From assembly GCA_030055525.1 (NCBI GenBank), contig JASFYJ010000008.1, forward strand, positions 1-64,000: 64,000 nucleotides of DNA, read 5' to 3'. Below are positions 1-64,000 of the stretch, in pieces. Within the stretch, counting starts at the first letter, position 1. Each line of letters starts with the position of its first letter. The position numbers and the translations under genes are program-made. The notes beneath the pieces were generated by a model. It saw nothing but the letters and a program-made list of their open reading frames with translations. It ran no database searches and was not told the origin of the DNA. Source of the stretch: Archaeoglobales archaeon. GTDB taxonomy: Archaea > Halobacteriota > Archaeoglobi > Archaeoglobales > Archaeoglobaceae.

Positions 1-1981
1 ATTCCCAATAGCGATAGCTATAGCATTAGTTATCTACGTAGCACTGCCAATAGCTGGTGAATCAGTTGGTTTAACTGGTAAAATAGCCGGTTTTTCTTGG
101 GAGGATAGTTGGAAAGTTGCGGTTGATTTCTTGATAGGTGCAGCACTGTCAGCTTTGGCAGGGTATTTAGGTATGGCAGTGACGACCAGATCTGCAAGTA
201 GAGCTGCAGAAGCTGCAAAGAAGGGCATGGGAGCATGCTTAACTGTAGCCTTTAGAGCTGGAGCTGTAATGGGAATGAGCGTTGTTGGTTTAGCTCTTCT
301 AGGAGTGACGGGGTTATACATTGCATTTGGAGCTACACCAGAAGTTGTACCATTGATAGTCGGTTTGGGATTCGGTGCAAGCTTGATATCGATGTTTATA
401 AGAGTTGGAGGAGGAATATACACAAAAGCCGCAGATTTGGCTGCTGACTTAGTTGGAAAAGTAGAGGCAGGTATTCCAGAAGATGACCCAAGGAATCCTG
501 CAGTAATTGCAGATAACGTAGGAGATAACGTTGGCGATTGTGCAGGTATGGGTTCTGATGTTTTTGAGTCGTACATAGTAATAGCAATAGCTGCGATGCT
601 GCTTGGATACTTTGCATTCCACAAAACAGATCTTTGGAATTCAGCAGTGATATTTCCGCTTCTGATTTGTGCTGCTGGCATCTTCGGCTCAATAGTTGGT
701 CTTCTCGTTGTACGCAGTGGATGGAAAGGTAAACCGATGAGTGCTCTAAACCTTTCCTTCTACGTCACGGTTTTTGTTGCTGCCATTCTCTCATACATCT
801 TCGCATCCTGGCTTTTCGCTTCAAAGCCGACGTTGATGAACACGCTAGTACTTTGCAGCATAATGGGATTCCTAGTAGTAATATTGCTTGAAAAGATCGC
901 TGATTACTACACATCCTACTCTTATCCGCCAGTAAGATCAATCTCTGAAGCTTCACAAACCGGAGCGCCAACTAATTTCCTCACCGGTTTATCTGTAGGT
1001 CTTAAAAGTACATTTCCAAGCATGCTTGTTTTAGTTACAGCTATAATCTTGTCCTACGCTTTGGGATACATTACCGCTCCACAGGATGTAGATAGAACTC
1101 TTGCAGGAATCTACGCAACTGCAATAACAACTGCTGCGATGCTTTCACTTTCTGGAATAATCATGTCCATAGATTCCTTTGGCCCAGTTTCAGATAACGC
1201 AAACGGTATTGTGGAGATGGCAAACCTTGGAGAGGAGATAAGAAAAGTCACCGATGTACTTGATGCACTTGGAAATACAACAAAAGCCACAACAAAAGGT
1301 TTTGCAATAGGTAGTGCAGCGCTTTCAGCATTGGCTCTATTCCACGCATTCAGAGTAGATGCCGCAAAGGGCTTGAATTACCTTGGAATGCAGATACCTG
1401 AGTTCTCCCTTACAGATCCTCTAGTGATCATAGGACTGCTTGTAGGTGGGCTTCTGCCATTCTACTTCAGTTCTTTCTTACTACTCGCCGTTGGAAAAAC
1501 AGGAATGAAGATGGTGGAAGAAGTTAGAAGACAGTTTAGAGAGATTAAGGGAATACTTGAAGGTACTGCTAAACCAGACTATGCAAGATGCGTCGATATT
1601 GCTACAAGAGGTGCGCTTAGGGAGCTAGCAGTTCCAGCGATATTAGCAATTCTAACTCCGATACTGCTCGGTGTTTTATTTGGAGTAAGGGCTGTAGGCG
1701 GACTGTTGATAGGATCGATCGTTTCCGGGGTATTCTTGGCATTCTGGATGACAAATGCTGGTGGCGCACTTGACAACGCTAAGAAGTACATAGAACTCGG
1801 AAACTACGGCGGAAAGGGTTCTGAGGCGCATAAGGTTGCAGTAATGGGAGATACAGTTGGAGATCCACTGAAAGATACAGCTGGTCCTGCAATCAACCCA
1901 TTGATTAAGGTTTTACAGACGATATCGATTATCTTCTTACCGTTGTTCCTTGCAACTGGCTTCATTGCACTTTATCTGTAA
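1..1981 (+). CDS. hppA: Membrane-bound proton-translocating pyrophosphatase (5' end outside window)
   Basis: Integral membrane pump coupling pyrophosphate hydrolysis to H+ (or Na+) export. The reading frame is open from base 2, so the gene starts upstream; the next ATG, at 131, is internal. Family signatures are present: DLVGKVEAGIPEDDPRNPA followed by DNVGDNVGDCAGMGSDVFES (pyrophosphate/Mg site), and near the C-terminus GDTVGDPLKDTAGPAINPL. Many hydrophobic helices alternate with charged loops. The motif GNTTKATTKG has Lys (codon 1283-1285) where K+-dependent enzymes have Ala; in this family Lys there marks the K+-independent subclass. A T-rich stretch follows the stop. Family assignment is firm; the coupling ion is inferred. 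Confidence 0.95.
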   Translation, partial: FPIAIAIALVIYVALPIAGESVGLTGKIAGFSWEDSWKVAVDFLIGAALSALAGYLGMAVTTRSASRAAEAAKKGMGACLTVAFRAGAVMGMSVVGLALLGVTGLYIAFGATPEVVPLIVGLGFGASLISMFIRVGGGIYTKAADLAADLVGKVEAGIPEDDPRNPAVIADNVGDNVGDCAGMGSDVFESYIVIAIAAMLLGYFAFHKTDLWNSAVIFPLLICAAGIFGSIVGLLVVRSGWKGKPMSALNLSFYVTVFVAAILSYIFASWLFASKPTLMNTLVLCSIMGFLVVILLEKIADYYTSYSYPPVRSISEASQTGAPTNFLTGLSVGLKSTFPSMLVLVTAIILSYALGYITAPQDVDRTLAGIYATAITTAAMLSLSGIIMSIDSFGPVSDNANGIVEMANLGEEIRKVTDVLDALGNTTKATTKGFAIGSAALSALALFHAFRVDAAKGLNYLGMQIPEFSLTDPLVIIGLLVGGLLPFYFSSFLLLAVGKTGMKMVEEVRRQFREIKGILEGTAKPDYARCVDIATRGALRELAVPAILAILTPILLGVLFGVRAVGGLLIGSIVSGVFLAFWMTNAGGALDNAKKYIELGNYGGKGSEAHKVAVMGDTVGDPLKDTAGPAINPLIKVLQTISIIFLPLFLATGFIALYL

Positions 1982-1983
1982 GA

Positions 1984-2006
1984 TTTTATTTTTTGATTTT
2001 TTATCC
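1984..2006 (+). terminator. T-rich terminator after hppA
   Basis: Two runs of five to six T residues immediately follow the hppA stop, as in typical archaeal oligo-T terminators. No hairpin is needed or seen. Confidence 0.5.
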
Positions 2007-2017
2007 TTTGAGAAAAC

Positions 2018-2025
2018 GATATAAG
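2018..2025 (+). promoter_or_regulatory. TATA box for the small-gene operon
   Basis: GATATAAG is centred about 25 bases upstream of the GTG at 2046, the usual archaeal TATA-to-start distance. This implies a leaderless transcript starting at or next to the GTG; no Shine-Dalgarno is visible. Confidence 0.5.
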
Positions 2026-2045
2026 CGACCAAAGGTACCTATCTC

Positions 2046-2309
2046 GTGGATATTGAAGAGCTAGCTCGAGCATTGAAGGTCGAAAAGCTGGCGATGATAG
2101 GTGAGAAGATAGAAGTTCACAACCTCGACACAGAAACAGCTGAAGAGATACTCGAATTTTTGAAATCCATTGCAGGTAAAAAGTCGACTGGATACGTGGC
2201 TTTCAAGGATTCAAGCATAGTGTTTAAGATGGACGAAAATAGATGTTTAATCGCAGTAACAGCGAGAGATAAAACCTTCGGAGTTTTAAAGAGGATGAGA
2301 GAGATATGA
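2046..2309 (+). CDS. Small hypothetical protein (87 aa)
   Basis: I do not recognise a named family. The protein is soluble and highly charged, with an N-terminal helical half (ELARALKVEKLAMIGEKIEV, then a second helix ending FLKSIAGKK) and a C-terminal beta-rich half (GYVAFKDSSIVFKMDENRCL). It starts with GTG, probably leaderless. Its stop overlaps the start of the next small gene in an ATGA, so the two are translationally coupled and probably work together. Codon use matches the neighbouring genes. Confidence 0.75.
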   Translation: MDIEELARALKVEKLAMIGEKIEVHNLDTETAEEILEFLKSIAGKKSTGYVAFKDSSIVFKMDENRCLIAVTARDKTFGVLKRMREI

Positions 2310-2512
2310 TAGAATACGCATACTTCGATTCGCTATACAAGGGAAACTCCAAGAGGGCCATAGAGAAACTCAAGCAAATTTGTGATATCATGAAGGCTGC
2401 GGAGATCGAGGAGATCGCTGTAGAATGCGATGGCGAAGTTTTTGTAGCTGCAAGTGACCCCATACCGGCGATAGTTATAGCGAATAGATTTATAGAAGCG
2501 AAAATTTTTTGA
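2306..2512 (+). CDS. Small hypothetical protein (68 aa)
   Basis: Unrecognised soluble protein. An N-terminal helix with Lys/Arg residues (GNSKRAIEKLKQICDIMKAA) is followed by a beta strand with acidic residues and one Cys (IEEIAVECDGEVFVAASDP) and a hydrophobic helix. It overlaps the upstream gene by four bases (ATGA), so it is the second gene of a two- or three-gene operon. No catalytic motif is visible. Confidence 0.7.
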   Translation: MIEYAYFDSLYKGNSKRAIEKLKQICDIMKAAEIEEIAVECDGEVFVAASDPIPAIVIANRFIEAKIF

Positions 2513-2517
2513 GGAAG

Positions 2518-2637
2518 TTGTTAAAAAGCCTCGGTTATGATCAGAAGATGGATCTTGACCGCATATTCAAAATTGCGGAAGAAATAGACAAGATGCCGAT
2601 AGAGGAGGTTCTTAAAAAATATAGGACTGAGGAATGA
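2518..2637 (+). CDS. Possible third mini-gene of the operon (39 aa)
   Basis: A short frame starts at TTG 2518, just after a GAGG at 2511-2514, and ends at TGA 2635-2637. The peptide is amphipathic and strongly helical (MDLDRIFKIAEEIDKMPIEE, then VLKKY). An internal ATG at 2548 would give 29 residues. It starts six bases after the previous stop and ends three bases before the convergent acyl-CoA synthetase gene. Plausible composition and tight spacing support it, but the length makes it uncertain. Confidence 0.4.
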   Translation: MLKSLGYDQKMDLDRIFKIAEEIDKMPIEEVLKKYRTEE

Positions 2638-2640
2638 CTA

Positions 2641-4263
2641 CTATTTTTTAAAGCTTTCAGCAACCATCTTCCTTATGTTCTTCTTGTCTATTTTACCAAC
2701 ACTAGTTCTTGGTAATTCTCTGACAAAAATAAACTTGTCTGGCACAGCCCACTTTGTTATAACTCCCTGTTCAACGAATTTAAGTAGATGATTTCTCAGC
2801 TCTTCTTCGCTAAGGTTCTCATTCATTGGAACAACAACAGCTAAAGGTCTTTCTCCCCACTTTTCATCCGGAACGCCAACTACGGCTGCTTCTTTAACCT
2901 TTGGATGCAAACTCAGCAAGTTTTCGAGGGTCAATGAAGAGATCCACTCCCCACCACTCTTTATAACATCTTTAAGCCTATCGACGATGGTTACATAACC
3001 TTCAGAATCCATTACAGCTATATCTCCGGTATGCAACCATCCTCCAGCCCAAAGTTCTTTCGTTTTTTCTTCATCATTAAGATAACCGTCTGTAAGCCAA
3101 GGAGCTCTCACTACAATTTCTCCCATATCCTTCTCATTCTTCTCTACATCTTTGAAGTCATCATGTACTACTCTCACATAAACCAGCGGGAATGGTATTC
3201 CTGTTTTCACAGACATTTTTAACATGTCTTCCATCGGCAAGTCGAGTAGGTGTGGTTTTACAAAAGCTCCAGTAAGAGCTGGACAGGTTTCGGACATACC
3301 GTAGGCAGCCATCGTATAGATACCTTTTTCCCTTGCCCTCTTCGCCAATCCTTCCGGCAGTTTAGCACCACCAATGAGCATCTTCCAGCCGTTAAACTTG
3401 AAACCCTCTGGCAAATTGTCGACGATCATCTGCAAAATCGTTGGAACACAGTGCGTGTATGTAACGCCCTCACTAAGAACGAGTTTAACGATCATCATCG
3501 GTTCGTATCTACCTGGATAAACATGCTTTATACCCATAAGCCACATCATGTACGGAATACCCCAGGCATGGACGTGGAACATCGGCGTGAGAGGCATGTA
3601 AACTTCTTTATCATCTTTAAGCCTTAAGGGGGATCTTATACCTGTCATCGCTATGCAACCACTTAAGGTGTGCAGTACAAGCTTTCTATGCGTAAACCAA
3701 ACACCCTTTGGTCTTCCAGTTGTACCTGTAGTGTAGCTAAGCGTTGCCATCGTGTTTTCGCTGAATTCTGGAAATTCATAATCTTTGCTTGCCTTCTTTA
3801 TCATTTCTTCATATTCTAAATCCGTTAAATTTGTTTCCGGCATTTTATCGTCGGTCATCACTATGTAGTGTTTCACTTTGGGCAACTTGGATCTTAGAGA
3901 TTCCATCAGTGGAACGAAGTCTTTGTAGACCAAAATTACCTCATCTTCAGCGTGCTGAATTGTATACAAGATATCTTCAGGGCTCAATCTGACGTTCACA
4001 GTATGTAGAACAGCCCCCATGCATGGAATTGCAAAGTAGCATTCTAGATAACGGTGTGAGTCCCATTCTAAGACGCCTATTCGGGTGCCCTTTTTCACTC
4101 CTAACTCTTCTAAAGCGTTCGCGAGTCTGTGAACTCTGTTGTAGAGGTCTTTGTAAGTGTAGCGGTGCAGGTCCCTATACACTATCTCCTGCTTTGGTGC
4201 ATAATTTACTCCATATTCCAGTATATGTCTTATTAACAACTGGTAGTCGTATGCATAGCCCAT
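2641..4263 (-). CDS. AMP-forming acyl-CoA synthetase (medium/long-chain fatty acid type)
   Basis: Activates a carboxylic acid with ATP to an acyl-adenylate, then transfers it to CoA; probably fatty acid or aromatic acid catabolism. The 540-residue length is normal for the ANL superfamily. Motifs in order: P-loop YTTGTTGRPKG (about 178-188), core AAYGMSE, GGWLHTGDIAV with the catalytic Asp, the hinge DRLKDVIKSGGEW, and PRTSVGKIDKK with the C-terminal adenylation Lys. It is a single gene, convergent with the small-gene operon. Substrate chain length cannot be read from sequence; FadD/AlkK-like enzymes are the closest functional label. Confidence 0.93.
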   Translation of the reverse strand: MGYAYDYQLLIRHILEYGVNYAPKQEIVYRDLHRYTYKDLYNRVHRLANALEELGVKKGTRIGVLEWDSHRYLECYFAIPCMGAVLHTVNVRLSPEDILYTIQHAEDEVILVYKDFVPLMESLRSKLPKVKHYIVMTDDKMPETNLTDLEYEEMIKKASKDYEFPEFSENTMATLSYTTGTTGRPKGVWFTHRKLVLHTLSGCIAMTGIRSPLRLKDDKEVYMPLTPMFHVHAWGIPYMMWLMGIKHVYPGRYEPMMIVKLVLSEGVTYTHCVPTILQMIVDNLPEGFKFNGWKMLIGGAKLPEGLAKRAREKGIYTMAAYGMSETCPALTGAFVKPHLLDLPMEDMLKMSVKTGIPFPLVYVRVVHDDFKDVEKNEKDMGEIVVRAPWLTDGYLNDEEKTKELWAGGWLHTGDIAVMDSEGYVTIVDRLKDVIKSGGEWISSLTLENLLSLHPKVKEAAVVGVPDEKWGERPLAVVVPMNENLSEEELRNHLLKFVEQGVITKWAVPDKFIFVRELPRTSVGKIDKKNIRKMVAESFKK

Positions 4264-4402
4264 GTTTCATTATTAAGCAATATCTAATTTAAAAAACTTT
4301 CGATTTTTGATTGATAATCGTTTCCAATCTTTAAGGCCTGAAATTTAAAAGATATATTTTTCAACCAAAAAGCACATAAAACGATTGCTCAACTTACTGC
4401 AA

Positions 4403-4485
4403 GCGGGGGTTGCCGAGTGGACAAAGGCGCTGGATTGAGGGTCCAGTCCCGTAGGGGTTCGGGGGTTCGAATCCCTCCCCCCGCA
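4403..4485 (+). tRNA. tRNA-Leu (GAG)
   Basis: Class II tRNA of 83 nt. Acceptor GCGGGGG (4403-4409) pairs with CCCCCGC (4478-4484), discriminator A at 4485. The anticodon stem CTGGA/TCCAG encloses loop TTGAGGG with anticodon GAG at 4437-4439. A long variable arm (TCCCGTAGGGG region) and TTCGAAT T-loop are present. No intron, and CCA is not encoded. Confidence 0.95.
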
Positions 4486-4626
4486 TGTCATTAATAAAAG
4501 AATAACGATGGAATTCAGCCTGCATTTAAGTGATCGACTTTTTAAACAAAAATCTGGAGTTCTCAAGAAAGCCTACTTCAAGGATAACGTCCTTTATCAA
4601 AATTGAGTTAAGCTGCATAGCAAAAT

Positions 4627-6120
4627 TTAAAAAGCCTTTTTTAGCATTTCAACTCTTAAAACTTCATCATGGCGTTTAGTTGCTATGTAGAGACCGAAAA
4701 TCAGGAATGGGAGGAAATAAATTGACCAAAAAACGTTTACAAGTGTGGCAAGTTTTTGCTGAAAATGATCGAGGTTCGATAGGATAAAAAGACCTTTTGC
4801 AGAAGAAACAATAAGCAGAATTAGTATTGCAATATAAGGTAGAAAGAGCCTAAAAGGTACCTTTCCCACCCTCTTCGGTGTTACAGCAAAAGGTCTTTTT
4901 CTTTTTGATAACCAAGATATAAAGGATGCGGTTATTGCTGGAAAGGATAAAAGTTCGATGGCTTGATGATAGATAAAACCTTTAATGCCGTAGAACTCCC
5001 TTGCTGCTACTACAAAAACAGCTAAGCTAGATAAGAAAAAAGGCATGTAAACCAAAAGATATAAAGAAGCATCCATTTTTAGGAATGGTTTCTCAAGAAG
5101 CAAAAAAACAATAGGAGCTGCGAGTTCAACAACTGTTAAAGGCCCCTCTTTAAACCAGTACATCCATCCGGCGATGTAATCTACAAAAACGGAGAACTCT
5201 AGCTTCGACTTTAGAAGCCTTGGAAGCAACTGAAAGCCTCCAAAAGACCATCTTGATTGCTGAATAAGGTAAGATCTAAGATCTTTTGGAGGCTCACCAT
5301 ACCATAGAAGACGTTTATCCACGTAAATACTCTTCCATTTCCTTGAATGCAATTCAACTGAGGTTGCCACATCTTCTGTAACTGTGTCCTCACATAGCCC
5401 TCCAATCTCTTCAAGAACTTTAATTCTGAAGACTGATCCAGATCCAAGGCTAAAAGCGGATTTTTCCCTGCCACGCATAACTATCCTAAGAAAAGGCTGT
5501 TGCTGCCAGTAAGATGCGATGCTAACCCCTGATTCTATCTCAGTATACACCTGCGGAACCTGAACTACAGCCACACTTTTATCGAAAAAATAGTGCAGTA
5601 TTTCGTCAAAAAAAGTACTAATTGGTCTTTGATCTGCATCAAATATAGCTAAGAGATCGTAATTACTTCCAAAAGTTTTTAAAAAGTCGTTGATGGCTCC
5701 AGCCTTGTAACCTCTTCTTGTTTTTCTCCTGAAAACTTTTATTCCAAGATCTTGAAGCGAGTCTATTTCTTTTTTTATCTCTTCTATAGATGAATCGTCA
5801 AGTACGAAAACGTCCCCCCTACCTTTCAGAGCTATAAGAGCAGAAATGGCTGTGTCTTTTACAAGTTTTGGATCTTCGTTGTATGTAGGTATGACAACAG
5901 CTATCTTGTATTCAGCGTACTTGCTTATCAGAGGCACCCTGTAACGTCTAAAGGAAATGTACTGCTTCAAATACACTAAAAAAGTAAAAATTCCTACAAC
6001 CATTCCAAGAAATACAAGATAAGAAAAGATCGAGATCCAGCCTGGAATTGAAAAAAAGTATGTTAGTGCTGCTGAAACTAGGAAAGGTGTAAGAAAAGCC
6101 GCAAAGTTTAAAACCTTCAT
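4627..6120 (-). CDS. Membrane family-2 glycosyltransferase (cellulose synthase-like)
   Basis: Processive-type GT2 glycosyltransferase that would polymerise or transfer a sugar at the membrane. Two N-terminal membrane helices (residues ~5-55) precede the GT-A domain. Motifs: IPTYNEDPK (nucleotide-sugar binding), DDSS, DADQRP (metal site, DXD equivalent), TEDVAT (acidic catalytic region) and QQSRWSFGG (the QxxRW motif of cellulose and hyaluronan synthases). At least four C-terminal helices follow. Its start overlaps the stop of the upstream 187-residue protein by four bases, so the two are coupled. The polymer made is unknown; surface exopolysaccharide is the likely guess. Confidence 0.88.
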   Translation of the reverse strand: MKVLNFAAFLTPFLVSAALTYFFSIPGWISIFSYLVFLGMVVGIFTFLVYLKQYISFRRYRVPLISKYAEYKIAVVIPTYNEDPKLVKDTAISALIALKGRGDVFVLDDSSIEEIKKEIDSLQDLGIKVFRRKTRRGYKAGAINDFLKTFGSNYDLLAIFDADQRPISTFFDEILHYFFDKSVAVVQVPQVYTEIESGVSIASYWQQQPFLRIVMRGREKSAFSLGSGSVFRIKVLEEIGGLCEDTVTEDVATSVELHSRKWKSIYVDKRLLWYGEPPKDLRSYLIQQSRWSFGGFQLLPRLLKSKLEFSVFVDYIAGWMYWFKEGPLTVVELAAPIVFLLLEKPFLKMDASLYLLVYMPFFLSSLAVFVVAAREFYGIKGFIYHQAIELLSFPAITASFISWLSKRKRPFAVTPKRVGKVPFRLFLPYIAILILLIVSSAKGLFILSNLDHFQQKLATLVNVFWSIYFLPFLIFGLYIATKRHDEVLRVEMLKKAF

Positions 6121-6680
6121 TCAAATACACTCCAAACTTGTGGAGAGTGATCCATAATAACTACAGCATCCGCAAACTGTGAAAGTATATCCGGCCTGTA
6201 TTCTACTTTCTCGTAAACCAGCATGAACGTGGCATCCAAACTTCGGAAATCCATCGTAAGTATCCTCCAGAACTCCTCTTCAACGATGTTTTGATCCATA
6301 CCCAATATCGTCGGAGGTAGATCGTTCGCTCTGTAGATGATGACAGCGTCAAAATTGAATTTTTTCATCTCTGTTGTTATCTCATTCACTATCTGTTTAA
6401 CAAGTCGTTGCAGATCTCTTACATTTGTTATGTGCAGTCTTATATCGAAATATTTCTCGGAAAGAATGTACAAAGCAGAGTTTGAAAGTTTATCTCTCAG
6501 GATCGTTTCGTATCCCCTCATAGTAAGTATAAATAGAACATCGTAACCAAGATGATCTACAACACTCTTAAACAATCCTTTACTTCTTACACCTACAACT
6601 TCAACTACCTTTTTTCCTTTAACTCGAGACCTAATGAACCTACCGAAATCATGATGTATGCTGCTCATGCCGATAAGCAT
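6117..6680 (-). CDS. Hypothetical protein coupled to the glycosyltransferase; possibly a degenerate RecA/KaiC-like fold
   Basis: 187 residues, no clear family. It alternates hydrophobic strands and charged helices (KKVVEVVGVRSKGLF, YDVLFILTMRGYE, FDAVIIYRANDLPPT, DAVVIMDHSP), resembling an alpha/beta Rossmann- or RecA-like protein. No Walker A motif is visible. The segment LDATFMLVYEKVEYRPDIL followed by an aspartate-rich strand resembles the C-terminal part of KaiC/GvpD-type ATPases; this is inference only. Translation may start at the second Met (residue 5). It is translationally coupled to the glycosyltransferase, suggesting a regulatory or partner role. Confidence 0.6.
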   Translation of the reverse strand: MLIGMSSIHHDFGRFIRSRVKGKKVVEVVGVRSKGLFKSVVDHLGYDVLFILTMRGYETILRDKLSNSALYILSEKYFDIRLHITNVRDLQRLVKQIVNEITTEMKKFNFDAVIIYRANDLPPTILGMDQNIVEEEFWRILTMDFRSLDATFMLVYEKVEYRPDILSQFADAVVIMDHSPQVWSVFE

Positions 6681-6786
6681 CCAATTTTCATTTTTATTAA
6701 CTTTTTTGAAGATTTTTTACGTTTATATTGACTGTACTTTTACCTTATTAAGCTTATGCTAAAGGTAGGATCTTATTCTATGCAGT

Positions 6787-9297
6787 TCATTCAGCCTTTT
6801 CCTCCTCTACTGCTATTCCTGACTGCCTTAAAGCTTCCTTAACCTTATCTTCAAGCTCGGATTTGCTCAACTCGCCATCGCTTGCTTTGAGCGAAACTTC
6901 AATCTCAAAAGAACTGAATTTTCCCTTCAGAAAGTATACGAGCTTTACCACATCGGAAATCTTCGTTGGAGGGACTTTTAATCTGTATTCAATGGATTTT
7001 ATTGTTTCTTCACGGATTTCTTTCTTAACAGGTTCCCTCTCTTCTTTTTCTTTCCCTTCCTTAGGCTTTTCTGTTATCTTTTGTTCCTTTTGTTCAACAA
7101 AGAGCTCGGGCTTAATTATAATCTCCTCTTCTCTCAGCTCCACCTTCGGCTCCTTCTTAATCGCTACGAACTCAAGCTTTTCGCCCGTTAGATAGCCAAA
7201 GCCAAAAAGCCCCGCTTTAACGCCCTCTTTGATACCTTCGATGAATCCTTCTTTCGTTAAAATCCTGAGCTCTCCTGGTGTCGTAAGAAACGCTCTGTAA
7301 AGCTTTGAAATTTCAAGATAATCTCCCCTAAGAAATCTGTCCTTCAAAAGCTTTGCTGAGATTTTCTCGATGATCTCTCCTTCCCCCTTCAACCTCTCAA
7401 AGATTTCGCTTTCAAGTTCCTTCTCGCCGTATGACGGTATTCCGAGATCTATCTCCCTGAATCCATCCTTCTTTGGCAGATACAAACGCCTATACAACCG
7501 CCTTAGTTCCTCATAAATTCTGTTCTCGAAATCCTTCAGCTTCTCCTGTAAAACTTTTCTCTGCGAATCTGTAAGCCTTAGCATTCTATCATCTTTCAAA
7601 GACCTTAAAGCAATTAAAGTCCTCAAAAATCTTGAAAAATGCTCTTCGTAGCCTTTATCCCTGCAAAGGAATATAAGAGTGTTCCTGTAAACTCTCGGAG
7701 TCTCACCATTTCTTTCCACAAACTCTTGCTCGGGTTTTTCTTCCTTTAGGATTACAAGCTTGAGATCCTCAGTATCGGGAATATCGCGGGAAGATTTAGG
7801 ATGGATTATAATTTTGAACCTGCTTGCCTTTTTTAGAGCATCTTTTAAGATTTTGAGCTCTTCTTCATAGATCTTCTCTTCAGTGACATTTTCTTCTCTC
7901 GTTACGATTATGCGATTCAGGTTTGGCTGGTTAGTGAAGTAAAAGCCCTCATCGGACAAATAGAACAGCTTTTCTCTAATACCATTTATTACGGTGTCCA
8001 CCACGTTGCTTGGAAACTCAGGATAGCAGACACTCAGCTTTATTTCACGAACATTAACTCCTTTTTCACCTCTTCCAGAAAATGAAGTCATGAATATCGT
8101 TGTTGCAACCGCAGTTCCAAGTCTGTAAGCCGAGTAAGAAGCTCCAAGGCTCTTATCGACTTTTTTTGATCCTGAATCGTTTGAAGTTATGTCCTGAGCA
8201 ACTACACTGTCCCACTCTTGTCCTATATGCTTGATCAGCTCCCTCCTTACTTCGTTGTTGTTTAGATCGAAATCCGCAAGACGAATGAAGGGAACATTTT
8301 TGTCAACAAGGTTATGGATCACAAGCGACAACAGCCTTAAAACTCCTCTTGTCCTCTGAAAGGTTGGAAATGAACCCCACCTTTTGTAAAGAACGTCTAT
8401 TACTTCGGGTTTGAATGGAAAGCTTTTCAAAAATCTCTCCCTGTAAGCTGAAATCTCGTCGTTTGTGAGCAAATTTTCCCTCTTTGCGTAGTCTATGAAC
8501 TCCTCTACAGCAATTCCGACTTCTTTTTCATCAACCCAGCTGAATAGTCTTGCTCTAACAACCTGCTCGATTTCGTCGTCTTCAACAGGATTGTAGATCT
8601 TTTCCATCCTTCCTGCGATTTTCTGTAGCTGTTGGAAAGCCCTTTCCGCATTTTCATCGTAGTGCTCAAGAACGCTTGATGGCAAAGTTATCACAAGCAT
8701 CGCATTACCTACGCTTGCAACTGCAGACATCAGCTCTTGCAAAAAGGCAAGTGTTTGAGCTCCAAGATTTGAATCTCCCACTTTAATAGCGGATGCTTTT
8801 GTTATGTATTGCAGCACTTCATCCATAAGGATTAACAGTGGTGAGTTTTCGGAAATGAGTTTTATCAGCTTTTCCTTGCCCGGTGGTGCTTCTCCTCTTG
8901 CTATATCGATCTTTCCAGTTAACTGTTTTTCGAATTCTTCCCAAAGTCTAACTTCAGCGCTAAGCGCGGTTCCATCAAATACCAAAACTTTTGCATTCCA
9001 CTCCCTTGCCCTGTGATATAAAGCTATAAGAGCATGTGTTTTTCCTCCGCCAAAAGGAGTTTGAAGCTGAACAACCGCATCCCCTGTTTTGCCAAGAAGC
9101 CTGTTTTTAGCAACTTCTATCAGATTCTTAAGCCCTTTTGTTAGATAAGTTTTCCTAAAGAAAAGTTCAGGATTTCGATACTCTGGCGGAGCGTTACCAA
9201 ATGCAACCTGCCAGAGATCTGCTGCAAAAACATCCATTGTAAGCCTTCCTTCAAGAATGTCATCATGAGGTCTTACAATCTGCGTGAAGGGTTTCAT
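6787..9297 (-). CDS. DUF499-type AAA+ ATPase of the defence operon
   Basis: Large P-loop ATPase of the DUF499/COG1483 type that accompanies DUF1156 methylases in archaeal defence islands. The Walker A region reads TPFGGGKTHALIALYHRA; Walker B is SPLLILMDEV. Start choice: a TTG at 9324 is possible, but the ATG at 9297 (MKPFTQIVRPHDDILEGRLT) lies behind GGGAGGGAAGGTG and is preferred. The C-terminal part has a Lys/Glu-rich linker (VEQKEQKITEKPKEGKEKEE) followed by a small terminal domain of about 80 residues. It is the last gene of the operon, 57 bases after the methylase C-terminal gene. Role in restriction is inferred from family and context. Confidence 0.85.
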   Translation of the reverse strand: MKPFTQIVRPHDDILEGRLTMDVFAADLWQVAFGNAPPEYRNPELFFRKTYLTKGLKNLIEVAKNRLLGKTGDAVVQLQTPFGGGKTHALIALYHRAREWNAKVLVFDGTALSAEVRLWEEFEKQLTGKIDIARGEAPPGKEKLIKLISENSPLLILMDEVLQYITKASAIKVGDSNLGAQTLAFLQELMSAVASVGNAMLVITLPSSVLEHYDENAERAFQQLQKIAGRMEKIYNPVEDDEIEQVVRARLFSWVDEKEVGIAVEEFIDYAKRENLLTNDEISAYRERFLKSFPFKPEVIDVLYKRWGSFPTFQRTRGVLRLLSLVIHNLVDKNVPFIRLADFDLNNNEVRRELIKHIGQEWDSVVAQDITSNDSGSKKVDKSLGASYSAYRLGTAVATTIFMTSFSGRGEKGVNVREIKLSVCYPEFPSNVVDTVINGIREKLFYLSDEGFYFTNQPNLNRIIVTREENVTEEKIYEEELKILKDALKKASRFKIIIHPKSSRDIPDTEDLKLVILKEEKPEQEFVERNGETPRVYRNTLIFLCRDKGYEEHFSRFLRTLIALRSLKDDRMLRLTDSQRKVLQEKLKDFENRIYEELRRLYRRLYLPKKDGFREIDLGIPSYGEKELESEIFERLKGEGEIIEKISAKLLKDRFLRGDYLEISKLYRAFLTTPGELRILTKEGFIEGIKEGVKAGLFGFGYLTGEKLEFVAIKKEPKVELREEEIIIKPELFVEQKEQKITEKPKEGKEKEEREPVKKEIREETIKSIEYRLKVPPTKISDVVKLVYFLKGKFSSFEIEVSLKASDGELSKSELEDKVKEALRQSGIAVEEEKAE

Positions 9298-9354
9298 GAG
9301 CTTCACCTTCCCTCCCTGGATCAAAAATTTTTAATTTCCTACTTTATAAAGTTT

Positions 9355-10602
9355 TCATTCAAATAGCTTCTTCTGCCTTGTTTTCACATCTTCAGCTTTC
9401 TCCTTCATGTCACTTATCAGCCTCTCTTTACCGCTCAGAAATCCATCGAGAAGCTTTTTCTCTGCACTTTCCAGTGGCAAAATTTCACTTATTGCCTGAG
9501 CAACCCGATAAAAAGCTTCCTTTAGCCCATATCCGCTCTCGCTAAGCACCTCCTTCATCTCATCCTTTCTTCCAGTTTTCCAGAGCAAAAGGACTTTGTG
9601 AAGAACATCTATGAGCTCATTACTCCTTATTTCGTCAATCTTCCTATCCTGTGGCCCAAGAACCCTTATAAATTCCTTCTCTTTCTTTATAAATCCCCTG
9701 TCCCATTCCCTTTCAAGATCTACTCCTACACTCTGAGCGAGCTTCCTCGCATCGTCAAAGTGAATTTTAGCTTCACCAAAGCTCCAGCGATAAAGAAGAT
9801 AGAACCTCGTGAGCGATGAAAGCTCTCCTGCGATTCCATTCTGTATAATTTGTCTAAACACATAATCCGTAACGATTTCCCGCACGATCTCAATCATCTT
9901 CCCCGCTGAGACTTCATTTCCTTCGTAGTCCATGATCTTGCGATACTTTCCAAAAACCTCTATTGATGAGCCAATAGCAGAAATAAAGAAGTCAGATCCG
10001 CTTATTCCTTCCTTCCAAAGCTCTTCGAGCTTTCTTGGCAATCTTTTGTTCAGCTCTTCCTTAACTTCGCTCAACCATCCAACTTCTTCCCTTTTCATTT
10101 TCCTGCAGACGAAGTAGATAGAAGATGCGAGAGCTGCAGATTCTTTTGCTCTAAGCCTTGCCTCCATTTCTGTATCGATTGGCCAAGTCGCTGTGGGAAC
10201 GAGATCTGAATCGAGCAAGGAATTTATCAGAGTCTCCCAGCCGGCTGTGGATTTATGAGTGTAAACGATCACCGCTATTCCGTTTGGTTTTAGAACCCTT
10301 GAAATCTCTTTAAACGCTTTTTTGAGCATATCTTCAAAGAACTTCTTTCCCTCTTCGTAACCACCCTGATGCGAGTAGGCAACAATCTCTTTCGACTTCG
10401 GAGTTAAAGGAGTTGCAAAAAGCTCTGGGTAAAGGTCTCCGATTGTTCTTTTTAGCCAAACGTAAAAGAAATCGGAGAGATACGAATATGGAACGTTGTC
10501 GTAGTATGGCGGATCCGTAAAGACTGCATCAAAGTAGTCGTCAGGAAAAGGTAACTCGGTTGCGGAAGCCTGAAGCACGCTCGGAATTTTCATCGCCTTC
10601 AT
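9355..10602 (-). CDS. DUF1156-type DNA methylase, C-terminal half (catalytic DPPY part)
   Basis: The second half of an adenine-specific DNA methyltransferase (COG1743 type). Motif IV, DPPYYDNVPYSYLSDFFYVW, lies at residues 30-49, and a Rossmann-like segment follows (ISRVLKPNGIAVIVYTHKS). SAM-binding motif I is absent; it is in the separate gene at 13049-14503. The N-terminus begins just before the conserved QASATELPFPD stretch, so the break falls in the linker that joins the halves in full-length relatives. A GGAGGT sits nine bases upstream of the ATG, so this half is probably translated on its own. Both halves would need to assemble for activity. Confidence 0.85.
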   Translation of the reverse strand: MKAMKIPSVLQASATELPFPDDYFDAVFTDPPYYDNVPYSYLSDFFYVWLKRTIGDLYPELFATPLTPKSKEIVAYSHQGGYEEGKKFFEDMLKKAFKEISRVLKPNGIAVIVYTHKSTAGWETLINSLLDSDLVPTATWPIDTEMEARLRAKESAALASSIYFVCRKMKREEVGWLSEVKEELNKRLPRKLEELWKEGISGSDFFISAIGSSIEVFGKYRKIMDYEGNEVSAGKMIEIVREIVTDYVFRQIIQNGIAGELSSLTRFYLLYRWSFGEAKIHFDDARKLAQSVGVDLEREWDRGFIKKEKEFIRVLGPQDRKIDEIRSNELIDVLHKVLLLWKTGRKDEMKEVLSESGYGLKEAFYRVAQAISEILPLESAEKKLLDGFLSGKERLISDMKEKAEDVKTRQKKLFE

Positions 10603-10721
10603 GATCTTTCAACCTCCCGTTTTATTTCCACAAATCCGGCTTGAAAAGCTCCATTAAGATTTGCCCTGATCTTTTCAACGATTACCACCTGATTTAACAT
10701 CAAGTTGGAATCGCTTAGCAT
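10599..10721 (-). CDS. Possible 40-aa ORF overlapping the methylase C-terminal gene
   Basis: A short minus-strand frame runs from ATG 10721 (or ATG 10700) to a TGA overlapping the next start in ATGA (10599-10602). The peptide is mostly helical and charged (QVVIVEKIRANLNGAFQAGF, then VEIKREVERS). The tight ATGA coupling and use of the GGAGGT within its own 3' end suggest it feeds ribosomes to the methylase half. It may be a leader peptide, a small subunit, or a relic of the interrupted methylase. No family recognised. Confidence 0.4.
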   Translation of the reverse strand: MLSDSNLMLNQVVIVEKIRANLNGAFQAGFVEIKREVERS

Positions 10722-10753
10722 GTTAATATCGCTTTGCGTTTTAAACTAATTTC

Positions 10754-10798
10754 CACATGATGTGTTAAAACTTAAATATGTGGATTCACACAAATATT
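10754..10798 (+). promoter_or_regulatory. Promoter/operator of the RHH-PIN module
   Basis: CACATGATGTG (10754-10764) is an 11-base palindrome, followed by a TATA-like CTTAAATATG at 10771-10780 and a further inverted pair TGTG-GATT-CACA at 10780-10791. The TATA box is about 25 bases from the ATG at 10799, implying a leaderless message. Palindromes around the TATA box fit autorepression by the ribbon-helix-helix antitoxin. Confidence 0.45.
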
Positions 10799-11077
10799 AT
10801 GCCAAACATCACTTTGTCCATCCCGCCCGAAGTTTATGAGAGGATGAAGAAGTTCAGAGAAGTGAAATGGAGCGAGGTTGCAAGGAGGGCGATAATCGAA
10901 TACCTTGAAAAACTCGAGAAGGGGACGATTTCAGGGGAAGAAATAACAAGAATGCTCGGAAAAGACTTCAGGGAGGCGGTTGAAAAAACGGGGCTTGAGA
11001 AATACGAAGAATACTATGAGAAGTCAAAGGTGGTGGAATGGGAGAGGATGCGATCCTTTACGACACGAACGAAATGA
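10799..11077 (+). CDS. Ribbon-helix-helix antitoxin (VapB-like)
   Basis: DNA-binding antitoxin predicted to neutralise the overlapping PIN toxin and repress the pair. The N-terminus MPNITLSIPPEVYERMKKF is a typical RHH strand-helix, followed by WSEVARRAIIEYLEKLEK (second helix). The C-terminal tail is charged and helical, as expected for the toxin-binding part. An upstream ATG at 10778 exists, but the TATA box covers it, so 10799 is preferred. It overlaps the toxin gene by 40 bases. Confidence 0.8.
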   Translation: MPNITLSIPPEVYERMKKFREVKWSEVARRAIIEYLEKLEKGTISGEEITRMLGKDFREAVEKTGLEKYEEYYEKSKVVEWERMRSFTTRTK

Positions 11078-11370
11078 TAAAAGCAATGAAAGAGGGCAGA
11101 AAACTAAAAGGTTTCACCACGATAATCAATCTGATCGAATTTCCAAAGGGGGTTATGCTTGATCTGAGCATCATTGTCCCCTCGCTCAGGGATTACGCGC
11201 TCGCTCTCGAAATCTCGCAAAAGATGGTAGAAAACGGAAGTCTCATTCCTACTTCTGACCTGATCATCGCAGCTGTTGCTCTAAACAACAATCTAACCCT
11301 GAAAACAGGGGACAAGCATTTTCTTGCTATCAAGAAAAGCTATCCTTCGATAAAACTCGAAATTGGCTGA
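11038..11370 (+). CDS. PIN-domain ribonuclease toxin (VapC-like)
   Basis: Predicted Mg-dependent ribonuclease. PIN acidic residues are visible: YDTNEM (first Asp), INLIEFPKG (Glu), PTSDLIIAAVAL (Asp) and TGDKHFLAI (Asp). At 110 residues it is at the short end for PIN toxins, lacking part of the middle helices. It overlaps the RHH antitoxin in the +1 frame, the arrangement usual for vapBC. It points away from the flanking methylase halves, so it is not part of the defence operon transcript. Confidence 0.82.
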   Translation: MGEDAILYDTNEMIKAMKEGRKLKGFTTIINLIEFPKGVMLDLSIIVPSLRDYALALEISQKMVENGSLIPTSDLIIAAVALNNNLTLKTGDKHFLAIKKSYPSIKLEIG

Positions 11371-11488
11371 AAACTCATAGGGGCTTATAGGTTCGACAAT
11401 TTTCTGTAATTAAGCTGTTCAGAGTCCCAAAATAGTGGCTTTTACTTCTCAAAAGCTCTAAAGTCGCAAATTCCTTATTAACTTCGCT

Positions 11489-11947
11489 TTAATGCCAGTT
11501 AGGTTGAATTTTTTTGCTCTCTACGCAAATTTCCTCCTCGCTTAGAACTACATTGCCTTTTCCAAGTTTTTCAGCAAATTCCTTGAGCTCCCTGTCTCTT
11601 GTAAGCAGTTTAATTCCGTTTTCATCCGCTGTGAAAAGCAAAAGCAGGTCAATGAAATCTCTGAACTCACTTTTTAGCTTCAAAGCCATTAAATAAGCTT
11701 TAATGCCCGCCTTAGCTTCTTTAAGATTTTCAAAAATGGATTGCAAACCCAGAGCAACGACTTCTTCATCGTAATTCATCTTTGCTACTTTTGCAATTAT
11801 TTCGAGGATGCTGAATTCAGAATAGTAAAACTCAGCCTTTTTCGATTTTCTCAGCCATTCAAGGGTCTCAAGAATTTTTTCTGAATTACTAACAGAAACT
11901 CCAACAGCAGGCAGAAAGTAAGTGGAATCAAGAAGAATTTTCACCAA
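11489..11947 (-). CDS. PIN-domain ribonuclease toxin (VapC-like), second module
   Basis: 152-residue PIN protein. Acidic sites: LLDSTYFLP (first Asp), FSILEIIAKVAK (Glu), EFRDFIDLLLLFTADENG (Asp) and LLTRDRELKEFAEKLG (Asp). The N-terminal strand-Asp-helix pattern is canonical. It overlaps the upstream AbrB-type antitoxin gene by 20 bases and converges on the first PIN gene. Toxicity and RNA target are inferred from the family. Confidence 0.8.
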   Translation of the reverse strand: MVKILLDSTYFLPAVGVSVSNSEKILETLEWLRKSKKAEFYYSEFSILEIIAKVAKMNYDEEVVALGLQSIFENLKEAKAGIKAYLMALKLKSEFRDFIDLLLLFTADENGIKLLTRDRELKEFAEKLGKGNVVLSEEEICVESKKIQPNWH

Positions 11948-12179
11948 AGATCTCCTCCTGGAACTTCATCGATTCTCTTTCAAATTCCTCGAATGTAGTT
12001 TCAGCAAACTTCTTTCCCTTCAAACCAAGAGCAAAAGGACTTTCAATAACTTCCGCAACAAGCTTTCCCTTCTCAACCCTCAGCCTTAGCCAGCTCCCTT
12101 CCTCTATTCCGAGCTTTTCTGTTATCTCTTTTGGCAAATAGATCGTCCTTTTCTTTGTTACCCGGACTCTCGCTTCCAT
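11928..12179 (-). CDS. AbrB/SpoVT-type antitoxin
   Basis: 83-residue protein with a swapped-hairpin AbrB domain: VRVTKKRTIYLPKEITEKLG followed by IEEGSWLRLRVEKGKLVAEV. The C-terminal half (FALGLKGKKFAETTFEEFER) is the expected toxin-binding extension; the FALGLKG element is common in archaeal AbrB antitoxins paired with PIN toxins. It overlaps its toxin and is divergent from the next module, separated by an 83-bp intergenic region that holds the palindromic promoter. Confidence 0.82.
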   Translation of the reverse strand: MEARVRVTKKRTIYLPKEITEKLGIEEGSWLRLRVEKGKLVAEVIESPFALGLKGKKFAETTFEEFERESMKFQEEIFGENSS

Positions 12180-12228
12180 AAACTAACTCAGATTCAATCT
12201 TTAAGAATTTTTCTGAGATTCAGTAGAG

Positions 12229-12247
12229 AAGTATTTAAATAATACTT
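12229..12247. promoter_or_regulatory. 19-bp perfect palindrome over a TATA box
   Basis: AAGTATT-TAAAT-AATACTT is a perfect 7+5+7 inverted repeat. Its centre is A/T-rich and about 25 bases upstream of the ATG at 12263, so it doubles as the TATA box of a leaderless message. This is a strong autorepression operator candidate for the RHH-like protein encoded directly downstream. Confidence 0.6.
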
Positions 12248-12262
12248 AAGTAAACTTTAATT

Positions 12263-12580
12263 ATGGGCGTGTTGACGATAGTGCTTGACGATGAGACTGA
12301 AAAAGAGCTAAGAAAGCTTTTGAGAGATAAGTTTGGAAAGGAGAAAGGAGAAATCTCTAAATTTGTCGAAATTGCAGTCAAAAATTACATTCAGGAGCTA
12401 AAGAGAGAAGACAAAATCTACTTTGCCTTTAAGGGCGAAGAAAAGGTTGCGGAAGCTAAAAGTCTTGAGGAGCTCGTTAAAACGCTGAAAGAGAAGGGTT
12501 TCGATTTTAGAGGTCTTAGAATTTTGCGCTCAGATTTCAAACAGGAGGCGAGGTTTGGAGTTAGACTCAAAAAACTATGA
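12263..12580 (+). CDS. RHH-like putative antitoxin/regulator paired with a retropepsin-like protein
   Basis: 105 residues. The N-terminus (GVLTIVLDDETEKELRKLLR ... KFVEIAVKNYIQELKRE) has the strand-helix-helix pattern of ribbon-helix-helix proteins. The C-terminal half (KIYFAFKGEEKVAEAKSLEE, then LVKTLKEKGFDFRGLRILRS) may form a separate alpha/beta domain. Its stop overlaps the start of the next gene in ATGA, so the two form one module. A perfect palindrome covers its TATA box. The role as antitoxin or repressor is inferred from arrangement. Confidence 0.65.
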   Translation: MGVLTIVLDDETEKELRKLLRDKFGKEKGEISKFVEIAVKNYIQELKREDKIYFAFKGEEKVAEAKSLEELVKTLKEKGFDFRGLRILRSDFKQEARFGVRLKKL

Positions 12581-12960
12581 AGTTCTTTCCACTCGTTGAG
12601 TTTCCCTGTCTGGGGATAAAAGTCGAGAATGCATTTACAGGCAAAAGGTATCCCGAAAGTGGAGAAGTGGTCGCAATAATTGACACTGGCTATGAGGGTT
12701 TTTTAATGCTCCCCGAAGACATCTTCACCCAACTCGAGTTCTCAAAGCTCTCGATGAGCGAAAGAACACTTTTAATGCCCGATGGAAGGATTTTAAAGAC
12801 GAAAGGCACTTATGGCTTTGTAATTGTAAACGATTATCGAGTCGACGGATTTATTGAAACTTCCGAAATTGGCGAGGTCATTCTTGGCTTGGAGTTCCTT
12901 TCAAACTTCCGCATCACCTTTGACTTTTGCCTAAAAAGGCTCGAAATTGATACTTGCTGA
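12577..12960 (+). CDS. Retropepsin-like (clan AA) aspartic protease family protein
   Basis: 127-residue protein with the aspartyl protease signature AIIDTGYEGFLMLPEDIF (DTG at residues ~37-39). A second hydrophobic segment, GEVILGLEFLSNFRITFDF, resembles the ILG-containing C-terminal strand of retropepsins. It matches the small archaeal clan AA DTG family that occurs beside RHH-type genes. As in retropepsins it would act as a dimer with one DTG each. It is translationally coupled to the RHH-like gene. Whether it is a toxin, or cleaves its partner, is unknown. Confidence 0.75.
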   Translation: MKFFPLVEFPCLGIKVENAFTGKRYPESGEVVAIIDTGYEGFLMLPEDIFTQLEFSKLSMSERTLLMPDGRILKTKGTYGFVIVNDYRVDGFIETSEIGEVILGLEFLSNFRITFDFCLKRLEIDTC

Positions 12961-13048
12961 AAATTTATATCGAGATTTTTGCACGAACTTTGGCTCTGCT
13001 AAAAATAACAATAAATTTTATAAAATCGTTTTGAGATTTTTCAATCCT

Positions 13049-14503
13049 TTACGGGTTTATGCTTGTAAGGTGCTCGAGAATTTTGGTGTAATAGTAATCA
13101 TGTATCCTTTCTAAACTTCCTGATCCACCGCTAAAGGGATTGAGTTCAACAAAATCCCAGATCATCGGGAGCGCTTGACGGGAGAAAACATCGGCAATTA
13201 ACTCCCTTGTAGTTTCCCACCTACCCAAAGTATTACAGGAAGCTACAACCATATCCACAGCAAGAGCTAAATAACTCACGACAGCTTTAGCAAACTCCTC
13301 ATCCATGCCTTCAGCAATCATTTTGCTGTAAGCATTTCTGACCTTCTCAGCAAAGGTTATCAAAGCAAGCTTCTGGCGTGAGTTGAAAAGGTCTCCCCAC
13401 TTATTCATACCGTAAACCCAAACGTTTATAACACCGAAAGACACGGGAACCCTAACTAACGGTTCATCAGGCACGGGGTCTATTCCCCATTCTTCCATGA
13501 GCTTTGCCCTCTTCTCCTTGAGGTATTCTTCCGCTTTTCTGTAGGCATCGATGTCTTTTTGCGTTGCAATCCTGTAAATTTTTCCTTTTTTGCTGTTAAG
13601 CACAACCGCTATCATTCTCTGCCCGCTTTTTCCCTGCTGGAAAAGCTTTCTGACTGTTTTGTCGTCAACAGTTGAACCGCAAACCAAGCAGTTCGCAACC
13701 GCTCTCGCAACAGTCCCTTTCTCCGGATTGAAATTTGCAGGCATCTCTTCGTAGCCATCGCCAACGATCTTGAACTTCACTTCTCCGCCTTCAACGAAGG
13801 GCATTAAGGCAATTTTCTTCTTATCCTTCTTTGCAAGCCAGAATTGACGCATTAAAGGAATCTCCGCGTTGCAAGAAGGATTCTGGCATGGAATCGTTCT
13901 CGCCCATATGTAGCCAACTGGAGCCATCTTTTCCTTTTTGTTCTCCATTTCAAGCGACAAAGCATTGCTTTCAAGCTCATCTTCAGGATAAAAATCCTTC
14001 AGCTCCTTCCTCGCCTCTTCAAGAACCCATTCTCCCCATTTCTTGACTTCATCAACGAGCTTTTTCCCAAACTTCTGCGGATACTCAAGAGTGCACTTAA
14101 GAATCAACACCGCAACTGGATTGTATTCCACTGCAAAAACCTCGCACCCAAGCCTCAAAGCTTCAAGCGGAATCGAACCACCACCAGCAAAAGCATCTAA
14201 GACTTTCGGAGCCTTTCCATTTGCCTCAACTATGTCTTTTCTCGCCTTCTCAATTATATGCTTATTCAGAGAGTTCTCCCACTTCGCAAGCTCTATAATG
14301 AACTGCTTTCTCTTCTCCCACTCTTCAACGTCTCCAACCGCAGGAATCAGCGCCGCATAACTCGTCGCCCTTGAAGCTGCCAGAGGTCGCCTTGCCCACC
14401 AGATGTGCAAAGTCGAGATATGCCCATGGCGAATGTTCTTTTCCTTCCTTGAGATCTCGCTCACTTCTTTTATTGGAAAACTCTCCTCAATGAATGCCCT
14501 CAT
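13049..14503 (-). CDS. DUF1156-type DNA methylase, N-terminal half (SAM-binding part)
   Basis: The first half of a COG1743-type adenine methylase. The DUF1156 signature GHISTLHIWWARRPLAASRA is at residues ~27-46, SAM motif I (VLDAFAGGGSIPLEALRLGC) at ~101-120, and a zinc ribbon is formed by IPCQNPSCN and ANCLVCGST. The protein ends with LEHLTSINP, just before the point where full-length relatives continue into the catalytic DPPY half; that half is at 9355-10602. Its ATG overlaps the stop of the acylphosphatase-like gene. Alone it lacks the catalytic motif, so activity needs the other half. Confidence 0.85.
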   Translation of the reverse strand: MRAFIEESFPIKEVSEISRKEKNIRHGHISTLHIWWARRPLAASRATSYAALIPAVGDVEEWEKRKQFIIELAKWENSLNKHIIEKARKDIVEANGKAPKVLDAFAGGGSIPLEALRLGCEVFAVEYNPVAVLILKCTLEYPQKFGKKLVDEVKKWGEWVLEEARKELKDFYPEDELESNALSLEMENKKEKMAPVGYIWARTIPCQNPSCNAEIPLMRQFWLAKKDKKKIALMPFVEGGEVKFKIVGDGYEEMPANFNPEKGTVARAVANCLVCGSTVDDKTVRKLFQQGKSGQRMIAVVLNSKKGKIYRIATQKDIDAYRKAEEYLKEKRAKLMEEWGIDPVPDEPLVRVPVSFGVINVWVYGMNKWGDLFNSRQKLALITFAEKVRNAYSKMIAEGMDEEFAKAVVSYLALAVDMVVASCNTLGRWETTRELIADVFSRQALPMIWDFVELNPFSGGSGSLERIHDYYYTKILEHLTSINP

Positions 14504-14676
14504 AAAATCCCTTCTTCAGGCTTTTTGCTTTTCATAAATTCAAGAAATTGCTCAACCTGTTCTTTTTCATTTCTTGCATTAAAGCATGGAATTAAAAACG
14601 AGTCAGCTTCTTCAAGTAAAAACAAGCGATAGCCAACGTTGCAAACCTTGCCCCTGATCCCCATACTGAAAGCCAT
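14500..14676 (-). CDS. Acylphosphatase-like mini-protein
   Basis: 58 residues from ATG 14676 (a TTG at 14682 would add two). The segment IRGKVCNVGYRLFLLEEAD matches the phosphate-binding N-terminus of acylphosphatases (G-x-V-x-x-V-G-x-R). Relative to a normal ~90-residue enzyme, the central strands after the conserved Asn (NAR) are largely missing, and the helix EQVEQFLEFMKSKKPEEG follows at once. It overlaps the methylase start by four bases, so it belongs to the defence operon. Either a trimmed acylphosphatase fold with a binding role or a relic; assignment is inference from motif. Confidence 0.6.
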   Translation of the reverse strand: MAFSMGIRGKVCNVGYRLFLLEEADSFLIPCFNARNEKEQVEQFLEFMKSKKPEEGIL

Positions 14677-14735
14677 GACCAATCTTTACTTGGATTCTTA
14701 AAAAAATTTTCTGTGAAAAGCTGTTTTTTGAGATT

Positions 14736-17700
14736 TCATCTTTCAGAAAATCCAAGCATCCCCGCGGACTTCCACTGCTCCTTCGGAACTATGAATCTAA
14801 CTATGTCCACGACTTCCTGAACTTTCAGGTTTTCCGCAGGATTCCTTATCAGGTAAAGCTTAGGAGCTGTTAATGCGTTGGCGACGATGTAGAGCCAGTA
14901 ATCGTTGCCAAATCTCTTAGCCTTGAACCATTCGTTCGGAGTCAATGCTACATCGCCCTCATCAGCCCTTGCCTTGACTTCGATGTATCTTATTTCACCC
15001 GCTCCCTTAGACCTTATGTCGAAACCAAGATTCAAAGCTGAGACATCTTCCGGCTCCCTGCCACTCCTTCTTTCAAATTCCATCGCAATTTCCATACCAA
15101 TTCTCTCAACCTCTTCACTCGCAACAACTTCACTTTTCTCTGGCAAAACCCTTATAACTGTCAGAAGTTCAGGAGTTCTTATCGACAAATTCCTTTCGAG
15201 CTCTATTTCATCAGCAAGTTTTTTTATTGCCTCCTCATATCTTCTTTTCTGTTCTTCTTTGTTCCTTATCGGCAAATCAACCTTTTCTCCTCTTGCCTGC
15301 CTCTCGTATAGCTCAGAAAGCTCAAAGTCAAGCTGTCCAATCAAATAATCGAGTGATTTCAGACCATACTTCTTCTTTACTTCTGCCTGTCTTTCCCTTT
15401 CCATCGAAATCTCTACCTTGTATTTTTCGAGAACGTCCAAAACATATGGCAATAGCTTCTTTTCATCTTTAAATGCCTCAAAATTTCCGCTTTCAGGCTT
15501 TAAATCCCAGATAATCGCGGGATTTATCTCCTCAATCCTTTCCCCTTCGTAGATCGCAATTATCTTCCTCCCAGCAATTTCTCCCTTTCCATCGAGAACC
15601 TCGCCAATGTAGAAGTGAATGAAGCCATTTAGCCTTCCAGAAGGATCCTTGAAAACCGCTCCTCTCTTCACTTCCTCGCCATGCTTTCTGATCACCCATT
15701 CAAGCAACGCCTCAAACAACGGATGCCCAAAAGAGATGAATTCAGCATCCGGATTCTTAAAAGCAACTTCCTTGTCAAATGTAGCCTTTGGATACCTCCT
15801 CATTAGAATGCCATACCTGTTCTTAAAATCCACGCTTTCAGCTATATCCCTGAGCTCTGGAGGAATAGAATCAATTTCAATAAAGCCATCTTTTCGCCTC
15901 ACTTTTCCGCCAGCCTTCGTAAAGGCTCTCACAAAGAATTCCTCAACGTATTCAGGGATCAGCCTGTATTCCCTTGCTTTTTCAGTCATTTCCCTTATCC
16001 TCGTATAGTCGATAAACTTCGTTGCCAAACTCTCGCCGAGGATCTGCTTTATCCTTGAGATATACTCCTCATCGGGCTTTATGTCGAGTTCACTCAGAAT
16101 TTCGTCAAGCGTTTTAGCATTCGTCACAGCTTCAACGATCAGCGTATACAAATCCTTGCCTTCAAAGATTTCGCCAATTATGTCAAAAACTTTATCGCTT
16201 CCAAGCTTCTCCCTTATCTCTTCAAGTTTTTCAAGTAGTTTTGCTAAAACTTTTCCCTCCCTTGTATCCACAGCGACGAGGTTGAAGATGTAGACGTCCT
16301 TTAGCTGTCCATATCTGTGAATTCTCCCCATTCTCTGCTCGAGACGATTTGGATTCCATGGGATGTCGTAGTTTATCATTATGTGGCAGAACTGTAGATT
16401 TATTCCCTCCCCTGCAGCCTCAGTTGCAACCATTATTTCCGTTTCATCCTTAAAAACCTTCTCAGCCCTAATCCTTTCATCGATGCTCATTCCGCCGTGT
16501 ATGAAGTTAACCTTGTATCCCCAGCTTCTGATCTTCTTTACAAGGTATTCGAGCGTATCCCTCGACTCTGTAAAAATCAAAATCTTTGGATTGCCTTCGA
16601 TTTCTTTTATCTTCGCAAATCCCTCCTCAATTGCCTTTTTAAGCTCTTTCAGCTTAACTTCTTCGTCGCTATTCACGATTCTTTTCGCCTTCTCAATCAG
16701 TTCCTCAATTCTCCTTATTTCTCGCTTAAGCTCCTCAAAATCCTTCGCAACAGTTATAGCTTCCCATTCTTCTTCTCTTTTCCACCTCTCGCTCTCTTCC
16801 TCTTCCTCAATTTCTTCAATTTCAAATTCTATGGGCTCTCTTCTTTTCTCCTCTCCCTTTAATATCTTTTCAAGTCTTTCCTTTCTTCTCTCGAGTGATT
16901 TGAGCAATGCGAAGGTGCTTGATGCCATTCTTCTTTGCAAAATCAGCAAAGCAAATGCCACATTTCTCTTCTTCTCACTTTGCAAAGCCTTGTTGTATTG
17001 CTCAACCACGTATCTTGAGACTTCGTTGTAAAGCTCCTTTTCCTCCTCGGACAACCAGAACTTGATCGTCTTCGGAAATCTCCTTGTAAAGATTGGTTTT
17101 CCTTCGAAGTCCTTAAGATCTTCCTTTAGCCTTCTTATAAAAAGTGGATTGTCTTTATTCGCAAGCGATTCCTGAACCATTTCCTGCGTTGCAAAGAAGC
17201 CAGGAATAAGCAAATCCAAAAACAATCTGAAGTTCTCAGGATCTCCCTTGTGCGGGGTTGCGGTTAGGAATAGTAGATGAGTGGAATTCCTCGAAAGAAC
17301 TTCTCCAAGCCTGTATCGCTGGGTCCTTGAAACCTTTTCGCCATATTTGTAAGCAGCCATTTTGTGTGCTTCATCTACAATTACAAGATCCCAGTGCACG
17401 GATGAAAGCGAGGCTAATATGTCGTCTTGCTTTGCAAAATCTATCGAAGTTATGATTTGATCATTCTTCTCCCAAGGATTCTCGCCATAGTGAGCGTTGA
17501 ACGTGTTTCTGTCGAGAACAACAAAGCTTTCCTTAAATTTCTCATTCAGCTCCCTTCTCCACTGATCCTTCAAATGCCCCGGAACAACGATCAAAGTTCT
17601 TTTCGCAAGTCCTCGTAACTTCATTTCCTTTATAACGAGCCCCGCCATTATCGTCTTCCCCGCTCCCGGATCGTCAGCGAGCAAAAATCTAATTCTTGGT

Positions 17701-18041
17701 TGTTTTAAGATGTAGCCATACACAGCTTCGATTTGAAATGGTAGCGGATCTATTTTCGAAACGTTGACGGCAAGCAGTGGATCGAAAAGCGATGCATTTC
17801 TAAACCTTATCGCCTCGAGGAAATAGAAAGCATTCTCGGAATTTGCAGAAAAATCCAATCCGGGCTTCAAAATCTTAACCCTTTCCAGATCTTCCTTTTT
17901 AAGAATACGATCGACGAACTGCTTTGAATTGATCGTGTAACCTACGATCCTAATGCGATCCAAAATCGATTCAACTTTTTCAACCCTCACAGCCTCGCCC
18001 CAAAAAGGGCCACTGATTATACTACCTTCCTGGAGATTCAT
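14736..18041 (-). CDS. SNF2/DISARM DrmD-like helicase with C-terminal DUF3883 domain
   Basis: 1101 residues, first gene of the defence operon. Helicase motifs: I LADDPGAGKT (121-130), II DEAH (223-226), III TATPHKGD, the IV-V region (FIHGGMSIDERIRAEKVF, EAAGEGINLQF), and VI NRLEQRMGRIHRYGQ. Motif I reads DDPGAGKT, common in the HepA/DrmD subgroup rather than chromatin SNF2. A Glu-rich coiled-coil insertion sits between the two RecA lobes. The C-terminal domain has GFDIRSKGAG and YIEVKARADEG followed by LTPNEWFKAKRFGNDYWLYI, the D...ExK pattern of DUF3883, a possible PD-(D/E)XK nuclease fold. Predicted ATP-dependent translocase and nuclease acting on foreign DNA; activity untested. Confidence 0.88.
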   Translation of the reverse strand: MNLQEGSIISGPFWGEAVRVEKVESILDRIRIVGYTINSKQFVDRILKKEDLERVKILKPGLDFSANSENAFYFLEAIRFRNASLFDPLLAVNVSKIDPLPFQIEAVYGYILKQPRIRFLLADDPGAGKTIMAGLVIKEMKLRGLAKRTLIVVPGHLKDQWRRELNEKFKESFVVLDRNTFNAHYGENPWEKNDQIITSIDFAKQDDILASLSSVHWDLVIVDEAHKMAAYKYGEKVSRTQRYRLGEVLSRNSTHLLFLTATPHKGDPENFRLFLDLLIPGFFATQEMVQESLANKDNPLFIRRLKEDLKDFEGKPIFTRRFPKTIKFWLSEEEKELYNEVSRYVVEQYNKALQSEKKRNVAFALLILQRRMASSTFALLKSLERRKERLEKILKGEEKRREPIEFEIEEIEEEEESERWKREEEWEAITVAKDFEELKREIRRIEELIEKAKRIVNSDEEVKLKELKKAIEEGFAKIKEIEGNPKILIFTESRDTLEYLVKKIRSWGYKVNFIHGGMSIDERIRAEKVFKDETEIMVATEAAGEGINLQFCHIMINYDIPWNPNRLEQRMGRIHRYGQLKDVYIFNLVAVDTREGKVLAKLLEKLEEIREKLGSDKVFDIIGEIFEGKDLYTLIVEAVTNAKTLDEILSELDIKPDEEYISRIKQILGESLATKFIDYTRIREMTEKAREYRLIPEYVEEFFVRAFTKAGGKVRRKDGFIEIDSIPPELRDIAESVDFKNRYGILMRRYPKATFDKEVAFKNPDAEFISFGHPLFEALLEWVIRKHGEEVKRGAVFKDPSGRLNGFIHFYIGEVLDGKGEIAGRKIIAIYEGERIEEINPAIIWDLKPESGNFEAFKDEKKLLPYVLDVLEKYKVEISMERERQAEVKKKYGLKSLDYLIGQLDFELSELYERQARGEKVDLPIRNKEEQKRRYEEAIKKLADEIELERNLSIRTPELLTVIRVLPEKSEVVASEEVERIGMEIAMEFERRSGREPEDVSALNLGFDIRSKGAGEIRYIEVKARADEGDVALTPNEWFKAKRFGNDYWLYIVANALTAPKLYLIRNPAENLKVQEVVDIVRFIVPKEQWKSAGMLGFSER

Positions 18042-18155
18042 GCTTCTCTTTTAATTTTGAGCTCTTATTAAATTTTATCAAAACATCCGGTGTGATTCAG
18101 ACTCGTTTAAAAAATCGCACTTGACTTGAAAATAGAGCTTTATTGAATCCACAAG

Positions 18156-18368
18156 GTTGCCAACCGAGTTGCCAACTCTAAAAACATTCTAAGCGAAGAT
18201 AAAATTCTACAGACTTCAAAGCAAAAATCAAGCCATTCAAAAAAGCGAGAATTTAAAGATAGCCTCCTAAATTGCTCAAATTCCTGCAAGAAATGGGCTC
18301 GCCCGGATTCGAACCGGGGACCTCCGCCGTGTCAAGGCGACGTCATAACCACTAGACCACGAGCCCTT
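18156..18368. repeat. 213-bp direct repeat, left copy (with tRNA-Val GAC)
   Basis: This stretch recurs at 22455-22667 in the same orientation and at the same length, with about eight mismatches by eye. It starts at GTTGCCAACCGAGTTGCC and ends two bases past the 5' end of the tRNA-Val gene. Two of the mismatches fall in the tRNA anticodon loop and the other six in the flank. Confidence 0.9.
18294..18366 (-). tRNA. tRNA-Val (GAC)
   Basis: 73 nt with acceptor GGGCTCG/CGAGCCC, discriminator A (18294), D-arm GGTCTAGTGGTTATGAC, anticodon stem TCGCC/GGCGG (one T-G pair), loop TTGACAC with anticodon GAC, and T-arm CCCGG-TTCGAAT-CCGGG. No intron, CCA not encoded. It lies inside the left copy of the 213-bp repeat. 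Confidence 0.95.
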
Positions 18369-18528
18369 AAAATTTTTTGATAAATTGCTTTATGAAGTTT
18401 GTGGTCAAGGGGTAGGTAAAGTATAGAACTCAAAAACTAAAATTTAAAATTTTTATTTAAATCTAAAAATTTAAAATTTACCTAGCTAAGCTAAAGAAAA
18501 CACAAAATACTGCAAGCACAAAAATCAT

Positions 18529-18672
18529 TTATCCGGACAGAAGAAAAAGGAAGTAGAAGGCTTAAAAAAGCAAGCAAACTGCCTAAGACCTCGATTGCAC
18601 CTACCCCTGATAGAGAAAATCTACAACTGGTTAAAGAAAAATTCTCGAATATCTCGTTTTTCGTTGAGATAA
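18529..18672 (+). pseudogene. Decayed copy of a small RHH-like gene
   Basis: This plus-strand frame reads LSGQKKKEVEG ... RPRLHLPLIEKIYNWLKKN and stops at TAA 18670. It aligns without gaps, in protein and DNA, with the minus-strand frame ending at 19265 (LSGQKKKAPEG ... RLRLHLSLYRRLYDWLKEN). The start codon position holds TTA here but TTG in the other copy, and the downstream helix is lost after RISRFSLR. So this looks like a dead, inverted paralog. The rest of the gap 18367-18734 is A/T-rich and shows nothing else I can name. Confidence 0.5.
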
Positions 18673-18734
18673 GAACGTAAGTAGGCTTGATTTTGTCTTT
18701 AACGCTTCTAACGAGACCTTAAACAAAAAAGAGA

Positions 18735-18805
18735 TGCGCGAGCCGGGATTCGAACCCGGGCTAACGGCTCGGAAAGCCGTTGTCCTACCACTAGACTACT
18801 CGCGC
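18735..18805 (-). tRNA. tRNA-Gly (TCC)
   Basis: 71 nt with acceptor GCGCGAG/CTCGCGC, discriminator A at 18735, anticodon stem ACGGC/GCCGT, loop TTTCCGA (anticodon TCC), and T-arm CCGGG-TTCGAAT-CCCGG. No intron and no encoded CCA. Isolated between the RHH-like remnant and the tRNA-Leu gene. Confidence 0.95.
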
Positions 18806-18984
18806 GCTTAAGTTGAATGCAACCTTCTGGTTTTAAACTCTTTCGCTCTTGAGTAGATCAAAATCCCATCAGCAAATTTTTATGCTATTTTTAAGATCTC
18901 CATGATTACAATTCTTGCTACACGCTAACTTTAATCTACCGATAGACTCATAAGTGCGAGAGAGTGAAGATAGCTAAAAGTATA

Positions 18985-19068
18985 GCGGGGGTTGCCGAGC
19001 CAGGAAAAGGCGCAAGGCTTAAGACCTTGTCCCGTAGGGGTCCGCGGGTTCAAATCCCGCCCCCCGCA
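18985..19068 (+). tRNA. tRNA-Leu (TAA)
   Basis: Class II tRNA of 84 nt. Acceptor GCGGGGG/CCCCCGC, anticodon stem CAAGG/CCTTG with loop CTTAAGA (anticodon TAA), long variable arm (TCCCGTAGGGGTCC), T-arm GCGGG-TTCAAAT-CCCGC, discriminator A at 19068. A second leucine isoacceptor in the window. Confidence 0.95.
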
Positions 19069-19265
19069 TAAGAAATAAGAATGAAAGCAAGCTGAACTTG
19101 ATCTTTTATGGCTTTAAGGGACTGTTCTACAAAAGCGAAGATATTGGAGACGTTTTCTTTTAGCCAGTCGTAAAGCCTCCTGTATAAGCTCAGATGTAAT
19201 CGGAGTCTTAATCGGTTTGTTCGGCTTTCTGATCCTTCTGGGGCCTTTTTCTTCTGTCCAGACAA
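19050..19265 (-). CDS. Small RHH-like protein, possibly truncated (71 aa)
   Basis: Starts at TTG 19265 and reads SGQKKKAPEG, then RLRLHLSLYRRLYDWLKENV and SNIFAFVEQSLKAIKDQ. The strand-helix-helix pattern ending in FVEQSLKAI fits a ribbon-helix-helix DNA-binding protein of the type seen on archaeal plasmids. The last ~8 codons run antisense into the tRNA-Leu gene, so the native 3' end is probably lost. It is the better-preserved member of an inverted pair with the frame at 18529-18672. Could be expressed or decaying. Confidence 0.45.
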   Translation of the reverse strand: MSGQKKKAPEGSESRTNRLRLRLHLSLYRRLYDWLKENVSNIFAFVEQSLKAIKDQVQLAFILISYAGGGI

Positions 19266-19890
19266 ATGTGTTTTGTGATCGTGATTTTTGTTGTTTTATT
19301 TGTGAACAGTTTTCATTCTAGAATTGAAGATTAATACTATTTCACACCAAATTGCCACTTAACACCAAGTAGCAGTCCAAGAGCCTGTGGAGCCTTATAA
19401 AAATCCCGATTTCAACATTGTATCTAATTAAAATTTTCTTTTCTACTGAAAACTTTTATATGGCCTTTTAGCAATCAAAATCCACAGAAGATTTGCAAAC
19501 TCAATCAAAAGCCAAAAATAAAAATCTGCATCTTTAAAATTTGCTCGATTTATATTTGGATTTCATCATATACACTGTAGAGCAATAAGACTTTAACAAT
19601 GGCTGAGATTTTTATAGAACAAAATTCTAGCAGGAAAGATTTTTATTCGCTATTTTTTGTTTTCAGTCGCTATTATAATAAAGCAACGATCTTATATAAT
19701 CACTGCATCCTTTTTTAAATCCCCTCTGCAATTTTGAGGTCTGCAGTTGGTGTTACTGAAAGCGAACAGAAAAGTTTATAATTTGCAGTATTTTTAGATA
19801 GAGTAGCAATCTCGAAACCCTGAAAACGGGTATTGAAAGATATTGTAGATTGGCTTCTTAATCCATAAAATTAAGCTTTGAAGCACTTAT
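19266..19890. other. A/T-rich gene-free stretch with a lone CRISPR-repeat-like sequence
   Basis: No convincing reading frame is present on either strand. At 19811-19839 the sequence CTCGAAACCC-TGAAAACGGG-TATTGAAAG has two CRISPR-repeat traits: an ACCC/GGGT hairpin and the ATTGAAAG terminus common in Archaeoglobales repeats. It follows an A/T-rich tract with a TATA-like GTTTATAATTTGC (about 19771-19783). No second copy lies nearby, so this is at most a remnant or leader-end. Other segments show scattered TATA-like motifs only. Confidence 0.35.
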
Positions 19891-20400
19891 CTAAAATTCT
19901 AACCCCAAAAGCTCGTATCTAACGATAAAGCCATCCTCATCTTCTTCGTAATCAATCACTCTTGCATTTGCCTCAATTGCAATGTCTTCGAAGTAATCAA
20001 AGAGTCCGCAGCTTACGCAAAATGGTCCTGTTATCTTAACAACCGCAAAATCATCGCCAATTTCCAAAATTTCCGCATTTGCTTCAGGTGAGCGATATTT
20101 GTTGAATTTTGCAACGGCTTCTTTGAATTGCAGTTTTTGAGTGTATTGCACTTCCTTATCAAAACCGTTCTCTTCAATCCATCTCTTTATGTAGGGGCAA
20201 GAGACTTTTATGCTATCAAAACCTCTTGCAAAGATAAGAGCGTTTTCAACCGCTTGAGATGCGTAGCTTTTTCCTTCCATACCCTTCTCTACTTGGGTTG
20301 CGAGCAATTCAATCTCATTCCACTTTGCGGTGAAATCAACCCATGCAACTCTTTTTTTGTCTTCGTAGAGCACGATTGAACCTTCCAACCTGACTTCCAT
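19891..20400 (-). CDS. YjdJ-like GNAT domain protein with an extra C-terminal domain
   Basis: 169 residues. The N-terminal ~95 residues resemble the short COG2388/YjdJ GNAT family: YEDKKRVAWVDFTAKWNEIE, then LLATQVEKGMEGKSYASQAV with the acetyl-CoA loop shortened, then KVSCPYIKRWIEENGF. The C-terminal ~65 residues (NAEILEIGDDFAVVKITGPF, then CVSCGLFDYFEDIAIEANAR) form a separate small domain with a CVSC pair, possibly metal- or redox-linked, that I do not recognise. Stand-alone gene on the minus strand. GNAT assignment is moderately supported; substrate unknown. Confidence 0.6.
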   Translation of the reverse strand: MEVRLEGSIVLYEDKKRVAWVDFTAKWNEIELLATQVEKGMEGKSYASQAVENALIFARGFDSIKVSCPYIKRWIEENGFDKEVQYTQKLQFKEAVAKFNKYRSPEANAEILEIGDDFAVVKITGPFCVSCGLFDYFEDIAIEANARVIDYEEDEDGFIVRYELLGLEF

Positions 20401-20473
20401 GATTACTTTTGCCTTTAAAAGATTAAAATCTTTCGAGTTCCGAGTTAAAGCGATTCAAAATTTCCTTACGATT

Positions 20474-20484
20474 AATTTATATAC
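20474..20484 (+). promoter_or_regulatory. TATA box for the Cys-rich secreted protein
   Basis: AATTTATATAC lies about 30-40 bases upstream of the ATG at 20514; a GGGGATCGG just before the ATG could act as a weak ribosome site. Confidence 0.45.
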
Positions 20485-20513
20485 TTCTTCGTCATGATTT
20501 TTCGGGGATCGGA

Positions 20514-20933
20514 ATGAGAAGGCAAATAGTAGCTTTGGCGCTACTATTGGCTTTAGTGTCCGTTCTTAGTTTTTGTGCAGAAGAAAGCAGTTCTTGCAGA
20601 GCAGACAAGGAGAATGCGAAGTGCAGTATCGCGAAAGATGGAATTGCGATGCTTAGCAATCTAAATTTGCCTTCGAATGCGAAGCTTGTCGATGCGAAGA
20701 TCTCGCCATGCGAAATAACTGGAAAGCTTTGGAGTTGCGAGGAGATTGGCTGGAAAGTCAAAAACTGCGAAATTCTTAGCGAAAATCAGCCCTTTAAAGC
20801 AAAGTGTCCGATTGAAAGCGGAGCATGGAGCGTTAAATTCAGAATTTTGAAACCGCAGGGATGTGCTGATCCTGTGAATCCTTCAATTAAGTGGGATTGC
20901 GAAGAGACCGTTGGGATTTATCAACGGGTTTAA
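20514..20933 (+). CDS. Small secreted Cys-rich protein (139 aa)
   Basis: A clear signal peptide (MRRQIVALALLLALVSVLSF) is followed by a polar domain with nine cysteines in the whole protein, including ISPCEITGKLWSCEEIGWKV and KNCEILSENQPFKAKCPIES. Spacing suggests disulphides in an extracytoplasmic beta-rich domain. No family recognised. Monocistronic, with its own TATA box. Lies inside the accessory region bounded by the 213-bp repeats, next to decayed surface-protein genes. Confidence 0.65.
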   Translation: MRRQIVALALLLALVSVLSFCAEESSSCRADKENAKCSIAKDGIAMLSNLNLPSNAKLVDAKISPCEITGKLWSCEEIGWKVKNCEILSENQPFKAKCPIESGAWSVKFRILKPQGCADPVNPSIKWDCEETVGIYQRV

Positions 20934-20967
20934 TTTTTTAAAATTATTTAAAAGTAAAATCTCACCT

Positions 20968-21361
20968 TTAATGCCTTTTTCTGCCCACAAGATAGGCAAT
21001 TGAGACAACAACGAGCAAGGCTAATGAAATTTCAAATCACAACATGAGACACATTGGGTCTAATAACAAACCCATCCCTATCTACGCTACTTCCATTTAT
21101 GACCGCATTTGCTCCAATTATGCTTATTGGGGCATCTTTTGTTCCTGAGACCTCTAAATCGATCGCTTCATTGAATCTCCCATGCAGGATTGCGGTGTCG
21201 CCAGCTGAGAGCTCGTTAAGCTTTGAAAGCGATTTCCAAGGTCTTTCTTCGCTTCCATCGTTCGCATCATTCCCATTTGGCGAAATATGGTAGACCTTTG
21301 CCTCTGAACAACCAGAAAAAACGATAAAAAGCAATAGGATAACATTTACAGAATTCCTCAC
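20968..21361 (-). pseudogene. Truncated beta-helix surface protein with detached membrane anchor
   Basis: GTG 21361 opens a frame with a lipoprotein-like signal (LLFIVFSGCSEAK) and the start of a right-handed beta-helix domain (YHISPNGNDANDGSEERPWK, then LSAGDTAILHGRF). The frame stops at 21032 after SHVVI. Directly downstream, in the +1 frame, lies EISLALLVVVSIAYLVGRKR, a typical C-terminal membrane anchor, ending at TAA 20968. So the centre of a long beta-helix gene has been deleted and the ends joined out of frame. Confidence 0.65.
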
Positions 21362-21685
21362 TATCCCACCAGTTTTGTTAGCAAGTTCATAAATCCAACT
21401 TTTATCTGATTCACTATTCCAACGCCTTCAAGTCTAATATCGCTATTTTTCAGAGCATTTCTAAGCTCATCTGGGCTTTTGGAAGCTAAAAGTCTTCTGA
21501 CTGCGTCTTCAATCGTGTAAGCGGTTATTGTGGGATTCGAAATTCCACTTTAACAAAGTCTTTAATTCCTCTACCCTCAACAACAACGCAAATGGTAAGT
21601 TTTAAGCCATCTCTCTTTGCTATTATCCAGTTCATTCTCTCTTCTGAGATTTTGTTCAGATCTAAGGATAAGCAAAATTAAAAAA
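21361..21685 (-). pseudogene. Frameshifted gene remnant upstream of the beta-helix fragment
   Basis: Two minus-strand segments form one interrupted protein: DLNKISEERMNWIIAKRDG ... GRGIKDFVKVEF, then after a frame change near 21540, NPTITAYTIEDAVRRLLASK ... IKVGFMNLLTKLVG, ending at TAG 21361. The TAG shares its last base with the GTG of the next frame, so they were once coupled. A stop lies just upstream of the first segment and no good start is present. Family not recognised. Confidence 0.5.
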
Positions 21686-21752
21686 TTAATAGCAGTCTCA
21701 TTTATTCCCCCGCTTTCTCGAAGATCTTGGTGGATTTGGAACTCGTTCATCG

Positions 21753-22175
21753 ATGAAGTTTCTCAGCAAACTTCTTAACGCATATTCGCAATGCTTCGGG
21801 ATTGGTGGTTTTGTTGATCAGATTGAACCACTTTTGAAACTTCAGAAGAAGCTTCTTTCTGATCCTTGCTATGTCGGCTATCTCATGAACTCTTTAACGG
21901 ATTGTGTTTATTGCCTTACAGAAAAAATGAAGCTGATTGATTTCTACGATTTGGCGAGTAGAGAGTTCAAAAGCAAGTCAGCTGTGGATTCTGATATCTT
22001 CAGCAAAGCATTGCATCGCAAACTTGAAACGGAATTCGAACGCATTATTCAGACTCGGAGCATTTTGGAGAGTTTAAAAAACCCATCTTCCACAAAATTG
22101 CCGGGCTTTGTGGTTTTTGTTTTCCATTATGCCCGCTCCTTCCCGGAAATCTCAGAAATTTTCGATTTAAAATAA
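21753..22175 (+). CDS. Hypothetical protein (140 aa) in the accessory region
   Basis: Unrecognised. Predicted mostly helical, with four Cys in two clusters (QCFG; DPCYVG and DCVYCLTEKM) and a basic, soluble C-terminal half (RKLETEFERIIQTRSILESL). No Shine-Dalgarno at the ATG. Intact length and even codon use favour a real gene, but the surrounding DNA is full of decayed genes. Confidence 0.5.
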   Translation: MKFLSKLLNAYSQCFGIGGFVDQIEPLLKLQKKLLSDPCYVGYLMNSLTDCVYCLTEKMKLIDFYDLASREFKSKSAVDSDIFSKALHRKLETEFERIIQTRSILESLKNPSSTKLPGFVVFVFHYARSFPEISEIFDLK

Positions 22176-22281
22176 AATCGATGTTTTTCGGAAAATCTGA
22201 TAAAAAACTTAAAAATAATAGAAGCTATATAATACAAGCCACTAGTAGTTTTTTCGGATTTTTTCGAAAAATTCTTAACTT

Positions 22282-22292
22282 AGTTGCCAACT
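22282..22292. promoter_or_regulatory. Palindrome AGTTG-C-CAACT upstream of the AbrB-like gene
   Basis: An 11-base perfect palindrome seven bases before ATG 22299. The same core GTTGCCAAC recurs twice at the start of each 213-bp repeat copy (18156 and 22455). This may be the operator of the AbrB-like protein or a recombination-related site. Confidence 0.4.
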
Positions 22293-22298
22293 CCACAC

Positions 22299-22694
22299 AT
22301 GGAGAGGGATTTTATCGCGAAAGTCGTTATTCGAAAAAAGAAAGCTAAAGAGGGCTTTGAATATCCTTATTTGCGGTTGCCTGTGGAATTTTCCGAACTC
22401 ATCGGTTGCGAAGCGGAGATCTACAGAGTTAAAGACTGGTTTTTCATACGCATAGTTGCCAACCGAGTTGCCAACTCTAAAAACATTCTAAGCGAAGATA
22501 AAAATCCACAACCTTCAAACCGAAAATCAAGCCATTCAAAAAAGCGAGAATTTAAAGATAGCCTCCTAAATTGCTCAAATTCCTGCAAGAAATGGGCTCG
22601 CCCGGATTCGAACCGGGGACCTCCGCCGTGTGAGGGCGACGTCATAACCACTAGACCACGAGCCCTTGTTTTAAAGGGGAGCCACCCCTCATAG
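22299..22694 (+). CDS. AbrB-like small protein with chimeric 3' end
   Basis: Residues ~1-52 look genuine: ERDFIAKVVIRKKKAKEGF, then YLRLPVEFSELIGCEAEIYR and DWFFIRIV, a strand pattern like AbrB/SpoVT proteins of archaeal mobile elements. From about 22455 the frame enters the 213-bp repeat, and from 22593 it is antisense tRNA-Val (ARPDSNRGPPPC), which is not normal protein. So the native C-terminus was replaced when the repeat formed. Start chosen at ATG 22299; TTG 22284 is less likely because the palindrome covers it. Confidence 0.5.
   Translation: MERDFIAKVVIRKKKAKEGFEYPYLRLPVEFSELIGCEAEIYRVKDWFFIRIVANRVANSKNILSEDKNPQPSNRKSSHSKKREFKDSLLNCSNSCKKWARPDSNRGPPPCEGDVITTRPRALVLKGSHPS
22455..22667. 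repeat. 213-bp direct repeat, right copy (with tRNA-Val CAC)
   Basis: Second copy of the sequence at 18156-18368, same orientation and same length. It contains the 3' half of the AbrB-like frame and the complete tRNA-Val(CAC) gene. Flanking sequences outside the repeat are unrelated in the two copies. Confidence 0.9.
22593..22665 (-). tRNA. tRNA-Val (CAC)
   Basis: 73 nt, identical to tRNA-Val(GAC) at 18294-18366 except for two positions in the anticodon loop: CTCACAC here versus TTGACAC there, giving anticodon CAC. Same acceptor, D- and T-arms, discriminator A. Confidence 0.95.
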
Positions 22695-22729
22695 CTCAGC
22701 ATCGCTTTCAACGCTTGGGGTGGCGAGGT

Positions 22730-24166
22730 TCATTTAATGTTACCTGCCTCTGAATTTAAAATTTCCCATATTTTCTCATATTCTTTTTTTAGCCTTTCTT
22801 TTGAGTATCCGTGATCTATGAAGTCCCACGGAAGTGTGTTTTCAATTTCAATAGCTCCAAGATACTTTTCAAAATCTATCTTCTGTCTTTCAAATATCTT
22901 CGACACGTCTTCTTCTCCCCTGCTTAATACAGCCTGAACTTCGAACTCTTTTAGACTTTCCATCTGAAGTTCAATCCCCCTTTTTCTACACTCTTTTTTT
23001 ATCAACTTCATTTTCTTTCTAAGCTCATCAATTCCATCTCTCAACTCAACCTTACCTCCAAAAGGTAGCCATTGCATTGGTGTGTGAGGTTTTGGAATTA
23101 AAGGATTTACCGATATCTCTACTCTACCCACGATCTTTTTGACCTTTTCAGCTTGATCCAATATCTGCAAAACATCCTCAAAGCTCTCTCCTGGCAAACC
23201 TATCATGTAGTAGAGCTTTATCTTTTCAAATCTTCCTTTAGACATTTCAGCGACGCTAATTATATCTTCAAAACTTATATTTTTTTGCAGTATCTCAGAA
23301 AGTTTCTCTGATGCCGTTTCTGGAGCTAAAGTTAAGGAATTTGAAGTACGAGAAAGGATCTCCAACAACTCTTCATCCACAGCATCTGCTCTAATAGAAG
23401 AGGGTGAAACTTGAAAGCCTAGAGAAGTATATCTTTCAACTATCTCCTTGAATTGTGGATGGTCAGTTGGTGAAGGAGCTATAATTGCTACTTTTTCAAC
23501 GTATTTCACTTCAGGTAGATCCTCGATTTTTCTCCACCTAGGCGGAGAATATATCTGACGAACGACGCAAAATCGACACTTTCTAATACAACCCCTCCCG
23601 ATTTCAAGCAAAAAGCATCTACCGTAAGCTCCATCCCCTATGATCTCTCTTTCAATATGTTTCCCAAGTTCAGAGTGGATTCTCTTTACTTTATCTTCCT
23701 TTCCAGTGTATATACCCGGAATACCTTCAAGATCTTCAATTCTTTTAGCTTTTACAATCTCCTGAATATAGTCTTCACATTCCCCGATGAAAAAGGCGTC
23801 GAAGTACTTTTTTATCGGTAAAGGATTTATCATCACACACGGTCCTCCAGCGATTTTCAGACCACTGAATTTTTTGGCAATTTCCACAGCCTTAAAATAA
23901 TCCAATTCGTACTGCAAGCTGAAGAGCGCTAAATCAAATTTATTTAACGGTGTTCCGCTTTCCAAGCTTCTAAACCCATCAAAAACGTCGGCATAAAATC
24001 TCTCGCATATGAGGCCTTCAAGCTCGTTAATAGCAAAATAAATGTATTGCATCCCCAAATTCGAAATCCCACCCACGTATCTATTTGGATAAACTAAAGC
24101 TACCCTCTTCACGTTTTTCGAATACTTTTTTACGAAAGGATTGAATTCCACATCAAAGATCCTCAT
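22730..24166 (-). CDS. B12-binding-type radical SAM protein
   Basis: Radical SAM enzyme with an N-terminal cobalamin-binding-like Rossmann domain (VALVYPNRYVGGISNLGMQY ... FDLALFSLQYELDYFKAVEI). The cluster motif is EIGRGCIRKCRFCVVRQ (CxxxCxxC). Start: a TTG at 24196 would overlap the upstream transporter; ATG 24166 (MRIFDVEFNPF) follows that gene's stop by four bases and is preferred. It forms a two-gene unit with the EamA transporter. Reaction unknown; COG1032-type methyltransferase or methylthiotransferase is possible. Confidence 0.85.
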   Translation of the reverse strand: MRIFDVEFNPFVKKYSKNVKRVALVYPNRYVGGISNLGMQYIYFAINELEGLICERFYADVFDGFRSLESGTPLNKFDLALFSLQYELDYFKAVEIAKKFSGLKIAGGPCVMINPLPIKKYFDAFFIGECEDYIQEIVKAKRIEDLEGIPGIYTGKEDKVKRIHSELGKHIEREIIGDGAYGRCFLLEIGRGCIRKCRFCVVRQIYSPPRWRKIEDLPEVKYVEKVAIIAPSPTDHPQFKEIVERYTSLGFQVSPSSIRADAVDEELLEILSRTSNSLTLAPETASEKLSEILQKNISFEDIISVAEMSKGRFEKIKLYYMIGLPGESFEDVLQILDQAEKVKKIVGRVEISVNPLIPKPHTPMQWLPFGGKVELRDGIDELRKKMKLIKKECRKRGIELQMESLKEFEVQAVLSRGEEDVSKIFERQKIDFEKYLGAIEIENTLPWDFIDHGYSKERLKKEYEKIWEILNSEAGNIK

Positions 24167-24170
24167 CGAG

Positions 24171-24977
24171 CTAAATATTTTTAGTTTTTGTTGCAATAAA
24201 TATACTTGAAAGTATCAAAAAGGCTCCTAAGATTTGTCTATCTGTAAGAACTTCACCAAAGTAGAAAAACCCCAACAAGGAAGCCGAAAGCGGCTCAATT
24301 AAAGAAATTATTGGAGCTCTCGAAGTTTTTACATACTTCATCCCGTAAGCGAAGAGCGTGAAAGGTAAAGCCGTTGGAATTGTTCCGAGTCCAATAATTA
24401 GAAATGCGTCAGCGTTTGCTGGATGAGTTAGGAAGTAAGGTAGAAGAACGAGAGCTCCGAAAGCAGTATTAAAGGCCGATATCTCTAGAGAGTCATGTAA
24501 ATTTCTTGCCTTCTTGGTAAAATGGAAGACCAACGCATAGAAGACTCCAGAAAACAATCCGAGAACGATAACTGCATTCATCTCAGGATACGGGGACAAC
24601 ATTAAGTATAATCCGGAAAGACCTAAAATTAGCGCCAAGTAACCTTGAAGATCGACCTTTTCTCCACTTAATATGGCTATAGGAATTACGTAAACAGCTG
24701 CCATATACAAAAGCATGGCAGCAGTTGCAACTTCAATACCTTTTAATGCAGAAACATAGCATGAGATAGTAGCTAAATTCAGTAGTCCAAGGAGAAACAT
24801 AATTTTTGTCGGCTTAAATGGTTTTCTGAGCAAAAAAATTGCTGCTAAAAGTATGAAGGATGCTGTAGATAGACGAAGAAAAACTATACTCAATGGATCG
24901 GCGTTTATACTTCTTACGAATATCGAAAGTGTGCTCATCAGGATCGCTGCAAGTACTAGTGCTACTTCACCACGCAT
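24171..24977 (-). CDS. EamA/DMT-superfamily permease
   Basis: 268 residues with about ten hydrophobic helices in two tandem repeats, typical of the drug/metabolite transporter superfamily (ALVLAAILMSTLSIFVRSIN at the start; SLIEPLSASLLGFFYFGEVL near the end, the conserved P-L motif of the second repeat). Probably exports a small metabolite. Four bases before the radical SAM start, so co-transcribed with it. Confidence 0.88.
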   Translation of the reverse strand: MRGEVALVLAAILMSTLSIFVRSINADPLSIVFLRLSTASFILLAAIFLLRKPFKPTKIMFLLGLLNLATISCYVSALKGIEVATAAMLLYMAAVYVIPIAILSGEKVDLQGYLALILGLSGLYLMLSPYPEMNAVIVLGLFSGVFYALVFHFTKKARNLHDSLEISAFNTAFGALVLLPYFLTHPANADAFLIIGLGTIPTALPFTLFAYGMKYVKTSRAPIISLIEPLSASLLGFFYFGEVLTDRQILGAFLILSSIFIATKTKNI

Positions 24978-25043
24978 GCAAGTTAAGCATACAAAGAACT
25001 TAAATTTTTTAGCCGACAGTTTGAAATATATAGAGGTGTTAAG

Positions 25044-25757
25044 ATGGAGACGGAGATAATAGTTGAAGACGTAGCCCTAGAGCAGCCGATTTTGATCACG
25101 AGCTTCCCAGGTATAGGTTTGGTTGGAACTATTGCCACGACCCACTTCATAATTGAGCTGAAACTGGAAAATATCGGTGTGATCGAATCTGCATTGATTC
25201 CCCCTATAGCTACGCTCTTTGACGGAATAGTTTTGCCACCGATAAGGATATACAAATCTAAGGAGCTGAACTTTATCCTTGTCCATTCTGATGTCCCAAT
25301 ACCACCACAGTTTTCGTACGATATAAGCAAGGTAATCGTTGATTGGGCAATAAAGATAAATGCAAGGAGATTGTACTCTTTAGCAGGTGTGGCAACTTTT
25401 GAAGATAAAAAGAGGGTTTTTGGTGCAGCAACCAAGAAAGAACTTCTTGGAGAGATAGACAAGTACGTCGAGATATTCAAAAGTGGAACGATCTCGGGAA
25501 TTGCCGGATGTATTCTGAATGAGTGCGTTGCAAGAAAAGTACCTGCAATAGTTCTCTTAGGTGAGACAGCCGGCTTTAACCCCGATCCGAGGGCGGCCGC
25601 TAACGTTGTTGAGGCTATGAACAGAATTTTCAACTGGAAAGTAAGTACGGAGAGACTAATACAGGAGGCAGAGTTTATTGAAGCACAGATGCAGATGTTA
25701 GCTGATCAAGCAAGAGCCCATGAAATTAAGAAAGAGGAGTTGCCGATGTTTGGGTGA
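25044..25757 (+). CDS. PAC2-family (proteasome assembly chaperone-like) protein
   Basis: 237 residues of the PAC2/COG2047 family: PILITSFPGIGLVGTIATTH near the N-terminus, GVATFEDKKRVFGAATKKEL in the middle, and AIVLLGETAGFNPDPRAAAN near the C-terminus. Archaeal members (PbaB-like) act as assembly chaperones or scaffold factors. GAGGTG lies six bases before the ATG. The next gene overlaps or abuts it. No direct evidence of proteasome link here other than PAN elsewhere in the window. Confidence 0.85.
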   Translation: METEIIVEDVALEQPILITSFPGIGLVGTIATTHFIIELKLENIGVIESALIPPIATLFDGIVLPPIRIYKSKELNFILVHSDVPIPPQFSYDISKVIVDWAIKINARRLYSLAGVATFEDKKRVFGAATKKELLGEIDKYVEIFKSGTISGIAGCILNECVARKVPAIVLLGETAGFNPDPRAAANVVEAMNRIFNWKVSTERLIQEAEFIEAQMQMLADQARAHEIKKEELPMFG

Positions 25758-25762
25758 TAAAG

Positions 25763-26152
25763 ATGAAATGTTACGTTCTTACCGGAATATCTAAGGCTGT
25801 TATTGAAGAGATCGTAAGAGGTAACATCAGGAATATCGAGCTTAGAAGCGCCCACAACGTAGCTACTGCTTTGAATGTAAAAATCGGTGACCACGTGTTT
25901 CTAACTGTAGCTAAAACCCACGACCTCGAAAAGGGTGTCAGTGGGCTTATAGCTGAAGTTACCGGAAAAGAAGTTATGAGCCAGTCTGTATTCTACTCTT
26001 CACCCCATTACGCCGAAGAATGTGAAATTACAGTTGTAAGATTAAAACTGCTCCCAAAGGCCGTTGGGAGGATAATAAAACTTAAACCTTCAGAAATTCT
26101 CGGGACAAGAGAAGCTGAGATAGTAGAGGTCTCTATATTCAACGCTAGATGA
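25763..26152 (+). CDS. DUF473-like archaeal protein
   Basis: 130 residues. KCYVLTGISKAVIEEIVRGN and NIELRSAHNVATALNVKIGD, then VFLTVAKTHDLEKGVSGLIA resemble the archaeal DUF473 family of unknown function. ATG 25763 is preceded by GGTGAT, which matches the canonical anti-SD complement and overlaps the end of the PAC2 gene; a GTG at 25754 is possible. Operonic with PAC2. Function unknown. Confidence 0.65.
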   Translation: MKCYVLTGISKAVIEEIVRGNIRNIELRSAHNVATALNVKIGDHVFLTVAKTHDLEKGVSGLIAEVTGKEVMSQSVFYSSPHYAEECEITVVRLKLLPKAVGRIIKLKPSEILGTREAEIVEVSIFNAR

Positions 26153-26251
26153 ACAAATATCAAAATTTCTCCAATTTAAAGCAGGAGTTTTAAGATGTAA
26201 TTTCAATATTGTGAGAAAAATTTTTTATTTACTCAGGGTAAAAAAAGCGCT

Positions 26252-27766
26252 GTGAAAATTAGAAGTCAGGTGTTGCTGATTTTGTTACCTACGGCTATTT
26301 TGATCTATATTGGATGCAGTTTGGCTATCTATTTTGTAGGTTTAAAAATTTCTGAAGAGGTTTACCATTCTTATGTTAACGAGAAACTCGTTACTTTCGA
26401 GAGTATAATTGAAAATTCTGTATCCTCTCTCAAAACTACCTGCCAAGACTGGGCAATCTGGGATGATACATACAAATTCGTTGAATCGCCAAACGAAGCT
26501 TACATACGCTCAAACCTCAATAGTGAAACTTTTTTATATTTGCAGCTAAATTTTATGATTTTTGTTTATAAAAATGATGATATCATCTGGATGAAGTTCT
26601 TTGATGAGAAGTTCGAAGAAGAAGAAATGCCAGAAAATTTGCTTAAAAAGATCTTTGAAAGTAAAGGAAAAAGCGGAATTTTGAAAGTAGATGATCAATT
26701 GTTCATAATCTCCTCGAACGAAATTTTACCAAGTTCTGGAAAAGGCGAAGCGAACGGATATCTCTATATGGGAAAAATTCTCCAAAAAGACGAGATTAAA
26801 CAGATGGCAGATATCCTAAACTTGAAGCTTGCAGAAGATTCTAAAGATAACCAAGAGGTTTTCTTTTTTAAGATTTCTGCTCTCGACGGGGAGGAGATAA
26901 GCATACCTCTCAAAATTGAAAATATGTTTAGAAGCTCATTCAGAGAGGCCCTGCTCTTCGCTTTATTTTCACAATTTGTCGTAATCTCTTCCCTCTTAAC
27001 TTTTGCTCTTATTCTTTCAAAAAATATTATAAATAAAATTGAAAAAATTGAAAAGTTCGCAAAAGAATATCCAAAAAACAGAAACAAAAAGATAGAGATT
27101 AATAGCGACGATGAAGTAGGATATCTGGTAAAATCAATAAATAGTATGCTCGAGGAGATAAACAGGAACGAAAAGAAACTCTTAGAAGTCAACGAAGATT
27201 TGAACTTCGTCTTAAGGATCTTAAGGCACGATATAAAGAACATCCTTTTTACAGTAAAAAGCCTCCTAGAGGTTTACATTGAAACAAAGAACGATGAACT
27301 GTTGAAGAAGATCGAAAATGCCATAGAAAGAGGATTTAATATCTTAAGCATCTGCAGAGGGATAGAATTTCTCAACGAAGGCTTAAAAAAGATAAAAATT
27401 TCAGAAGTACTTAAGAAGTTTTCAAACGTCAAAATAAATCTAAAAGGAGATGCAGAGGTGCTTGCAAACGATGGAATAGAGATCGTATTTGGAAACTTGA
27501 TAGATAACGCTATAAAACATGGTAACGCGACAGAAATTAACGTAGAGGTGGAAAACTCTAAAGAATTTGTGATCTTAAAATTCTCAGACAATGGATCTGG
27601 AATTCCAGAGGAGATAAGAGATAGACTTTTCAGCGAGGGTTTCTCTTATGGCAAAAAAGCTGGCACAGGTTTGGGATTATATATAATCAAAAGGCTTATG
27701 GAGAGATTCGGAGGAAGAATAGAATTGAGGGAGAACACATTTTACTTGTACTTTAGACGAGTTTAG
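26252..27766 (+). CDS. CHASE4-domain sensor histidine kinase
   Basis: 504 residues starting at GTG 26252. A membrane helix (~7-30) is followed by an extracellular CHASE4-like domain with the hallmark CQDWAIWDDTYKFVESPNEA, a second helix (~235-255), and a HAMP-like linker. H-box: RILRHDIKNILFTVKSLLEV. ATPase boxes: NLIDNAIKHGNATEIN (N), FSDNGSGIPEEIRDRLF (G1), GTGLGLYIIKRLMERFGG (G2). No response regulator is adjacent. The 3' end overlaps the convergent helix-turn-helix gene by 14 bases. Confidence 0.92.
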   Translation: MKIRSQVLLILLPTAILIYIGCSLAIYFVGLKISEEVYHSYVNEKLVTFESIIENSVSSLKTTCQDWAIWDDTYKFVESPNEAYIRSNLNSETFLYLQLNFMIFVYKNDDIIWMKFFDEKFEEEEMPENLLKKIFESKGKSGILKVDDQLFIISSNEILPSSGKGEANGYLYMGKILQKDEIKQMADILNLKLAEDSKDNQEVFFFKISALDGEEISIPLKIENMFRSSFREALLFALFSQFVVISSLLTFALILSKNIINKIEKIEKFAKEYPKNRNKKIEINSDDEVGYLVKSINSMLEEINRNEKKLLEVNEDLNFVLRILRHDIKNILFTVKSLLEVYIETKNDELLKKIENAIERGFNILSICRGIEFLNEGLKKIKISEVLKKFSNVKINLKGDAEVLANDGIEIVFGNLIDNAIKHGNATEINVEVENSKEFVILKFSDNGSGIPEEIRDRLFSEGFSYGKKAGTGLGLYIIKRLMERFGGRIELRENTFYLYFRRV

Positions 27767-28289
27767 TTTCCACCTCTTTTGTTTTTGTGATGATTCTCTC
27801 AAGTTCATCTTTCATATTCGAAACTTTTTTCTGAAGATCTTCAAGATCGTTTTTAAGCTTTTTTAATTCTTCGATCTTCTTTTCAAGCTCCTGCTTTTCT
27901 TTCTTTAGCTTCTCAACTTCTTCCCTAATCTTCCTACTCTCTTGGACGGTCTCTACAAAGCTCAGAACTTCGTTCAGCTTACCTTGCTTTAGAAGTTCGT
28001 AAGTTTCTCTGACAAGTTGTCCGGCCTTGCTTTCTCCCTTTAAATGCTTTCTTATCGTTTGTTCAGTCCTTCCGAGCTCTCTTGCTATCTCACCTACACT
28101 CATCATCGCCTTTTCCCTCGCAATCGATCCTGCAGCAACCGCTAAGCTATCAACCCACGTGAGTCTTTCTGCCGGATCTCTTATAATCTCCAGAACCTCA
28201 GGTCTGAAGAGAGTAGCAAATAAAAGTGTGCTTTCGAGCTTGTGTATCTGCTCTCTACTTATAGGATTTAGGGGAATCTCGTTGCTCAT
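27753..28289 (-). CDS. HTH regulator with long C-terminal coiled coil, partner of a KaiC-like ATPase
   Basis: Residues ~60-95 carry a helix-turn-helix (MMSVGEIARELGRTEQTIRK). The last ~70 residues are a heptad-rich coiled coil (REEVEKLKKEKQELEKKIEE and onward). GTG 28298 is possible, but ATG 28289 follows a GGTGG and is preferred. It sits directly after the KaiC-like gene in the same direction (gap about 14 bases). In archaea such COG1318-type proteins accompany KaiC-like ATPases; probably a transcriptional output module. Target genes unknown. Confidence 0.72.
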   Translation of the reverse strand: MSNEIPLNPISREQIHKLESTLLFATLFRPEVLEIIRDPAERLTWVDSLAVAAGSIAREKAMMSVGEIARELGRTEQTIRKHLKGESKAGQLVRETYELLKQGKLNEVLSFVETVQESRKIREEVEKLKKEKQELEKKIEELKKLKNDLEDLQKKVSNMKDELERIITKTKEVETKLV

Positions 28290-28303
28290 CTCCACCACCC
28301 TAT

Positions 28304-29026
28304 TTATTTCAACTTCAAGATTTTGTCAGGATAAACAACTATACCTCTCGAGGTTATCTCAAAAAGATGTCTCTTCATCGAATGACTCGTTCCTCTCATC
28401 TTCCACACTATCACCGATCTCTTCAGCTCTCCATCTATCTCATCTAAGTCTAGTCTTATTATTCCATCTACACCATGCTCTACCCCTGGCCCGCCAAAAC
28501 CGCGCTCTCCAACACTTATCTGACTTACGAATATTGAAGTGCATCCCATCCCGGCCAAAAACCTTTTCAGTTGCAGTATTGTGCTTCTCGCAACAGACGG
28601 TTTGTTTATATATAAAGTCGTAACTGAATCTATTACAACTCTTTTTGCATTCAGATCTTTGATAGCCTGCCTTAAAACGTCTAGAAGCTCTCTAACATCT
28701 CCTAAATCCTGAACTATATACTTTTCAAATTCTTTTGATTTGCCAACACCAGCCGTAAATGCATCAACCAAAGCAAATTTGCTATCTTCTTCAAAACTCT
28801 TTACGTTCCATCCAAAAGCAGCCATGTTTTGTCGAACTTGAACAGGATGCTCTTCCAAAGCCACATAAATTCCAGGTTCATTATTTTGAAGTCCGTACCA
28901 TAAAAACTGCTGACCAAAGATTGTTTTTCCAGTTCCAGGACCACCACTTAACAAAACAACGTTTCTCTCCGGAATTCCACCGTTTAGTATCTCATCCATC
29001 CCTGGTATTCCGGTTTTTAGTCTCAT
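28304..29026 (-). CDS. Single-domain KaiC-like RecA-superfamily ATPase
   Basis: 240 residues. Walker [18 protein letters not shown], the catalytic Glu pair [11 protein letters not shown], Walker [13 protein letters not shown]. The start [20 protein letters not shown] is the canonical KaiC N-terminus. One RecA core, unlike two-domain cyanobacterial KaiC. Probably an ATP-dependent signalling or DNA-binding module paired with the downstream HTH protein. No KaiA or KaiB here. Confidence 0.9.
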
Positions 29027-29057
29027 GAGTATATGTTACAAAACAAAAAATATAAAA

Positions 29058-30401
29058 TTAACGTCTAACCCTTCCCCTTCCGAGTGAAGCGAAAATTCCT
29101 AAAAAGCAAAGGATTGAAAACAATTTAAATGTTAAGCTTGCACTTTTAATCAAATCAGCCTGTATTTCAGGAGTTATATCAACTCTGCCAATCATCAGAG
29201 AGAATATCAGCATAACGATTGCCATGCTTAAGAGCTGTCCTAGTAGCCTCATTGTAGCAACCGTTGCTGAAGCTATGCTGTAAAATTTTTTCTCTACTGA
29301 ACTCATTATAGCATTCGTGTTTGGAGAGCTGAAAAGTCCGATTCCTAAGCCTAAGAGCATTAAGTAGAAAATAAGATCGAAAAGCGATGTTTCGGAATTT
29401 AATGTTGCAAAAAGTATTAGACTGACAGCAGTAAAGAGCATGCCGATGGATGCAACAATTCGGGGTTCTATTTTATCTGAAATCCAACCTGCTATTGGGG
29501 CGAAGATTACCATCACAATTGGCTGGGCCATGAGGATAATTCCGGCCGTTTGAGCATCAAACCCCTTTACAATTTGCAGATACAAGCTCATCAAAAATCC
29601 CACTGCGAAAGTTGCGGCGTAGTTTAACAACGCTGCTAGGCTCGACAATCCGAAAACCTGATTTTTTGTAATAAGTTTTATTTCAAATACTGGGTATTTT
29701 TGTTTGTTTTCATAGTAAACGAAAAGAACCAGCGCAAGTAGTCCAATAACTCCAGAAACTAAACTCAATTCTGTTAGACCGTAAATTATGAACACCAGCA
29801 TCAGACCATACAGAAAAGCCCCTATGGAGTCATATTTTTCATCCCTAGCCTCTGCCCATTCCGATTTTATTTTAAAAGCGATCAAAAAGCTGATTATACA
29901 GATCGGAACATTCACCAAAAATAAACTTCTCCAGCCGATGTAGTGGGTTAAGATGCCTCCAAAGAATGGTCCCGTTGTTAGGCCTAGATAGACCATTCCC
30001 GTGTTTATACCTATCGCTTTTCCTCTCTCTGCCGGTGGGAAAACAGATGTAAGTATGGCTACTGCAGTGGCGAAGATCATTGCACCCCCTATTCCTTGAA
30101 GAGTTCTGTAAACTATCAACTCCAAAGCTGAATTAGATAAAGCGCACAGGAGAGATGCTGATCCGAAAACGATTAAGCCAAATAAAAAGATCTTTTTTCT
30201 TCCCTTGATATCTGCAAGTCTACCAAAAGGCAGTGATATTACACCAGCAGCTAAAAGATAGGCAGTAGCTATCCAACCAAGCGTTACAGCATCTATTTTG
30301 AATTCAGAGCCTATAGAAGGCAAAGCAACGTTTACAGAGGAACCTATGAATGACGTTAGGAATGAAGACAACCCGGTCGCTACTATGGTTGCTCTCTTCA
30401 T
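29058..30401 (-). CDS. MFS drug:H+ antiporter-like permease (DHA2 type)
   Basis: 448 residues with around 14 hydrophobic helices. Family features: FGRLADIKGRKKIFLFGLIV (motif A between helices 2-3), YRTLQGIGGAMIFATAVAIL, and TTGPFFGGILTHYIGWRSLF. These match EmrB/QacA-type exporters. Start chosen at ATG 30401; the GTG at 30410 is possible. Monocistronic, divergent from the tautomerase gene. Confidence 0.88.
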   Translation of the reverse strand: MKRATIVATGLSSFLTSFIGSSVNVALPSIGSEFKIDAVTLGWIATAYLLAAGVISLPFGRLADIKGRKKIFLFGLIVFGSASLLCALSNSALELIVYRTLQGIGGAMIFATAVAILTSVFPPAERGKAIGINTGMVYLGLTTGPFFGGILTHYIGWRSLFLVNVPICIISFLIAFKIKSEWAEARDEKYDSIGAFLYGLMLVFIIYGLTELSLVSGVIGLLALVLFVYYENKQKYPVFEIKLITKNQVFGLSSLAALLNYAATFAVGFLMSLYLQIVKGFDAQTAGIILMAQPIVMVIFAPIAGWISDKIEPRIVASIGMLFTAVSLILFATLNSETSLFDLIFYLMLLGLGIGLFSSPNTNAIMSSVEKKFYSIASATVATMRLLGQLLSMAIVMLIFSLMIGRVDITPEIQADLIKSASLTFKLFSILCFLGIFASLGRGRVRR

Positions 30402-30447
30402 GTGTTGCACAAAGAAACTTTTTTATTTATCCTTTTCTACATGTCCT

Positions 30448-30642
30448 ATGCCTACAATTATAATCTATGGTCCAAAACTTGCTGTTGATAAAAAGAGGGA
30501 ACTTGTTGCTAAGCTAACAGATATCGCAAGCCAGATCTATAGTATGGACAAAAGAACCATAACAATACTGATCCATGAACAACAAGCCGAGAACGTTGGA
30601 GTTGGGGGAGAGCTCATAGCAGATAAAGAAAAACAAAATTAG
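30448..30642 (+). CDS. 4-oxalocrotonate tautomerase-like protein
   Basis: 64 residues: MPTIIIYGPKLAVDKKRELV, the catalytic Pro directly after the initiator Met, then the helix-strand core KRTITILIHEQQAENVGVGG. The start at 30448 is set by the family's N-terminal proline rule; upstream codons have no conserved content. Small tautomerases act as hexamers on enol/keto substrates in aromatic catabolism; the real substrate here is unknown. Confidence 0.85.
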   Translation: MPTIIIYGPKLAVDKKRELVAKLTDIASQIYSMDKRTITILIHEQQAENVGVGGELIADKEKQN

Positions 30643-30761
30643 AATCTCTAAAAATCATCAAAACACAAATACTCGTTTGCTAGATAGGATCATTGTTTTA
30701 GTAAGGCAAACTTCATATTTCCATGCCACTAAATCGCTATCCCCAAAACTTTTGTTAAAAG

Positions 30762-31208
30762 ATGTCCGTAGATACAGCAGATCTAACCATTTTAGTTACC
30801 GGAGAAGTAAGTTCTATCTCGAACCCGAAGACGGAATGTACACTTTACAAACAACGCAAGTTGAAACCTTTTATAGGGGTACATCAGAAACTTCGGGTAG
30901 CGTTTCAAGCTTACAAACGTCAAAGTAATGTTAAAATCCCTGAAGGCTGGAGTGTTAAGATAGAACCAGATATCATACCCACAATCGATCCTGGGAGTTT
31001 TAAAGAAGCTAGTTTGATGATCTCTGTTCTTTCAAAAGTCCAATCCAAGTGATATAGGTTTACAGTTAAAGTTTTTACAGATCAAGGCGAGACTACAGAT
31101 GGGCTAAGCGTTATAGTCAAAAGCATTGGTTTTGTAAGCTTTATTGAGATTGATGTATTCGCAATTTTCTCTCTGTTCTTCCTAATCAAAAAAATATGCA
31201 GAAGCTAA
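30762..31208 (+). pseudogene. Decayed secreted NEW3-like domain protein with C-terminal anchor
   Basis: The frame from 30762 reads toward VKIPEGWSVKIEPDIIPTID and ends at TGA 31050-31052. In the same frame past the stop it continues YRFTVKVFTDQGETTDGLSV and ends in a membrane anchor (DVFAIFSLFFLIKK) before TAA 31206. The upstream part also switches frame (GMYTLQTTQVETFYRGTSE is in another frame). So the gene has at least one nonsense and one frameshift and is probably dead. Likely an Ig-like NEW3/CARDB surface protein. Confidence 0.6.
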
Positions 31209-31256
31209 GCGATCTATGGTGGACAAGTTTTTTAAAGACCCAAGAAAATTTCTCAC

Positions 31257-33011
31257 ATGCAAAAGATGATCCTTGCTCTAGTGCTCCTAACTCTGCTTAT
31301 AACTCCTGTTTTAGCTATTGAGGGAAATTCCGTAACGATAAGAGCCGTGGCTGTTACGAGCGGTGAAGTGCAAAAGGGAGTTTTGATAAATATAACAGCA
31401 ACAATAACAAACGGAAGTGGGAAAGTTTTCATCTCAACAGGCCCATACGCTGAAATAGACATGCAGGGAAGTGCAAGAATTGCAGCAATCACTGCATGCG
31501 ATCTCTTGGGGATAGATTTTACGAATTACGATTTCTTCTACTCGATAGAGGCAGATGCTCCTATAGTTGGCGGACCATCTGCTGGAGGCGTGATGACGAT
31601 TGCAACTATAGCTGCCCTCAAAAACCTAAGCCTGAGAGATGATGTTTTCATGACTGGAATGATATATCCCGACGGCTTTATCGGTCCTGTGGGTGGACTA
31701 AAGTATAAACTTGAAGCTGTAGCAAACAGTGGTGGCAGAATATTTCTCATTCCCGAAGGGCAAAGTATAACTTACGAACAGGAGAGGGTTGTTAAAAGAG
31801 TTGGAATAATAAACATAGTTTCTACAAGATACGTTGAGATAAACCTTGTAGATTACGGAAAGAAATTGGGTGTAGACGTGTTTGAAGTGTCCACGATCAA
31901 CGATGCACTAAAATTTTACACAGGATATGAAATAAAGACCTCCAAAGCAAATTTCAGCGTTTACACTTACTCCGAAATGCTCAGAATGCTTGCAGAGAGA
32001 ATGAGAGATAACTTGAAGAACTACGAAATAAAAGGCAATGCAGCAAAACTTGTAAGTGATGCCGATAACGCCTACAACGCAGGAAATTACTACACTGCTA
32101 CAAGTAAGTACTTCCAAGCGATGATTGAGGCGAGGTATCAAATGTATCTGAGCAGGATAAACAATGCACAGCAGTTTGACAGTGAAGTTGCGAATATCAG
32201 AAAGGAGATCGACTATCTTAAAAATTATCTAAAGAAAGAGAGCTTGGGTATAAACTCCATCCAGATAATTGCCGCAGCTCAGGAAAGGATAGGAGAGGCT
32301 GAACTTTATTTGGAAAAAGCTCAGAATTCAAGTTCTGCAAGCGAAGCTATTTACAACCTTGCATATGCGAGGGAAAGGGTCGAGAGTGCAAAAGTCTGGC
32401 TTTCTTTACTAAATATAATAAAAAACGATTATGAAATAAGCTATCAGGAACTGAAGAAGAGAGCAGAGTTCTACATTTCAGAAGCTTCTTCACTCATCAT
32501 CTATGCCGAATCTCTCAGCGGAAATTCGCAACTTATCAGCTGGTCCTATGATTCTCTAACAGTTGCAAAGAAACTTTTCAGCGAAGGTATGTACGCTGGC
32601 GCTGCCTTTTCCGCTGTCGATTCAATAGTTGAATCAAGCTTAGCAATAGAAGCTAGCTATACAACCAATTTGAATGAAAAAGTTTCTAAAGCAAAACAGA
32701 ATGCTGAAAATGCTGTTGGAGAGGCGGAAAAAAGTCTAACACCCATCTTACCTGCAGCCTACTTTGAATACGCAGAAAACGTAGAAAATCCGTATCTAAA
32801 GCTTATGTACTTTAAACTAAGCGAAAGATTGGCGAAGCTACTTACAATTATGGCAAAATCAGGAGGAGAGGTTGAACTAGTTCATTCAGATTTTGTTCCA
32901 CAGCAGAAGAGTGCAATAGAGGATATGATAAAAGAGATACCAGGATTTGAGATAGTTTTGGGAGTTTCTGCTCTGCTTGCGGGTTATAAAATTTTAAAGA
33001 GACGTGACTAG
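31257..33011 (+). CDS. Secreted, membrane-anchored Lon-like (S16-type) serine protease
   Basis: 584 residues. Signal peptide 1-20 (LLTLLITPVLA), then a Lon-type proteolytic domain with catalytic Ser108 in APIVGGPSAGGVM and Lys149 in GFIGPVGGLKYKLEA. The C-terminal ~300 residues form helical coiled repeats (EVANIRKEIDYLKNYLKKES and onward) and end in a membrane helix followed by RRD. No ATPase domain. COG1750-type archaeal extracytoplasmic proteases match this layout. The 3' end overlaps the convergent cyclophilin-like gene by 18 bases. Role in surface protein quality control is inferred. Confidence 0.85.
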   Translation: MQKMILALVLLTLLITPVLAIEGNSVTIRAVAVTSGEVQKGVLINITATITNGSGKVFISTGPYAEIDMQGSARIAAITACDLLGIDFTNYDFFYSIEADAPIVGGPSAGGVMTIATIAALKNLSLRDDVFMTGMIYPDGFIGPVGGLKYKLEAVANSGGRIFLIPEGQSITYEQERVVKRVGIINIVSTRYVEINLVDYGKKLGVDVFEVSTINDALKFYTGYEIKTSKANFSVYTYSEMLRMLAERMRDNLKNYEIKGNAAKLVSDADNAYNAGNYYTATSKYFQAMIEARYQMYLSRINNAQQFDSEVANIRKEIDYLKNYLKKESLGINSIQIIAAAQERIGEAELYLEKAQNSSSASEAIYNLAYARERVESAKVWLSLLNIIKNDYEISYQELKKRAEFYISEASSLIIYAESLSGNSQLISWSYDSLTVAKKLFSEGMYAGAAFSAVDSIVESSLAIEASYTTNLNEKVSKAKQNAENAVGEAEKSLTPILPAAYFEYAENVENPYLKLMYFKLSERLAKLLTIMAKSGGEVELVHSDFVPQQKSAIEDMIKEIPGFEIVLGVSALLAGYKILKRRD

Positions 33012-33350
33012 AACTTCATCTCCATCTTTAACTTTTTTGAGGTTTTCTAGCCCCCTAATAACCTTTCCAAAAACATTAACAGCACTTGCTGGGCGTATTT
33101 TGTCGTCGCTTATTGGAGTTTTGCCGAAAAATATGCATATTGCCCTTCCCGGAATCCAGAAAGCAACCTCTCCTATCTCTACTACATCCTTCTGGTTCTC
33201 CTCGAATTCAACATCCACGTTGGTTTCAAAGTAAACTTCATCTCCCCATCTGTTTGCATAACTTTTGATGGGTAAAGAATTTTTGATAGCTTCGACAGTT
33301 TTTGGAGCCAGTTTCTCATCTATCTCCACCAAACATTCAATTTCTGCCAT
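32994..33350 (-). CDS. Cyclophilin-like fold protein (DUF369/TM1367 type)
   Basis: 118 residues from ATG 33350 (MAEIECLVEIDEKLAPKTVE). Segments GDEVYFETNVDVEFEENQKD, EIGEVAFWIPGRAICIFFGK and TPISDDKIRPASAVNVFGK match the compact cyclophilin-like family. Its stop overlaps the protease gene and its start abuts the purB stop, so it is probably read through from purB. A peptidyl-prolyl isomerase role is not established for this subfamily. Confidence 0.78.
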   Translation of the reverse strand: MAEIECLVEIDEKLAPKTVEAIKNSLPIKSYANRWGDEVYFETNVDVEFEENQKDVVEIGEVAFWIPGRAICIFFGKTPISDDKIRPASAVNVFGKVIRGLENLKKVKDGDEVLVTSL

Positions 33351-33351
33351 T

Positions 33352-34698
33352 TTAATGAGCAGTATCATTCAAAACACTCCTGATCCACTCTACAACCCTT
33401 TCAACTCTTTCAACTGCATTACCGATGTAGTTCTCTGGCTTAAGGAACTTTTCTAGCTCATCTTTGCTGAAAATTTTAGCCAAAGAGTCTTCCTTTATCA
33501 ACTCATCGGCAAGCGAAGTTTTATTTGCGTAAGCTCTCATCGAAGCTTTTCTAACTATTTCATGGGCTATCTGTCTGTCAAAACCTCTCCTAGCTAGCTC
33601 AATCATCACAGCCTCGCTCAGGTTAAGCCCCTTCTGAGCTTCAAGGTTCTTTCTGATGTTTTCAAGATCTAATCTAATTCTGCTAACGACGTTTATTGCT
33701 TTTGTAATTATGTGGTCTGCCAGTATGGTGGCCTCAACAAGTGTAATTCTCTCAGCAGAGGAATTTGTAAGATCTCTCTCTTCCCACAAAATTGCTGATT
33801 GATGTTGCGGTTCTACAAAACCTCTAATTACTCTTGCAAGCCCACAGATGTTTTCGCTTTCTATTGGATTTCTTTTATGTGGCATGGTTGAGCTTCCAAC
33901 TTGCTTTTCTCCAAAGAACTCAAAAACTTCCCCAACTTCAGCTCGCTGTAAAATCCTGAAGTTAGTAGCCATTTTTTCAAGAGAAGTTGAGAGGTTTGCA
34001 AGAAATTCTAAATACTCACAATATCCGTCCCTAGGAACTATCTGACTTGAAATTAAAGCGGGTTTCAAGTTTAAAAGTCGCATTACTTCCTTCTCTATCT
34101 CAAATCCATCTTTACCAAATGCAGCCTGCGTACCTACAGCTCCACTCATCTTTCCTATTAGAACTCTATCCTTAAGCTGCTGCAGTCTCTGGTAATGTCT
34201 TGCAAACTCGTATGCCCACAAAGCAAACCTAAATCCATAGGTTGTTGGTAAAGCGGCCTGTCCATGCGTTCTTCCAAGACAAACAACGCTTTTATATTCG
34301 ATAGCCTTTTTACAAAGTAGGTCTATGAGCTTTTTAAGTTTGAATTCGAAGATCAGCAGCGAATCTCTGAGCTGAGTGGCTGTTGCTGTGTCGATTATAT
34401 CATTGGAAGTTGCACCAAAATGGATCCACCCGCAATTGGTTACCTCACCCAGAGCTTTAACGAGAGCCATTACATCGTGCTTTATTTCATCTTCGATCTC
34501 TTTTACCCTCTTCAAGGAGACTGCTTTAGCCCTCTTTTTAGCCTCTAGAGCTTCCTCTTCGCTTAAATATCCAGCTTTTGCAAGAGCCTTAAGTAAGGCC
34601 ATCTCGACCCATATCATCCTTTTCAACTTGCTTTCCTCACTCCATATCCTCCTCATCTCTTTCGTTCCGTAGCGATAATCGATTGGATGAACTATCAT
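33352..34698 (-). CDS. purB: Adenylosuccinate lyase
   Basis: Cleaves SAICAR and adenylosuccinate in purine synthesis. 448 residues, typical for the archaeal/bacterial short form. The superfamily signature VGSSTMPHKRNPIESENI is complete, and TSNDIIDTATATQLRDSL and GRTHGQAALPTTYGFRFAL contain the conserved active-site His. It starts with MIVHPIDYRYG and overlaps the upstream synthase by four bases, so the two are co-translated. Confidence 0.97.
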   Translation of the reverse strand: MIVHPIDYRYGTKEMRRIWSEESKLKRMIWVEMALLKALAKAGYLSEEEALEAKKRAKAVSLKRVKEIEDEIKHDVMALVKALGEVTNCGWIHFGATSNDIIDTATATQLRDSLLIFEFKLKKLIDLLCKKAIEYKSVVCLGRTHGQAALPTTYGFRFALWAYEFARHYQRLQQLKDRVLIGKMSGAVGTQAAFGKDGFEIEKEVMRLLNLKPALISSQIVPRDGYCEYLEFLANLSTSLEKMATNFRILQRAEVGEVFEFFGEKQVGSSTMPHKRNPIESENICGLARVIRGFVEPQHQSAILWEERDLTNSSAERITLVEATILADHIITKAINVVSRIRLDLENIRKNLEAQKGLNLSEAVMIELARRGFDRQIAHEIVRKASMRAYANKTSLADELIKEDSLAKIFSKDELEKFLKPENYIGNAVERVERVVEWIRSVLNDTAH

Positions 34699-36188
34699 TT
34701 TCTCCTCCTCAGAAGCAGATAATTTATTGCATTTATAACAGCGTCAATCGAGGCCATAACTATATCTTGTGAGGCTCCGCGAGAAGTAAAAAGTCTCCCC
34801 TCATTGTCTTCTACGGTAACGTAAACTTCAGCAATCGCATCGCTACCACCTGTTATTGCATCAAGTCTGAATTCTCTTATCTTCATCGCTTCACCAACAA
34901 GGGCTGTCACAGCTTTAAGCGAGGCATCTACGGGTCCAACACCTATCGCTGAAGTCACTTTTCTCTCACCATTTACCAGAGCGTTTATAACTGCAGTTGG
35001 TGTTATCCTGTTTCCAGTTATAACCGTAACTTCCTCAACCTTTATCGCCTTCTCCTCATGCTTCACTTCACCTAAGACAACTTCTGCTAGTGTAAAAAGA
35101 TCTCTGTCCGTTATCTTCTTACCCTTATCTCCGAGATCTTTAACCTTTTCAAATATTCTATCAATAGCATCATCGCTTAAAACATATCCCGCATCTTCAA
35201 GCATTTTTTTGATCTGGTACCTTCCTGCATGCTTCCCGATAACTATCTTCCTCTTATGTCCAACCATTTCAGGTGTCACAATTCCAGGCTCAAATGTTGA
35301 AGACTCCTTGAGCACTCCATGAGCGTGAATACCACTTTCATGGCTGAATGCGTTCTCTCCAATGATCGGTGTATTAGGAGGCATTTTAACGCCAGTGAGT
35401 CTTTCAACGAGCTTAGAAGTCTCGAAAAGGTATTCTGTTTTTATGTTCGTTTTTATGCCTTCAAGAGAATGTAGTATCATCACAACTTGCGAAAGATCTG
35501 CATTTCCAGCTCTCTCTCCTATACCGTTAACCGTAACCTGTACTTCATCTGCACCCGCAAGAACGGCTGCGTAGGAATTTGCTACAGCCAAACCAAAATC
35601 GTTGTGACAGTGAACATCTATTGGAAGCTTGATAGAGCTTTTAAGATCTTTTATCAGTTCATAAAATTTAAAAGGTGTTGCAACACCTACGGTATCCGGA
35701 ACATTTATAGCATCTGCCTTAGCTTGTTCAGCGGCCATAAATATCTGTTTCAGAAAATTCACATCTGTTCTCGTTGCATCCATCGCTGAAAAAAGACATT
35801 TTAATCCGTGCGATTTTACATAATCGATGCATTCAGTAGCAATTTTTATTATCTCTTCTCTGCTCTTCATTATCGTGTGCTTAACCTGTATGTCTGAAGT
35901 GGGAACGAAAACGTGAACCATATCGACATCGGCTTTTATGGCTACATCTATGTCATCTTTAAAAACCCTTGCAAGTCCGCAAACATCCGCCTTTAATCCC
36001 AAATTTGATATCTCTCTAACCGCCTCGAACTCACCCTTAGAAACCGCTGGATATCCAGCTTCGATAACATCTACGCCCAGTTTATCTAGCTGTTTTGCTA
36101 TTTGGATCTTGTAATTTACTGGAAGCGAAACACCTGGCATCTGCTCTCCATCTCTAAGCGTTGTATCAAAGATCCTTACAGTTCTCAT
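34695..36188 (-). CDS. 2-isopropylmalate synthase / citramalate synthase family
   Basis: Condenses acetyl-CoA with a 2-oxo acid in leucine or isoleucine synthesis. DTTLRDGEQMPGVSL at the N-terminus, HCHNDFGLAVANSYAAVLAG (metal-binding HxH), NGIGERAGNADLSQV, and a C-terminal LeuA dimer domain are present. The first in-frame codon is a TTG; ATG 36188 is preferred. LeuA and CimA cannot be told apart reliably by eye in archaea. Co-translated with purB; ilvC lies 8 kb away. Confidence 0.88.
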   Translation of the reverse strand: MRTVRIFDTTLRDGEQMPGVSLPVNYKIQIAKQLDKLGVDVIEAGYPAVSKGEFEAVREISNLGLKADVCGLARVFKDDIDVAIKADVDMVHVFVPTSDIQVKHTIMKSREEIIKIATECIDYVKSHGLKCLFSAMDATRTDVNFLKQIFMAAEQAKADAINVPDTVGVATPFKFYELIKDLKSSIKLPIDVHCHNDFGLAVANSYAAVLAGADEVQVTVNGIGERAGNADLSQVVMILHSLEGIKTNIKTEYLFETSKLVERLTGVKMPPNTPIIGENAFSHESGIHAHGVLKESSTFEPGIVTPEMVGHKRKIVIGKHAGRYQIKKMLEDAGYVLSDDAIDRIFEKVKDLGDKGKKITDRDLFTLAEVVLGEVKHEEKAIKVEEVTVITGNRITPTAVINALVNGERKVTSAIGVGPVDASLKAVTALVGEAMKIREFRLDAITGGSDAIAEVYVTVEDNEGRLFTSRGASQDIVMASIDAVINAINYLLLRRRK

Positions 36189-36240
36189 CAAAAATTAAAA
36201 AACAGGAGGTTGTAAATCTCTTTCGGTACAAAAATAAAAA

Positions 36241-37569
36241 TTAGAGTGCAAGGATTCCGCCCAAGTAGAGGAAGTAGGCAACGAACACTATAGCTAATGC
36301 CCAAAGCAGTGGATGTACTTCCTTGGCTTTCCCAGCTACAAGCTTAAAGGCACAGTAGCTTATAAAACCTACTCCAATTCCATCAGCGATGCTGTAAGTG
36401 AAAGGAATTGTCGCCAAAACAAAGAAAGCTGGTAAAGCTTCTGTAACATCTTCGAAATCGATGTTCCTTATGACGCTCATCATCAAAAAGCCAACCAAAA
36501 TCAAAGCTGGAGCCGTAGCGCAGCTCGGTATTATTTCGGCGATCGGTGAAATAAGAAGGCCAAAAACCAAAAACAGAACTCCAACGACTATGGCTACCAT
36601 CCCCGTTCTACCACCTTCTTCAATACCAGCTGCCGATTCTATGTAAGTTGTCGTTGTCGATGTACCAAAAAGTGCCCCCATAGATGTGGCAACGGCATCC
36701 GTCATGAGTATCTTTTCCGCGTCAGGTATTCTTCCCTTCTCATCTATAAATCCTGCTTTTGCACTAAGTCCTGTAACTGTACCGAGAGTATCGAAGAAGT
36801 CGACCATGAAGAACGCAAATATCACTCCTATAGCTCCCACACTGATCAATCCTGCGAAATCAAGTTTTAAGAAGGTGTGTTCCATCGTAGGCAAAGAAAC
36901 TATACTTCTTGGTGGGGATGTTACACCTACAAGGATAGCCAGTACTGTAACAGCGATGATAGCAATTAATAAAGCTCCTGGAGTTTTTCTAACCATAAGG
37001 GCTGCTGCAAGAAAGATGCCAAAAATAGCCAACCAAAACTCAGGTTTTGCAAAGTTTTGTGTGCCTAATGCCACAAGCGTCGCTTCACTGCCGACAACTA
37101 TCCCAGCACTTTTTAAGCCTATAAGTGTCAGGAAAAGACCTATTCCAGCTCCTATTGCATACTTTTGCGAGTTAGGTATTGCATTAACAACAGCCGTTCT
37201 GAACTTAGTAAGTGTTAACGCTACAAATATCAAACCTTCAACGAAAACTGCCGCCAAAGCCACCTGCCAGGGATAGCCCATCCCTATGCATACTCCGTAG
37301 GCAAAGTAGGCGTTTAATCCCATCCCCGGAGCTAGGGCAAAGGGTTTCTTCGCATAAATGCCCATTATTATAGTTGAGATTCCTGCTGCCAGGGCAGTTG
37401 CAGTTACGAGCGATGGAATGGCTTCTTTTCCAATTGCATCGCTCAAAATTGCCGGATTTACGAATATTATGTAGGCCATTGTCATGAAAGTCGTAATACC
37501 TGCAAGGACCTCTGTTCGCATGTTCGTTTTGTACTTCTCAAATTCGAAGTAATTAGCAAACCAGTTCAT
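36241..37569 (-). CDS. AzgA/NCS2 purine permease
   Basis: Guanine/hypoxanthine-type permease of 442 residues. NMRTEVLAGITTFMTMAYII is the canonical AzgA N-terminus; FALAPGMGLNAYFAYGVCIG and FGTSTTTTYIESAAGIEEGG are family motifs. Roughly 12-14 membrane segments. Located next to purB and the isopropylmalate synthase, consistent with purine salvage. Substrate by family. Confidence 0.93.
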   Translation of the reverse strand: MNWFANYFEFEKYKTNMRTEVLAGITTFMTMAYIIFVNPAILSDAIGKEAIPSLVTATALAAGISTIIMGIYAKKPFALAPGMGLNAYFAYGVCIGMGYPWQVALAAVFVEGLIFVALTLTKFRTAVVNAIPNSQKYAIGAGIGLFLTLIGLKSAGIVVGSEATLVALGTQNFAKPEFWLAIFGIFLAAALMVRKTPGALLIAIIAVTVLAILVGVTSPPRSIVSLPTMEHTFLKLDFAGLISVGAIGVIFAFFMVDFFDTLGTVTGLSAKAGFIDEKGRIPDAEKILMTDAVATSMGALFGTSTTTTYIESAAGIEEGGRTGMVAIVVGVLFLVFGLLISPIAEIIPSCATAPALILVGFLMMSVIRNIDFEDVTEALPAFFVLATIPFTYSIADGIGVGFISYCAFKLVAGKAKEVHPLLWALAIVFVAYFLYLGGILAL

Positions 37570-37641
37570 GGCTATGCTGAAAGCTGATTTACATAAAAAT
37601 CTTATCGAACTTCAGAACCTTAGAGTTGATATTCGTGCTAA

Positions 37642-38475
37642 TCAAAGCGAAAACTTCCCCTTAACCTCCCTCGATTTATAAACCTCCACCTTGCACTTTT
37701 CTGCAACCTCATAGATAACCTGTTTAATATTAGAGATTACGGATTTCTCATCGTAGATTAGCATCTCTGCTTTACTAAGTTCGATCGCTTTCGAAAGTAT
37801 TTCGGCATTAAGATAGTCAAACGTATATTTAGCAAAATTGTGACCAAAGGTTATGCTTGTCTGCAAGATTATTTCAGTTTGTCTTGGAGCATAGTGAGTC
37901 CCTCCAACTCCAACTGCTATCTTCCAGTCCTTTCTCTCGCTTTTGATCGCTTCAATAAGAGATTCTGCGACTATCTCTGCAGCTTCTTTATCTCTCCATG
38001 CTTCCTCATTGCTGCCTATCTCGTAGAACGCTGAAGGTGTTTTTATCTCTGAAGGTCCGTGATGTGTAACTTCTAAAGAAAACTCAAAATCCGGTTTTCT
38101 ACTAAGTTTATCCTTTATGCTCATCACGTAGTTTTTAATTGTAATCGGAGATGGCTTTGCAAGGCTGAAAGATTTTCCACCGAATTCTGCATTTCCAGGA
38201 TTTCCGGAAACATGGACGGTGAAGATCTTTCTTCCATCCTTGCTGCTGTGCCTCGATGCAAATAAGATATCATCAAAAGATAAAAATTTTGAAAGCTTCT
38301 CATCTATGTGGTCTGAATAAATTAGTCTTTCGTTCAACAAAGCGATAGAAAAGCTGTCTGATTTATAAACCTTGATGTCATCAAATTTTTCTTCGTCAAA
38401 ACTTTCCATAGAAAGCAAAGCTTCAAGGATGTTCATCGAAGCCAAGTCTTGATTGCTGCACAGTATCAGTTTCAT
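37642..38475 (-). CDS. dtdA: D-aminoacyl-tRNA deacylase, archaeal DtdA type
   Basis: Hydrolyses D-aminoacyl-tRNAs to prevent D-amino-acid incorporation. 277 residues: HVSGNPGNAEFGGKSFSLAK, LEVTHHGPSEIKTPSAFYEI and IAVGVGGTHYAPRQTEIIL (with GGTHYAPR) are diagnostic of the DTD2/COG1650 family. Followed downstream by the SpoIIM-like, DNA ligase cluster on the same strand. Confidence 0.92.
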   Translation of the reverse strand: MKLILCSNQDLASMNILEALLSMESFDEEKFDDIKVYKSDSFSIALLNERLIYSDHIDEKLSKFLSFDDILFASRHSSKDGRKIFTVHVSGNPGNAEFGGKSFSLAKPSPITIKNYVMSIKDKLSRKPDFEFSLEVTHHGPSEIKTPSAFYEIGSNEEAWRDKEAAEIVAESLIEAIKSERKDWKIAVGVGGTHYAPRQTEIILQTSITFGHNFAKYTFDYLNAEILSKAIELSKAEMLIYDEKSVISNIKQVIYEVAEKCKVEVYKSREVKGKFSL

Positions 38476-38494
38476 AGTAAAATTTCGATGCGCT

Positions 38495-39034
38495 TTAAGT
38501 TAATTTTTTGACCAAGTTGAAGGTGATAAATGCCTCAACTACCGCCGCAATCAGCAGCATCGGTACTACTATTCTGAAGTAAACTCTAAGCGATTCCATC
38601 AGATGCGGTTTGAATTTTTCGCCTTTGAAAACGGCCAAGTAAAAACGATATCCAAGCATAACTCCCTGGGAGCAGGCTAATACAACAGCCGGTATTTCAA
38701 TTATACCGTGAGGTAAGATTGCGGCAGCTATCTTTACCCACCCCCACTCCGGAAGCCTGAGCGCTACAACCATCCCCAAAATGTATCCGTTTACTGCTAT
38801 GAAAAGAATTGGAAAGATGCCAAAGAAGAACCCACTTAACATTGCAATCAGAGATTTGACTGCATTGTTTAAAAAGATGAATACAGCAAACTTAAACGGA
38901 TCATCTAAAATCTTTTCGAACTCGCCGAAGAATCTTCCAAGCTCTTCTATTATCTTAACCTCCCCGCTTACGTATCCTTCGTAGGCCGAGACGAAGAATA
39001 CAATAAACAGGAATGAGCTTATCAATTTCCTCAT
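38495..39034 (-). CDS. SpoIIM-like (DUF95) membrane protein
   Basis: 179 residues with five or six membrane helices. FIFLNNAVKSLIAMLSGFFF and AAAILPHGIIEIPAVVLACS are the characteristic SpoIIM/DUF95 segments (N-N and P-H-G-x-x-E). Its start overlaps the stop of the upstream DNA ligase by four bases. Function in archaea unknown; not sporulation. Confidence 0.88.
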   Translation of the reverse strand: MRKLISSFLFIVFFVSAYEGYVSGEVKIIEELGRFFGEFEKILDDPFKFAVFIFLNNAVKSLIAMLSGFFFGIFPILFIAVNGYILGMVVALRLPEWGWVKIAAAILPHGIIEIPAVVLACSQGVMLGYRFYLAVFKGEKFKPHLMESLRVYFRIVVPMLLIAAVVEAFITFNLVKKLT

Positions 39035-40695
39035 TTTTTCTCACCAAATTGCGATCTAAACACTTGCTCTATCCTTTCGATGGTATCTGCTTCATCAACA
39101 TCCTTATCATCTCTTATTCTTACAAAACGTGGGAATCTAAGAGCGTAGCCGCTTTCGTATTTCGGACTTTTCTGAATCTCCTGATAGGCTACTTCGAAAA
39201 CGTACTTAGGAATGAATTCAACCCTTTTACCCACCTGCCTCACTATTAAAGGCTTAAACAATTCTGTAAATTCTTCTAGATCTTCATCTGTAAATCCTGT
39301 TGCAACCTTCCCGACGTTTAAAAGCTTACCACTAGTTGGATCTACGCATGCAAGTTCAAAACTACTTATCCACTGACTCCTCTTACCCTCTCCCCACTCC
39401 CCTCCTACTACAACCAGATCAAGCGTTTCTCTTACGATTTTAAGCTTTAACCAGTTTTTACCTCTCTTTCCGGGTATATATGGTGACTCAGGATTCTTAA
39501 GCATAACTCCCTCATGTCCTGCGTCGATTGCTGCCTTAAAAATAGATTCGATTACGTTTAAATCGCTCGTTACAACTTGATCTGCAATTTTAATCACTTC
39601 TCCACTTTTTACTACTTCTTCGAGATGTTTTCTTCTTTCCTTAAGAGGAAGATCTATCAATTCTCCGTTTCTGTAGACGATATCGAAGAAGTAAACTTTA
39701 AGTGGTATCTTTTCTGCCATCTTCGCAATTTCATGCTTTCTCCTCAACCTTCGCAAAACGTGCTGAAAGGGCATTGGCTTTCCATCCTTTACGGCTATGA
39801 CTTCTCCATCCAGTATTACTCCATCACTTAAACACTTCTTTATCTCTTCCACGACTTCTGGAATTGCATTCGTTATATTTTCAAGCCTTCTGGAGTATAC
39901 AGTGACTTTTCCATTTCCATAATGTACCTGAATCCTTCCACCATCAAACTTCCATTCTACAGCTACTTTCTGCACCTCTTCCAAAACTTCTTTTGCACTT
40001 TCAGCATTTTGTGCAAGCATCATCCTTATAGGAATATGCAGCTGTACTTTTATCTGCTTTAAACCAGAAATTCCCTCTCTTTTGGCTGCTATTGCAACCT
40101 TTCCAAGGTCGTTTGTTATCATATAAGCTCTTTCAACCAAATCCGTTGGAACATTGAAGGCTTTAGATATCGCATCCCTCACTATGCCTTCTCCAATTCC
40201 CAGTCGCATCTCTCCCAAAATCAGCCTTGTGAGATACCTTGCTTCAATTGGTGAAGCTGCGGCATATAAGCCAGTAAGAAGAAGAATTTTTCTTTTTCTA
40301 CTTCTTTCGCCAACTAAACCTGCGATTTCATCGAATATCTCTCTAACACGTTTTATCGTCAATTCCTCTGAGGATAACGTAACCATAGCTCTGTTTTGTA
40401 AAACCTTTTCAGCCGCTATTCCCAGATCGCCGTGTTCCCTGACTAAATCTTCTATTTTTGATTTCTTTATACCACTAACGTTTTCAAGAGCTTCGTAGAT
40501 TAGACCTATTCCAACTCCAAGCTCTCTTTCATCCCATGATGGATAAACTTTTCCCATGAGAAAAAGTGAGATGTTGTAGAGGTCCTCATCATCCTCGGCA
40601 CTCTTCATCAAAGCTGCAACCCTTGAAGCGAGCTCTATGGTTGAGCTTATCTTCTCAACAACATTGCAAAATTCAGCAAAATTTTTAAAGAGCAT
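39031..40695 (-). CDS. lig: ATP-dependent DNA ligase
   Basis: Seals nicks using ATP. 554 residues, normal for archaeal ligases. Motif I EWKFDGGRIQVHYGNGK carries the nucleotidyl Lys. VILDGEVIAVKDGKPMPF (motif III), HEGVMLKNPESPYIPGKRGK and NWLKLK (IV-V) follow, with an N-terminal DNA-binding domain containing GLYAAASPIEARYLTRLILG and a C-terminal OB domain (YVFEVAYQEIQKSPKYESG). Co-translated with the SpoIIM-like gene. Confidence 0.96.
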   Translation of the reverse strand: MLFKNFAEFCNVVEKISSTIELASRVAALMKSAEDDEDLYNISLFLMGKVYPSWDERELGVGIGLIYEALENVSGIKKSKIEDLVREHGDLGIAAEKVLQNRAMVTLSSEELTIKRVREIFDEIAGLVGERSRKRKILLLTGLYAAASPIEARYLTRLILGEMRLGIGEGIVRDAISKAFNVPTDLVERAYMITNDLGKVAIAAKREGISGLKQIKVQLHIPIRMMLAQNAESAKEVLEEVQKVAVEWKFDGGRIQVHYGNGKVTVYSRRLENITNAIPEVVEEIKKCLSDGVILDGEVIAVKDGKPMPFQHVLRRLRRKHEIAKMAEKIPLKVYFFDIVYRNGELIDLPLKERRKHLEEVVKSGEVIKIADQVVTSDLNVIESIFKAAIDAGHEGVMLKNPESPYIPGKRGKNWLKLKIVRETLDLVVVGGEWGEGKRSQWISSFELACVDPTSGKLLNVGKVATGFTDEDLEEFTELFKPLIVRQVGKRVEFIPKYVFEVAYQEIQKSPKYESGYALRFPRFVRIRDDKDVDEADTIERIEQVFRSQFGEKK

Positions 40696-40743
40696 AGAAA
40701 GTGTTTGCCAAAGATAATAAAAAATTTTGTGGAGGTCCCGGAG

Positions 40744-41943
40744 TTAGACAAACATGACTCCTTTTAAATCCGGGATTGGATGACTTCTCCTTAGAACCTT
40801 GTCTATCGCTTTCATGAAGTCGAGCATGGTTACACTTGTTCTCTCCTCTCTTATTGCGAACATCCCTGCTTCAGTACATATTGCCTTAATATCTGCACCA
40901 CTTGCAGCCTCAGTCAGCCTTGCAAGTTCGTTAAAATCTACGTCGCTGGCAAGCTTCATTTTTCTTGTGTGGATCTTGAATATCTGAACTCTACCCTCAA
41001 AGTTCGGTAGCGGAACTTCAATTATTCTGTCAAATCTTCCTGGTCTGAGGATTGCAGGATCAAGTATGTCTATTCTGTTCGTAGCGCCTATTACCTTCAC
41101 ATCTCCCCGCGAATCGAACCCATCAAGCTCTGCTAAAAGCTGCATCATAGTTCGCTGTACTTCTCTATCACCGCTTGTATCGCTACTTGTTCTCTTAGCA
41201 GCTATGGCGTCGAGTTCATCTATAAATATTATTGAGGGCGCTTTTTCTTTAGCAAGCTGGAACACTTCTCTTACCAGTCTTGCTCCCTCACCTATGAATT
41301 TCTGCACGAATTCGCTACCTACGACCCTAATAAATGTAGCTTTCGTTTGATTTGCAACTGCCTTTGCCAACAACGTTTTACCTGTCCCTGGAGGACCGTA
41401 GAGAAGAACGCCCTTAGGTGGATCTATACCCACTTCTTTGAAAAGCTCCGGCTTCAGCATAGGTAACTCCACTGCTTCCCTTATCTCCCCGATCTGCGCA
41501 TCTAATCCGCCGATATCAGCGTAAGTAACATCTGGCTTTTCTTCAACTTCAAATCCATATACCATCGGATCCTTAGATGAGGGTAATATACTGACAACCG
41601 CCAAAGTCTGCTGATTTAGAGCCACCCTTACGCCCGGTTTTAATTCTTCCGGATCTATATACTGTGATGCGAAAACTATAAACTTCGGTCCTGTTGAACT
41701 TTTAACAATGACTCTTCCATCATCAAGAACGTCCGATACAGTACCAACCAACAACGGAGGCGATCTTAATCTTTCAATTTCGCTTCTTAATCTTCGAACT
41801 TCACGTTCATATCTTAATCTTTCACTTTCTATAAATCTTTTTTCATCTTCAAGTCTACGTACGTGTTCCTTAAGCTTGTAATATTCATCCTCAAGCTTCT
41901 GAAGCTTTTCAAGCAGGTATTCAACTTCCTTGTCTTTTTCCAT
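40744..41943 (-). CDS. pan: Proteasome-activating nucleotidase
   Basis: Hexameric AAA+ unfoldase that feeds the 20S proteasome. N-terminal coiled coil ([20 protein letters not shown]) and OB domain ([20 protein letters not shown]) precede the AAA core: Walker [21 protein letters not shown], Walker [29 protein letters not shown]. The C-terminus is MFV rather than the usual hydrophobic-Tyr-X. Rather long G/C-rich leader (GGAGGTCCCGGGTGGGGG) before ATG. Divergent from MBF1. Confidence 0.96.
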
Positions 41944-41970
41944 TTTCCCCCACCCGGGACCTCCAAAATA

Positions 41971-41995
41971 CTATATATCACTACACCTATATTAA
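41971..41995. promoter_or_regulatory. Back-to-back TATA boxes for pan and mbf1
   Basis: ACTATATATC (41970-41979) sits about 45 bases before the MBF1 ATG and could drive it with a short leader holding GGTGATC (42009-42015). CCTATATTAA (41986-41995) read on the minus strand (TTAATATAGG) is suitably placed for pan. Overlap of the two promoters suggests mutual influence. Confidence 0.45.
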
Positions 41996-42016
41996 CTTGT
42001 TGGATGCGGTGATCGT

Positions 42017-42484
42017 ATGAACTGCGAGATATGCGGTAGGGAAATAAGCAAAGGTTACAAGATATTCGTTGAAGGGACAGAGATGACTGTTTGTGCTTCA
42101 TGTAAGCAGTTTGGAAGTGAAAAAGTTTCAACTGCTTCCCAAAATAGTGCAAAAAGAGTAGTTATACAGAAAAAGAAGCCTTCAACAAGAATAGAGTTCA
42201 AAGAAGAGCTTGTAGAGAACTTTCATGAGGTTCTGAGGAGGGAGAGGGAAAAGAGGGGTTGGAGTCAGGAAGAACTGGCTAAAAAAATTCAGGAAAAAGA
42301 GTCTCTCATTAAAAAGATAGAGAATGGTGAAATAGCTCCAGAACCGGAAGTTGTTGAAAAACTCGAAAAGATCTTTGGCATTAAATTAAGAGAGAAAGTT
42401 CAAGAGGTGAAGATAGAGGACAAGAAAAAAATATCTATAACACTCGGCGATGTTGTTGAGGTTAAGAAAAAGAAAATCAGTTGA
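42017..42484 (+). CDS. Archaeal MBF1 (multiprotein bridging factor-like)
   Basis: 155 residues. N-terminal zinc finger MNCEICGREISKGYKIF with a second CxxC (TVCASCKQFG), then a lambda-repressor-like HTH: REKRGWSQEELAKKIQEKES, LIKKIENGEIAPEPEVVEKL. This is the aMBF1 architecture; aMBF1 associates with translating ribosomes rather than TBP in studied archaea. SD GGTGATC just upstream matches the anti-SD well. First of a three-gene run with cutA and a nucleotidyltransferase. Confidence 0.93.
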   Translation: MNCEICGREISKGYKIFVEGTEMTVCASCKQFGSEKVSTASQNSAKRVVIQKKKPSTRIEFKEELVENFHEVLRREREKRGWSQEELAKKIQEKESLIKKIENGEIAPEPEVVEKLEKIFGIKLREKVQEVKIEDKKKISITLGDVVEVKKKKIS

Positions 42485-42493
42485 GGTGTGGAT

Positions 42494-42802
42494 ATGTACA
42501 GCTTTATCTATATAACAGCATCCTCGAAAGAGGAGGCCGAAAAAATAGCAAAGGCACTAGTTGAAGATAAGTTAGCTGCATGCGTAAACATTTTTCCCAT
42601 AACCTCCATGTTTTGGTGGGAAGGAAAGATAGAGAATGCAAACGAGTACGCGATGATTGTAAAAACAACCGCTGAGAAATTTGCTGAGATAAGAAAGAAG
42701 GTAAAAGAGCTTCACAGCTACAAAGTCCCTTGCATATGCGAAATTCCTATAAGCAGGGGGTTGAGAGAGTTTTTGGATTGGATAGACGAAGTAGTTGAAT
42801 GA
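42494..42802 (+). CDS. cutA: CutA1-like divalent ion tolerance protein
   Basis: 102 residues: YITASSKEEAEKIAKALVED, LAACVNIFPITSMFWWEGKI, ALYSYKVPCICEIPI-like tail (HSYKVPCICEIPISRGLREF). Trimeric ferredoxin-like fold, linked to copper tolerance. ATG 42494 is preferred over GTG 42488 because GAGGTG at 42483-42488 is spaced correctly for it. Stop overlaps the next ATG by four bases. Confidence 0.92.
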   Translation: MYSFIYITASSKEEAEKIAKALVEDKLAACVNIFPITSMFWWEGKIENANEYAMIVKTTAEKFAEIRKKVKELHSYKVPCICEIPISRGLREFLDWIDEVVE

Positions 42803-43488
42803 GGGTGGCAAGTTTTGAATCTAAAGGAGTTCTAATCTACAACGAAGATAAGTGGAGCATTTTAAAAGAAAAAAGAGAGAAGGCCAGTGTTATAATGAGA
42901 TCCCTGCAGGATGTTGGACTGCCATGTGTAGTTTATGGCAGCGTTGCAAGGGGAGATGTAAAAGAAGATAGCGACATAGATATCTTCGTTCCATTGAACG
43001 TTCCATCATACAAAATAGAGCTCGCTTTAGAGAAATTTGAAGTACTTGAAAAAAAGATTGTCCAAGCAACTCCAAATTATGCAATCAAAGGGGAATTCGT
43101 GCTCTCGGATGAAGTTACAGTGAGCTTTCCTCTAGTCAAGATGAAAGACAGAGAAATTGAATTCTACCGCTTTGGAGGATGTCTAGATTTTGAGGGAATC
43201 TTAAGAAATGAAAGAGTGGCTGGGGTGGATAAAAGGCTGGTCTTGATACTGCCAATTTCAGAGGGACACGTAGAGGTGCCACTCTCCGATGTTCATCCAA
43301 GTGAAGTGGCTAAAATTCTTGGAATCTCCGTTGAAACTGTACAGGAAAGAATAAGAGTACTTACAAGGAGAAAAGAAGTTGGAAGAACTGGCTTGTTTTT
43401 GTCCGAAACTATCCCTATCGAAGATAGCTTCGAATCTGCGCTTTTAGATATTGCAACGAAAAATCCGGCAATAAGAAGGAGAATATAA
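42799..43488 (+). CDS. Nucleotidyltransferase (pol beta superfamily) with C-terminal HTH
   Basis: 229 residues. GSVARGDVKEDSDIDIFVPL is the GS-x-D-x-D nucleotidyltransferase motif. The C-terminal part (HPSEVAKILGISVETVQERI, RVLTRRKEVG) looks like a winged or HTH domain. COG2413-type archaeal protein; nucleic-acid or protein nucleotidylation is not known. Translationally coupled to cutA by a four-base overlap. Confidence 0.85.
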   Translation: MRVASFESKGVLIYNEDKWSILKEKREKASVIMRSLQDVGLPCVVYGSVARGDVKEDSDIDIFVPLNVPSYKIELALEKFEVLEKKIVQATPNYAIKGEFVLSDEVTVSFPLVKMKDREIEFYRFGGCLDFEGILRNERVAGVDKRLVLILPISEGHVEVPLSDVHPSEVAKILGISVETVQERIRVLTRRKEVGRTGLFLSETIPIEDSFESALLDIATKNPAIRRRI

Positions 43489-43538
43489 TTAAAAAATCAT
43501 TTTTAAATCCAGATGCTTGCATTACATGCAAAAATTGT

Positions 43539-43649
43539 TTAAAGTCTTTTAAGAATCTCCAAAGCCTTTTTGTAGGTCATGAGGAATACTAGAAGCAAAG
43601 CCATGAGCACAACCATTGAAGCGATCAGAATCGCAGTATAATCATCCAT
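43539..43649 (-). CDS. CcmD-like single-helix protein (36 aa)
   Basis: Short frame MDDYTAILIASMVVLMALLL ending VFLMTYKKALEILKRL. One membrane helix followed by a basic helix, exactly the size and layout of CcmD, which usually sits next to CcmC. It overlaps the ccmC stop by eight bases on the same strand. Below usual gene-finder thresholds; identification rests on context and topology. Confidence 0.6.
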   Translation of the reverse strand: MDDYTAILIASMVVLMALLLVFLMTYKKALEILKRL

Positions 43650-44295
43650 CAAGATCACCTCCTATCTTAGCCTCCACTATCCGAATTTTTGAGTCCAGAA
43701 TTAAGAAGGCAACATATATGAGCATGAATGCTGTGAGCATTATAAGGAGTGTTGCCAGCCTTGGCAAATCGAAGCTAAGTTCTCCAGTTGTTGGATGCAG
43801 AGAGAGAAATATTTTTGAAGATAGATAACTTAGTGGAACTGTTATAAATGCTATTATCCCGTATATTGCAGAGTACTTCGCTTTCACTGCGTAATCTTCG
43901 ATAGATGTTCTTAAAGCAAGATATCCCGCATAAGCGAACCATAGTATCAGGACGAAAGTTTCTCGTGGATCCCAGTGCCAATAACTTCCCCAAGCGACTT
44001 TGGCCCATACTGAACCACTTATCAAAGCTGCGGTGATCATTGCAAAGCCGAATTGAGCTGAACTTTCAGCTAAAATATCGTACTTGTACTTTTCACTTCT
44101 GAGAAAAACAATGGAAGTTGCAAATGTGACCGTGAAGGCTACAAAAGATGAAACTGCAGCAGGAACATGGAAAAAGATTATTCTGTAATTGTCTGCAATT
44201 GTTTTAGCTGCCACTGGTGGAAGATAGAAAGCACTGAATACTCCATAAACTAAAAGCACGAACCCCAACAGAAATAAGAATAACGCCGAGCGCAT
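43642..44295 (-). CDS. ccmC: Cytochrome c biogenesis haem exporter CcmC
   Basis: 217 residues, six membrane helices. The tryptophan-rich WWD signature AKVAWGSYWHWDPRETFVLI is complete, and conserved His residues flank it (FFHVPAA and LSLHPTTG). It delivers haem to the maturation machinery. Followed by a ccmD-like gene; ccmA/B/E/F are not in the window. Divergent from ilvC. Confidence 0.93.
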   Translation of the reverse strand: MRSALFLFLLGFVLLVYGVFSAFYLPPVAAKTIADNYRIIFFHVPAAVSSFVAFTVTFATSIVFLRSEKYKYDILAESSAQFGFAMITAALISGSVWAKVAWGSYWHWDPRETFVLILWFAYAGYLALRTSIEDYAVKAKYSAIYGIIAFITVPLSYLSSKIFLSLHPTTGELSFDLPRLATLLIMLTAFMLIYVAFLILDSKIRIVEAKIGGDLDG

Positions 44296-44348
44296 AAATC
44301 GTTTTTATGGATCTGAATATAGTTTTTACGAAATTTTTGTCCTACGCA

Positions 44349-44358
44349 AATTATATAC
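44349..44358 (+). promoter_or_regulatory. TATA box of ilvC
   Basis: AATTATATAC is centred about 25 bases before ATG 44379. With no Shine-Dalgarno between them, the transcript is predicted to be leaderless. Confidence 0.55.
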
Positions 44359-44378
44359 GCCTCTAGCAAACTTGAAGT

Positions 44379-45371
44379 ATGGCCAAAATCTATAGAGATT
44401 CCGACGCGGATTTGAAGTTCTTAAGGGGGAAAGAAGTCTGCATCGTTGGATATGGAAGCCAAGGACATGCACATGCACTGAATTTGAAAGATTCTGGGAT
44501 TGATGTTGTTGTTGCATTGCCCGAATGGGACAAAACAAGCTGGGAAATGGCCAAGAAAGATGGAATGAAGGTTGTAAAACTTGAAGAGATCGAAGGTGAT
44601 GTAATAGCCATGCTAATTCCAGACATGGTGCAACCGGATGTTTATAACAGGTACGTCAAGAACAAGCTAAAAGAAGGAAACATGCTCCTATTTGCCCATG
44701 GATTCAACATCCATTTCAACCAGATAGTTCCTCCGAGCTACGTAGATGTTACAATGGTTGCGCCAAAAGGTCCTGGGCCACTGGTTAGAAGAATGTTCGT
44801 CGAAGGAAAAGGGGTTCCGGCGTTGGTTGCTGTGCAGCAGAACTATTCTGGTGAGGCGCTTCAAAGAGCGCTTGCATATGCGAAAGGAATTGGAGCAACA
44901 AGAACTGGAGTAATAGAGACGACTTTCAAAGAGGAGACTGAAACAGATCTATTCGGTGAGCAAGTTGATCTATGCGGTGGAGTTGCAGAGATGATAAAGA
45001 TGTCTTTTGAAGTTCTCGTTGAAGCAGGTTATCAGCCGGAGGTTGCCTACTTTGAAGTACTGCATGAACTCAAACTGATCGTGGATCTTATCTATGAAGG
45101 TGGGATATACAACATGTGGAAGGCTGTAAGCGAAACAGCGAAGTACGGTGGGATGACAAGGGGTAAAAGGATCTTCACCGAGAATACTAAGCATGAGATG
45201 AGGAAGATATTGAAGGAGATACAGAGTGGAGAATTTGCAAAAGAGTGGATACTTGAGAACATGGCTGGTAGACCTGTTTACAACAAACTGCTTGAGATTG
45301 AAAGAAATCATCCAATAGAGAAAGTCGGGGCAGAGATGAGAAAACTTATTCCATGGCTTAAGAGAGAGTAA
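44379..45371 (+). CDS. ilvC: Ketol-acid reductoisomerase
   Basis: Branched-chain amino acid synthesis enzyme (acetolactate to dihydroxy acid, NAD(P)H and Mg). 330 residues, class I short form. NADP-binding [17 protein letters not shown] (residues 24-40), substrate-site [20 protein letters not shown], and the C-terminal Mg-binding knot [19 protein letters not shown]. Probably leaderless. Monocistronic, followed by archease 32 bases later. Confidence 0.97.
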
Positions 45372-45402
45372 CCATTAAATCACTTCTCTAAAAATTTTTT
45401 AT

Positions 45403-45807
45403 ATGGGGTACAGGTTCATAGATCACACAGCAGACGTAGCTTTTGAGGTTTGGGGCAAAGATGTTAAAGAACTGATAGAGAATGCAACTCTTGCTTTTTA
45501 CGATGCTTTTGTTCACGTAGAAAAATTGGACAAAAATAGAACGGTAGATCTAAGCATAGAGGCTGAAGAAGTAGATCTTCTCTTATATAAGTGGCTCAAC
45601 GAACTCCTGTACCTATTCGATACTGAATTTTTTGCTGCAAGAGAAGTTAGCGTGAATGCCAGCGAATTTAAAGTGGAAGGTATACTTATAGGATCTAGAG
45701 TAACCAGAGAGATTGTGAAATTGCAGCCAAAAGCTATAACAATGCACAACTATAGAGTGGAAAAGGGAGAAGGTGGTTACAGAACAGTTATAGTTGTGGA
45801 CATATGA
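45403..45807 (+). CDS. Archease
   Basis: 134 residues: FIDHTADVAFEVWGKDVKEL, LLLYKWLNELLYLFDTEFFA, ALYRV-like C-terminus (KAITMHNYRVEKGEGGYRT). Archease promotes RtcB RNA ligase guanylation. RtcB is not in the window; tRNA endonuclease is, 4 kb downstream. Four-base overlap with the DUF763 gene. Confidence 0.94.
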   Translation: MGYRFIDHTADVAFEVWGKDVKELIENATLAFYDAFVHVEKLDKNRTVDLSIEAEEVDLLLYKWLNELLYLFDTEFFAAREVSVNASEFKVEGILIGSRVTREIVKLQPKAITMHNYRVEKGEGGYRTVIVVDI

Positions 45808-46844
45808 GACAGATCGATCTACCTTTGCACAGTGGAAAAGCCCCCTACTGGCTTCTAAACAGAATGAAAAAACTTGCAGAGCCAATAGTAGCACTGATAA
45901 TCTCGGATTTTGGCGAACTGGAATTTTTAAGAAGAATTTCTGATCCAATATTCTTCCAGTGTTTCTCAAACGTTCTAGGTTTTGATTGGAATTCGAGTGG
46001 ATCTACAACTGTTTTAACAGGTGTCTTAAAGTCCGTTTTAAATGAGAATGAGTTTGGAGTTAAAATTGCGGGTGGGAAAGGTGCTAACGCAATAAAAACA
46101 CCGGAAGAGGTCGAGAAGCTCGCTACAGAAATAAAGGCTGATGCCGAAAAGATAATCAAATTCAGTAGATTTGCTGCAAAAGCTGATAACGCCGCCTTGA
46201 TAGATGGATACGACCTTTACCATCATGCGGTCTTTTTCAGCGATAAATACATGGTAGTTGTCCAGCAGGGTATGAACGTAGAAACAGGTATGGCTAGAAG
46301 ATACCACTGGAACGTCTACAGAAATCTACCAAGCTTGGAAGATGTCCACAGTGGAATAACGGCCGAAAAAATTGAAGATTTTGTTGTCAACTTACAGTCA
46401 AAAGTGAGCAGAGGAGCGAGAAAAGTTTGTGTAGACGTGATCAGAGATGGCAGCTTTAAGAAAGATTACGAAAGACTAATATCCATTGTAAAATCAAAAG
46501 AGGGTTTGGAGGTCCCAAAAAAGATAGACTGGAGAGTTGTTGAAAAAGCGTACAATTTACAGCCAGAGAACTTTGAAAACTTGCTAATGATAAAGGGAAT
46601 TGGAAAAGAAACGATTAGAGCCTTGGCTTTGATTTCTGAGCTTATATATAGCACTGAATATGATAAAAAAGATCCTGCAAAATTCTGCTTTGCAGTTGGA
46701 GGTAAGGATGGCGTTCCTTTTCCAGTTAGAAGGGAGATCTACGACGAGGTAATAAAATTTATGAGAGAGACTTTAAAACAGGCCGAATTGGGAGATTTTG
46801 AGAGAAAAGCTGCCTTGGAGAGGTTATCTAGATGGAAGTCTTAG
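45804..46844 (+). CDS. DUF763 protein with helix-hairpin-helix
   Basis: 346 residues matching COG1415/DUF763: DLPLHSGKAPYWLLNRMKKL, DGYDLYHHAVFFSDKYMVVV, QQGMNVETGMARRYHWN. ENLLMIKGIGKETIRALALI in the C-terminal third is a helix-hairpin-helix, and CFAVGGKDGVPFPVRREIYD follows. Probably DNA- or RNA-binding, function unknown. Overlaps archease and aroA. Confidence 0.88.
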   Translation: MRQIDLPLHSGKAPYWLLNRMKKLAEPIVALIISDFGELEFLRRISDPIFFQCFSNVLGFDWNSSGSTTVLTGVLKSVLNENEFGVKIAGGKGANAIKTPEEVEKLATEIKADAEKIIKFSRFAAKADNAALIDGYDLYHHAVFFSDKYMVVVQQGMNVETGMARRYHWNVYRNLPSLEDVHSGITAEKIEDFVVNLQSKVSRGARKVCVDVIRDGSFKKDYERLISIVKSKEGLEVPKKIDWRVVEKAYNLQPENFENLLMIKGIGKETIRALALISELIYSTEYDKKDPAKFCFAVGGKDGVPFPVRREIYDEVIKFMRETLKQAELGDFERKAALERLSRWKS

Positions 46845-48070
46845 TTTCGAAAAGTGAGGTTTATGGAATAGCTACACCCCCACCATCCAAGAGTTACTCG
46901 CATCGAGCGCTTATAGCTGCGAGTTTATCTAAAAAATCTACAATAAAAAATGTTCTAATCTCAGAAGACACGATCGCCACAATCAATGGTTGCAGAAAGA
47001 TGGGAGCAGAAATTTTGCGGAAAGTAGACAAATTTGAAATTTTTGGAACGGAAGAGATTAAAAATGGCTACTACTACTTTGCAAACTCTGGAACAACACT
47101 TAGAATATTTATGGGACTGTTATCGACAGCCAAAGGTGTTTCAACTCTTGATGGAGATCCTTCGCTAAGAAGCAGACCAAATTTAGAGCTCGCAATAGCA
47201 ATCAAAAAACTTGGCGGAAAAGTTTACGGATATGGAGATTATAAAGCTCCGATAAAAGTGGAAGGTATAATAAAAGGAGGGGACCTGAAGTTCTCTGCTC
47301 CGAGCTCACAGTTCGTTTCTTCGCTGCTTTTTTCCCTACCTTTAGGGATTGAGGAGTCGGTTTTAGAGGTTGAAAGTGTGAAATCCAGACCTTACATCGA
47401 CATAACTCTTCATGTGCTAAGAGACAGCAATGTGAAATTTAAAGTGGAAGATAAGAGTTTTGTAGTGTATCCATCAGCTTTCAAACTCAGGAGTTTTTCC
47501 GTACCTGCAGACTTCAGTTCTGCGAGCTATTTAATCGCTGCTGGTCTTTTGGCCGGGAAAATAGAGATCCAAAACATGTACGATTCCATGCAGGGAGACA
47601 AAATAATAGTGGACGTCGCGAAGCAGATGGGTGGTAGAGTTGAATGGAACAGAGACACTGGTAAAATAGTTGCGGAAAAATCCGAACTGGAGGGTATTGA
47701 TTTCGACGCATCAGATAATCCAGATTTAGTTCCAACAATAGCAATTCTCGGTGCTGCAGCAAAAGGAGAGACGACAATAAGAAATGCCGAGCATCTAAGA
47801 ATTAAGGAGACCGACAGGATAAAAACGATTTGCTCAAATTTACGAGCTTTAGGTTTTGAAGTTGAGGAGTTCAAAGATGGAATGAAGATAAAAGGTCAGA
47901 GTGGTAGATTCATAGGTACAGTCAATTCCTTCGGAGATCATAGAATCGCCATGAGCTTTGCCTTGTTAGGCTTAATTGGAAAAATAAAAATCCTGAATGC
48001 AGAAGTTGTAAGTGTATCTTTCCCAGCCTTCTTTGATGTTCTTAAATCTATTGGGGCAAAAATTTCGTAA
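46832..48070 (+). CDS. aroA: 3-phosphoshikimate 1-carboxyvinyltransferase (EPSP synthase)
   Basis: Shikimate pathway enzyme, 412 residues. N-terminal PPPSKSYSHRALIAASLS, FANSGTTLRIFMGLLSTAKG, DGDPSLRSRP and C-terminal LRIKETDRIKTICSNLRALG, NSFGDHRIAMSFAL are canonical. It overlaps the DUF763 gene by 13 bases, so the archease-DUF763-aroA run is one operon. Convergent with a radical SAM gene three bases past its stop. Confidence 0.96.
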   Translation: MEVLVSKSEVYGIATPPPSKSYSHRALIAASLSKKSTIKNVLISEDTIATINGCRKMGAEILRKVDKFEIFGTEEIKNGYYYFANSGTTLRIFMGLLSTAKGVSTLDGDPSLRSRPNLELAIAIKKLGGKVYGYGDYKAPIKVEGIIKGGDLKFSAPSSQFVSSLLFSLPLGIEESVLEVESVKSRPYIDITLHVLRDSNVKFKVEDKSFVVYPSAFKLRSFSVPADFSSASYLIAAGLLAGKIEIQNMYDSMQGDKIIVDVAKQMGGRVEWNRDTGKIVAEKSELEGIDFDASDNPDLVPTIAILGAAAKGETTIRNAEHLRIKETDRIKTICSNLRALGFEVEEFKDGMKIKGQSGRFIGTVNSFGDHRIAMSFALLGLIGKIKILNAEVVSVSFPAFFDVLKSIGAKIS

Positions 48071-48072
48071 TT

Positions 48073-48888
48073 TTATACAAATTTAAAAAGGTGACTTCCA
48101 TCACAGCTCTTCGCTTTAAATTCCAACCCCTCTCTACAAAAGCCGCAGCTTATTCCTATTTCTAAGCAGAAATTCTCAATTTTACGCAACAATTTCTCTC
48201 TAAACTCCCTACTCAAGTACCTATAACTCCCTACCTTTTCTGTATAGAAAGTTAGTATGTTACGAAGTTCTGGATACCCTTGTAACCTTGAGATCGCATC
48301 CCTTTTAAGTTTCAGTGTAGAAGTAACCACATGATCCGGCTCGCATTTTTCGATTATCCATAACTCTTTTTCGTTTATTTCTGGAATTACAGGATCAAAC
48401 CTTAAAACTGTAGGAATACTAGCATCTTTAGCTCTCAAGAAAGCTTCTATCCTTTTTTCTGTGCTGGGAGCGTTGGTTTCCAGTTTATCGCAACCTGTTA
48501 TTGTAATGCAGATAACGGTGTTCATTTCTGTAAGTATATCCAGATCTCTAGCTACGATATCACTCTTAGTAACGACCATTAAATTTACCTCGTATTCCTT
48601 CATTAGCTCAATGCAACTCCTTGTCAACTGCTTTTCTCTCTCCACAGGCGGATAAGGATCGGAACTGTTCGACATCGAAATAATACTTCTAGGATTTAAG
48701 CAGGCAAGATCTTTCTCTAGAAGCTTTAAGAGGTTCTTTTTCTCTCTTATATTAAAAAAGTCCGGGATATAAGTTGCGTAACAGTAGGCGCAATTGTGCA
48801 CACAACCTGTGTATGGATTAAAGGAGTACTTGGGTTTACAGCTACACAGTTTTGATTTCCACGGATCAAAGGGTTTCACGACCCTCAT
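48073..48888 (-). CDS. SPL-like radical SAM protein (COG1533)
   Basis: 271 residues. The motif NPYTGCVHNCAYCYATYIPD gives CxxxCxYC typical of spore photoproduct lyase relatives. NSSDPYPPVEREKQLTRSCI is shared by the family. No evidence for photoproduct repair; archaeal members are uncharacterised. Overlaps the upstream NTPase gene by 23 bases. Confidence 0.88.
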   Translation of the reverse strand: MRVVKPFDPWKSKLCSCKPKYSFNPYTGCVHNCAYCYATYIPDFFNIREKKNLLKLLEKDLACLNPRSIISMSNSSDPYPPVEREKQLTRSCIELMKEYEVNLMVVTKSDIVARDLDILTEMNTVICITITGCDKLETNAPSTEKRIEAFLRAKDASIPTVLRFDPVIPEINEKELWIIEKCEPDHVVTSTLKLKRDAISRLQGYPELRNILTFYTEKVGSYRYLSREFREKLLRKIENFCLEIGISCGFCREGLEFKAKSCDGSHLFKFV

Positions 48889-49396
48889 AATTGTTGATAA
48901 AAGGAATTAATGCCATCAAAACAGCCATTTTTGTAAGATCAACTCTAGAAATTGCCCCCTTACTAAGAAAGTAAACAGCTCCAATTTTCTTACCGATATC
49001 TTTGATTCCAGAAAATTTTTCCATTACAGATCCTACTTCCTTACCTTCAAGAACTTCCTTAATTACCACCGGAGGATACTCAAAACCAGGACCAAAACCT
49101 ATGGCAATCTTTTTTCCATCAAATACCGCCGCTACTTGGAAATCCAAGTAACCCGTAATGGTGTATGGTACTTTAAAAAGTCCAGCTTCGATTCCTACAG
49201 AAAAATCGAATTCTTTACTCCAGCAAATCTTTGCTCTCTCTATTGCGCCAATTATTGTTTGAAAATCGAAGGGTTGAGGCGGAATTGAAGTTTTCACATC
49301 GAATCCTTCAACCTCTACTTCTTTAAAGTAGTATTTGAAAGCCTTTCTTACACCTTCAATTTTCGTCGGATTTCTTGAGCCCACAACAACCTTCAT
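48866..49396 (-). CDS. Inosine/xanthosine triphosphatase (DUF84/YjjX type)
   Basis: Removes damaged purine nucleoside triphosphates. 176 residues: [60 protein letters not shown] and [16 protein letters not shown]-like end ([20 protein letters not shown]). Overlaps endA by four bases and runs into the radical SAM gene. Confidence 0.92.
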
Positions 49397-50316
49397 AATT
49401 TTACCCTCTCAAATTGAACATACTCATCACCAACGACGAAGAGCATTTTCTTTGCTACACTTTGTGCTAATCTTACAGCTCGGGCTATCTCACTCGGCTT
49501 GAACTCCTCGTCGTCAGCTATCGTAACGAGGTACTTAGAGTGAGGCAAATCTTCAATGTCTGCCACTTTTTCGTAGACCCTAAAATCACTTCCAAACTTA
49601 AATCCTGTTTTAACCACTAAACCTCTTCTTTTTAGATCTTTATAGACATCCAATTTTCTTTCAAAATCTTTTTCATGCTTTTTTGCGGCTTCAATTAACT
49701 CTTCAAGTGTTGCATTCCTCATTTTTAAGTATCCCAACTCCGCTAGATAGACGGATTCTATAAGGGAGAGTGTAACAAAATTTTTCCTCTCACTTCCATA
49801 GAAGTAGCGTTTGAATATCTCCTTGTTGTATACAACAACTCTGTCCGCCATTAGGTAGCCTTCGAAGCTTTCAAGATCTTCTGACTGCTCGCCATATGGT
49901 TGTATAAGCGTAACCCGATAGTATGTCACCTCACTCTCCTCATCAACTACAGCAACAGTAAATTTATCAAAATTTTTGGATTTTTCTGCAATATCTTTAA
50001 TTTTTATAGTTTTTCTTTCGGAAATTGGATAGTAAACCTTTCCAGCGATTAAATAATCCCCAGACACTCTTACATTGATTCCTCTATCTCTCAAGTCCTC
50101 ATAAACAAAGTACATTGTCTCAAAATTTTCAACTCTTTTGGCCCATCTTAAAAGTTCCTCAGTTTCAACGAAATGGTAGAGATAGTTCAACTGCAGATAA
50201 ACAGCTTCGACTGGATGTAGCAGTATTTTATCTCCTACCTTCTGTCCAAACCCTCGATTTGTCAAATCTATTCTTGAGGGAATCACTGCAAAGTTTTCTC
50301 TAAGTTCAGCTTTCAT
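49393..50316 (-). CDS. endA: tRNA-splicing endonuclease (alpha2 form)
   Basis: Cuts archaeal tRNA introns at bulge-helix-bulge sites. 307 residues, the two-repeat alpha2 form like Archaeoglobus. Catalytic triad in the C-terminal repeat: Tyr in [12 protein letters not shown], His in [11 protein letters not shown], Lys in [14 protein letters not shown]. The N-terminal repeat lacks these and is structural. Overlaps both neighbours by four bases. Confidence 0.93.
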
Positions 50317-51137
50317 AATTCCAGTTCTATGCCGTATATCTTTTCGATGTTTTCAACACATATCTTATACGCTATATCTTCTCCATATTTGCTGATGAGT
50401 TCTTTAACTTTTTTTGGAACAGTCTTAGGTCCCAGAACTGCTCCTGGCCTGTTTCTATCATCGATGTAGTCTGTTTCTACAAAAAATCTATCTCCCTGCG
50501 ATGCAGCTTCGAGAACATTGTTACCACTTGCAATAACCGATGGAAAAATTCCGATTTCTTCGAAATCTTTTACCAAAGGTGGTGAGAAATGCTTAATTAC
50601 TCTCTCTTTCTTCAATCCGGCTTTTTCTGCCATCTTCGCAATTTCTTCCATCCCCTCTCGGTTGTAGCTCTCTGTATGAAGTTGTATAGCACAGTCAACA
50701 TCTTTCGCAATCTCAAACGCATGCATTAAAACTTCGTTGCTGAGTTTCCAAACCTTCTCGCTAACTTCGTAATGAGGTCTCCCGCTCTTGATCGCTACCG
50801 CTTTACCTTCTGCTACATATTTTCCCGCAACTTCTAAAGCCTCTTTCATGATTTCTGCTGCTTTTTCAACCCCATATCTGCTTCCAAGCACTGTTATCTC
50901 TGCTGGATGAACACTCAGAACTGCATAAGTTTTTACGATATCGTTTGCCCTCTCTACAAGCCGTATATGCTCATCAAAAACAGCTGAGAAATCTTTTCCA
51001 CTTTTTGGCACAACTTCGTAATGATGACACAAAAGTGAAACTAAAAATACGTGGGTACCTCCAGCTTCCTTAAACTCCTTAAGAGCTTTGAGTCTTAGAT
51101 GGTTGTAGAGGTGCATATGGTTGTCAGTTATGATCAT
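50313..51137 (-). CDS. TatD-type metal-dependent hydrolase (COG1099)
   Basis: 274 residues, beginning [17 protein letters not shown] with the HxH metal site. [20 protein letters not shown] near the C-terminus supplies the acidic metal ligand. Archaeal COG1099 proteins are TatD relatives of unknown substrate. First gene of the endA-NTPase-radical SAM operon. Confidence 0.87.
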
Positions 51138-51201
51138 CTAAAAGGATCATACCCGTGATGAATATAACTTTGCCGCAATTTAAATTGTATAAAGCCTAAT
51201 T

Positions 51202-51630
51202 TCATGTTTTTGATTTGGATCTTTGAGTAGCATCATCTATCATTGCCTTGACAAACATTGGATCTGAAACGCCCTTGATCAATGCTGAGCCAAGGTATTG
51301 TGCAGGAGTTGCAATAAGGATGTCCCCGTAGTTAAGAATTCTACCAATAAATCCTTGAAACACAGCATAGTTGGTTATCCATTCGTTTCTGATTTCCATG
51401 GTTCTTCTGGCAATCAGACCGTATTTTATGTAGATTCTAAGATTGCTGACAAAGTATTCAGAGCTTTTAACTCTTAGGTAAGCTACTAAAAAGAACAAAA
51501 GTCCTAAGATCGTCCAAAAAGTTAGTGTTCCTAGAAATAAAAGCCACCAATTAGATTTCCAACTCATTCTACCACTCCAAAGAGGGATTTCACCGTCAAA
51601 AAGTACTAGATCTGCTGGAATTGACTGCAT
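51202..51630 (-). CDS. Membrane bPH2/DUF304 domain protein
   Basis: 142 residues: two membrane helices (WWLLFLGTLTFWTILGLLFF and LVAYL), then a bacterial PH-like domain (SEYFVSNLRIYIKYGLIARR, NEWITNYAVFQGFIGRILNY). Lone gene. Function unknown. Confidence 0.82.
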   Translation of the reverse strand: MQSIPADLVLFDGEIPLWSGRMSWKSNWWLLFLGTLTFWTILGLLFFLVAYLRVKSSEYFVSNLRIYIKYGLIARRTMEIRNEWITNYAVFQGFIGRILNYGDILIATPAQYLGSALIKGVSDPMFVKAMIDDATQRSKSKT

Positions 51631-51765
51631 ACTTTAATTTGTAGTTAAAAAAATATAAACTTTAGCTACACTTAATGAATCAAAGAGAGATTAGATGTAA
51701 GAAAGTCTACAAACGTTGTAAAAATTAGGTTACATATTTCCAACAAAAAATATAAAAATTATACT

Positions 51766-52950
51766 CTATTTTCTTTTTGGTGGTTCGAGTATCAACAAAG
51801 CAAACATTCCTTGGATTGCAAAGAGCAATGCAGAAATTCCAAAGGCCGTCGTAAACCCAGAAGCTGTTGCTATTGGAGCAATTATAAATGGAGTGCTAAT
51901 AAAAGCTCCAATGCATAGGAAAGTATTCAGCAATCCTGCAGCTCCTCCGATCCATTCTGGCTTCATCTTCTGATCGACTGCTGGAAGATATGCTGGTAAA
52001 GCCATCCAGTGCGGAATTACTCCACCAGCCAAAAAACCGGCAAGCGTTATAGTAGCCCAGAGTATTGGAACACTACCTAAAATCCAACCAACATACACCA
52101 GTACTGAAAAGCTAAGTGACAGCAAGATTATGTATAGTTTCACACCACCTGTTTTTGCACTTATTGCTGGAAAAACAAAAGATCCTATACAACCAGCCCA
52201 TGTTATCATTGCAACAATTGCACCAGCTGTTGCGACATCTATACCCTTCTCAAAAAATGCTGCTGTTGGAAACAACGCTTGGAAGGGTACCATCCCTGAC
52301 ATCGCAACAAAGGTCCCCAAGGCAGCACCCCAGATAGCCTTATTCTTTAAGGAATTCTTAGCACCTTCGATTACATTTGCTTTTGGAATAACAACTCCTG
52401 CAGGGGCGTCGCGAACAATTGCGACAAATAAAACTACTGCCAGAATTGTTAAAATCCCGCCAACCAGATTTAAACTACTCCAGCTCTGGAAAAAGGGTGC
52501 CAGAGTCATACCCAACGATAACCATATCATCATTGCAGTCATATATAATCCAGTTGCAAGCCCTACCTGTTGCGGTGGGAACCAAGCGTTTATAAGCTTT
52601 GGTAGGTTCACCAGCGCTGTACCTAAACCAATGCCGACCAAAATCTGTGCAACGATAAGTGCAGAATACTCAATGCTGAAAGCTTTCAGTAACGTTCCAA
52701 AGGCTGTAATCAAAGCACCGGCAGTTGCCGTCATTCTAACTCCAATTTTATCTGCAACTATTCCCGAAGGGAACGCTAGTATTCCTGCTACAAGCCATGG
52801 TAGAGTGAAGCATATAGAATACTGCGTCTGATCCATCTGGTACAATTCCATCAATAAAACAGCCAGTGTACCCATCGCATACCAGGAAAAGAACAACGCA
52901 CCAAAGAGCGTCCACGCAACAGCCAGTATAAACCACTTATAAGCCGGCAA
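51766..52950 (-). CDS. MFS transporter
   Basis: 394 residues, twelve helices. PSGIVADKIGVRMTATAGAL is the MFS loop 2-3 motif. A consensus Shine-Dalgarno GGAGGTGAT (52955-52963) precedes TTG 52950, which I take as the true start rather than the TTG at 52974. Resembles the nitrate/formate-oxalate antiporter-like group; substrate unknown. Confidence 0.85.
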   Translation of the reverse strand: MPAYKWFILAVAWTLFGALFFSWYAMGTLAVLLMELYQMDQTQYSICFTLPWLVAGILAFPSGIVADKIGVRMTATAGALITAFGTLLKAFSIEYSALIVAQILVGIGLGTALVNLPKLINAWFPPQQVGLATGLYMTAMMIWLSLGMTLAPFFQSWSSLNLVGGILTILAVVLFVAIVRDAPAGVVIPKANVIEGAKNSLKNKAIWGAALGTFVAMSGMVPFQALFPTAAFFEKGIDVATAGAIVAMITWAGCIGSFVFPAISAKTGGVKLYIILLSLSFSVLVYVGWILGSVPILWATITLAGFLAGGVIPHWMALPAYLPAVDQKMKPEWIGGAAGLLNTFLCIGAFISTPFIIAPIATASGFTTAFGISALLFAIQGMFALLILEPPKRK

Positions 52951-53054
52951 CAGAATCACCTCCGATAAGCACAAAAAATAGATTATACCGAGAAAATAAA
53001 ATTTGTTATGAATCGATTCACAACAAACTCCTTTTAGTTCTTGTAAGAAAATCT

Positions 53055-54803
53055 TTACTTTTTTCTACTGATAAAAAATTTTCCGAGGATGTAAGTAGCA
53101 ACAAAACTGAGTGTAAACATGAAAACTTTTTGATAATCAACTTCCAAAGCCTGAGCTTCCGAACCATAGTTTAAAGTTTGGGTAGTGTTTTCTGGTTGTA
53201 AAACTGCTGTAGTGGGTGTTGGGGTGGTAAAAGATGTTGATGGCTTTTCATAGGAAGTGTTCACTGGTATCTCGACTACTATCGTGTTATCCGTTTCGTT
53301 TTGAACGCTACTGGATGTTTTGGCTTCTACGTTAACGTAGCTCTTATATGATTTTGTTAGAAGGGTTTTCCCGTCTTTATCAAAAACGTTAGCTTTTCTA
53401 ATCTCCAAAACCGCTTCACCCTCATTTTTTGCTTCTGCCGATATTCCTAGAATTTTAAGATTTTCTGCTGTTTTAAACTGGTTCTTCTGATCAACAACGA
53501 AAACTTTGATGTAGTCTGATGAAAGAGAACTATCTACAAGCGTGGCCCAGTTTGGAAGGCTTATCGAGCTGAAATCAACGATACCACTCGGTGAGGAGTA
53601 TATGATGAGTTCAAAGGCTGAAACACCTCTGCTAGAATTTAGAATAACCTCAAAGCTCATTTTCGACTCTACTTGAGTGCTGTATCCTACTGGAACGATG
53701 TATATTTCAGCATCTAATCCAAGAGGTTTTGTTATTGCTATTTTCTTACTGAAAATTACGTCATCTTGTGCTTGAAGTATTTTCGCATATTCTTCTTCAG
53801 GTTTCAAGTCATAATGCCTCTGCACGAGTTCTGGAAGAGGTATGGTACTTGTTAGGCCTGTATCTCTCACATAGATCTCGTAATCCCCTTCAAGCAATGC
53901 CGAGGTCTCGAAAATAACTTTAGCATAGCCGTTTTCGTCAATTAGAGCCTTCTTGTAAGTGACAAAATTTTTACTTACAAGCGTTACGTATATTCCCTCG
54001 TATTCATAGTCGTACTTTCTGTTCGTCTGTATATCCACGACCAGCTGATCTCCTTTGATGACACTGTCTTTTACAAAAACATCAAATCTCGGTTTTTTTA
54101 TCTCTACAACTTTAACGAATTTGTCCCACTCCTTCGAACCAATAGTAAGCTTTACCTCCAGTAGATAAGAACCTGGCTGAAGCGTACTTGATATATCCCC
54201 GCTCTTCTCATACCATTGTCTGAGGTTAACCACGAATTCTCCATCATATTTGTAATCTCCGCTCTTTGAAAATTCATCTATTGATTTTTCTACGAGAATG
54301 TAATCTATGTTGTTTCCTCTTAGCCTTAAACTTGCATATCCTTTGTTTGCCGTTTCTAAACTAACAGAAATTTTCGTTTTTCCCTGGTAAACGAATTCGG
54401 GTATATTTACGCTGACTATCTTTGGCTTAACAACTCTGAAATCTTTGAACCTCTCCACAGTACCTACCTCATATATATTGACCTTTATATGGTAAACTCC
54501 CTCCGGCCAATCTTCCGGAATTTTAAAATCCCATTCACTTTTGCCACAAGCCTCATCTATATTCTTAGGTGTTTCGGAATTATTTTTGCACAGCAACTTA
54601 CCTTCTACAGGACCTGTAATAAAAATGGCTAGAGGGTACTTAGTTCGTTCCACCATTATAACCCGAATTTTTACAGGATCGCCAAGGTTTACGTAATTTA
54701 CAAGGTTTCCCTTGGAATCTACAACATCAATATACACCTGCGGCTGAGCCGCAGCGGTTGTAACAACTATGATAGTGATGATCAGACATGCAAGGAGTCT
54801 CAT
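53055..54803 (-). CDS. Secreted, membrane-anchored protein with cohesin-like domain
   Basis: 582 residues. Signal peptide (LLACLIITIIVVTTAAAQ), several Ig-like beta domains, then a cohesin-type domain (MSFEVILNSSRGVSAFELII ... NLKILGISAEAKNEGEAVLE), a Thr/Pro stalk (TSFTTPTPTTAV) and a C-terminal anchor (VFMFTLSFVATYILGKFFIS). Archaeoglobus is known to encode non-cellulosomal cohesins. Binding partner unknown; no dockerin is evident here. Confidence 0.72.
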   Translation of the reverse strand: MRLLACLIITIIVVTTAAAQPQVYIDVVDSKGNLVNYVNLGDPVKIRVIMVERTKYPLAIFITGPVEGKLLCKNNSETPKNIDEACGKSEWDFKIPEDWPEGVYHIKVNIYEVGTVERFKDFRVVKPKIVSVNIPEFVYQGKTKISVSLETANKGYASLRLRGNNIDYILVEKSIDEFSKSGDYKYDGEFVVNLRQWYEKSGDISSTLQPGSYLLEVKLTIGSKEWDKFVKVVEIKKPRFDVFVKDSVIKGDQLVVDIQTNRKYDYEYEGIYVTLVSKNFVTYKKALIDENGYAKVIFETSALLEGDYEIYVRDTGLTSTIPLPELVQRHYDLKPEEEYAKILQAQDDVIFSKKIAITKPLGLDAEIYIVPVGYSTQVESKMSFEVILNSSRGVSAFELIIYSSPSGIVDFSSISLPNWATLVDSSLSSDYIKVFVVDQKNQFKTAENLKILGISAEAKNEGEAVLEIRKANVFDKDGKTLLTKSYKSYVNVEAKTSSSVQNETDNTIVVEIPVNTSYEKPSTSFTTPTPTTAVLQPENTTQTLNYGSEAQALEVDYQKVFMFTLSFVATYILGKFFISRKK

Positions 54804-54950
54804 AAATCCCGGAATGTCTGAAAAACTTAAATTTAACCTTCAAAATAGAAATTACAGCAGACAACTCAGAAATGTACAAGAATTTTATTCAATTTTGATG
54901 ATGAATTTGATACAAAAAGTTAAAATACGCACTTCTGTTTTAAAGCCAAC

Positions 54951-55946
54951 ATGATCCCTACAAATCCCGTAGATGTTAAAGATCGTAAGATCTCAGAATT
55001 ACTTAATGCCATGTCTAAAACTGGATTTCAGGGAAGAAAACTTGGTGAGGCTTTTAGAATATGGACAGAAATGCTGAAAGAGGAGGAAATTACAATTTTG
55101 ATGGGGCTAAGCGGAGCGATGGTACCAGCAGGTATGAGAAAGATACTGTCGTGGCTAATAAAAAACAGGTACGTAGATGTCCTCGTTTCAACGGGAGCGA
55201 ATATATTTCATGATATCCACGAAGCTTTAGGTTTCAAGCATTATCTTGGCAATGAAGCTGTGGATGATTATGCTCTATTCAAAGAGGGCATAGACAGAAT
55301 TTACGATGTTTTTGCGTTTGAAAAAGAGTTTAACCAGCTTGATTTCTTAATAGCAGATGTTTTCTCTAACTTTGAAGGAGTTCTATCTTCTAGGGAGTTT
55401 TTTGAAGAGTTAGCGAAGATTATCTCAAAGAAAGCAAAAGAAAAAGATTCTATACTGATCTCGGCTTACGAAAAAGGTGTTCCTATATTTTGCCCAGCAA
55501 TTGCAGATAGTTCCATTGGCATTGGAGGGGCGGTAGCAAAAAGAAGGCTAATAATCGACACCATTAAAGATGTTGAAGAGCTAACAGAGATAGTTGCAAA
55601 ATCCAAGAAAACAGGTGTAGTGTATATAGGCGGAGGAGTGCCCAAGAATTTCATACAACAGACAGAAATCGTAGCGAAGCTAAAAGGCTGGGAAGTTAAT
55701 GGTCACGAATACGCAATACAGATAACTACGGACAATCCACAATTTGGAGGGTTAAGTGGTTGCACGTTTGAGGAGGGTGTCAGCTGGGGAAAAATAAACT
55801 ACAACGCAAAGAAGGTCCAAGTCAATGTAGATGCCACAATAGCGTTGCCACTTTTATCTCACGGATTGTTGGATGTTAAAAGGATAAGCTACCCTATTTT
55901 TGAATGGAGAGATGGGCTGAGTATAAAATACACTCATAGCAACTAA
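54951..55946 (+). CDS. dys: Deoxyhypusine synthase
   Basis: Transfers the aminobutyl group of spermidine to a lysine of aIF5A. 331 residues. SGAMVPAGMRKILSWLIKN, ADSSIGIGGAV, GGGVPKNFIQQTEIVAKLKG and the catalytic-Lys stretch FEEGVSWGKINYNAKKVQVN are present. Monocistronic. Confidence 0.94.
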   Translation: MIPTNPVDVKDRKISELLNAMSKTGFQGRKLGEAFRIWTEMLKEEEITILMGLSGAMVPAGMRKILSWLIKNRYVDVLVSTGANIFHDIHEALGFKHYLGNEAVDDYALFKEGIDRIYDVFAFEKEFNQLDFLIADVFSNFEGVLSSREFFEELAKIISKKAKEKDSILISAYEKGVPIFCPAIADSSIGIGGAVAKRRLIIDTIKDVEELTEIVAKSKKTGVVYIGGGVPKNFIQQTEIVAKLKGWEVNGHEYAIQITTDNPQFGGLSGCTFEEGVSWGKINYNAKKVQVNVDATIALPLLSHGLLDVKRISYPIFEWRDGLSIKYTHSN

Positions 55947-55981
55947 ATTTTTATTTCTAATTTCTTATTTTTTAGGCGTCG

Positions 55982-55995
55982 AATTTAAATATAGG
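55982..55995 (+). promoter_or_regulatory. TATA box of the G-rich-leader MFS gene
   Basis: AATTTAAATATAGG precedes the MFS gene. A near-perfect inverted pair, ACCCATTCAAC (55997-56007) and GTTGGATGGGT (56024-56034), lies just downstream. Confidence 0.45.
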
Positions 55996-56030
55996 AACCC
56001 ATTCAACCAGATCAAATACAAAAGTTGGAT

Positions 56031-56054
56031 GGGTGGGTGGGGGAGGGGGTGGGG
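56031..56054 (+). promoter_or_regulatory. G-quadruplex-type tract overlapping the ribosome site
   Basis: Five runs of three to five G separated by single bases (GGGTGGGTGGGGGAGGGGGT then GGGG) end directly at ATG 56055. The pattern fits a one-base-loop G-quadruplex and contains GGAGG/GGGTG usable as a Shine-Dalgarno. It stands out in otherwise A/T-rich intergenic DNA. Confidence 0.7.
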
Positions 56055-57378
56055 ATGAGGGGAAAATTTCAAAATTAGCTGTTTTGACCTAGACAGATCC
56101 TTAAGAAATTTCATGCTTGAAGGGGCCTTTTCACAAGTAACTTACTCGCTAATTACGACAACAATCGTCAGCTCTTATCTTGCCATTCTTTCTGCTCCAA
56201 CAACCTTATTAGGACTAATCTTGGCGATCCCTAACCTTACGACTGTAATGCAAATCATCTTCGCAAATTATGTCGAGAGAAACAGCAGAAGGAGAATAGC
56301 AGTATTTGCGAGTTCCTTAGCAAAACTATCCATTATAGTGATGTTGCTCTCAACCTTCATCGATGCTTCTTCTGCAGTGATACTTTTTGCTTTGTCTTAT
56401 CTAGTTTTTAACATTTTTGAAGACGTTTTGACTGTAAGTTGGAGTTCTTGGACACAGGACATACTACATAAAGGAAAAAGAGGAGAGCTACTATCAAAAA
56501 GGCTATCATTTGGTAAAATGGTAGGCCTTCCAATTTTAGCCATACAGACGATCCTGTTCCACTTGCTCGGTGATAGGGCCTTTTCCTTATTATTTCTCAT
56601 GGCTTTTCTTTTTGGGGTTACCAGTGTTTATTTCCTACACTCTATGAACGACGTAAGATCCAGCAGAATTGGAGAAGGCAGTATACTTGAACCACTAAAA
56701 AACAGGAATTTTGTAATGTGGGTGTTATTAAACTCGATCTTCTGGTTTTCATTGAGCGCTTCGAGGGGCTTTTTCGCTTTATTCGTTCTGAATGTGCTAA
56801 ATTACTCACTTTGGTTCCTAATATATCTAACACTCGTAGCGCACGCGTCCACTATCTACTCTCTAAAGATTGCAGGAAAAATATCAGACTACTTTGGAAA
56901 CAAACCACTGTTTGCAATAATTATTATAACGTTCCTGCTGTCCATAATCATGTTTACTATCTCACCACTGGTTTTTCCAGCGTTGACCCTAACCTTAGCA
57001 TACGCTCTGCATGGCTTCTACACCTCTGCCCCAACCATCTCATTTATGAATGCTATAGCAGACATGACCTACAAAAAACATTCCTCTCAATTTTACGCCA
57101 TAGGAAACTGGATAGTAGATTCATTCTCAGCTGTAGGCTGCATAGTTGGTGGGATAATCTTGTACACAACTTCTAATCTAGGGATCAGTTCCTATCTTAT
57201 CCTATTTTCGTTATCATTTGTAGTTTCACTTTCTGCGCTAGTTCTCTTGAAATTCTACTTCGAGTTCGCTCAGCCTGTGTCAGCATCGATCTTCAGCTTA
57301 CCTAGAATAATTTACGAAGAAATCCAAATAAGAATAGATTTCAGAAAGGCAACTAGAACTACAGTAAAATCCAACTAG
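56055..57378 (+). CDS. MFS transporter with probable N-terminal frameshift
   Basis: The clean frame runs from ATG 56113 (421 residues; helices throughout, FANYVERNSRRRIAVFASSL as loop 2-3). Upstream of 56113 the same frame still encodes typical family residues (ISCFDLDRSLRNFMLEGAF) but has no start before a TGA at 56056. ATG 56055, right after the G-rich site, encodes MRGKF in another frame and would join if one T of AAA-TTT-C (56064-56070) were skipped (+1). So either a frameshift/sequence error or recoding. Transport substrate unknown. Confidence 0.7.
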
Positions 57379-57387
57379 TTTTATATT

Positions 57388-57864
57388 TTATTCTTTTAAT
57401 TTTAGGGTTATTTCAGCAACCTTCACAGTGTCGGGCTCCTCTATCTTTAATATCTCCCTTAAACTACGCTCGTCTAAATCCATTATTAGCTGCACTATGT
57501 TCTCAACAGCTACTCTAAACTGTTCTCTATATGCCTTTTTGTCTTTTTTAAGGTATGCAACGAGTGGGCAGATCTTCTCCAGCTTCAAATATATCTCCAA
57601 CATGTCTCCCTTTAAGTCAAATGTAAAAGGTCCAGCAACGCACGTTTCAGGTTTTATAGTGTGAATTGAGCATTTTCCGTTATCAAAAAAGATACAAAAA
57701 CCGTCTTCTTTGGATTTTGGATGCATATACTTCTCGAAAGCTATCTTTTCAATGTCTATTCCATTTTCGAGTAAAATCGCAAGTCTTCTCCTTGAAAGTG
57801 GAGGGTTTGCATCCTTGCAGCATTGTCCTCCACATTTTGAGCAGATTTCGATAAAATCGATCAT
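57388..57864 (-). CDS. YkgJ/UPF0153-type Fe-S or Zn cluster protein
   Basis: 158 residues. CSKCGGQCCKDANPPLSRRR near the N-terminus and CIFFDNGKCSIHTIKPETCV give the CxxCxxxCC...C pattern of the YkgJ family. GAGGTG precedes the ATG. Last gene of the amide-ligase cluster, four-base overlap with the GCS2-like gene. Could be a redox or modification partner. Confidence 0.85.
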   Translation of the reverse strand: MIDFIEICSKCGGQCCKDANPPLSRRRLAILLENGIDIEKIAFEKYMHPKSKEDGFCIFFDNGKCSIHTIKPETCVAGPFTFDLKGDMLEIYLKLEKICPLVAYLKKDKKAYREQFRVAVENIVQLIMDLDERSLREILKIEEPDTVKVAEITLKLKE

Positions 57865-58964
57865 CGAAACACCTCATTTTTTTCGAGACATTTTGATAAT
57901 TTTTCACACATTTTAATTATCTCTTCCTTCGAAAAATCTTTTAAATTTTCTAAGATTCTCTCACCCAAGCTGCCATGCTCTATTCTTTCACCCAAAACGC
58001 TTATATACTTCTTTTCCTCATCATCAGCGTTTTCATATGCTTTTTTAAGTAAATTCCTCAATTCCACCTTCATTTTCTTTGTTCCGTTAACCATCGCATC
58101 GTCCAACTTCTTTTTTAGCTCCAACTCGTTAATTTCATCTAAATTGGAATTTAGAATTGATTTTATAAAAGCTGAAATAGCTACATCACTTTTTATGCAT
58201 TCTTGCTCATCCATGGCTTTTATCTCGATGCAATTTCTAGTAAAGCGGAAGATAATTCCTCTCGAATTTACCCACTCATGGCATAGAACTTCAGCGTTCC
58301 TCGATTTCAATTCGGCGTAGATCTTTTCAAGTATGTACATGTATTCCTGAAGATTGCTAACTTTTTCAGGTATTACGTCGTTGCAAATTACGGGTATTTT
58401 TATTTGATTTATTCTATAAAAATAGATCCTCGAATCTACGTAAAACTTTCTACCTTCGCATATTGGTGAAGATGATGCTATCGCCACTAGGTATGGAAGC
58501 AGAACTCTTAGCTTATTGTGCATCTCTATCGCCTCTTTTTCATTTTTGAATGATAAATTCAACTGAAAACTCTGAATATTTAGCCAGCCGTGCTGTTTTA
58601 TATCGAAAAGCCTGTCGTACGCTTCGTAGATTTTTCTATCCCTATGATCCCATACGTAGGCGTTTTTAAGCTCGAGAAGAGGATGCATTCCTAATCCGAG
58701 GAGTTTATACCCATCCAAGTAACTCAGAAGTTCCTCAACGCCTTCTTGCATAACTTCTTCAAACTCTAAAAAACTAGTAAAAGGTTTGCTTGGCTTCAAC
58801 TCTATCACATGTTTCTGCAGTTCTTTTCCTACCACTACTCCCGAATTCTTAAGTTTTGCCTCATTAGCTATTCGACCTCGAATTTTCTTTATTATCTTAT
58901 CTGCAATCGGCTGTGGTTCGAAGTATTCGTTATTTATAGAAAACTCATGCTCCGGACCGATCAT
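57861..58964 (-). CDS. GCS2-like carboxylate-amine ligase
   Basis: 367 residues of the glutamate-cysteine ligase type 2 superfamily: MIGPEHEFSINNEYFEPQPI (metal/ATP acidic strand), GLGMHPLLELKNAYVWDHRD, QHGWLNIQSFQLNLSFKNEK, and SRIYFYRINQIKIP. In bacteria such ligases are found beside RLAN-RimK proteins and form amide-linked metabolites. Overlaps its downstream neighbour by four bases and is separated from the ATP-grasp gene by nine. Substrates unknown. Confidence 0.78.
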   Translation of the reverse strand: MIGPEHEFSINNEYFEPQPIADKIIKKIRGRIANEAKLKNSGVVVGKELQKHVIELKPSKPFTSFLEFEEVMQEGVEELLSYLDGYKLLGLGMHPLLELKNAYVWDHRDRKIYEAYDRLFDIKQHGWLNIQSFQLNLSFKNEKEAIEMHNKLRVLLPYLVAIASSSPICEGRKFYVDSRIYFYRINQIKIPVICNDVIPEKVSNLQEYMYILEKIYAELKSRNAEVLCHEWVNSRGIIFRFTRNCIEIKAMDEQECIKSDVAISAFIKSILNSNLDEINELELKKKLDDAMVNGTKKMKVELRNLLKKAYENADDEEKKYISVLGERIEHGSLGERILENLKDFSKEEIIKMCEKLSKCLEKNEVFR

Positions 58965-58973
58965 TTTCTCGCC

Positions 58974-59834
58974 TTAGCTAACAAGAGCCATTATTATCTT
59001 CTCGTATATATCTTTATCCTTAGCGTCCTCCATACCGTGCATTATAGTAGGATTGTCATTCACTTCTATCACAAAGAATTCATCCCCAACCTGCTTTATA
59101 TCTACTCCATAAAGACCGTTTCCAACACTTTTTGCAGCATTTACTGCAATTTTTTTCAGCTTAGAGGGTAAATTGTCTCTTTTGATAGCCTTTACATCTC
59201 CCCAAACGACCTTGTTATTCACAACATCTCGAATCTTCCAACCACCTTTTGGAAGCAGGTACTTGCATGCATAGATGACTTCCCCATTTAAAACCCCTAT
59301 ACGCCAATCGAAAGTTGATGGAATGTACTTCTGCAAGAGTATAGCCTTGTTTCTTCTCATAAACCTCTTTACTATCGCCAAAAGTTCCTCAAAGTTATTT
59401 GTCTTCTCAACAAAAAGTGAAAATCTCGAATTTGGAGCTTTAACTACAACAGGGTAGCCTATATCTTCTGCAATAGAGTTCAGTTTTTCAAAATCACCAT
59501 AGAAAGGAACTGTATAAGGTACAGGAATACCATTTTTAGTGAGCCGGTAGTAGAGGGCAACTTTATCCGAACAAATTCTAATGCTTTCCGAGTCATCTAT
59601 AACTTTCTTTCCTCTCTCCTCAGCCAATCTTGAAACGACGTAAGAAGTAAACAAGGGATCGGTTGTAGCTCTTATAAATACTGAGTCAAAGTCGTCGAGT
59701 CTATCTATTATTTCCTTACCGGTAACCTCAAAAGTGTGACCCAAGTTTTCTGCTGTTACTTCGAACAGCTTAAGCGCTTCAAATTCTTCCTTGTATTTGA
59801 AATTGTATGTTTCAACGTAGCAGCCGATCTTCAT
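58974..59834 (-). CDS. RimK-like ATP-grasp ligase
   Basis: 286 residues from ATG 59834 (MKIGCYVETYNFKYKEEFEA). ATP-grasp elements: YPVVVKAPNSRFSLFVEKTN (Lys), LLQKYIPSTFDWRIGVLNGE, and the Mg-binding EVNDNPTIMHGMEDAKD. Would ligate a carboxylate to an amine, as RimK glutamate ligases do. The ATP-grasp half of a usual RLAN-ATP-grasp fusion; the RLAN part is the overlapping upstream gene. Confidence 0.85.
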   Translation of the reverse strand: MKIGCYVETYNFKYKEEFEALKLFEVTAENLGHTFEVTGKEIIDRLDDFDSVFIRATTDPLFTSYVVSRLAEERGKKVIDDSESIRICSDKVALYYRLTKNGIPVPYTVPFYGDFEKLNSIAEDIGYPVVVKAPNSRFSLFVEKTNNFEELLAIVKRFMRRNKAILLQKYIPSTFDWRIGVLNGEVIYACKYLLPKGGWKIRDVVNNKVVWGDVKAIKRDNLPSKLKKIAVNAAKSVGNGLYGVDIKQVGDEFFVIEVNDNPTIMHGMEDAKDKDIYEKIIMALVS

Positions 59835-60474
59835 AGATAGCTTGAACAACCAACTCGATGTCGATTTCCTTTCTATTTAAAGGCATGAAGTAGAAAGGTC
59901 TGATTTTTCCATCTATACGCTCGATGAATATCTTACCAAGGGGAACACCAAATATCTCAAAGACCTTTCTTGCAATAACCTTCTCCTCCTCGCCTCCATT
60001 TTTTGCTCTATTTAGGTGCATGTAAACTTCATCAACTTTTCCCTCTACTTTTACATGGACAACTGGATAATGATAATCCATGCTTAAACTTTTGAAGTAC
60101 TTGTAATACTGCGAATCGTTTTTTACGACCTTCATTGAGTTCTTCGAAAATGGATTCAAGGGAAGCATTATCGTCTTTTCTGGAATTGGTCTTGGAATTA
60201 CCTCAAACTCTGGAACATCTAAACCAGCTTTTTTTAATCTTTCAATAAAAATTGGAGCCCTATAGATATCCAAAGCATTTTTGACACCTGGATAAACGAT
60301 GCAGTTGTTTTCTTCAGCGTGTAAAGAGACGTAATATCCCTTCGTATGAAACCTATAGTCACCAAGTAAATTTAAAACAGTGTCGCTAACCCGTTTTTTT
60401 AGAAAACTGTCTGGAGGTTCTAAACTCTTATCCTCATCACCTTCGGCTACGATTATCATACTCTTGTTTTTCAA
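59812..60474 (-). CDS. RLAN-like (RimK N-terminal) stand-alone protein
   Basis: 220 residues. LGDYRFHTKGYYVSLHAEEN, PIFIERLKKAGLDVPEFEVI, and KVFEIFGVPLGKIFIERIDG, then IRPFYFMPLNRKEIDIELVV resemble the RLAN domain normally fused in front of RimK-like ATP-grasp ligases. Here it is a separate gene overlapping the ligase gene by 23 bases, a split of the bacterial fusion. Probably substrate- or carrier-binding. Assignment by motif and context. Confidence 0.65.
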   Translation of the reverse strand: MKNKSMIIVAEGDEDKSLEPPDSFLKKRVSDTVLNLLGDYRFHTKGYYVSLHAEENNCIVYPGVKNALDIYRAPIFIERLKKAGLDVPEFEVIPRPIPEKTIMLPLNPFSKNSMKVVKNDSQYYKYFKSLSMDYHYPVVHVKVEGKVDEVYMHLNRAKNGGEEEKVIARKVFEIFGVPLGKIFIERIDGKIRPFYFMPLNRKEIDIELVVQAIYEDRLLR

Positions 60475-60548
60475 ATCCTCAGGAGTATATATGCTTTTCT
60501 GGTAGAGAAATTGTTTATAGAAGCCATGAAAAATAAAATTTCATTTTT

Positions 60549-61586
60549 TTATACGAAAGCCGTAAAAGAATTTAAAAACAAATCTCTCCTCTCTATTATC
60601 TTCTCTTTCCAATCGTACCCCGAAGCAAGCAATGAAACCACTGGTTCTCCTTTTTGATATCTACATCCTAGTTTAGGAACATCTGCAAAGAATGCATTAC
60701 CAAAAGGGCTCGCATTTATCTTTATATCGCAAGGAGCGAAAAGAATAGCTCTTGCTGCAAATCTTTTGTATTTAGGACGCTCTATTCTCTGATTTTCCAA
60801 AGATTTCATGTGCAACTCAAAAACGTTTACATCGCAGCACCATTCAACACTATCTAAGGAACCCTGAAAACGTGGATTGATTTCTAGAACGTATGGTTTA
60901 TCTGCAAGAACAAAATCGACACCAATTGAGCCTACTAGATCAAAAATCGCTACGGTTTCGATAGCTATCTTTTCCATTTCTTCTACAGCATTGTTTAAAA
61001 AGGGGGTTACATTTCCAGAGTATCTAAAACCCGAAGAGTAAACTTCCTTCCATCCCGAAAGTATCAAGTTTGAAGCAATCGGAACTATTTCTTTTCCTAC
61101 TATTAGAGATACCGAACATGGAATGCCTTCGATGTATCGCTGCAAAATAAAACCTTCCTTTTTAATATATGAAAACTCGATGTTTTCACCACCTCCACCA
61201 AATCTCGGTTTTAAAATGGCTTTTTCGTTTGTAGCATCACTTAAAAGCTCAGGATAAGGTATACCAGTATTTTCAAGTGTTTTGTAGAACTTAAGCTTGT
61301 CCACAATCCTCTCAACTTTTCTTGGTTCATTAGATATCAAATCAGCCTTTACTTTGAGAAGTTCACAGCCCGAACAAAGAGCTACCTTGGCGTTGTATTT
61401 CTGAGCAACATCATTTGCAATTTTTTCAGCATCTTTTTGTGAATTAAATAAAAAAACCTCATCACAGTAGAGTTCAAGGTCAGCGTCATCATACTTTGTT
61501 ACTGCAACAACCTTGTATCCTGCTTTTCTTGCAGATTCCGCAACGTTCCTTACGTTGTTACCGACGAGTACGATCTTTTCAGACAT
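60549..61586 (-). CDS. ATP-grasp carboligase, COG2232-like
   Basis: 345 residues. VLVGNNVRNVAESARKAGYK (Rossmann N-terminus), ILKPRFGGGGENIEFS, FILQRYIEGIPCSVSLIVGK, and YVLEINPRFQGSLDSVEWCC (metal ligands E, N). Related to the archaeal biotin carboxylase-like group and distantly to methanofuran-type glutamate ligases. The start overlaps cofE by 37 bases, so it is co-expressed with F420 synthesis. Product unknown. Confidence 0.8.
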   Translation of the reverse strand: MSEKIVLVGNNVRNVAESARKAGYKVVAVTKYDDADLELYCDEVFLFNSQKDAEKIANDVAQKYNAKVALCSGCELLKVKADLISNEPRKVERIVDKLKFYKTLENTGIPYPELLSDATNEKAILKPRFGGGGENIEFSYIKKEGFILQRYIEGIPCSVSLIVGKEIVPIASNLILSGWKEVYSSGFRYSGNVTPFLNNAVEEMEKIAIETVAIFDLVGSIGVDFVLADKPYVLEINPRFQGSLDSVEWCCDVNVFELHMKSLENQRIERPKYKRFAARAILFAPCDIKINASPFGNAFFADVPKLGCRYQKGEPVVSLLASGYDWKEKIIERRDLFLNSFTAFV

Positions 61587-62323
61587 CTCCTTATTACGTC
61601 CTCCTCTTCTTTCCTGAATATGTCCAATGCTCTCCCATTTCCGGATATATCCAGTCCTCTCACTATAACAGCTGGAATTCCATCTCCAGCCTCGCCCATT
61701 ATGATGTTAGCAGCTCCAGCTATCTCATCAGCAACACATTCTACAGTTACTTCAAGCTCTTTTCCATAAAGATCTTTTTCTCCTATCCAGCTTTTTAGGA
61801 CTTCTACCCCAGCACAGCCAACAGCTACACCAACAACACCTTTCCTGAAGCACCTTCCATTTGTATCAGTGATGATTACACCAACATCTTTCCCACTAAG
61901 CTCTTTTATTCTTCTTCTTATCCTTTCTGCACTCTCATCTGGATTTTTTGGCATAAGAACGACGTAACCCTCCTTTACGTTTGAGCCATCAACTCCGGCG
62001 TTTACACACACCGCTCCGTATTTTGCCTTAACAAGTAAAAAAGGATAATCTATCAGTATCTCTTCGCTTTCATCAAGAACTACCTGCACAAACTCCGGTT
62101 TTTTGCCAATTTTTTCAGCCAATTTTCTTGCTTTTTCAGTTACATTTACATTGCTGAGTTTTACAACTCTTCCTTCGGCCTTCGAGATGAAAGTTGAACT
62201 AATCACGAGGACATCTTTGTCTTTAATCTCTGTTTTCTCTAAAATCAGTTTCGCTATATCTTCTCCGCCCTCAACGATTGGTAGGCCTGTTACAGGTATC
62301 AACTCAACGCGAGAGCACCTCAT
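61550..62323 (-). CDS. cofE: Coenzyme F420-0:L-glutamate ligase
   Basis: Adds glutamates to F420-0 with GTP. 257 residues from ATG 62323 (MRCSRVELIPVTGLPIVEGG), preferred over an upstream Met that would overlap alaS. ADEIAGAANIIMGEAGDGIP, VGVIITDTNGRCFRKGVVG and FVQVVLDESEEILIDYPFLL are diagnostic. Followed by the ATP-grasp gene. Confidence 0.94.
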   Translation of the reverse strand: MRCSRVELIPVTGLPIVEGGEDIAKLILEKTEIKDKDVLVISSTFISKAEGRVVKLSNVNVTEKARKLAEKIGKKPEFVQVVLDESEEILIDYPFLLVKAKYGAVCVNAGVDGSNVKEGYVVLMPKNPDESAERIRRRIKELSGKDVGVIITDTNGRCFRKGVVGVAVGCAGVEVLKSWIGEKDLYGKELEVTVECVADEIAGAANIIMGEAGDGIPAVIVRGLDISGNGRALDIFRKEEEDVIRRCLKRSYSSVTT

Positions 62324-64000
62324 AGATGATCTTCCAGATCTCATCCTCAGATAAAAGCTTTTCCACTGCTCCCTGAGCTATATCTCTCTTACCACCACCA
62401 CTTCCCTTTGCAGCTCTACAGATGGCATTAAGGATATCTCTGGCATCGACGTTCGCACCACTAAAAGCCACTACATAAACTTTCCCTTCTCCTGAGGCCA
62501 TTATACATCCAACTGCTTTCTTGTTAACAAGTACTTCGGCAAGTTTGATCAGATCCTTCATGCTTCCATCTATGACTTTTGCTACAATTTTTGTTGAGTT
62601 GAAAGTTTCAGCATCTTTGAGCAGGTTTTCAGCCTTCAAGTTTGCTATCTCACTTTTCAATTTATCTATTTCTTTTTTCTGTTCTTTCCACTCTTCAAAG
62701 AACTTCTCTACCGTTTTTGGCAATTGCAAAGGTTCTACTCTAAGTACTTCGCTTGCTCTTTTAATTATTGCCTCCATTTCGGCAATAGCATCGATAGCTG
62801 CATCTCCAGCAGCGAATTCAAACCTAAGAACTCCATCTTGTATTGACTCAACTTTAAGTATCTTTATCAGTCCTATCTCTCCAGTCGAGCTGCAGTGCGT
62901 TCCACCACATGCTTGGACGTTTTCACCAACTTTCACTACCCTTATCACCTTTCCAGGCGGAACACCACCCTGGTAGAGTCTAAATCCAAATTTCTTTTCG
63001 GCTTCAATCCTGTCCATCCAAAAGGTTTCTATCTGTTTGTTTTCAAGTATAATTCTGTTTGCTAACCTTTCTACTTCTCTCACTTCATTTTCTTCGAGTT
63101 TCTTGTAGTGAGTTACATCCAATCTTGCCTTCTTTTCCTCCTTCTTAGCTCCAGCCTGCCATACTTGATTTCCGAACATTTTTTGTAAGGTGTGGAGTAG
63201 CACATGGGTTGCGGAATGATGTCTCATCAGTCTAAGCCTTCTCTCAGCATCGATATACCCTCTAACAGTTTTATCGATTGAATCTTTTAACTCCACACCA
63301 ACTCTATGCAGCACTACACCATCGACTTCTACAACTTCAAAAACTTCTATTTTTTTGCCATCGAGCATTAAGTATCCCAAATCGTTTTCCTGTCCACCGC
63401 TTTCAGGATAAAATGCGGTTTTGTCTAAGATAAGATATCCATTTTCGCAGCCAATTACCCTAGCTTCAAATTCAAACATCTTTGGATCTTCATGGTATAG
63501 CTTTTTAGTTGGTGGATACTTCCCAGAAAGCTTGACTTTCTTCTCCTCTTTCTTTTCAGCTTTGGAATGCTTCTTAGCAAGTTCAGAATAGAAATCTTGT
63601 GGTACTTCAACCTTGAAACCTTTCTGTTCAGCTATCTTTGCGGATAACTCAGCTGTAATGCCATGTGCATCGTATAGCTCTACAAGATCTTCTTTTGAAA
63701 GACCTTTCTTCTTTTCAAGTATCCTTTCTACGTACTTTATACCCTTACCGATTGTTGCTTCATACTTTTTCTTTTCAAGAGTGAGTATCTCCTCGATCGT
63801 CTCCATCGGAACTTCAAATGTGAATTTGAGTTTCTTGAAGTGCGCTTCAATTAGATCTGCAAGTTCTGCTGAAAGTTGAAGTTCTTCCGCTAATCTGAAA
63901 CTTCTCCTTATCATAAGCCTTGCAAGATACCCTCCTCCAGAATTCGAAGGTACAAGCCCGTCACCAAGCATGAAAAGTACGCATCTAGTATGGTCAGCAA
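62304..64000 (-). CDS. alaS: Alanyl-tRNA synthetase, C-terminal part (5' end outside window)
   Basis: The frame is still open at base 64000 (ADHTRCVLFMLGDGLVPSN read from the edge), so the N-terminal catalytic domain lies upstream. Editing-site motifs HHSATHVLLHTLQ and CGGTHCSSTGEIG are present, then a coiled coil (EEWKEQKKEIDKLKSEIANL) and the C-Ala domain with GKRDIAQGAVEKLL. Ends 20 bases into cofE. Confidence 0.96.
   Translation of the reverse strand, partial: ADHTRCVLFMLGDGLVPSNSGGGYLARLMIRRSFRLAEELQLSAELADLIEAHFKKLKFTFEVPMETIEEILTLEKKKYEATIGKGIKYVERILEKKKGLSKEDLVELYDAHGITAELSAKIAEQKGFKVEVPQDFYSELAKKHSKAEKKEEKKVKLSGKYPPTKKLYHEDPKMFEFEARVIGCENGYLILDKTAFYPESGGQENDLGYLMLDGKKIEVFEVVEVDGVVLHRVGVELKDSIDKTVRGYIDAERRLRLMRHHSATHVLLHTLQKMFGNQVWQAGAKKEEKKARLDVTHYKKLEENEVREVERLANRIILENKQIETFWMDRIEAEKKFGFRLYQGGVPPGKVIRVVKVGENVQACGGTHCSSTGEIGLIKILKVESIQDGVLRFEFAAGDAAIDAIAEMEAIIKRASEVLRVEPLQLPKTVEKFFEEWKEQKKEIDKLKSEIANLKAENLLKDAETFNSTKIVAKVIDGSMKDLIKLAEVLVNKKAVGCIMASGEGKVYVVAFSGANVDARDILNAICRAAKGSGGGKRDIAQGAVEKLLSEDEIWKIIYEVLSR

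Follow-up and report, generated by a model that had tools for sequence, protein, structure and literature searches.

A DNA methylase gene of an archaeal Hma-type operon is split at a linker that recurrently holds toxin-antitoxin and other defence genes

Results

The Hma operon and its divided methylase gene

The window, a stretch of 64,000 nucleotides from an Archaeoglobales archaeon, carries on its minus strand co-oriented genes for a helicase, a DUF1156 methylase and a DUF499 ATPase, that is, HmaA, HmaB (in two pieces) and HmaC. The gene hmaA (14736..18041, minus strand; PADLOC HmaA, E 5.7e-205) encodes an SNF2 helicase ending in a NOV_C (DUF3883) nuclease-type domain (PF13020, 79.8 bits, cut-off 22.1), and its product is thus a predicted helicase-nuclease fusion. 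The gene hmaC (6787..9324, minus strand; PADLOC HmaC, E 3.4e-124) encodes a DUF499-type AAA+ ATPase, for which no Pfam match was obtained and the NCBIfam model DUF499_antiphage stayed below its cut-off. The same set of genes, with the helicase first, the methylase next and the ATPase last, makes up the Hma system of PADLOC, which corresponds to the Type-1 DUF499-centred BREX-related system. The available text on that system also describes a DUF1156 methylase and a helicase-nuclease (PMC12839542; PMC8565338), the fusion being reported there in 79% of taxa (PMC12839542). Judged by its gene content, the operon appears to be an Hma defence system (helicase-methylase-ATPase; Type-1 BREX-related), complete apart from HmaB being in two pieces. 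Unlike the usual Hma, in which HmaB is one polypeptide (a form not stated to be required), the window encodes it in two open reading frames 2,446 bp apart, with a toxin-antitoxin-like block in between.

The N-half of hmaB (13049..14503, minus strand; 484 aa) comprises the DUF1156 domain (PF06634, E 2.2e-22), motif I within DAFAGGGSIPLEALRLG, strands beta-1 and beta-2 and a zinc-ribbon/target-recognition part, and it ends in LEHLTSINP. The C-half (9355..10602, minus strand; 415 aa) runs from strand beta-3 onward and contains motif IV, DPPYYDN, in the context TDPPYYDN. A sequence-only reading had taken the two frames for complementary halves of one methylase, the second equipped with its own GGAGGT and ATG. 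Their coordinates, strands and motifs were reproduced on the sequence, as were the ribosome-binding-site-like GGAGGT (10612..10617, minus strand) and the ATG (10602-10600) of the C-half. On the PADLOC HmaB profile of 973 positions, the N-half lies within 9-551 (covering 9-187 and 218-551) and the C-half covers 571-875. Aligned to nine relatives with an uninterrupted protein, the two halves fall on neighbouring stretches, for example on 9-499 and 501-902 of a 905-aa protein (L213) and on 4-477 and 488-896 of an 896-aa protein (L172), with a maximum overlap of 2 residues (L095), so that they do not align to the same region. Compared with each other, N-half and C-half gave no match (best E 6.4). 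Because the halves cover full-length relatives adjacently and end to end, it can be ruled out that they are unrelated methylase fragments similar by chance. By sequence comparison, the two frames are complementary halves of one predicted HmaB/DUF1156 DNA methylase, with no part missing.

The cut lies in the linker immediately ahead of strand beta-3 in the methylase fold, leaving motif I with beta-1/beta-2 on the N-half and motif IV with beta-3/beta-4 on the C-half. In the structure model (pLDDT 88) it is predicted to fall in a loop (block pLDDT 74). Sequence searches returned no solved relative for either half, and the Foldseek matches were limited to generic SAM methyltransferase folds with weak E-values.

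A leader frame of 40 aa (10599..10721, minus strand) precedes the C-half, its stop codon overlapping the ATG by 4 nt (ATGA). The protein is identical in the genome of a sister species. No relative beyond that genome was found, and a relic of a toxin or antitoxin is unsupported.

The insert between the halves

The insert (10603-13048, 2,446 bp) contains three pairs of genes, two on the plus strand and one on the minus strand. Next to the N-half, a clan AA aspartic protease with a DTG motif (12577..12960, plus strand; TIGR03698, 62.6 bits, cut-off 57.35) is partnered by an RHH_6 protein (12263..12580, plus strand; PF16762, 31.8 bits, cut-off 27). The middle pair consists of an AbrB/MazE-type antitoxin-like protein (11928..12179, minus strand; PF04014, 28.5 bits, cut-off 24.7; TIGR01439 also above cut-off) and a PIN toxin-like protein (11489..11947, minus strand; PF01850, 37.3 bits, cut-off 23.6). 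In the pair nearest the C-half, an RHH (VapB-like) antitoxin-like protein (10778..11077, plus strand; NF050799, 24 bits, below the cut-off of 60) adjoins a second PIN toxin-like protein (11038..11370, plus strand; PF01850, 19.9 bits, below the cut-off of 23.6; a VapC model likewise below cut-off). The AbrB-PIN pair and, by weak models, the RHH-PIN pair thus have the adjacent antitoxin and PIN genes of a putative VapBC-type module. Describing the block as three toxin-antitoxin-like pairs was slightly too strong, because the third pair is RHH_6-aspartic protease and not a classical toxin-antitoxin; the description holds for the other two. No HEPN or nucleotidyltransferase gene was matched in the insert.

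Among the loci examined, DNA matches to the insert were confined to its own genome and that of the sister species, and the movement of one cassette between lineages was rejected on this ground. A single weak PIN match of 44 aa was found in one relative (L041), sited outside the linker, and relatives of the second PIN of the insert (35-42%) occur in eight further genomes of the family, never at hmaB. A promoter and terminator scan, of a kind poorly suited to an archaeon, gave no excess over shuffles.

Sister species and selection

A look for the same split in sister genomes had been suggested, and the sister species carries the same arrangement, which makes mis-assembly an unlikely source of it. 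Between window and sister, dN/dS was 0.125 for the C-half, where purifying selection is strongly supported (Fisher p 7e-8). For the N-half the value was 0.344 with one swapped 20-aa segment and 0.026 without it; in the accompanying test the site counts of the N-half without that segment were rounded by hand. For comparison, hmaA gave 0.095 and hmaC 0.091. By these substitution patterns, purifying selection has acted on the N-half as well as the C-half since the gene was cut in this species pair, and window and sister alike thus hold complementary halves that are both kept by selection, as in a two-polypeptide methylase.

How often and where the linker is cut

The continuous gene is the norm, being found at 102 of 134 classified loci; relatives thus do not always encode two genes without a cassette. 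A gap of more than 300 nt at the same linker was present at 15 of the 122 loci with both sides visible, a fraction that is not a prevalence because the regions fetched were deliberately those surrounding open reading frames some 400 aa long. Two further loci stand outside the split count, one with other sequence ahead of a shortened C-half (L166, G247) and one in which a deletion joins hmaA to the C-half (L210, G421). Further cuts of this linker occur in other genomes of the window's family, in another archaeal family, in Aquificota, in Bipolaricaulota and in the phylum of a Guaymas MAG. Of 15 loci on viral contigs, 14 run through the linker without a break, and the remaining one is truncated where its contig ends.

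The inserts differ between relatives. Most are HEPN-MNT modules, others ShosTA, DarTG or AAA ATPases, and two splits (G453 and G451) contain nothing but a coiled-coil gene that matched no family. MNT/HEPN genes were counted in 10 of the 15 linker gaps, with HMM seeds taken from loci later counted. Large gaps with MNT/HEPN genes also occur between hmaA and hmaB (3/45) and between hmaB and hmaC (9/42). Over all loci the linker exceeds both boundaries in such genes (p 9e-6 and 0.003); among relatives of at least 45% identity it is not above hmaB-hmaC (p 0.30). In split relatives the C-half frequently forms the final cistron of the inserted module, and in ten of them its start overlaps the stop codon of HEPN or MNT or sits 2 nt past it.

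The two-sided splits include five (n = 15) with broken halves; one of the 15 is cut by a contig end, and the window, itself intact, was not in the run. In a sixth affected split (L215) the C-half appears to be frameshifted around residue 35. By comparison, 10 of 110 other loci with both parts are broken. In other split lineages, then, the pieces are broken more often than continuous genes.

On a tree of 63 rows there are at least nine changes between split and continuous forms. A single origin of the split was rejected on a 44-row tree (p-AU 6e-43), and on 63 rows a common clade for the nine splits nearest the window was rejected (p-AU 0.0055), this set having been defined after the tree was seen. 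Some of the changes may be re-fusions, since a continuous gene (G028) nests among the splits; inside the closest clade, too, either direction may apply.

Discussion

Two histories had been proposed from the sequence alone: an insertion broke the gene and both pieces still assemble, or the enzyme evolved as a two-subunit methylase. The generality of the continuous form, the recurrent cut with unrelated inserts and the purifying selection together favour insertion with both pieces still working over a single ancestral two-subunit enzyme; assembly of the pieces stays a prediction. Cuts at the same spot in distant relatives, filled with other toxin-antitoxin or defence genes, suggest that the two pieces are able to function jointly and that modules nest preferentially at this position. 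We put at roughly 65% the probability that HmaB is a methylase of two polypeptides and that its linker repeatedly serves toxin-antitoxin and defence modules as a nesting site. The broken halves of other splits speak against full function in every lineage, and the two splits with a coiled-coil gene alone, like the possible re-fusions, also weigh against this reading. HmaB would be made as two polypeptides, with the toxin-antitoxin-like genes in the flexible linker ahead of beta-3. Since neither half alone has both motifs, the two most likely come together as a single functional modification enzyme, which would shield host DNA from the HmaA/HmaC restriction arm. For the modules the benefit would be a niche inside a gene whose loss is expensive, for the operon an addiction guard or a back-up suicide effector.

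The halves might work while the inserts are mere passengers, mobile modules landing anywhere tolerated with no guarding or regulatory role. This is possible, if somewhat doubtful: HEPN-MNT modules are described in the available text of PMC2701414 as mobile and frequent in archaea and thermophiles, PIN modules would behave alike, MNT/HEPN genes also occupy the gene boundaries, and among closer relatives the linker is no richer than hmaB-hmaC. However, the linker exceeds both boundaries in the whole set, and the C-half is tied to the module through gene overlaps in ten relatives. More tentatively, and with low expectation for the three parts taken jointly, the C-half could be a cistron of the toxin-antitoxin operon, so that the level of working methylase tracks antitoxin autoregulation; a drop in antitoxin under attack could induce C-half and toxin, coupling DNA self-marking to a suicide switch; and this design could have been reached repeatedly with HEPN-MNT, PIN-based and other modules. 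The count of broken halves makes this reading slightly less likely.

Broken halves in five relatives (G004, G019, G011, G023, G570), a frameshift in G451 and the presence of fragments only in some family members would fit an inactivated hmaB with decaying pieces, the operon being kept by its other genes or by the toxin-antitoxin modules. We consider this unlikely for the window, where, as in the sister, halves and motifs are intact and under strong purifying selection; the halves are intact also in L077, L209, L214, L245, L246 and L250. Excisable insertions within genes are known, such as that in sigK (PMC10745906, in the text available), and a full-length methylase could be restored by programmed or conditional removal of an excisable element, intein or intron. 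This is highly improbable here: the insert frames include no recombinase, its genes lie on both strands, each half has its own start and stop, no Rfam match was obtained and the window junctions bear no significant direct repeat (shuffle p 0.059). For the terminal repeats at eight other loci the lowest shuffle p was 0.028 (L036), uncorrected. The window insert thus showed no recombinase, terminal repeats or splicing element.

With HmaB read as a two-polypeptide enzyme, the locus would show a DNA methylase divided naturally, and repeatedly, within its catalytic fold, and it would mark an exact intragenic position at which toxin-antitoxin and defence modules nest in several archaeal and bacterial lineages. 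Such loci allow one to ask by experiment if nested modules guard or control the modification arm of a restriction-like system, and their cut sites are natural places at which to divide a methylase into two parts. Software for gene calling or system detection that expects a single HmaB may score such loci as broken.

No published description of splitting or nesting at the hmaB linker was found in the literature searched. Natural two-chain DNA methylases and fragment complementation do exist, and in M.AquI and M.EcoHK31I, as in HmaB here, one methylase consists of two complementary polypeptides (PMC3404938, in the text available). Those two are cytosine-C5 enzymes cut near motifs VIII-X, whereas HmaB is of the DPPY type, is cut before beta-3 and, unlike them, has its cut filled with other genes. 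HEPN-MNT (HepT-MntA), the commonest insert at the hmaB linker of relatives, is absent from the window insert. In the accessible part of PMC3710099, HEPN domains associated with restriction-modification are said not to be fused to methylases, and a table of the same source lists DUF86-family proteins as occasionally fused to methylase domains. Embedding of defences in immune operons is treated in work cited in the available text of PMC12988326. The Hma-embedded candidates (HEC) are likewise defence genes nested in Hma operons, and the insert of one relative (G414) matches HEC-02 models; in contrast to such nested defences, the nesting in the window lies within the methylase reading frame.

The divided methylase and its insert

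PADLOC assigned the genes surrounding the split methylase to an Hma (helicase-methylase-ATPase) operon, with HmaA at 14736-18041, HmaC at 6787-9324 and the DNA methylase HmaB present as two pieces, in a genome of 1.56 Mb. When checked in the sequence, both minus-strand ORFs (N-half, 13049-14503; C-half, 9355-10602) had the coordinates and motifs assigned to them by the sequence-only reading. On the HmaB profile of 973 positions the N-half covers positions 9-187 and 218-551, the C-half positions 571-875. The two had been described as complementary, and in all nine continuous relatives compared (9/9) they do cover adjacent parts. In one of these, L213 (905 residues), they align to 9-499 and 501-902; across the nine, the longest unmatched stretch between the aligned halves is 21 residues (L081) and the largest overlap is 2 (L095).

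The cut divides the fold. An AlphaFold2 model of the continuous homologue L081, obtained with 37 further rows (pLDDT 88, pTM 0.86), places it in a loop (489-498) between helix 478-488 and strand 499-502, where residues 491-500 have a mean pLDDT of 74. Among continuous relatives the length and sequence of this site are variable. The N-half holds strands 103-106 (motif I) and 124-129, the C-half strands 499-502 and 515-520 (motif IV), the naming being that usual for DNA methylases.

The stop-to-start distance between the halves is 2,446 bp. Of the three toxin-antitoxin-like pairs first read there, an RHH (VapB-like)/PIN pair on the plus strand (both below curated cut-offs) and an AbrB/PIN pair on the minus strand (both above) were recovered as such; the third, on the plus strand, turned out to be RHH_6 with a clan AA aspartic protease (both above). 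The C-half start codon is overlapped by, and coupled to, a 40-aa ORF; upstream of this comes the RHH antitoxin gene, which is divergent. A 60-aa ORF between hmaA and the N-half (14500-14682, minus strand) is placed in a similar way, with a 4-nt overlap at the start codon of the N-half.

Conservation in the sister genome

The halves are conserved in two species. A look at sister genomes had been proposed as a check; the sister genome G053 shares both the split and its cassette, with 97.7% DNA identity over the block, and its 40-aa ORF encodes an identical protein. The dN/dS of this pair of genomes was 0.125 in the C-half and 0.344 in the N-half; hmaA gave 0.095 and hmaC 0.091. One stretch of ~20 aa, present as another allele in the sister, inflates the N-half value, which drops to 0.026 once this segment is left out. 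Few changes underlie these values: 19.5 synonymous against 9.5 non-synonymous in the C-half, and 10 against 1 in the N-half minus the segment. Synonymous changes are nevertheless in significant excess (Fisher p 7e-8 in the C-half and 1e-3 in the N-half as a whole). The second PIN gene, with 1 and 3 changes, has too few to inform on selection. The exchanged segment (N-half residues 348-367; 13403-13462, minus strand) adjoins a low-confidence loop of the structure model; locus L045 of genome G023 shares the window's allele, and a third type occurs in G028 and G004. This stretch may determine specificity and have been swapped.

Distribution and recurrence of the split

We classified 134 loci, dropping search hits that duplicated fetched regions and excluding the window. 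At 102 of them hmaB runs continuously across the linker, the point of the cut, which contradicts the possibility that relatives always encode two separate genes without a cassette. A split with both halves together on a single contig was seen at 10, the C side alone at 12 and the N side alone at 3; 6 were partial and 1 had no usable match. Further searches added 11 loci; with these and the window included, both sides of the linker were visible at 122 loci, and 15 of these had gaps above 300 nt (the window, L034, L036, L037, L039, L045, L077, L165, L209, L214, L215, L245, L246, L248 and L250), a fraction that is no prevalence because short frames were deliberately sought.

By phylum, matches occurred in 38/392 genomes of the window's own phylum (E 1e-40). 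The phylum of an Aquifex MAG gave 12 matches in 11/136 genomes (1e-60): both halves of a split gene were seen in 3 and its C side alone in 2, 4 were continuous, 1 had a deletion and 2 ran into contig ends. That of the Guaymas MAG G392 gave 7 in 6/297 genomes (1e-80); 4 of the 6 inspected were split (one, G570, decayed) and 2 continuous. That of the Bipolaricaulota MAG G394 gave 10 in 9/100 genomes; one is a split seen with both halves, two are splits seen from the C side, and frame length or linker marks the remaining 7 as continuous. An N-half was looked for in G393 and G394 and not found. Two genomes carry both forms at different loci, G597 (L246 split, L247 continuous) and G829 (L250 split, L251 continuous), and would make natural controls.

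The cut is recurrent. A 44-row tree requires 6 split/continuous changes, and a 63-row tree (22 split) requires 9 (7 when partial and decayed rows are dropped). A single clade of all 13 split rows was rejected on the 44-row tree (p-AU 6e-43). A clade of 27 rows mixes both forms, and since the continuous gene of G028 is nested there among split ones, some of the changes may be re-fusions. Three Bipolaricaulota splits (support 100/100) and G570 lie outside this clade.

Genes within the cut

The inserts are diverse. MNT and/or HEPN genes were detected with home-made HMMs in 10/15 gaps. Pfam concurs at L036, L165, L037, L246, L248 and L250, on MNT only at L245 and on the MNT of L039 and L045; at L077 the MNT gene is frameshifted and matches weakly (E 0.029). 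Further contents are ShosA/ShosT next to MNT (G023), a fused DarT-DarG with HEC-02-like genes (G414), an AAA_15-type ATPase next to HepT-MNT (G004 and G019, below cut-off in the latter), and, in G453, a coiled-coil gene that no Pfam family matches, with a similar one in G451. Where only the N side was visible, the N-half is followed by HicA and a weak HicB-like neighbour (G031) or an AAA_15 gene (G040); on the C side only, the C-half is preceded by HEPN (G867; weak match at L099) or MNT-HepT (G445, G022, G007).

As controls, large gaps elsewhere in the operon held MNT/HEPN in 3/45 cases between hmaA and hmaB and in 9/42 between hmaB and hmaC. Over the whole set the linker is richer than either (Fisher p 9e-6 and 0.003, respectively); among relatives of at least 45% identity it exceeds hmaA-hmaB (p 0.009), and the difference from hmaB-hmaC is lost (p 0.30). 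The whole operon is therefore colonised by HEPN-MNT modules, and the hmaB interior is one among their sites. Archaea and thermophiles are in any case rich in modules of this kind (PMC2701414). MNT-HepT pairs also lie at the hmaA-hmaB/hmaB-hmaC boundaries of L035 (9360-9994) and L168 (3825-4465), and between hmaB and hmaC in L082 and L252; in L035, L082 and L252 hmaB is continuous across the linker.

Gene overlap is frequent. The C-half ATG overlaps the preceding HEPN/MNT stop by 4 nt in L036, L038, L039, L077, L211, L246 and L248, by 14 nt in L099 and by ~23 nt in L249 (L039 and L248 being decayed); in L037 it follows after 2 nt. L077, L246 and L248 have a 4-nt overlap at the other end as well, between the N-half stop and the first gene of the module. 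The module lies 13 nt from the C-half in L245 and ~100 nt in L165 and L250, and tight coupling is absent in L209, L214 and L215.

Possible consequences of the nesting

We propose that the two halves associate to form one methylase. Fragment complementation and the natural two-chain methylases M.AquI and M.EcoHK31I, which a two-part HmaB would resemble, offer a precedent (PMC3404938). The nested modules would gain persistence because the restriction arm would make loss of either half costly, and they may act as guard, regulator or back-up effector. No description of a split HmaB was found in the parts covered of the literature on Hma/BREX-related systems, HEPN-MNT modules and embedded defences (including PMC12839542, PMC12988326, PMC8565338, PMC3710099, PMC2701414 and PMC3404938).

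Decay after splitting

In a lenient frame test of 14 two-sided splits, the window excluded, both halves were intact in 8, broken in 5 (L036, L037, L039, L045, L248) and cut by a contig end in 1; L215 scored intact, yet its C-half appears to be frameshifted around residue 35. The 110 other loci that have both parts comprise 80 intact ones, 20 interrupted by contig ends and 10 broken ones. Split genes therefore break more often (5/14 vs 10/110). Assembly errors may account for some of the breaks; the decay is genuine in G011, G023 and G570 at least.

Remnants were also observed. L174 (5791-6096, on the contig of L102) is what is left of an additional C-half, spanning residues 8-106 at 68% identity; a complete, continuous hmaB follows ~5 kb downstream. 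In L210 (7190-9078, G421) a deletion has fused the initial portion of hmaA with the hmaB C-half, next to an hmaC in two pieces. Within the window's family, L040 (G007), L041 (G018), L042 (G016), L043 (G024) and L044 (G006) retain hmaB fragments only, and those of G007 and G016 still adjoin a HepT end.

Follow-up and report, generated by a model that had tools for sequence, protein, structure and literature searches.

A set of four genes, encoding an RLAN protein, a RimK-type ATP-grasp ligase, a GCS2-family ligase and a cysteine-rich YkgJ protein, forms a module which is kept in several archaeal lineages and to which polyamine genes are genetically linked. The reading that we prefer, with a probability of roughly 0.4, is that the module would carry out two ATP-dependent ligations, leading to an amide of the glutamyl type on a small molecule derived from a polyamine; this substrate is suggested by the genomic context, where DHS-A (a paralogue of deoxyhypusine synthase, DHS), pyruvoyl arginine decarboxylase (PvlArgDC), agmatinase and AdoMet decarboxylase are found.

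Amidoligase systems combining a bacterial RLAN-RimK fusion with GCS2 were reportedly predicted already by Iyer et al. in 2009. Within the scope of our searches, the following are new: the wide archaeal occurrence of a four-gene module that includes YkgJ, the separate subunits as the archaeal norm, the predicted relationship of RLAN to the ATP-grasp enzymes and the polyamine linkage. Being kept in several archaeal lineages, the module would represent a missing piece of archaeal metabolism, and the polyamine link narrows its action to a small set of testable substrates. Moreover, should RLAN prove to be a dead ATP-grasp, the PF14401 family would acquire a structural identity and, probably, the role of an obligate subunit, with a bearing on the bacterial RLAN-RimK fusions too.

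The locus and its genes

The window, i.e. the whole stretch of 64,000 nucleotides that was analysed, comes from a genome of 1.56 Mb. All four open reading frames are present where the initial annotation had placed them (Table 1), and its description of overlapping or nearly abutting minus-strand genes holds: with ATG starts at 60459 and 59834, RLAN and RimK overlap by 23 nt, a gap of 9 nt separates RimK from GCS2, and GCS2 and YkgJ overlap by 4 nt (ATGA). Judging by conservation in alignments with relatives, these ATG codons are the likely starts, rather than the TTG codons at 60474 and 59849, respectively. In profile searches the four proteins passed the curated Pfam cut-offs, with 45.4 bits for RLAN (PF14401, cut-off 25), 54 for RimK (PF08443, cut-off 21), 170 for GCS2 (PF04107, cut-off 21) and 44.4 for YkgJ (PF03692, cut-off 23), which bears out the identities first proposed, including the addition of YkgJ.

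Table 1. Features of the module and its surroundings in the window.
Feature	Positions	Strand	Length and start	Evidence or remark
RLAN subunit	59812..60459	-	215 aa from ATG 60459; longer TTG start 60474	PF14401; AlphaFold2 model; profile match to RimK
RimK-type ATP-grasp ligase	58974..59834	-	286 aa from ATG 59834	PF08443; D245, E257, N259 and R178 invariant in alignment with relatives
GCS2-family carboxylate-amine ligase, uncharacterised subfamily	57861..58964	-	367 aa	PF04107; E5, E7, E55 and E247 conserved in alignment with relatives
YkgJ/CxxCxxCC cysteine-rich protein, presumed Fe-S or Zn	57388..57864	-	158 aa	PF03692; 8 invariant Cys and 1 invariant His in 25 aligned sequences
Putative archaeal TATA element AAAAGCATATATACT, 5' of RLAN	60480..60500 (approximate)	-		Read by eye
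DHS-A, second deoxyhypusine-synthase paralogue of the genome	54951..55946	+		NF002006; associated, outside the operon
MFS transporter, between DHS-A and YkgJ	56113..57378	+		PF07690 (64 bits); possible associated exporter or importer

The ATP-grasp_3 gene at 60549-61586 was considered as a further member of the module and ruled out, no relative of it being found near the module in loci L016-L029. A CofE gene lies just upstream, within the window.

RLAN as a predicted relative of the ATP-grasp enzymes

By sequence, no meaningful relative of RLAN was found in the PDB. An AlphaFold2 model built on 30 archaeal sequences (pLDDT 87, pTM 0.84) gave 380 Foldseek matches in the PDB at E <= 0.001, the best 50 of which were all enzymes of the ATP-grasp fold; PsnB, ArgX/LysX, RimK, D-Ala-D-Ala ligases and PPIP5K2 are among the matches listed, with TM-scores of 0.51-0.66 by query length. 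The top position of PsnB raised a graspetide-like reading, with a precursor peptide as substrate, which was rejected since the match list covers ATP-grasp enzymes generally. The one small conserved neighbour examined in this connection, a protein of 83 aa encoded near the module in three loci, has the look by eye of an HTH-type regulator. Furthermore, hhalign, which makes no use of the model, matched RLAN residues 38-136 to RimK with 92% probability (E 5.6e-7), as against 0.5% in the control comparisons of RLAN with GCS2 and with YkgJ.

Sequence methods give no reliable alignment between the C-terminal halves of RLAN and RimK; when these were matched by secondary structure and by eye, no counterparts of RimK D245, E257 and N259 were found in RLAN. 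The fold, the profile similarity and the missing metal ligands lead to the prediction that RLAN is a homologue of RimK with a degenerate ATP-grasp fold, and the two proteins would thus probably constitute a pseudoenzyme/enzyme pair.

The RimK-type ligase, GCS2 and YkgJ

The closest PDB sequence to the window RimK is that of ArgX (3vpb), and its best sub-family score, 88.9 bits against TIGR00768, is below the cut-off of 143.4. The protein has in common with the RimK, LysX-ArgX, MptN and CofF family the fold and the metal-binding D/E/N triad, but scores under the RimK, LysX, MptN and CofF model cut-offs and under that of every characterised member, and is accompanied by RLAN. No LysW-type carrier protein for it was recognised. 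It retains the residues that catalysis would require and is probably an active ligase.

Similarly, GCS2 has the family domain and the conserved acidic residues of the glutamate-cysteine ligases and the YbdK-type carboxylate-amine ligases; we take its four glutamates (Table 1) to play the roles of the family's acidic residues. It differs from both groups in being a distinct archaeal subfamily, found in a polyamine or RLAN-RimK context: its best score against characterised models is 33.7 bits (TIGR02050, cut-off 176.4), and it lies far under all the characterised glutamate-cysteine ligase models. The PDB contains no meaningful relative by sequence. GCS2 is predicted to be, probably, an active ligase, and the ligase chemistry of both RimK and GCS2 is well supported by family membership.

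With respect to YkgJ, neither a sequence search nor a fold search with a confident model gave a meaningful match in the PDB, and literature searches on RLAN/GCS2 and YkgJ turned up no report on function. The nearest lead comes from FliB, a [4Fe-4S] flagellin lysine methyltransferase whose N-terminal Cys-rich motif, likened by its authors to PF03692, binds the [4Fe-4S] cluster and which has 8 highly conserved Cys (PMC8598068), the same number as are invariant in the window YkgJ. The Cys motif reads CX4CX3CC in FliB but CX2CX3CC in the 158-aa YkgJ, presumed to be an Fe-S or Zn protein.

Distribution of the module in archaea and bacteria

The four genes recur in Archaeoglobaceae, in three other Halobacteriota families, in Bathyarchaeota and in a Njordarchaeum, with shuffled order and stable membership. 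Of 55 genomes of Archaeoglobaceae, 11 contain both RLAN and the GCS2 subfamily, one (73% complete) has GCS2 alone and 43 have neither, a coincidence far beyond chance when counted without correction for kinship. The orthologous YkgJ follows the distribution of RLAN, all three genes being found in the same 11 genomes. In four genomes (G001, G004, G007, G008) GCS2 has been relocated beside a CitMHS-type permease, and YkgJ is still convergent with RimK.

When named genomes were scanned for RLAN, further matches came from many Bathyarchaeota, from a Njordarchaeum, from a Methanocella contig and from one planctomycete. As in the window, the genes are collinear in the Njordarchaeum. Most Bathyarchaeota loci have GCS2-YkgJ and RLAN-RimK in divergent orientation; six of the eight Bathyarchaeota genomes lacking GCS2 on the RLAN contig carry it elsewhere, adjoining YkgJ. 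An alignment-based search located RLAN in 57 of 393 Halobacteriota genomes (21 of 136 genera). Eighteen loci were then read; those of families f13, f21 and f23 mostly show the operon uninterrupted, in the order RLAN-RimK-YkgJ-GCS2, between flanks that are for the greater part unrelated. One genome (G070) has the operon even though the Pfam RLAN model misses its RLAN. The Methanocella genomes contain RLAN-RimK without GCS2 or YkgJ orthologues, and the family f36 loci read have RLAN-RimK only. The co-conservation in archaea for which the initial annotation had proposed a search is thus found across lineages, and neither of the two outcomes that would have told against that annotation, a rejection of RLAN or GCS2 homology by profiles or a lack of co-conservation in relatives, occurred. 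That the same genes are kept in varying order speaks for a common function and against a mere inheritance of synteny.

RLAN and RimK are separate open reading frames in every archaeal locus read, which rules out a frameshift artefact. The split noted at first is real in the window, but rather than a peculiarity of one genome it is the rule among archaea. The planctomycete has it too, with a GNAT-like ORF between the two genes. A plasmid search with the planctomycete RLAN as query gave no match. Fused forms occur on the proteobacterial plasmids sampled, namely in Pseudomonas aeruginosa (529 aa), in Azospirillum (493 aa, after a GNAT/peptidase-like ORF, domains assigned by eye) and in Legionella adelaidensis (NZ_LR134436), where a fusion of 424 aa is followed by GCS2 and an N-formylglutamate amidohydrolase, so that the linkage of bacterial fusions with GCS2, also anticipated, was seen directly. 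The window GCS2 is 32% identical to that of Legionella.

Like the bacterial system, the window has RLAN, a RimK-type ATP-grasp and GCS2 in one overlapping operon; in bacteria, by contrast, RLAN is fused N-terminally to RimK. Moreover, the third gene in Legionella is the amidohydrolase, a partner known from this one locus; the window cluster has neither such an amidohydrolase nor a peptidase, but YkgJ in that place, and neither YkgJ nor DHS or polyamine genes were seen at the Legionella locus. Since RLAN and RimK are fused in some lineages and encoded by overlapping genes in others, they would seem to form a stoichiometric complex.

Linkage to polyamine genes and alternative readings

The source genome has two DHS genes. 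The copy in the window, DHS-A, scores 514 bits against NF002006 (cut-off 434) and retains the active-site Lys (WGK). In a tree it groups with the additional DHS copies that other module-bearing genomes carry, among them the module-adjacent ones of Bathyarchaeota, the Njordarchaeum DHS being a long branch at the base of this clade. DHS-A is located beside the module in several lineages and is associated with it in Archaeoglobi, Bathyarchaeota and the Njordarchaeum. Among 60 genomes, it is found in 12 of the 14 with RLAN and/or GCS2 and in 5 of the 46 with neither (Fisher p 3e-7, in a test that ignores kinship, on a link spotted after inspection of neighbours). Within genera, G019 has module and DHS-A and G029 neither; likewise G040 has both, and G013, G024 and G033 neither. 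In each of five Bathyarchaeota the DHS genes number exactly two, and both lie at the RimK locus. DHS-A was not found in two genomes with the module (G002, G006), and five without the module carry it.

In most module-bearing Archaeoglobi DHS-A adjoins PvlArgDC, and in G040 a PvlArgDC-sized gene adjoins DHS-A, divergent from RLAN. Of 121 Bathyarchaeia sampled, 6 have RLAN (one marginal match left out), and all of these are among the 11 that have a strong GCS2 match. In the genomes with GCS2 only, this gene lies beside a HELTH-motif protein and, in several, beside PvlArgDC; some of these loci have agmatinase, a DHS-A-like gene or AdoMet decarboxylase near GCS2. In addition, GCS2, RimK or DHS-A repeatedly has an MFS or CitMHS permease as a neighbour; relatives of the window MFS occur close to the module (L021, L024) or to DHS-A (L167). 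For the thiol, peptide or protein tag proposed in the initial annotation there is no specific evidence, and the genomic context favours polyamine metabolism instead; a thiol or a protein tag is a possible product.

The polyamine inference is weakened by families f13, f21 and f23, where the operon stands alone, with no polyamine genes nearby at the loci read. These operons, together with the Legionella one, whose partner is an amidohydrolase and not polyamine genes, would fit an incidental linkage of DHS-A and polyamine genes to a module producing an unrelated peptide-like metabolite, as predicted for the bacterial loci. We regard this as rather unlikely, given the recurrence of the DHS association in three lineages and the other Bathyarchaeia, in which polyamine genes accompany GCS2 even without the rest of the module.

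The DHS genes could also point to the translation apparatus. RimK takes its name from the glutamylation of ribosomal protein S6, and RLAN-RimK might attach amino acids to one of the ribosomal proteins or to aIF5A that bears (deoxy)hypusine; DHS would then share this target. In the five Bathyarchaeota mentioned above both DHS genes adjoin RimK, and the Methanocella RLAN-RimK is beside a ribosomal-protein/IF6 gene cluster (identities by eye). Nevertheless, aIF5A looks ordinary in module-bearing genomes, with no differences seen (the PF01287 search, which found it in only 16 of 45 genomes, is unfit for presence/absence), the module is unevenly distributed within families, in contrast to the generally present aIF5A and DHS, and small molecules fit GCS2 and the permeases better, which makes a translational target unlikely.

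Glutathione is synthesised by a glutamate-cysteine ligase and an ATP-grasp ligase, the same pair of enzyme types as in the module. By analogy, GCS2, a member of the glutamate-cysteine ligase family, could produce gamma-glutamyl-cysteine and RLAN-RimK add the next residue of a low-molecular-weight thiol or glutathione-like peptide, a proposal with which a cysteine-rich YkgJ would agree. The distance of GCS2 from every characterised glutamate-cysteine ligase model speaks against it, no gene specific to cysteine, thiols or a carrier was recognised around the module, the thiol literature search yielded nothing relevant and the context favours polyamines, so that this reading is quite unlikely. Finally, tailoring of the poly-glutamate tail of F420, methanopterin or methanofuran, to which the sub-threshold RimK matches to the MptN and CofF models and the CofE genes of the window and of several Bathyarchaeota loci could point, is very unlikely, since other Archaeoglobi have no labelled CofE relative near the module, most Archaeoglobaceae lack the module, and RLAN-RimK also occurs in proteobacteria and a planctomycete.

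Proposed function

In the preferred reading, that of a glutamyl-type amide on a polyamine-derived molecule, the catalytically dead RLAN and RimK would form an obligate complex, activating a carboxylate with ATP and coupling it to an amine, for which glutamate is the likeliest source, and GCS2 would form a second ATP-dependent amide bond. DHS-A, often beside the agmatine-making arginine decarboxylase, would supply or elaborate the polyamine, and GCS2 and RLAN-RimK would add amino-acid amides to the polyamine-derived part, in an order and on an acceptor that we infer. YkgJ, probably a metal or Fe-S protein sensitive to oxygen, would serve as a metal enzyme or an accessory, acting on the same product or the same complex. 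Permeases of the MFS or CitMHS type may transport substrate or product.

A bolder version, which we consider doubtful, is that the RLAN-RimK pair, GCS2, an Fe-S YkgJ and a repurposed DHS constitute an undescribed archaeal pathway to a new amino-acid-polyamine conjugate, a counterpart of the glutathionylspermidine type. In glutathionylspermidine and trypanothione synthesis, amide ligases couple a glutamyl peptide to a polyamine. The likeness is one of analogy, in the idea of amide ligases working on a polyamine; the enzymes differ, and the module shows no evidence of cysteine or glutathione.

Detection of archaeal RLAN

Archaeal RLAN is under-counted by the Pfam family: in genome G070 the diverged RLAN scores below Pfam's RLAN model, and the diverged forms of this genome and of the Halobacteriota families f13, f21 and f23 were detected only with the alignment built in this analysis.

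Neighbouring genes and module integrity

In the GCS2-only Bathyarchaeia, a conserved protein of about 170 aa with a HELTH motif, possibly an unknown metallopeptidase, has no match in Pfam. In the window, the ATP-grasp_3 gene shows weak likeness to the tyramine-glutamate ligase MfnD, and no relative of it was found near the module in loci L016-L029. In about a dozen Bathyarchaeota, the deoxyhypusine synthase pair lies downstream of RimK and is followed by the two genes listed first below.

Features in and around the module
Feature	Location	Remarks
Arginyl-tRNA synthetase and HDAC/acetylpolyamine-amidohydrolase-like gene	L051:12708-15596 and related loci	Identities by eye
HELTH-motif protein (cluster c1)	L259:4689-5210 and kin	Adjoins GCS2
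ATP-grasp_3 gene and CofE	Window 60549-62344	Same strand as RLAN, directly upstream
Broken GCS2 and RimK (genome G001)	L157:5991-7143, L029:6995-7852	GCS2 as two ORFs

Both interruptions in G001 reflect either module decay or sequencing error.

In the Methanocella relatives L016 and L018, a ribosomal-protein/IF6 cluster adjoins RLAN-RimK; in L017 it also lies on the same strand, at a greater distance. This proximity may represent a translation link or family synteny.
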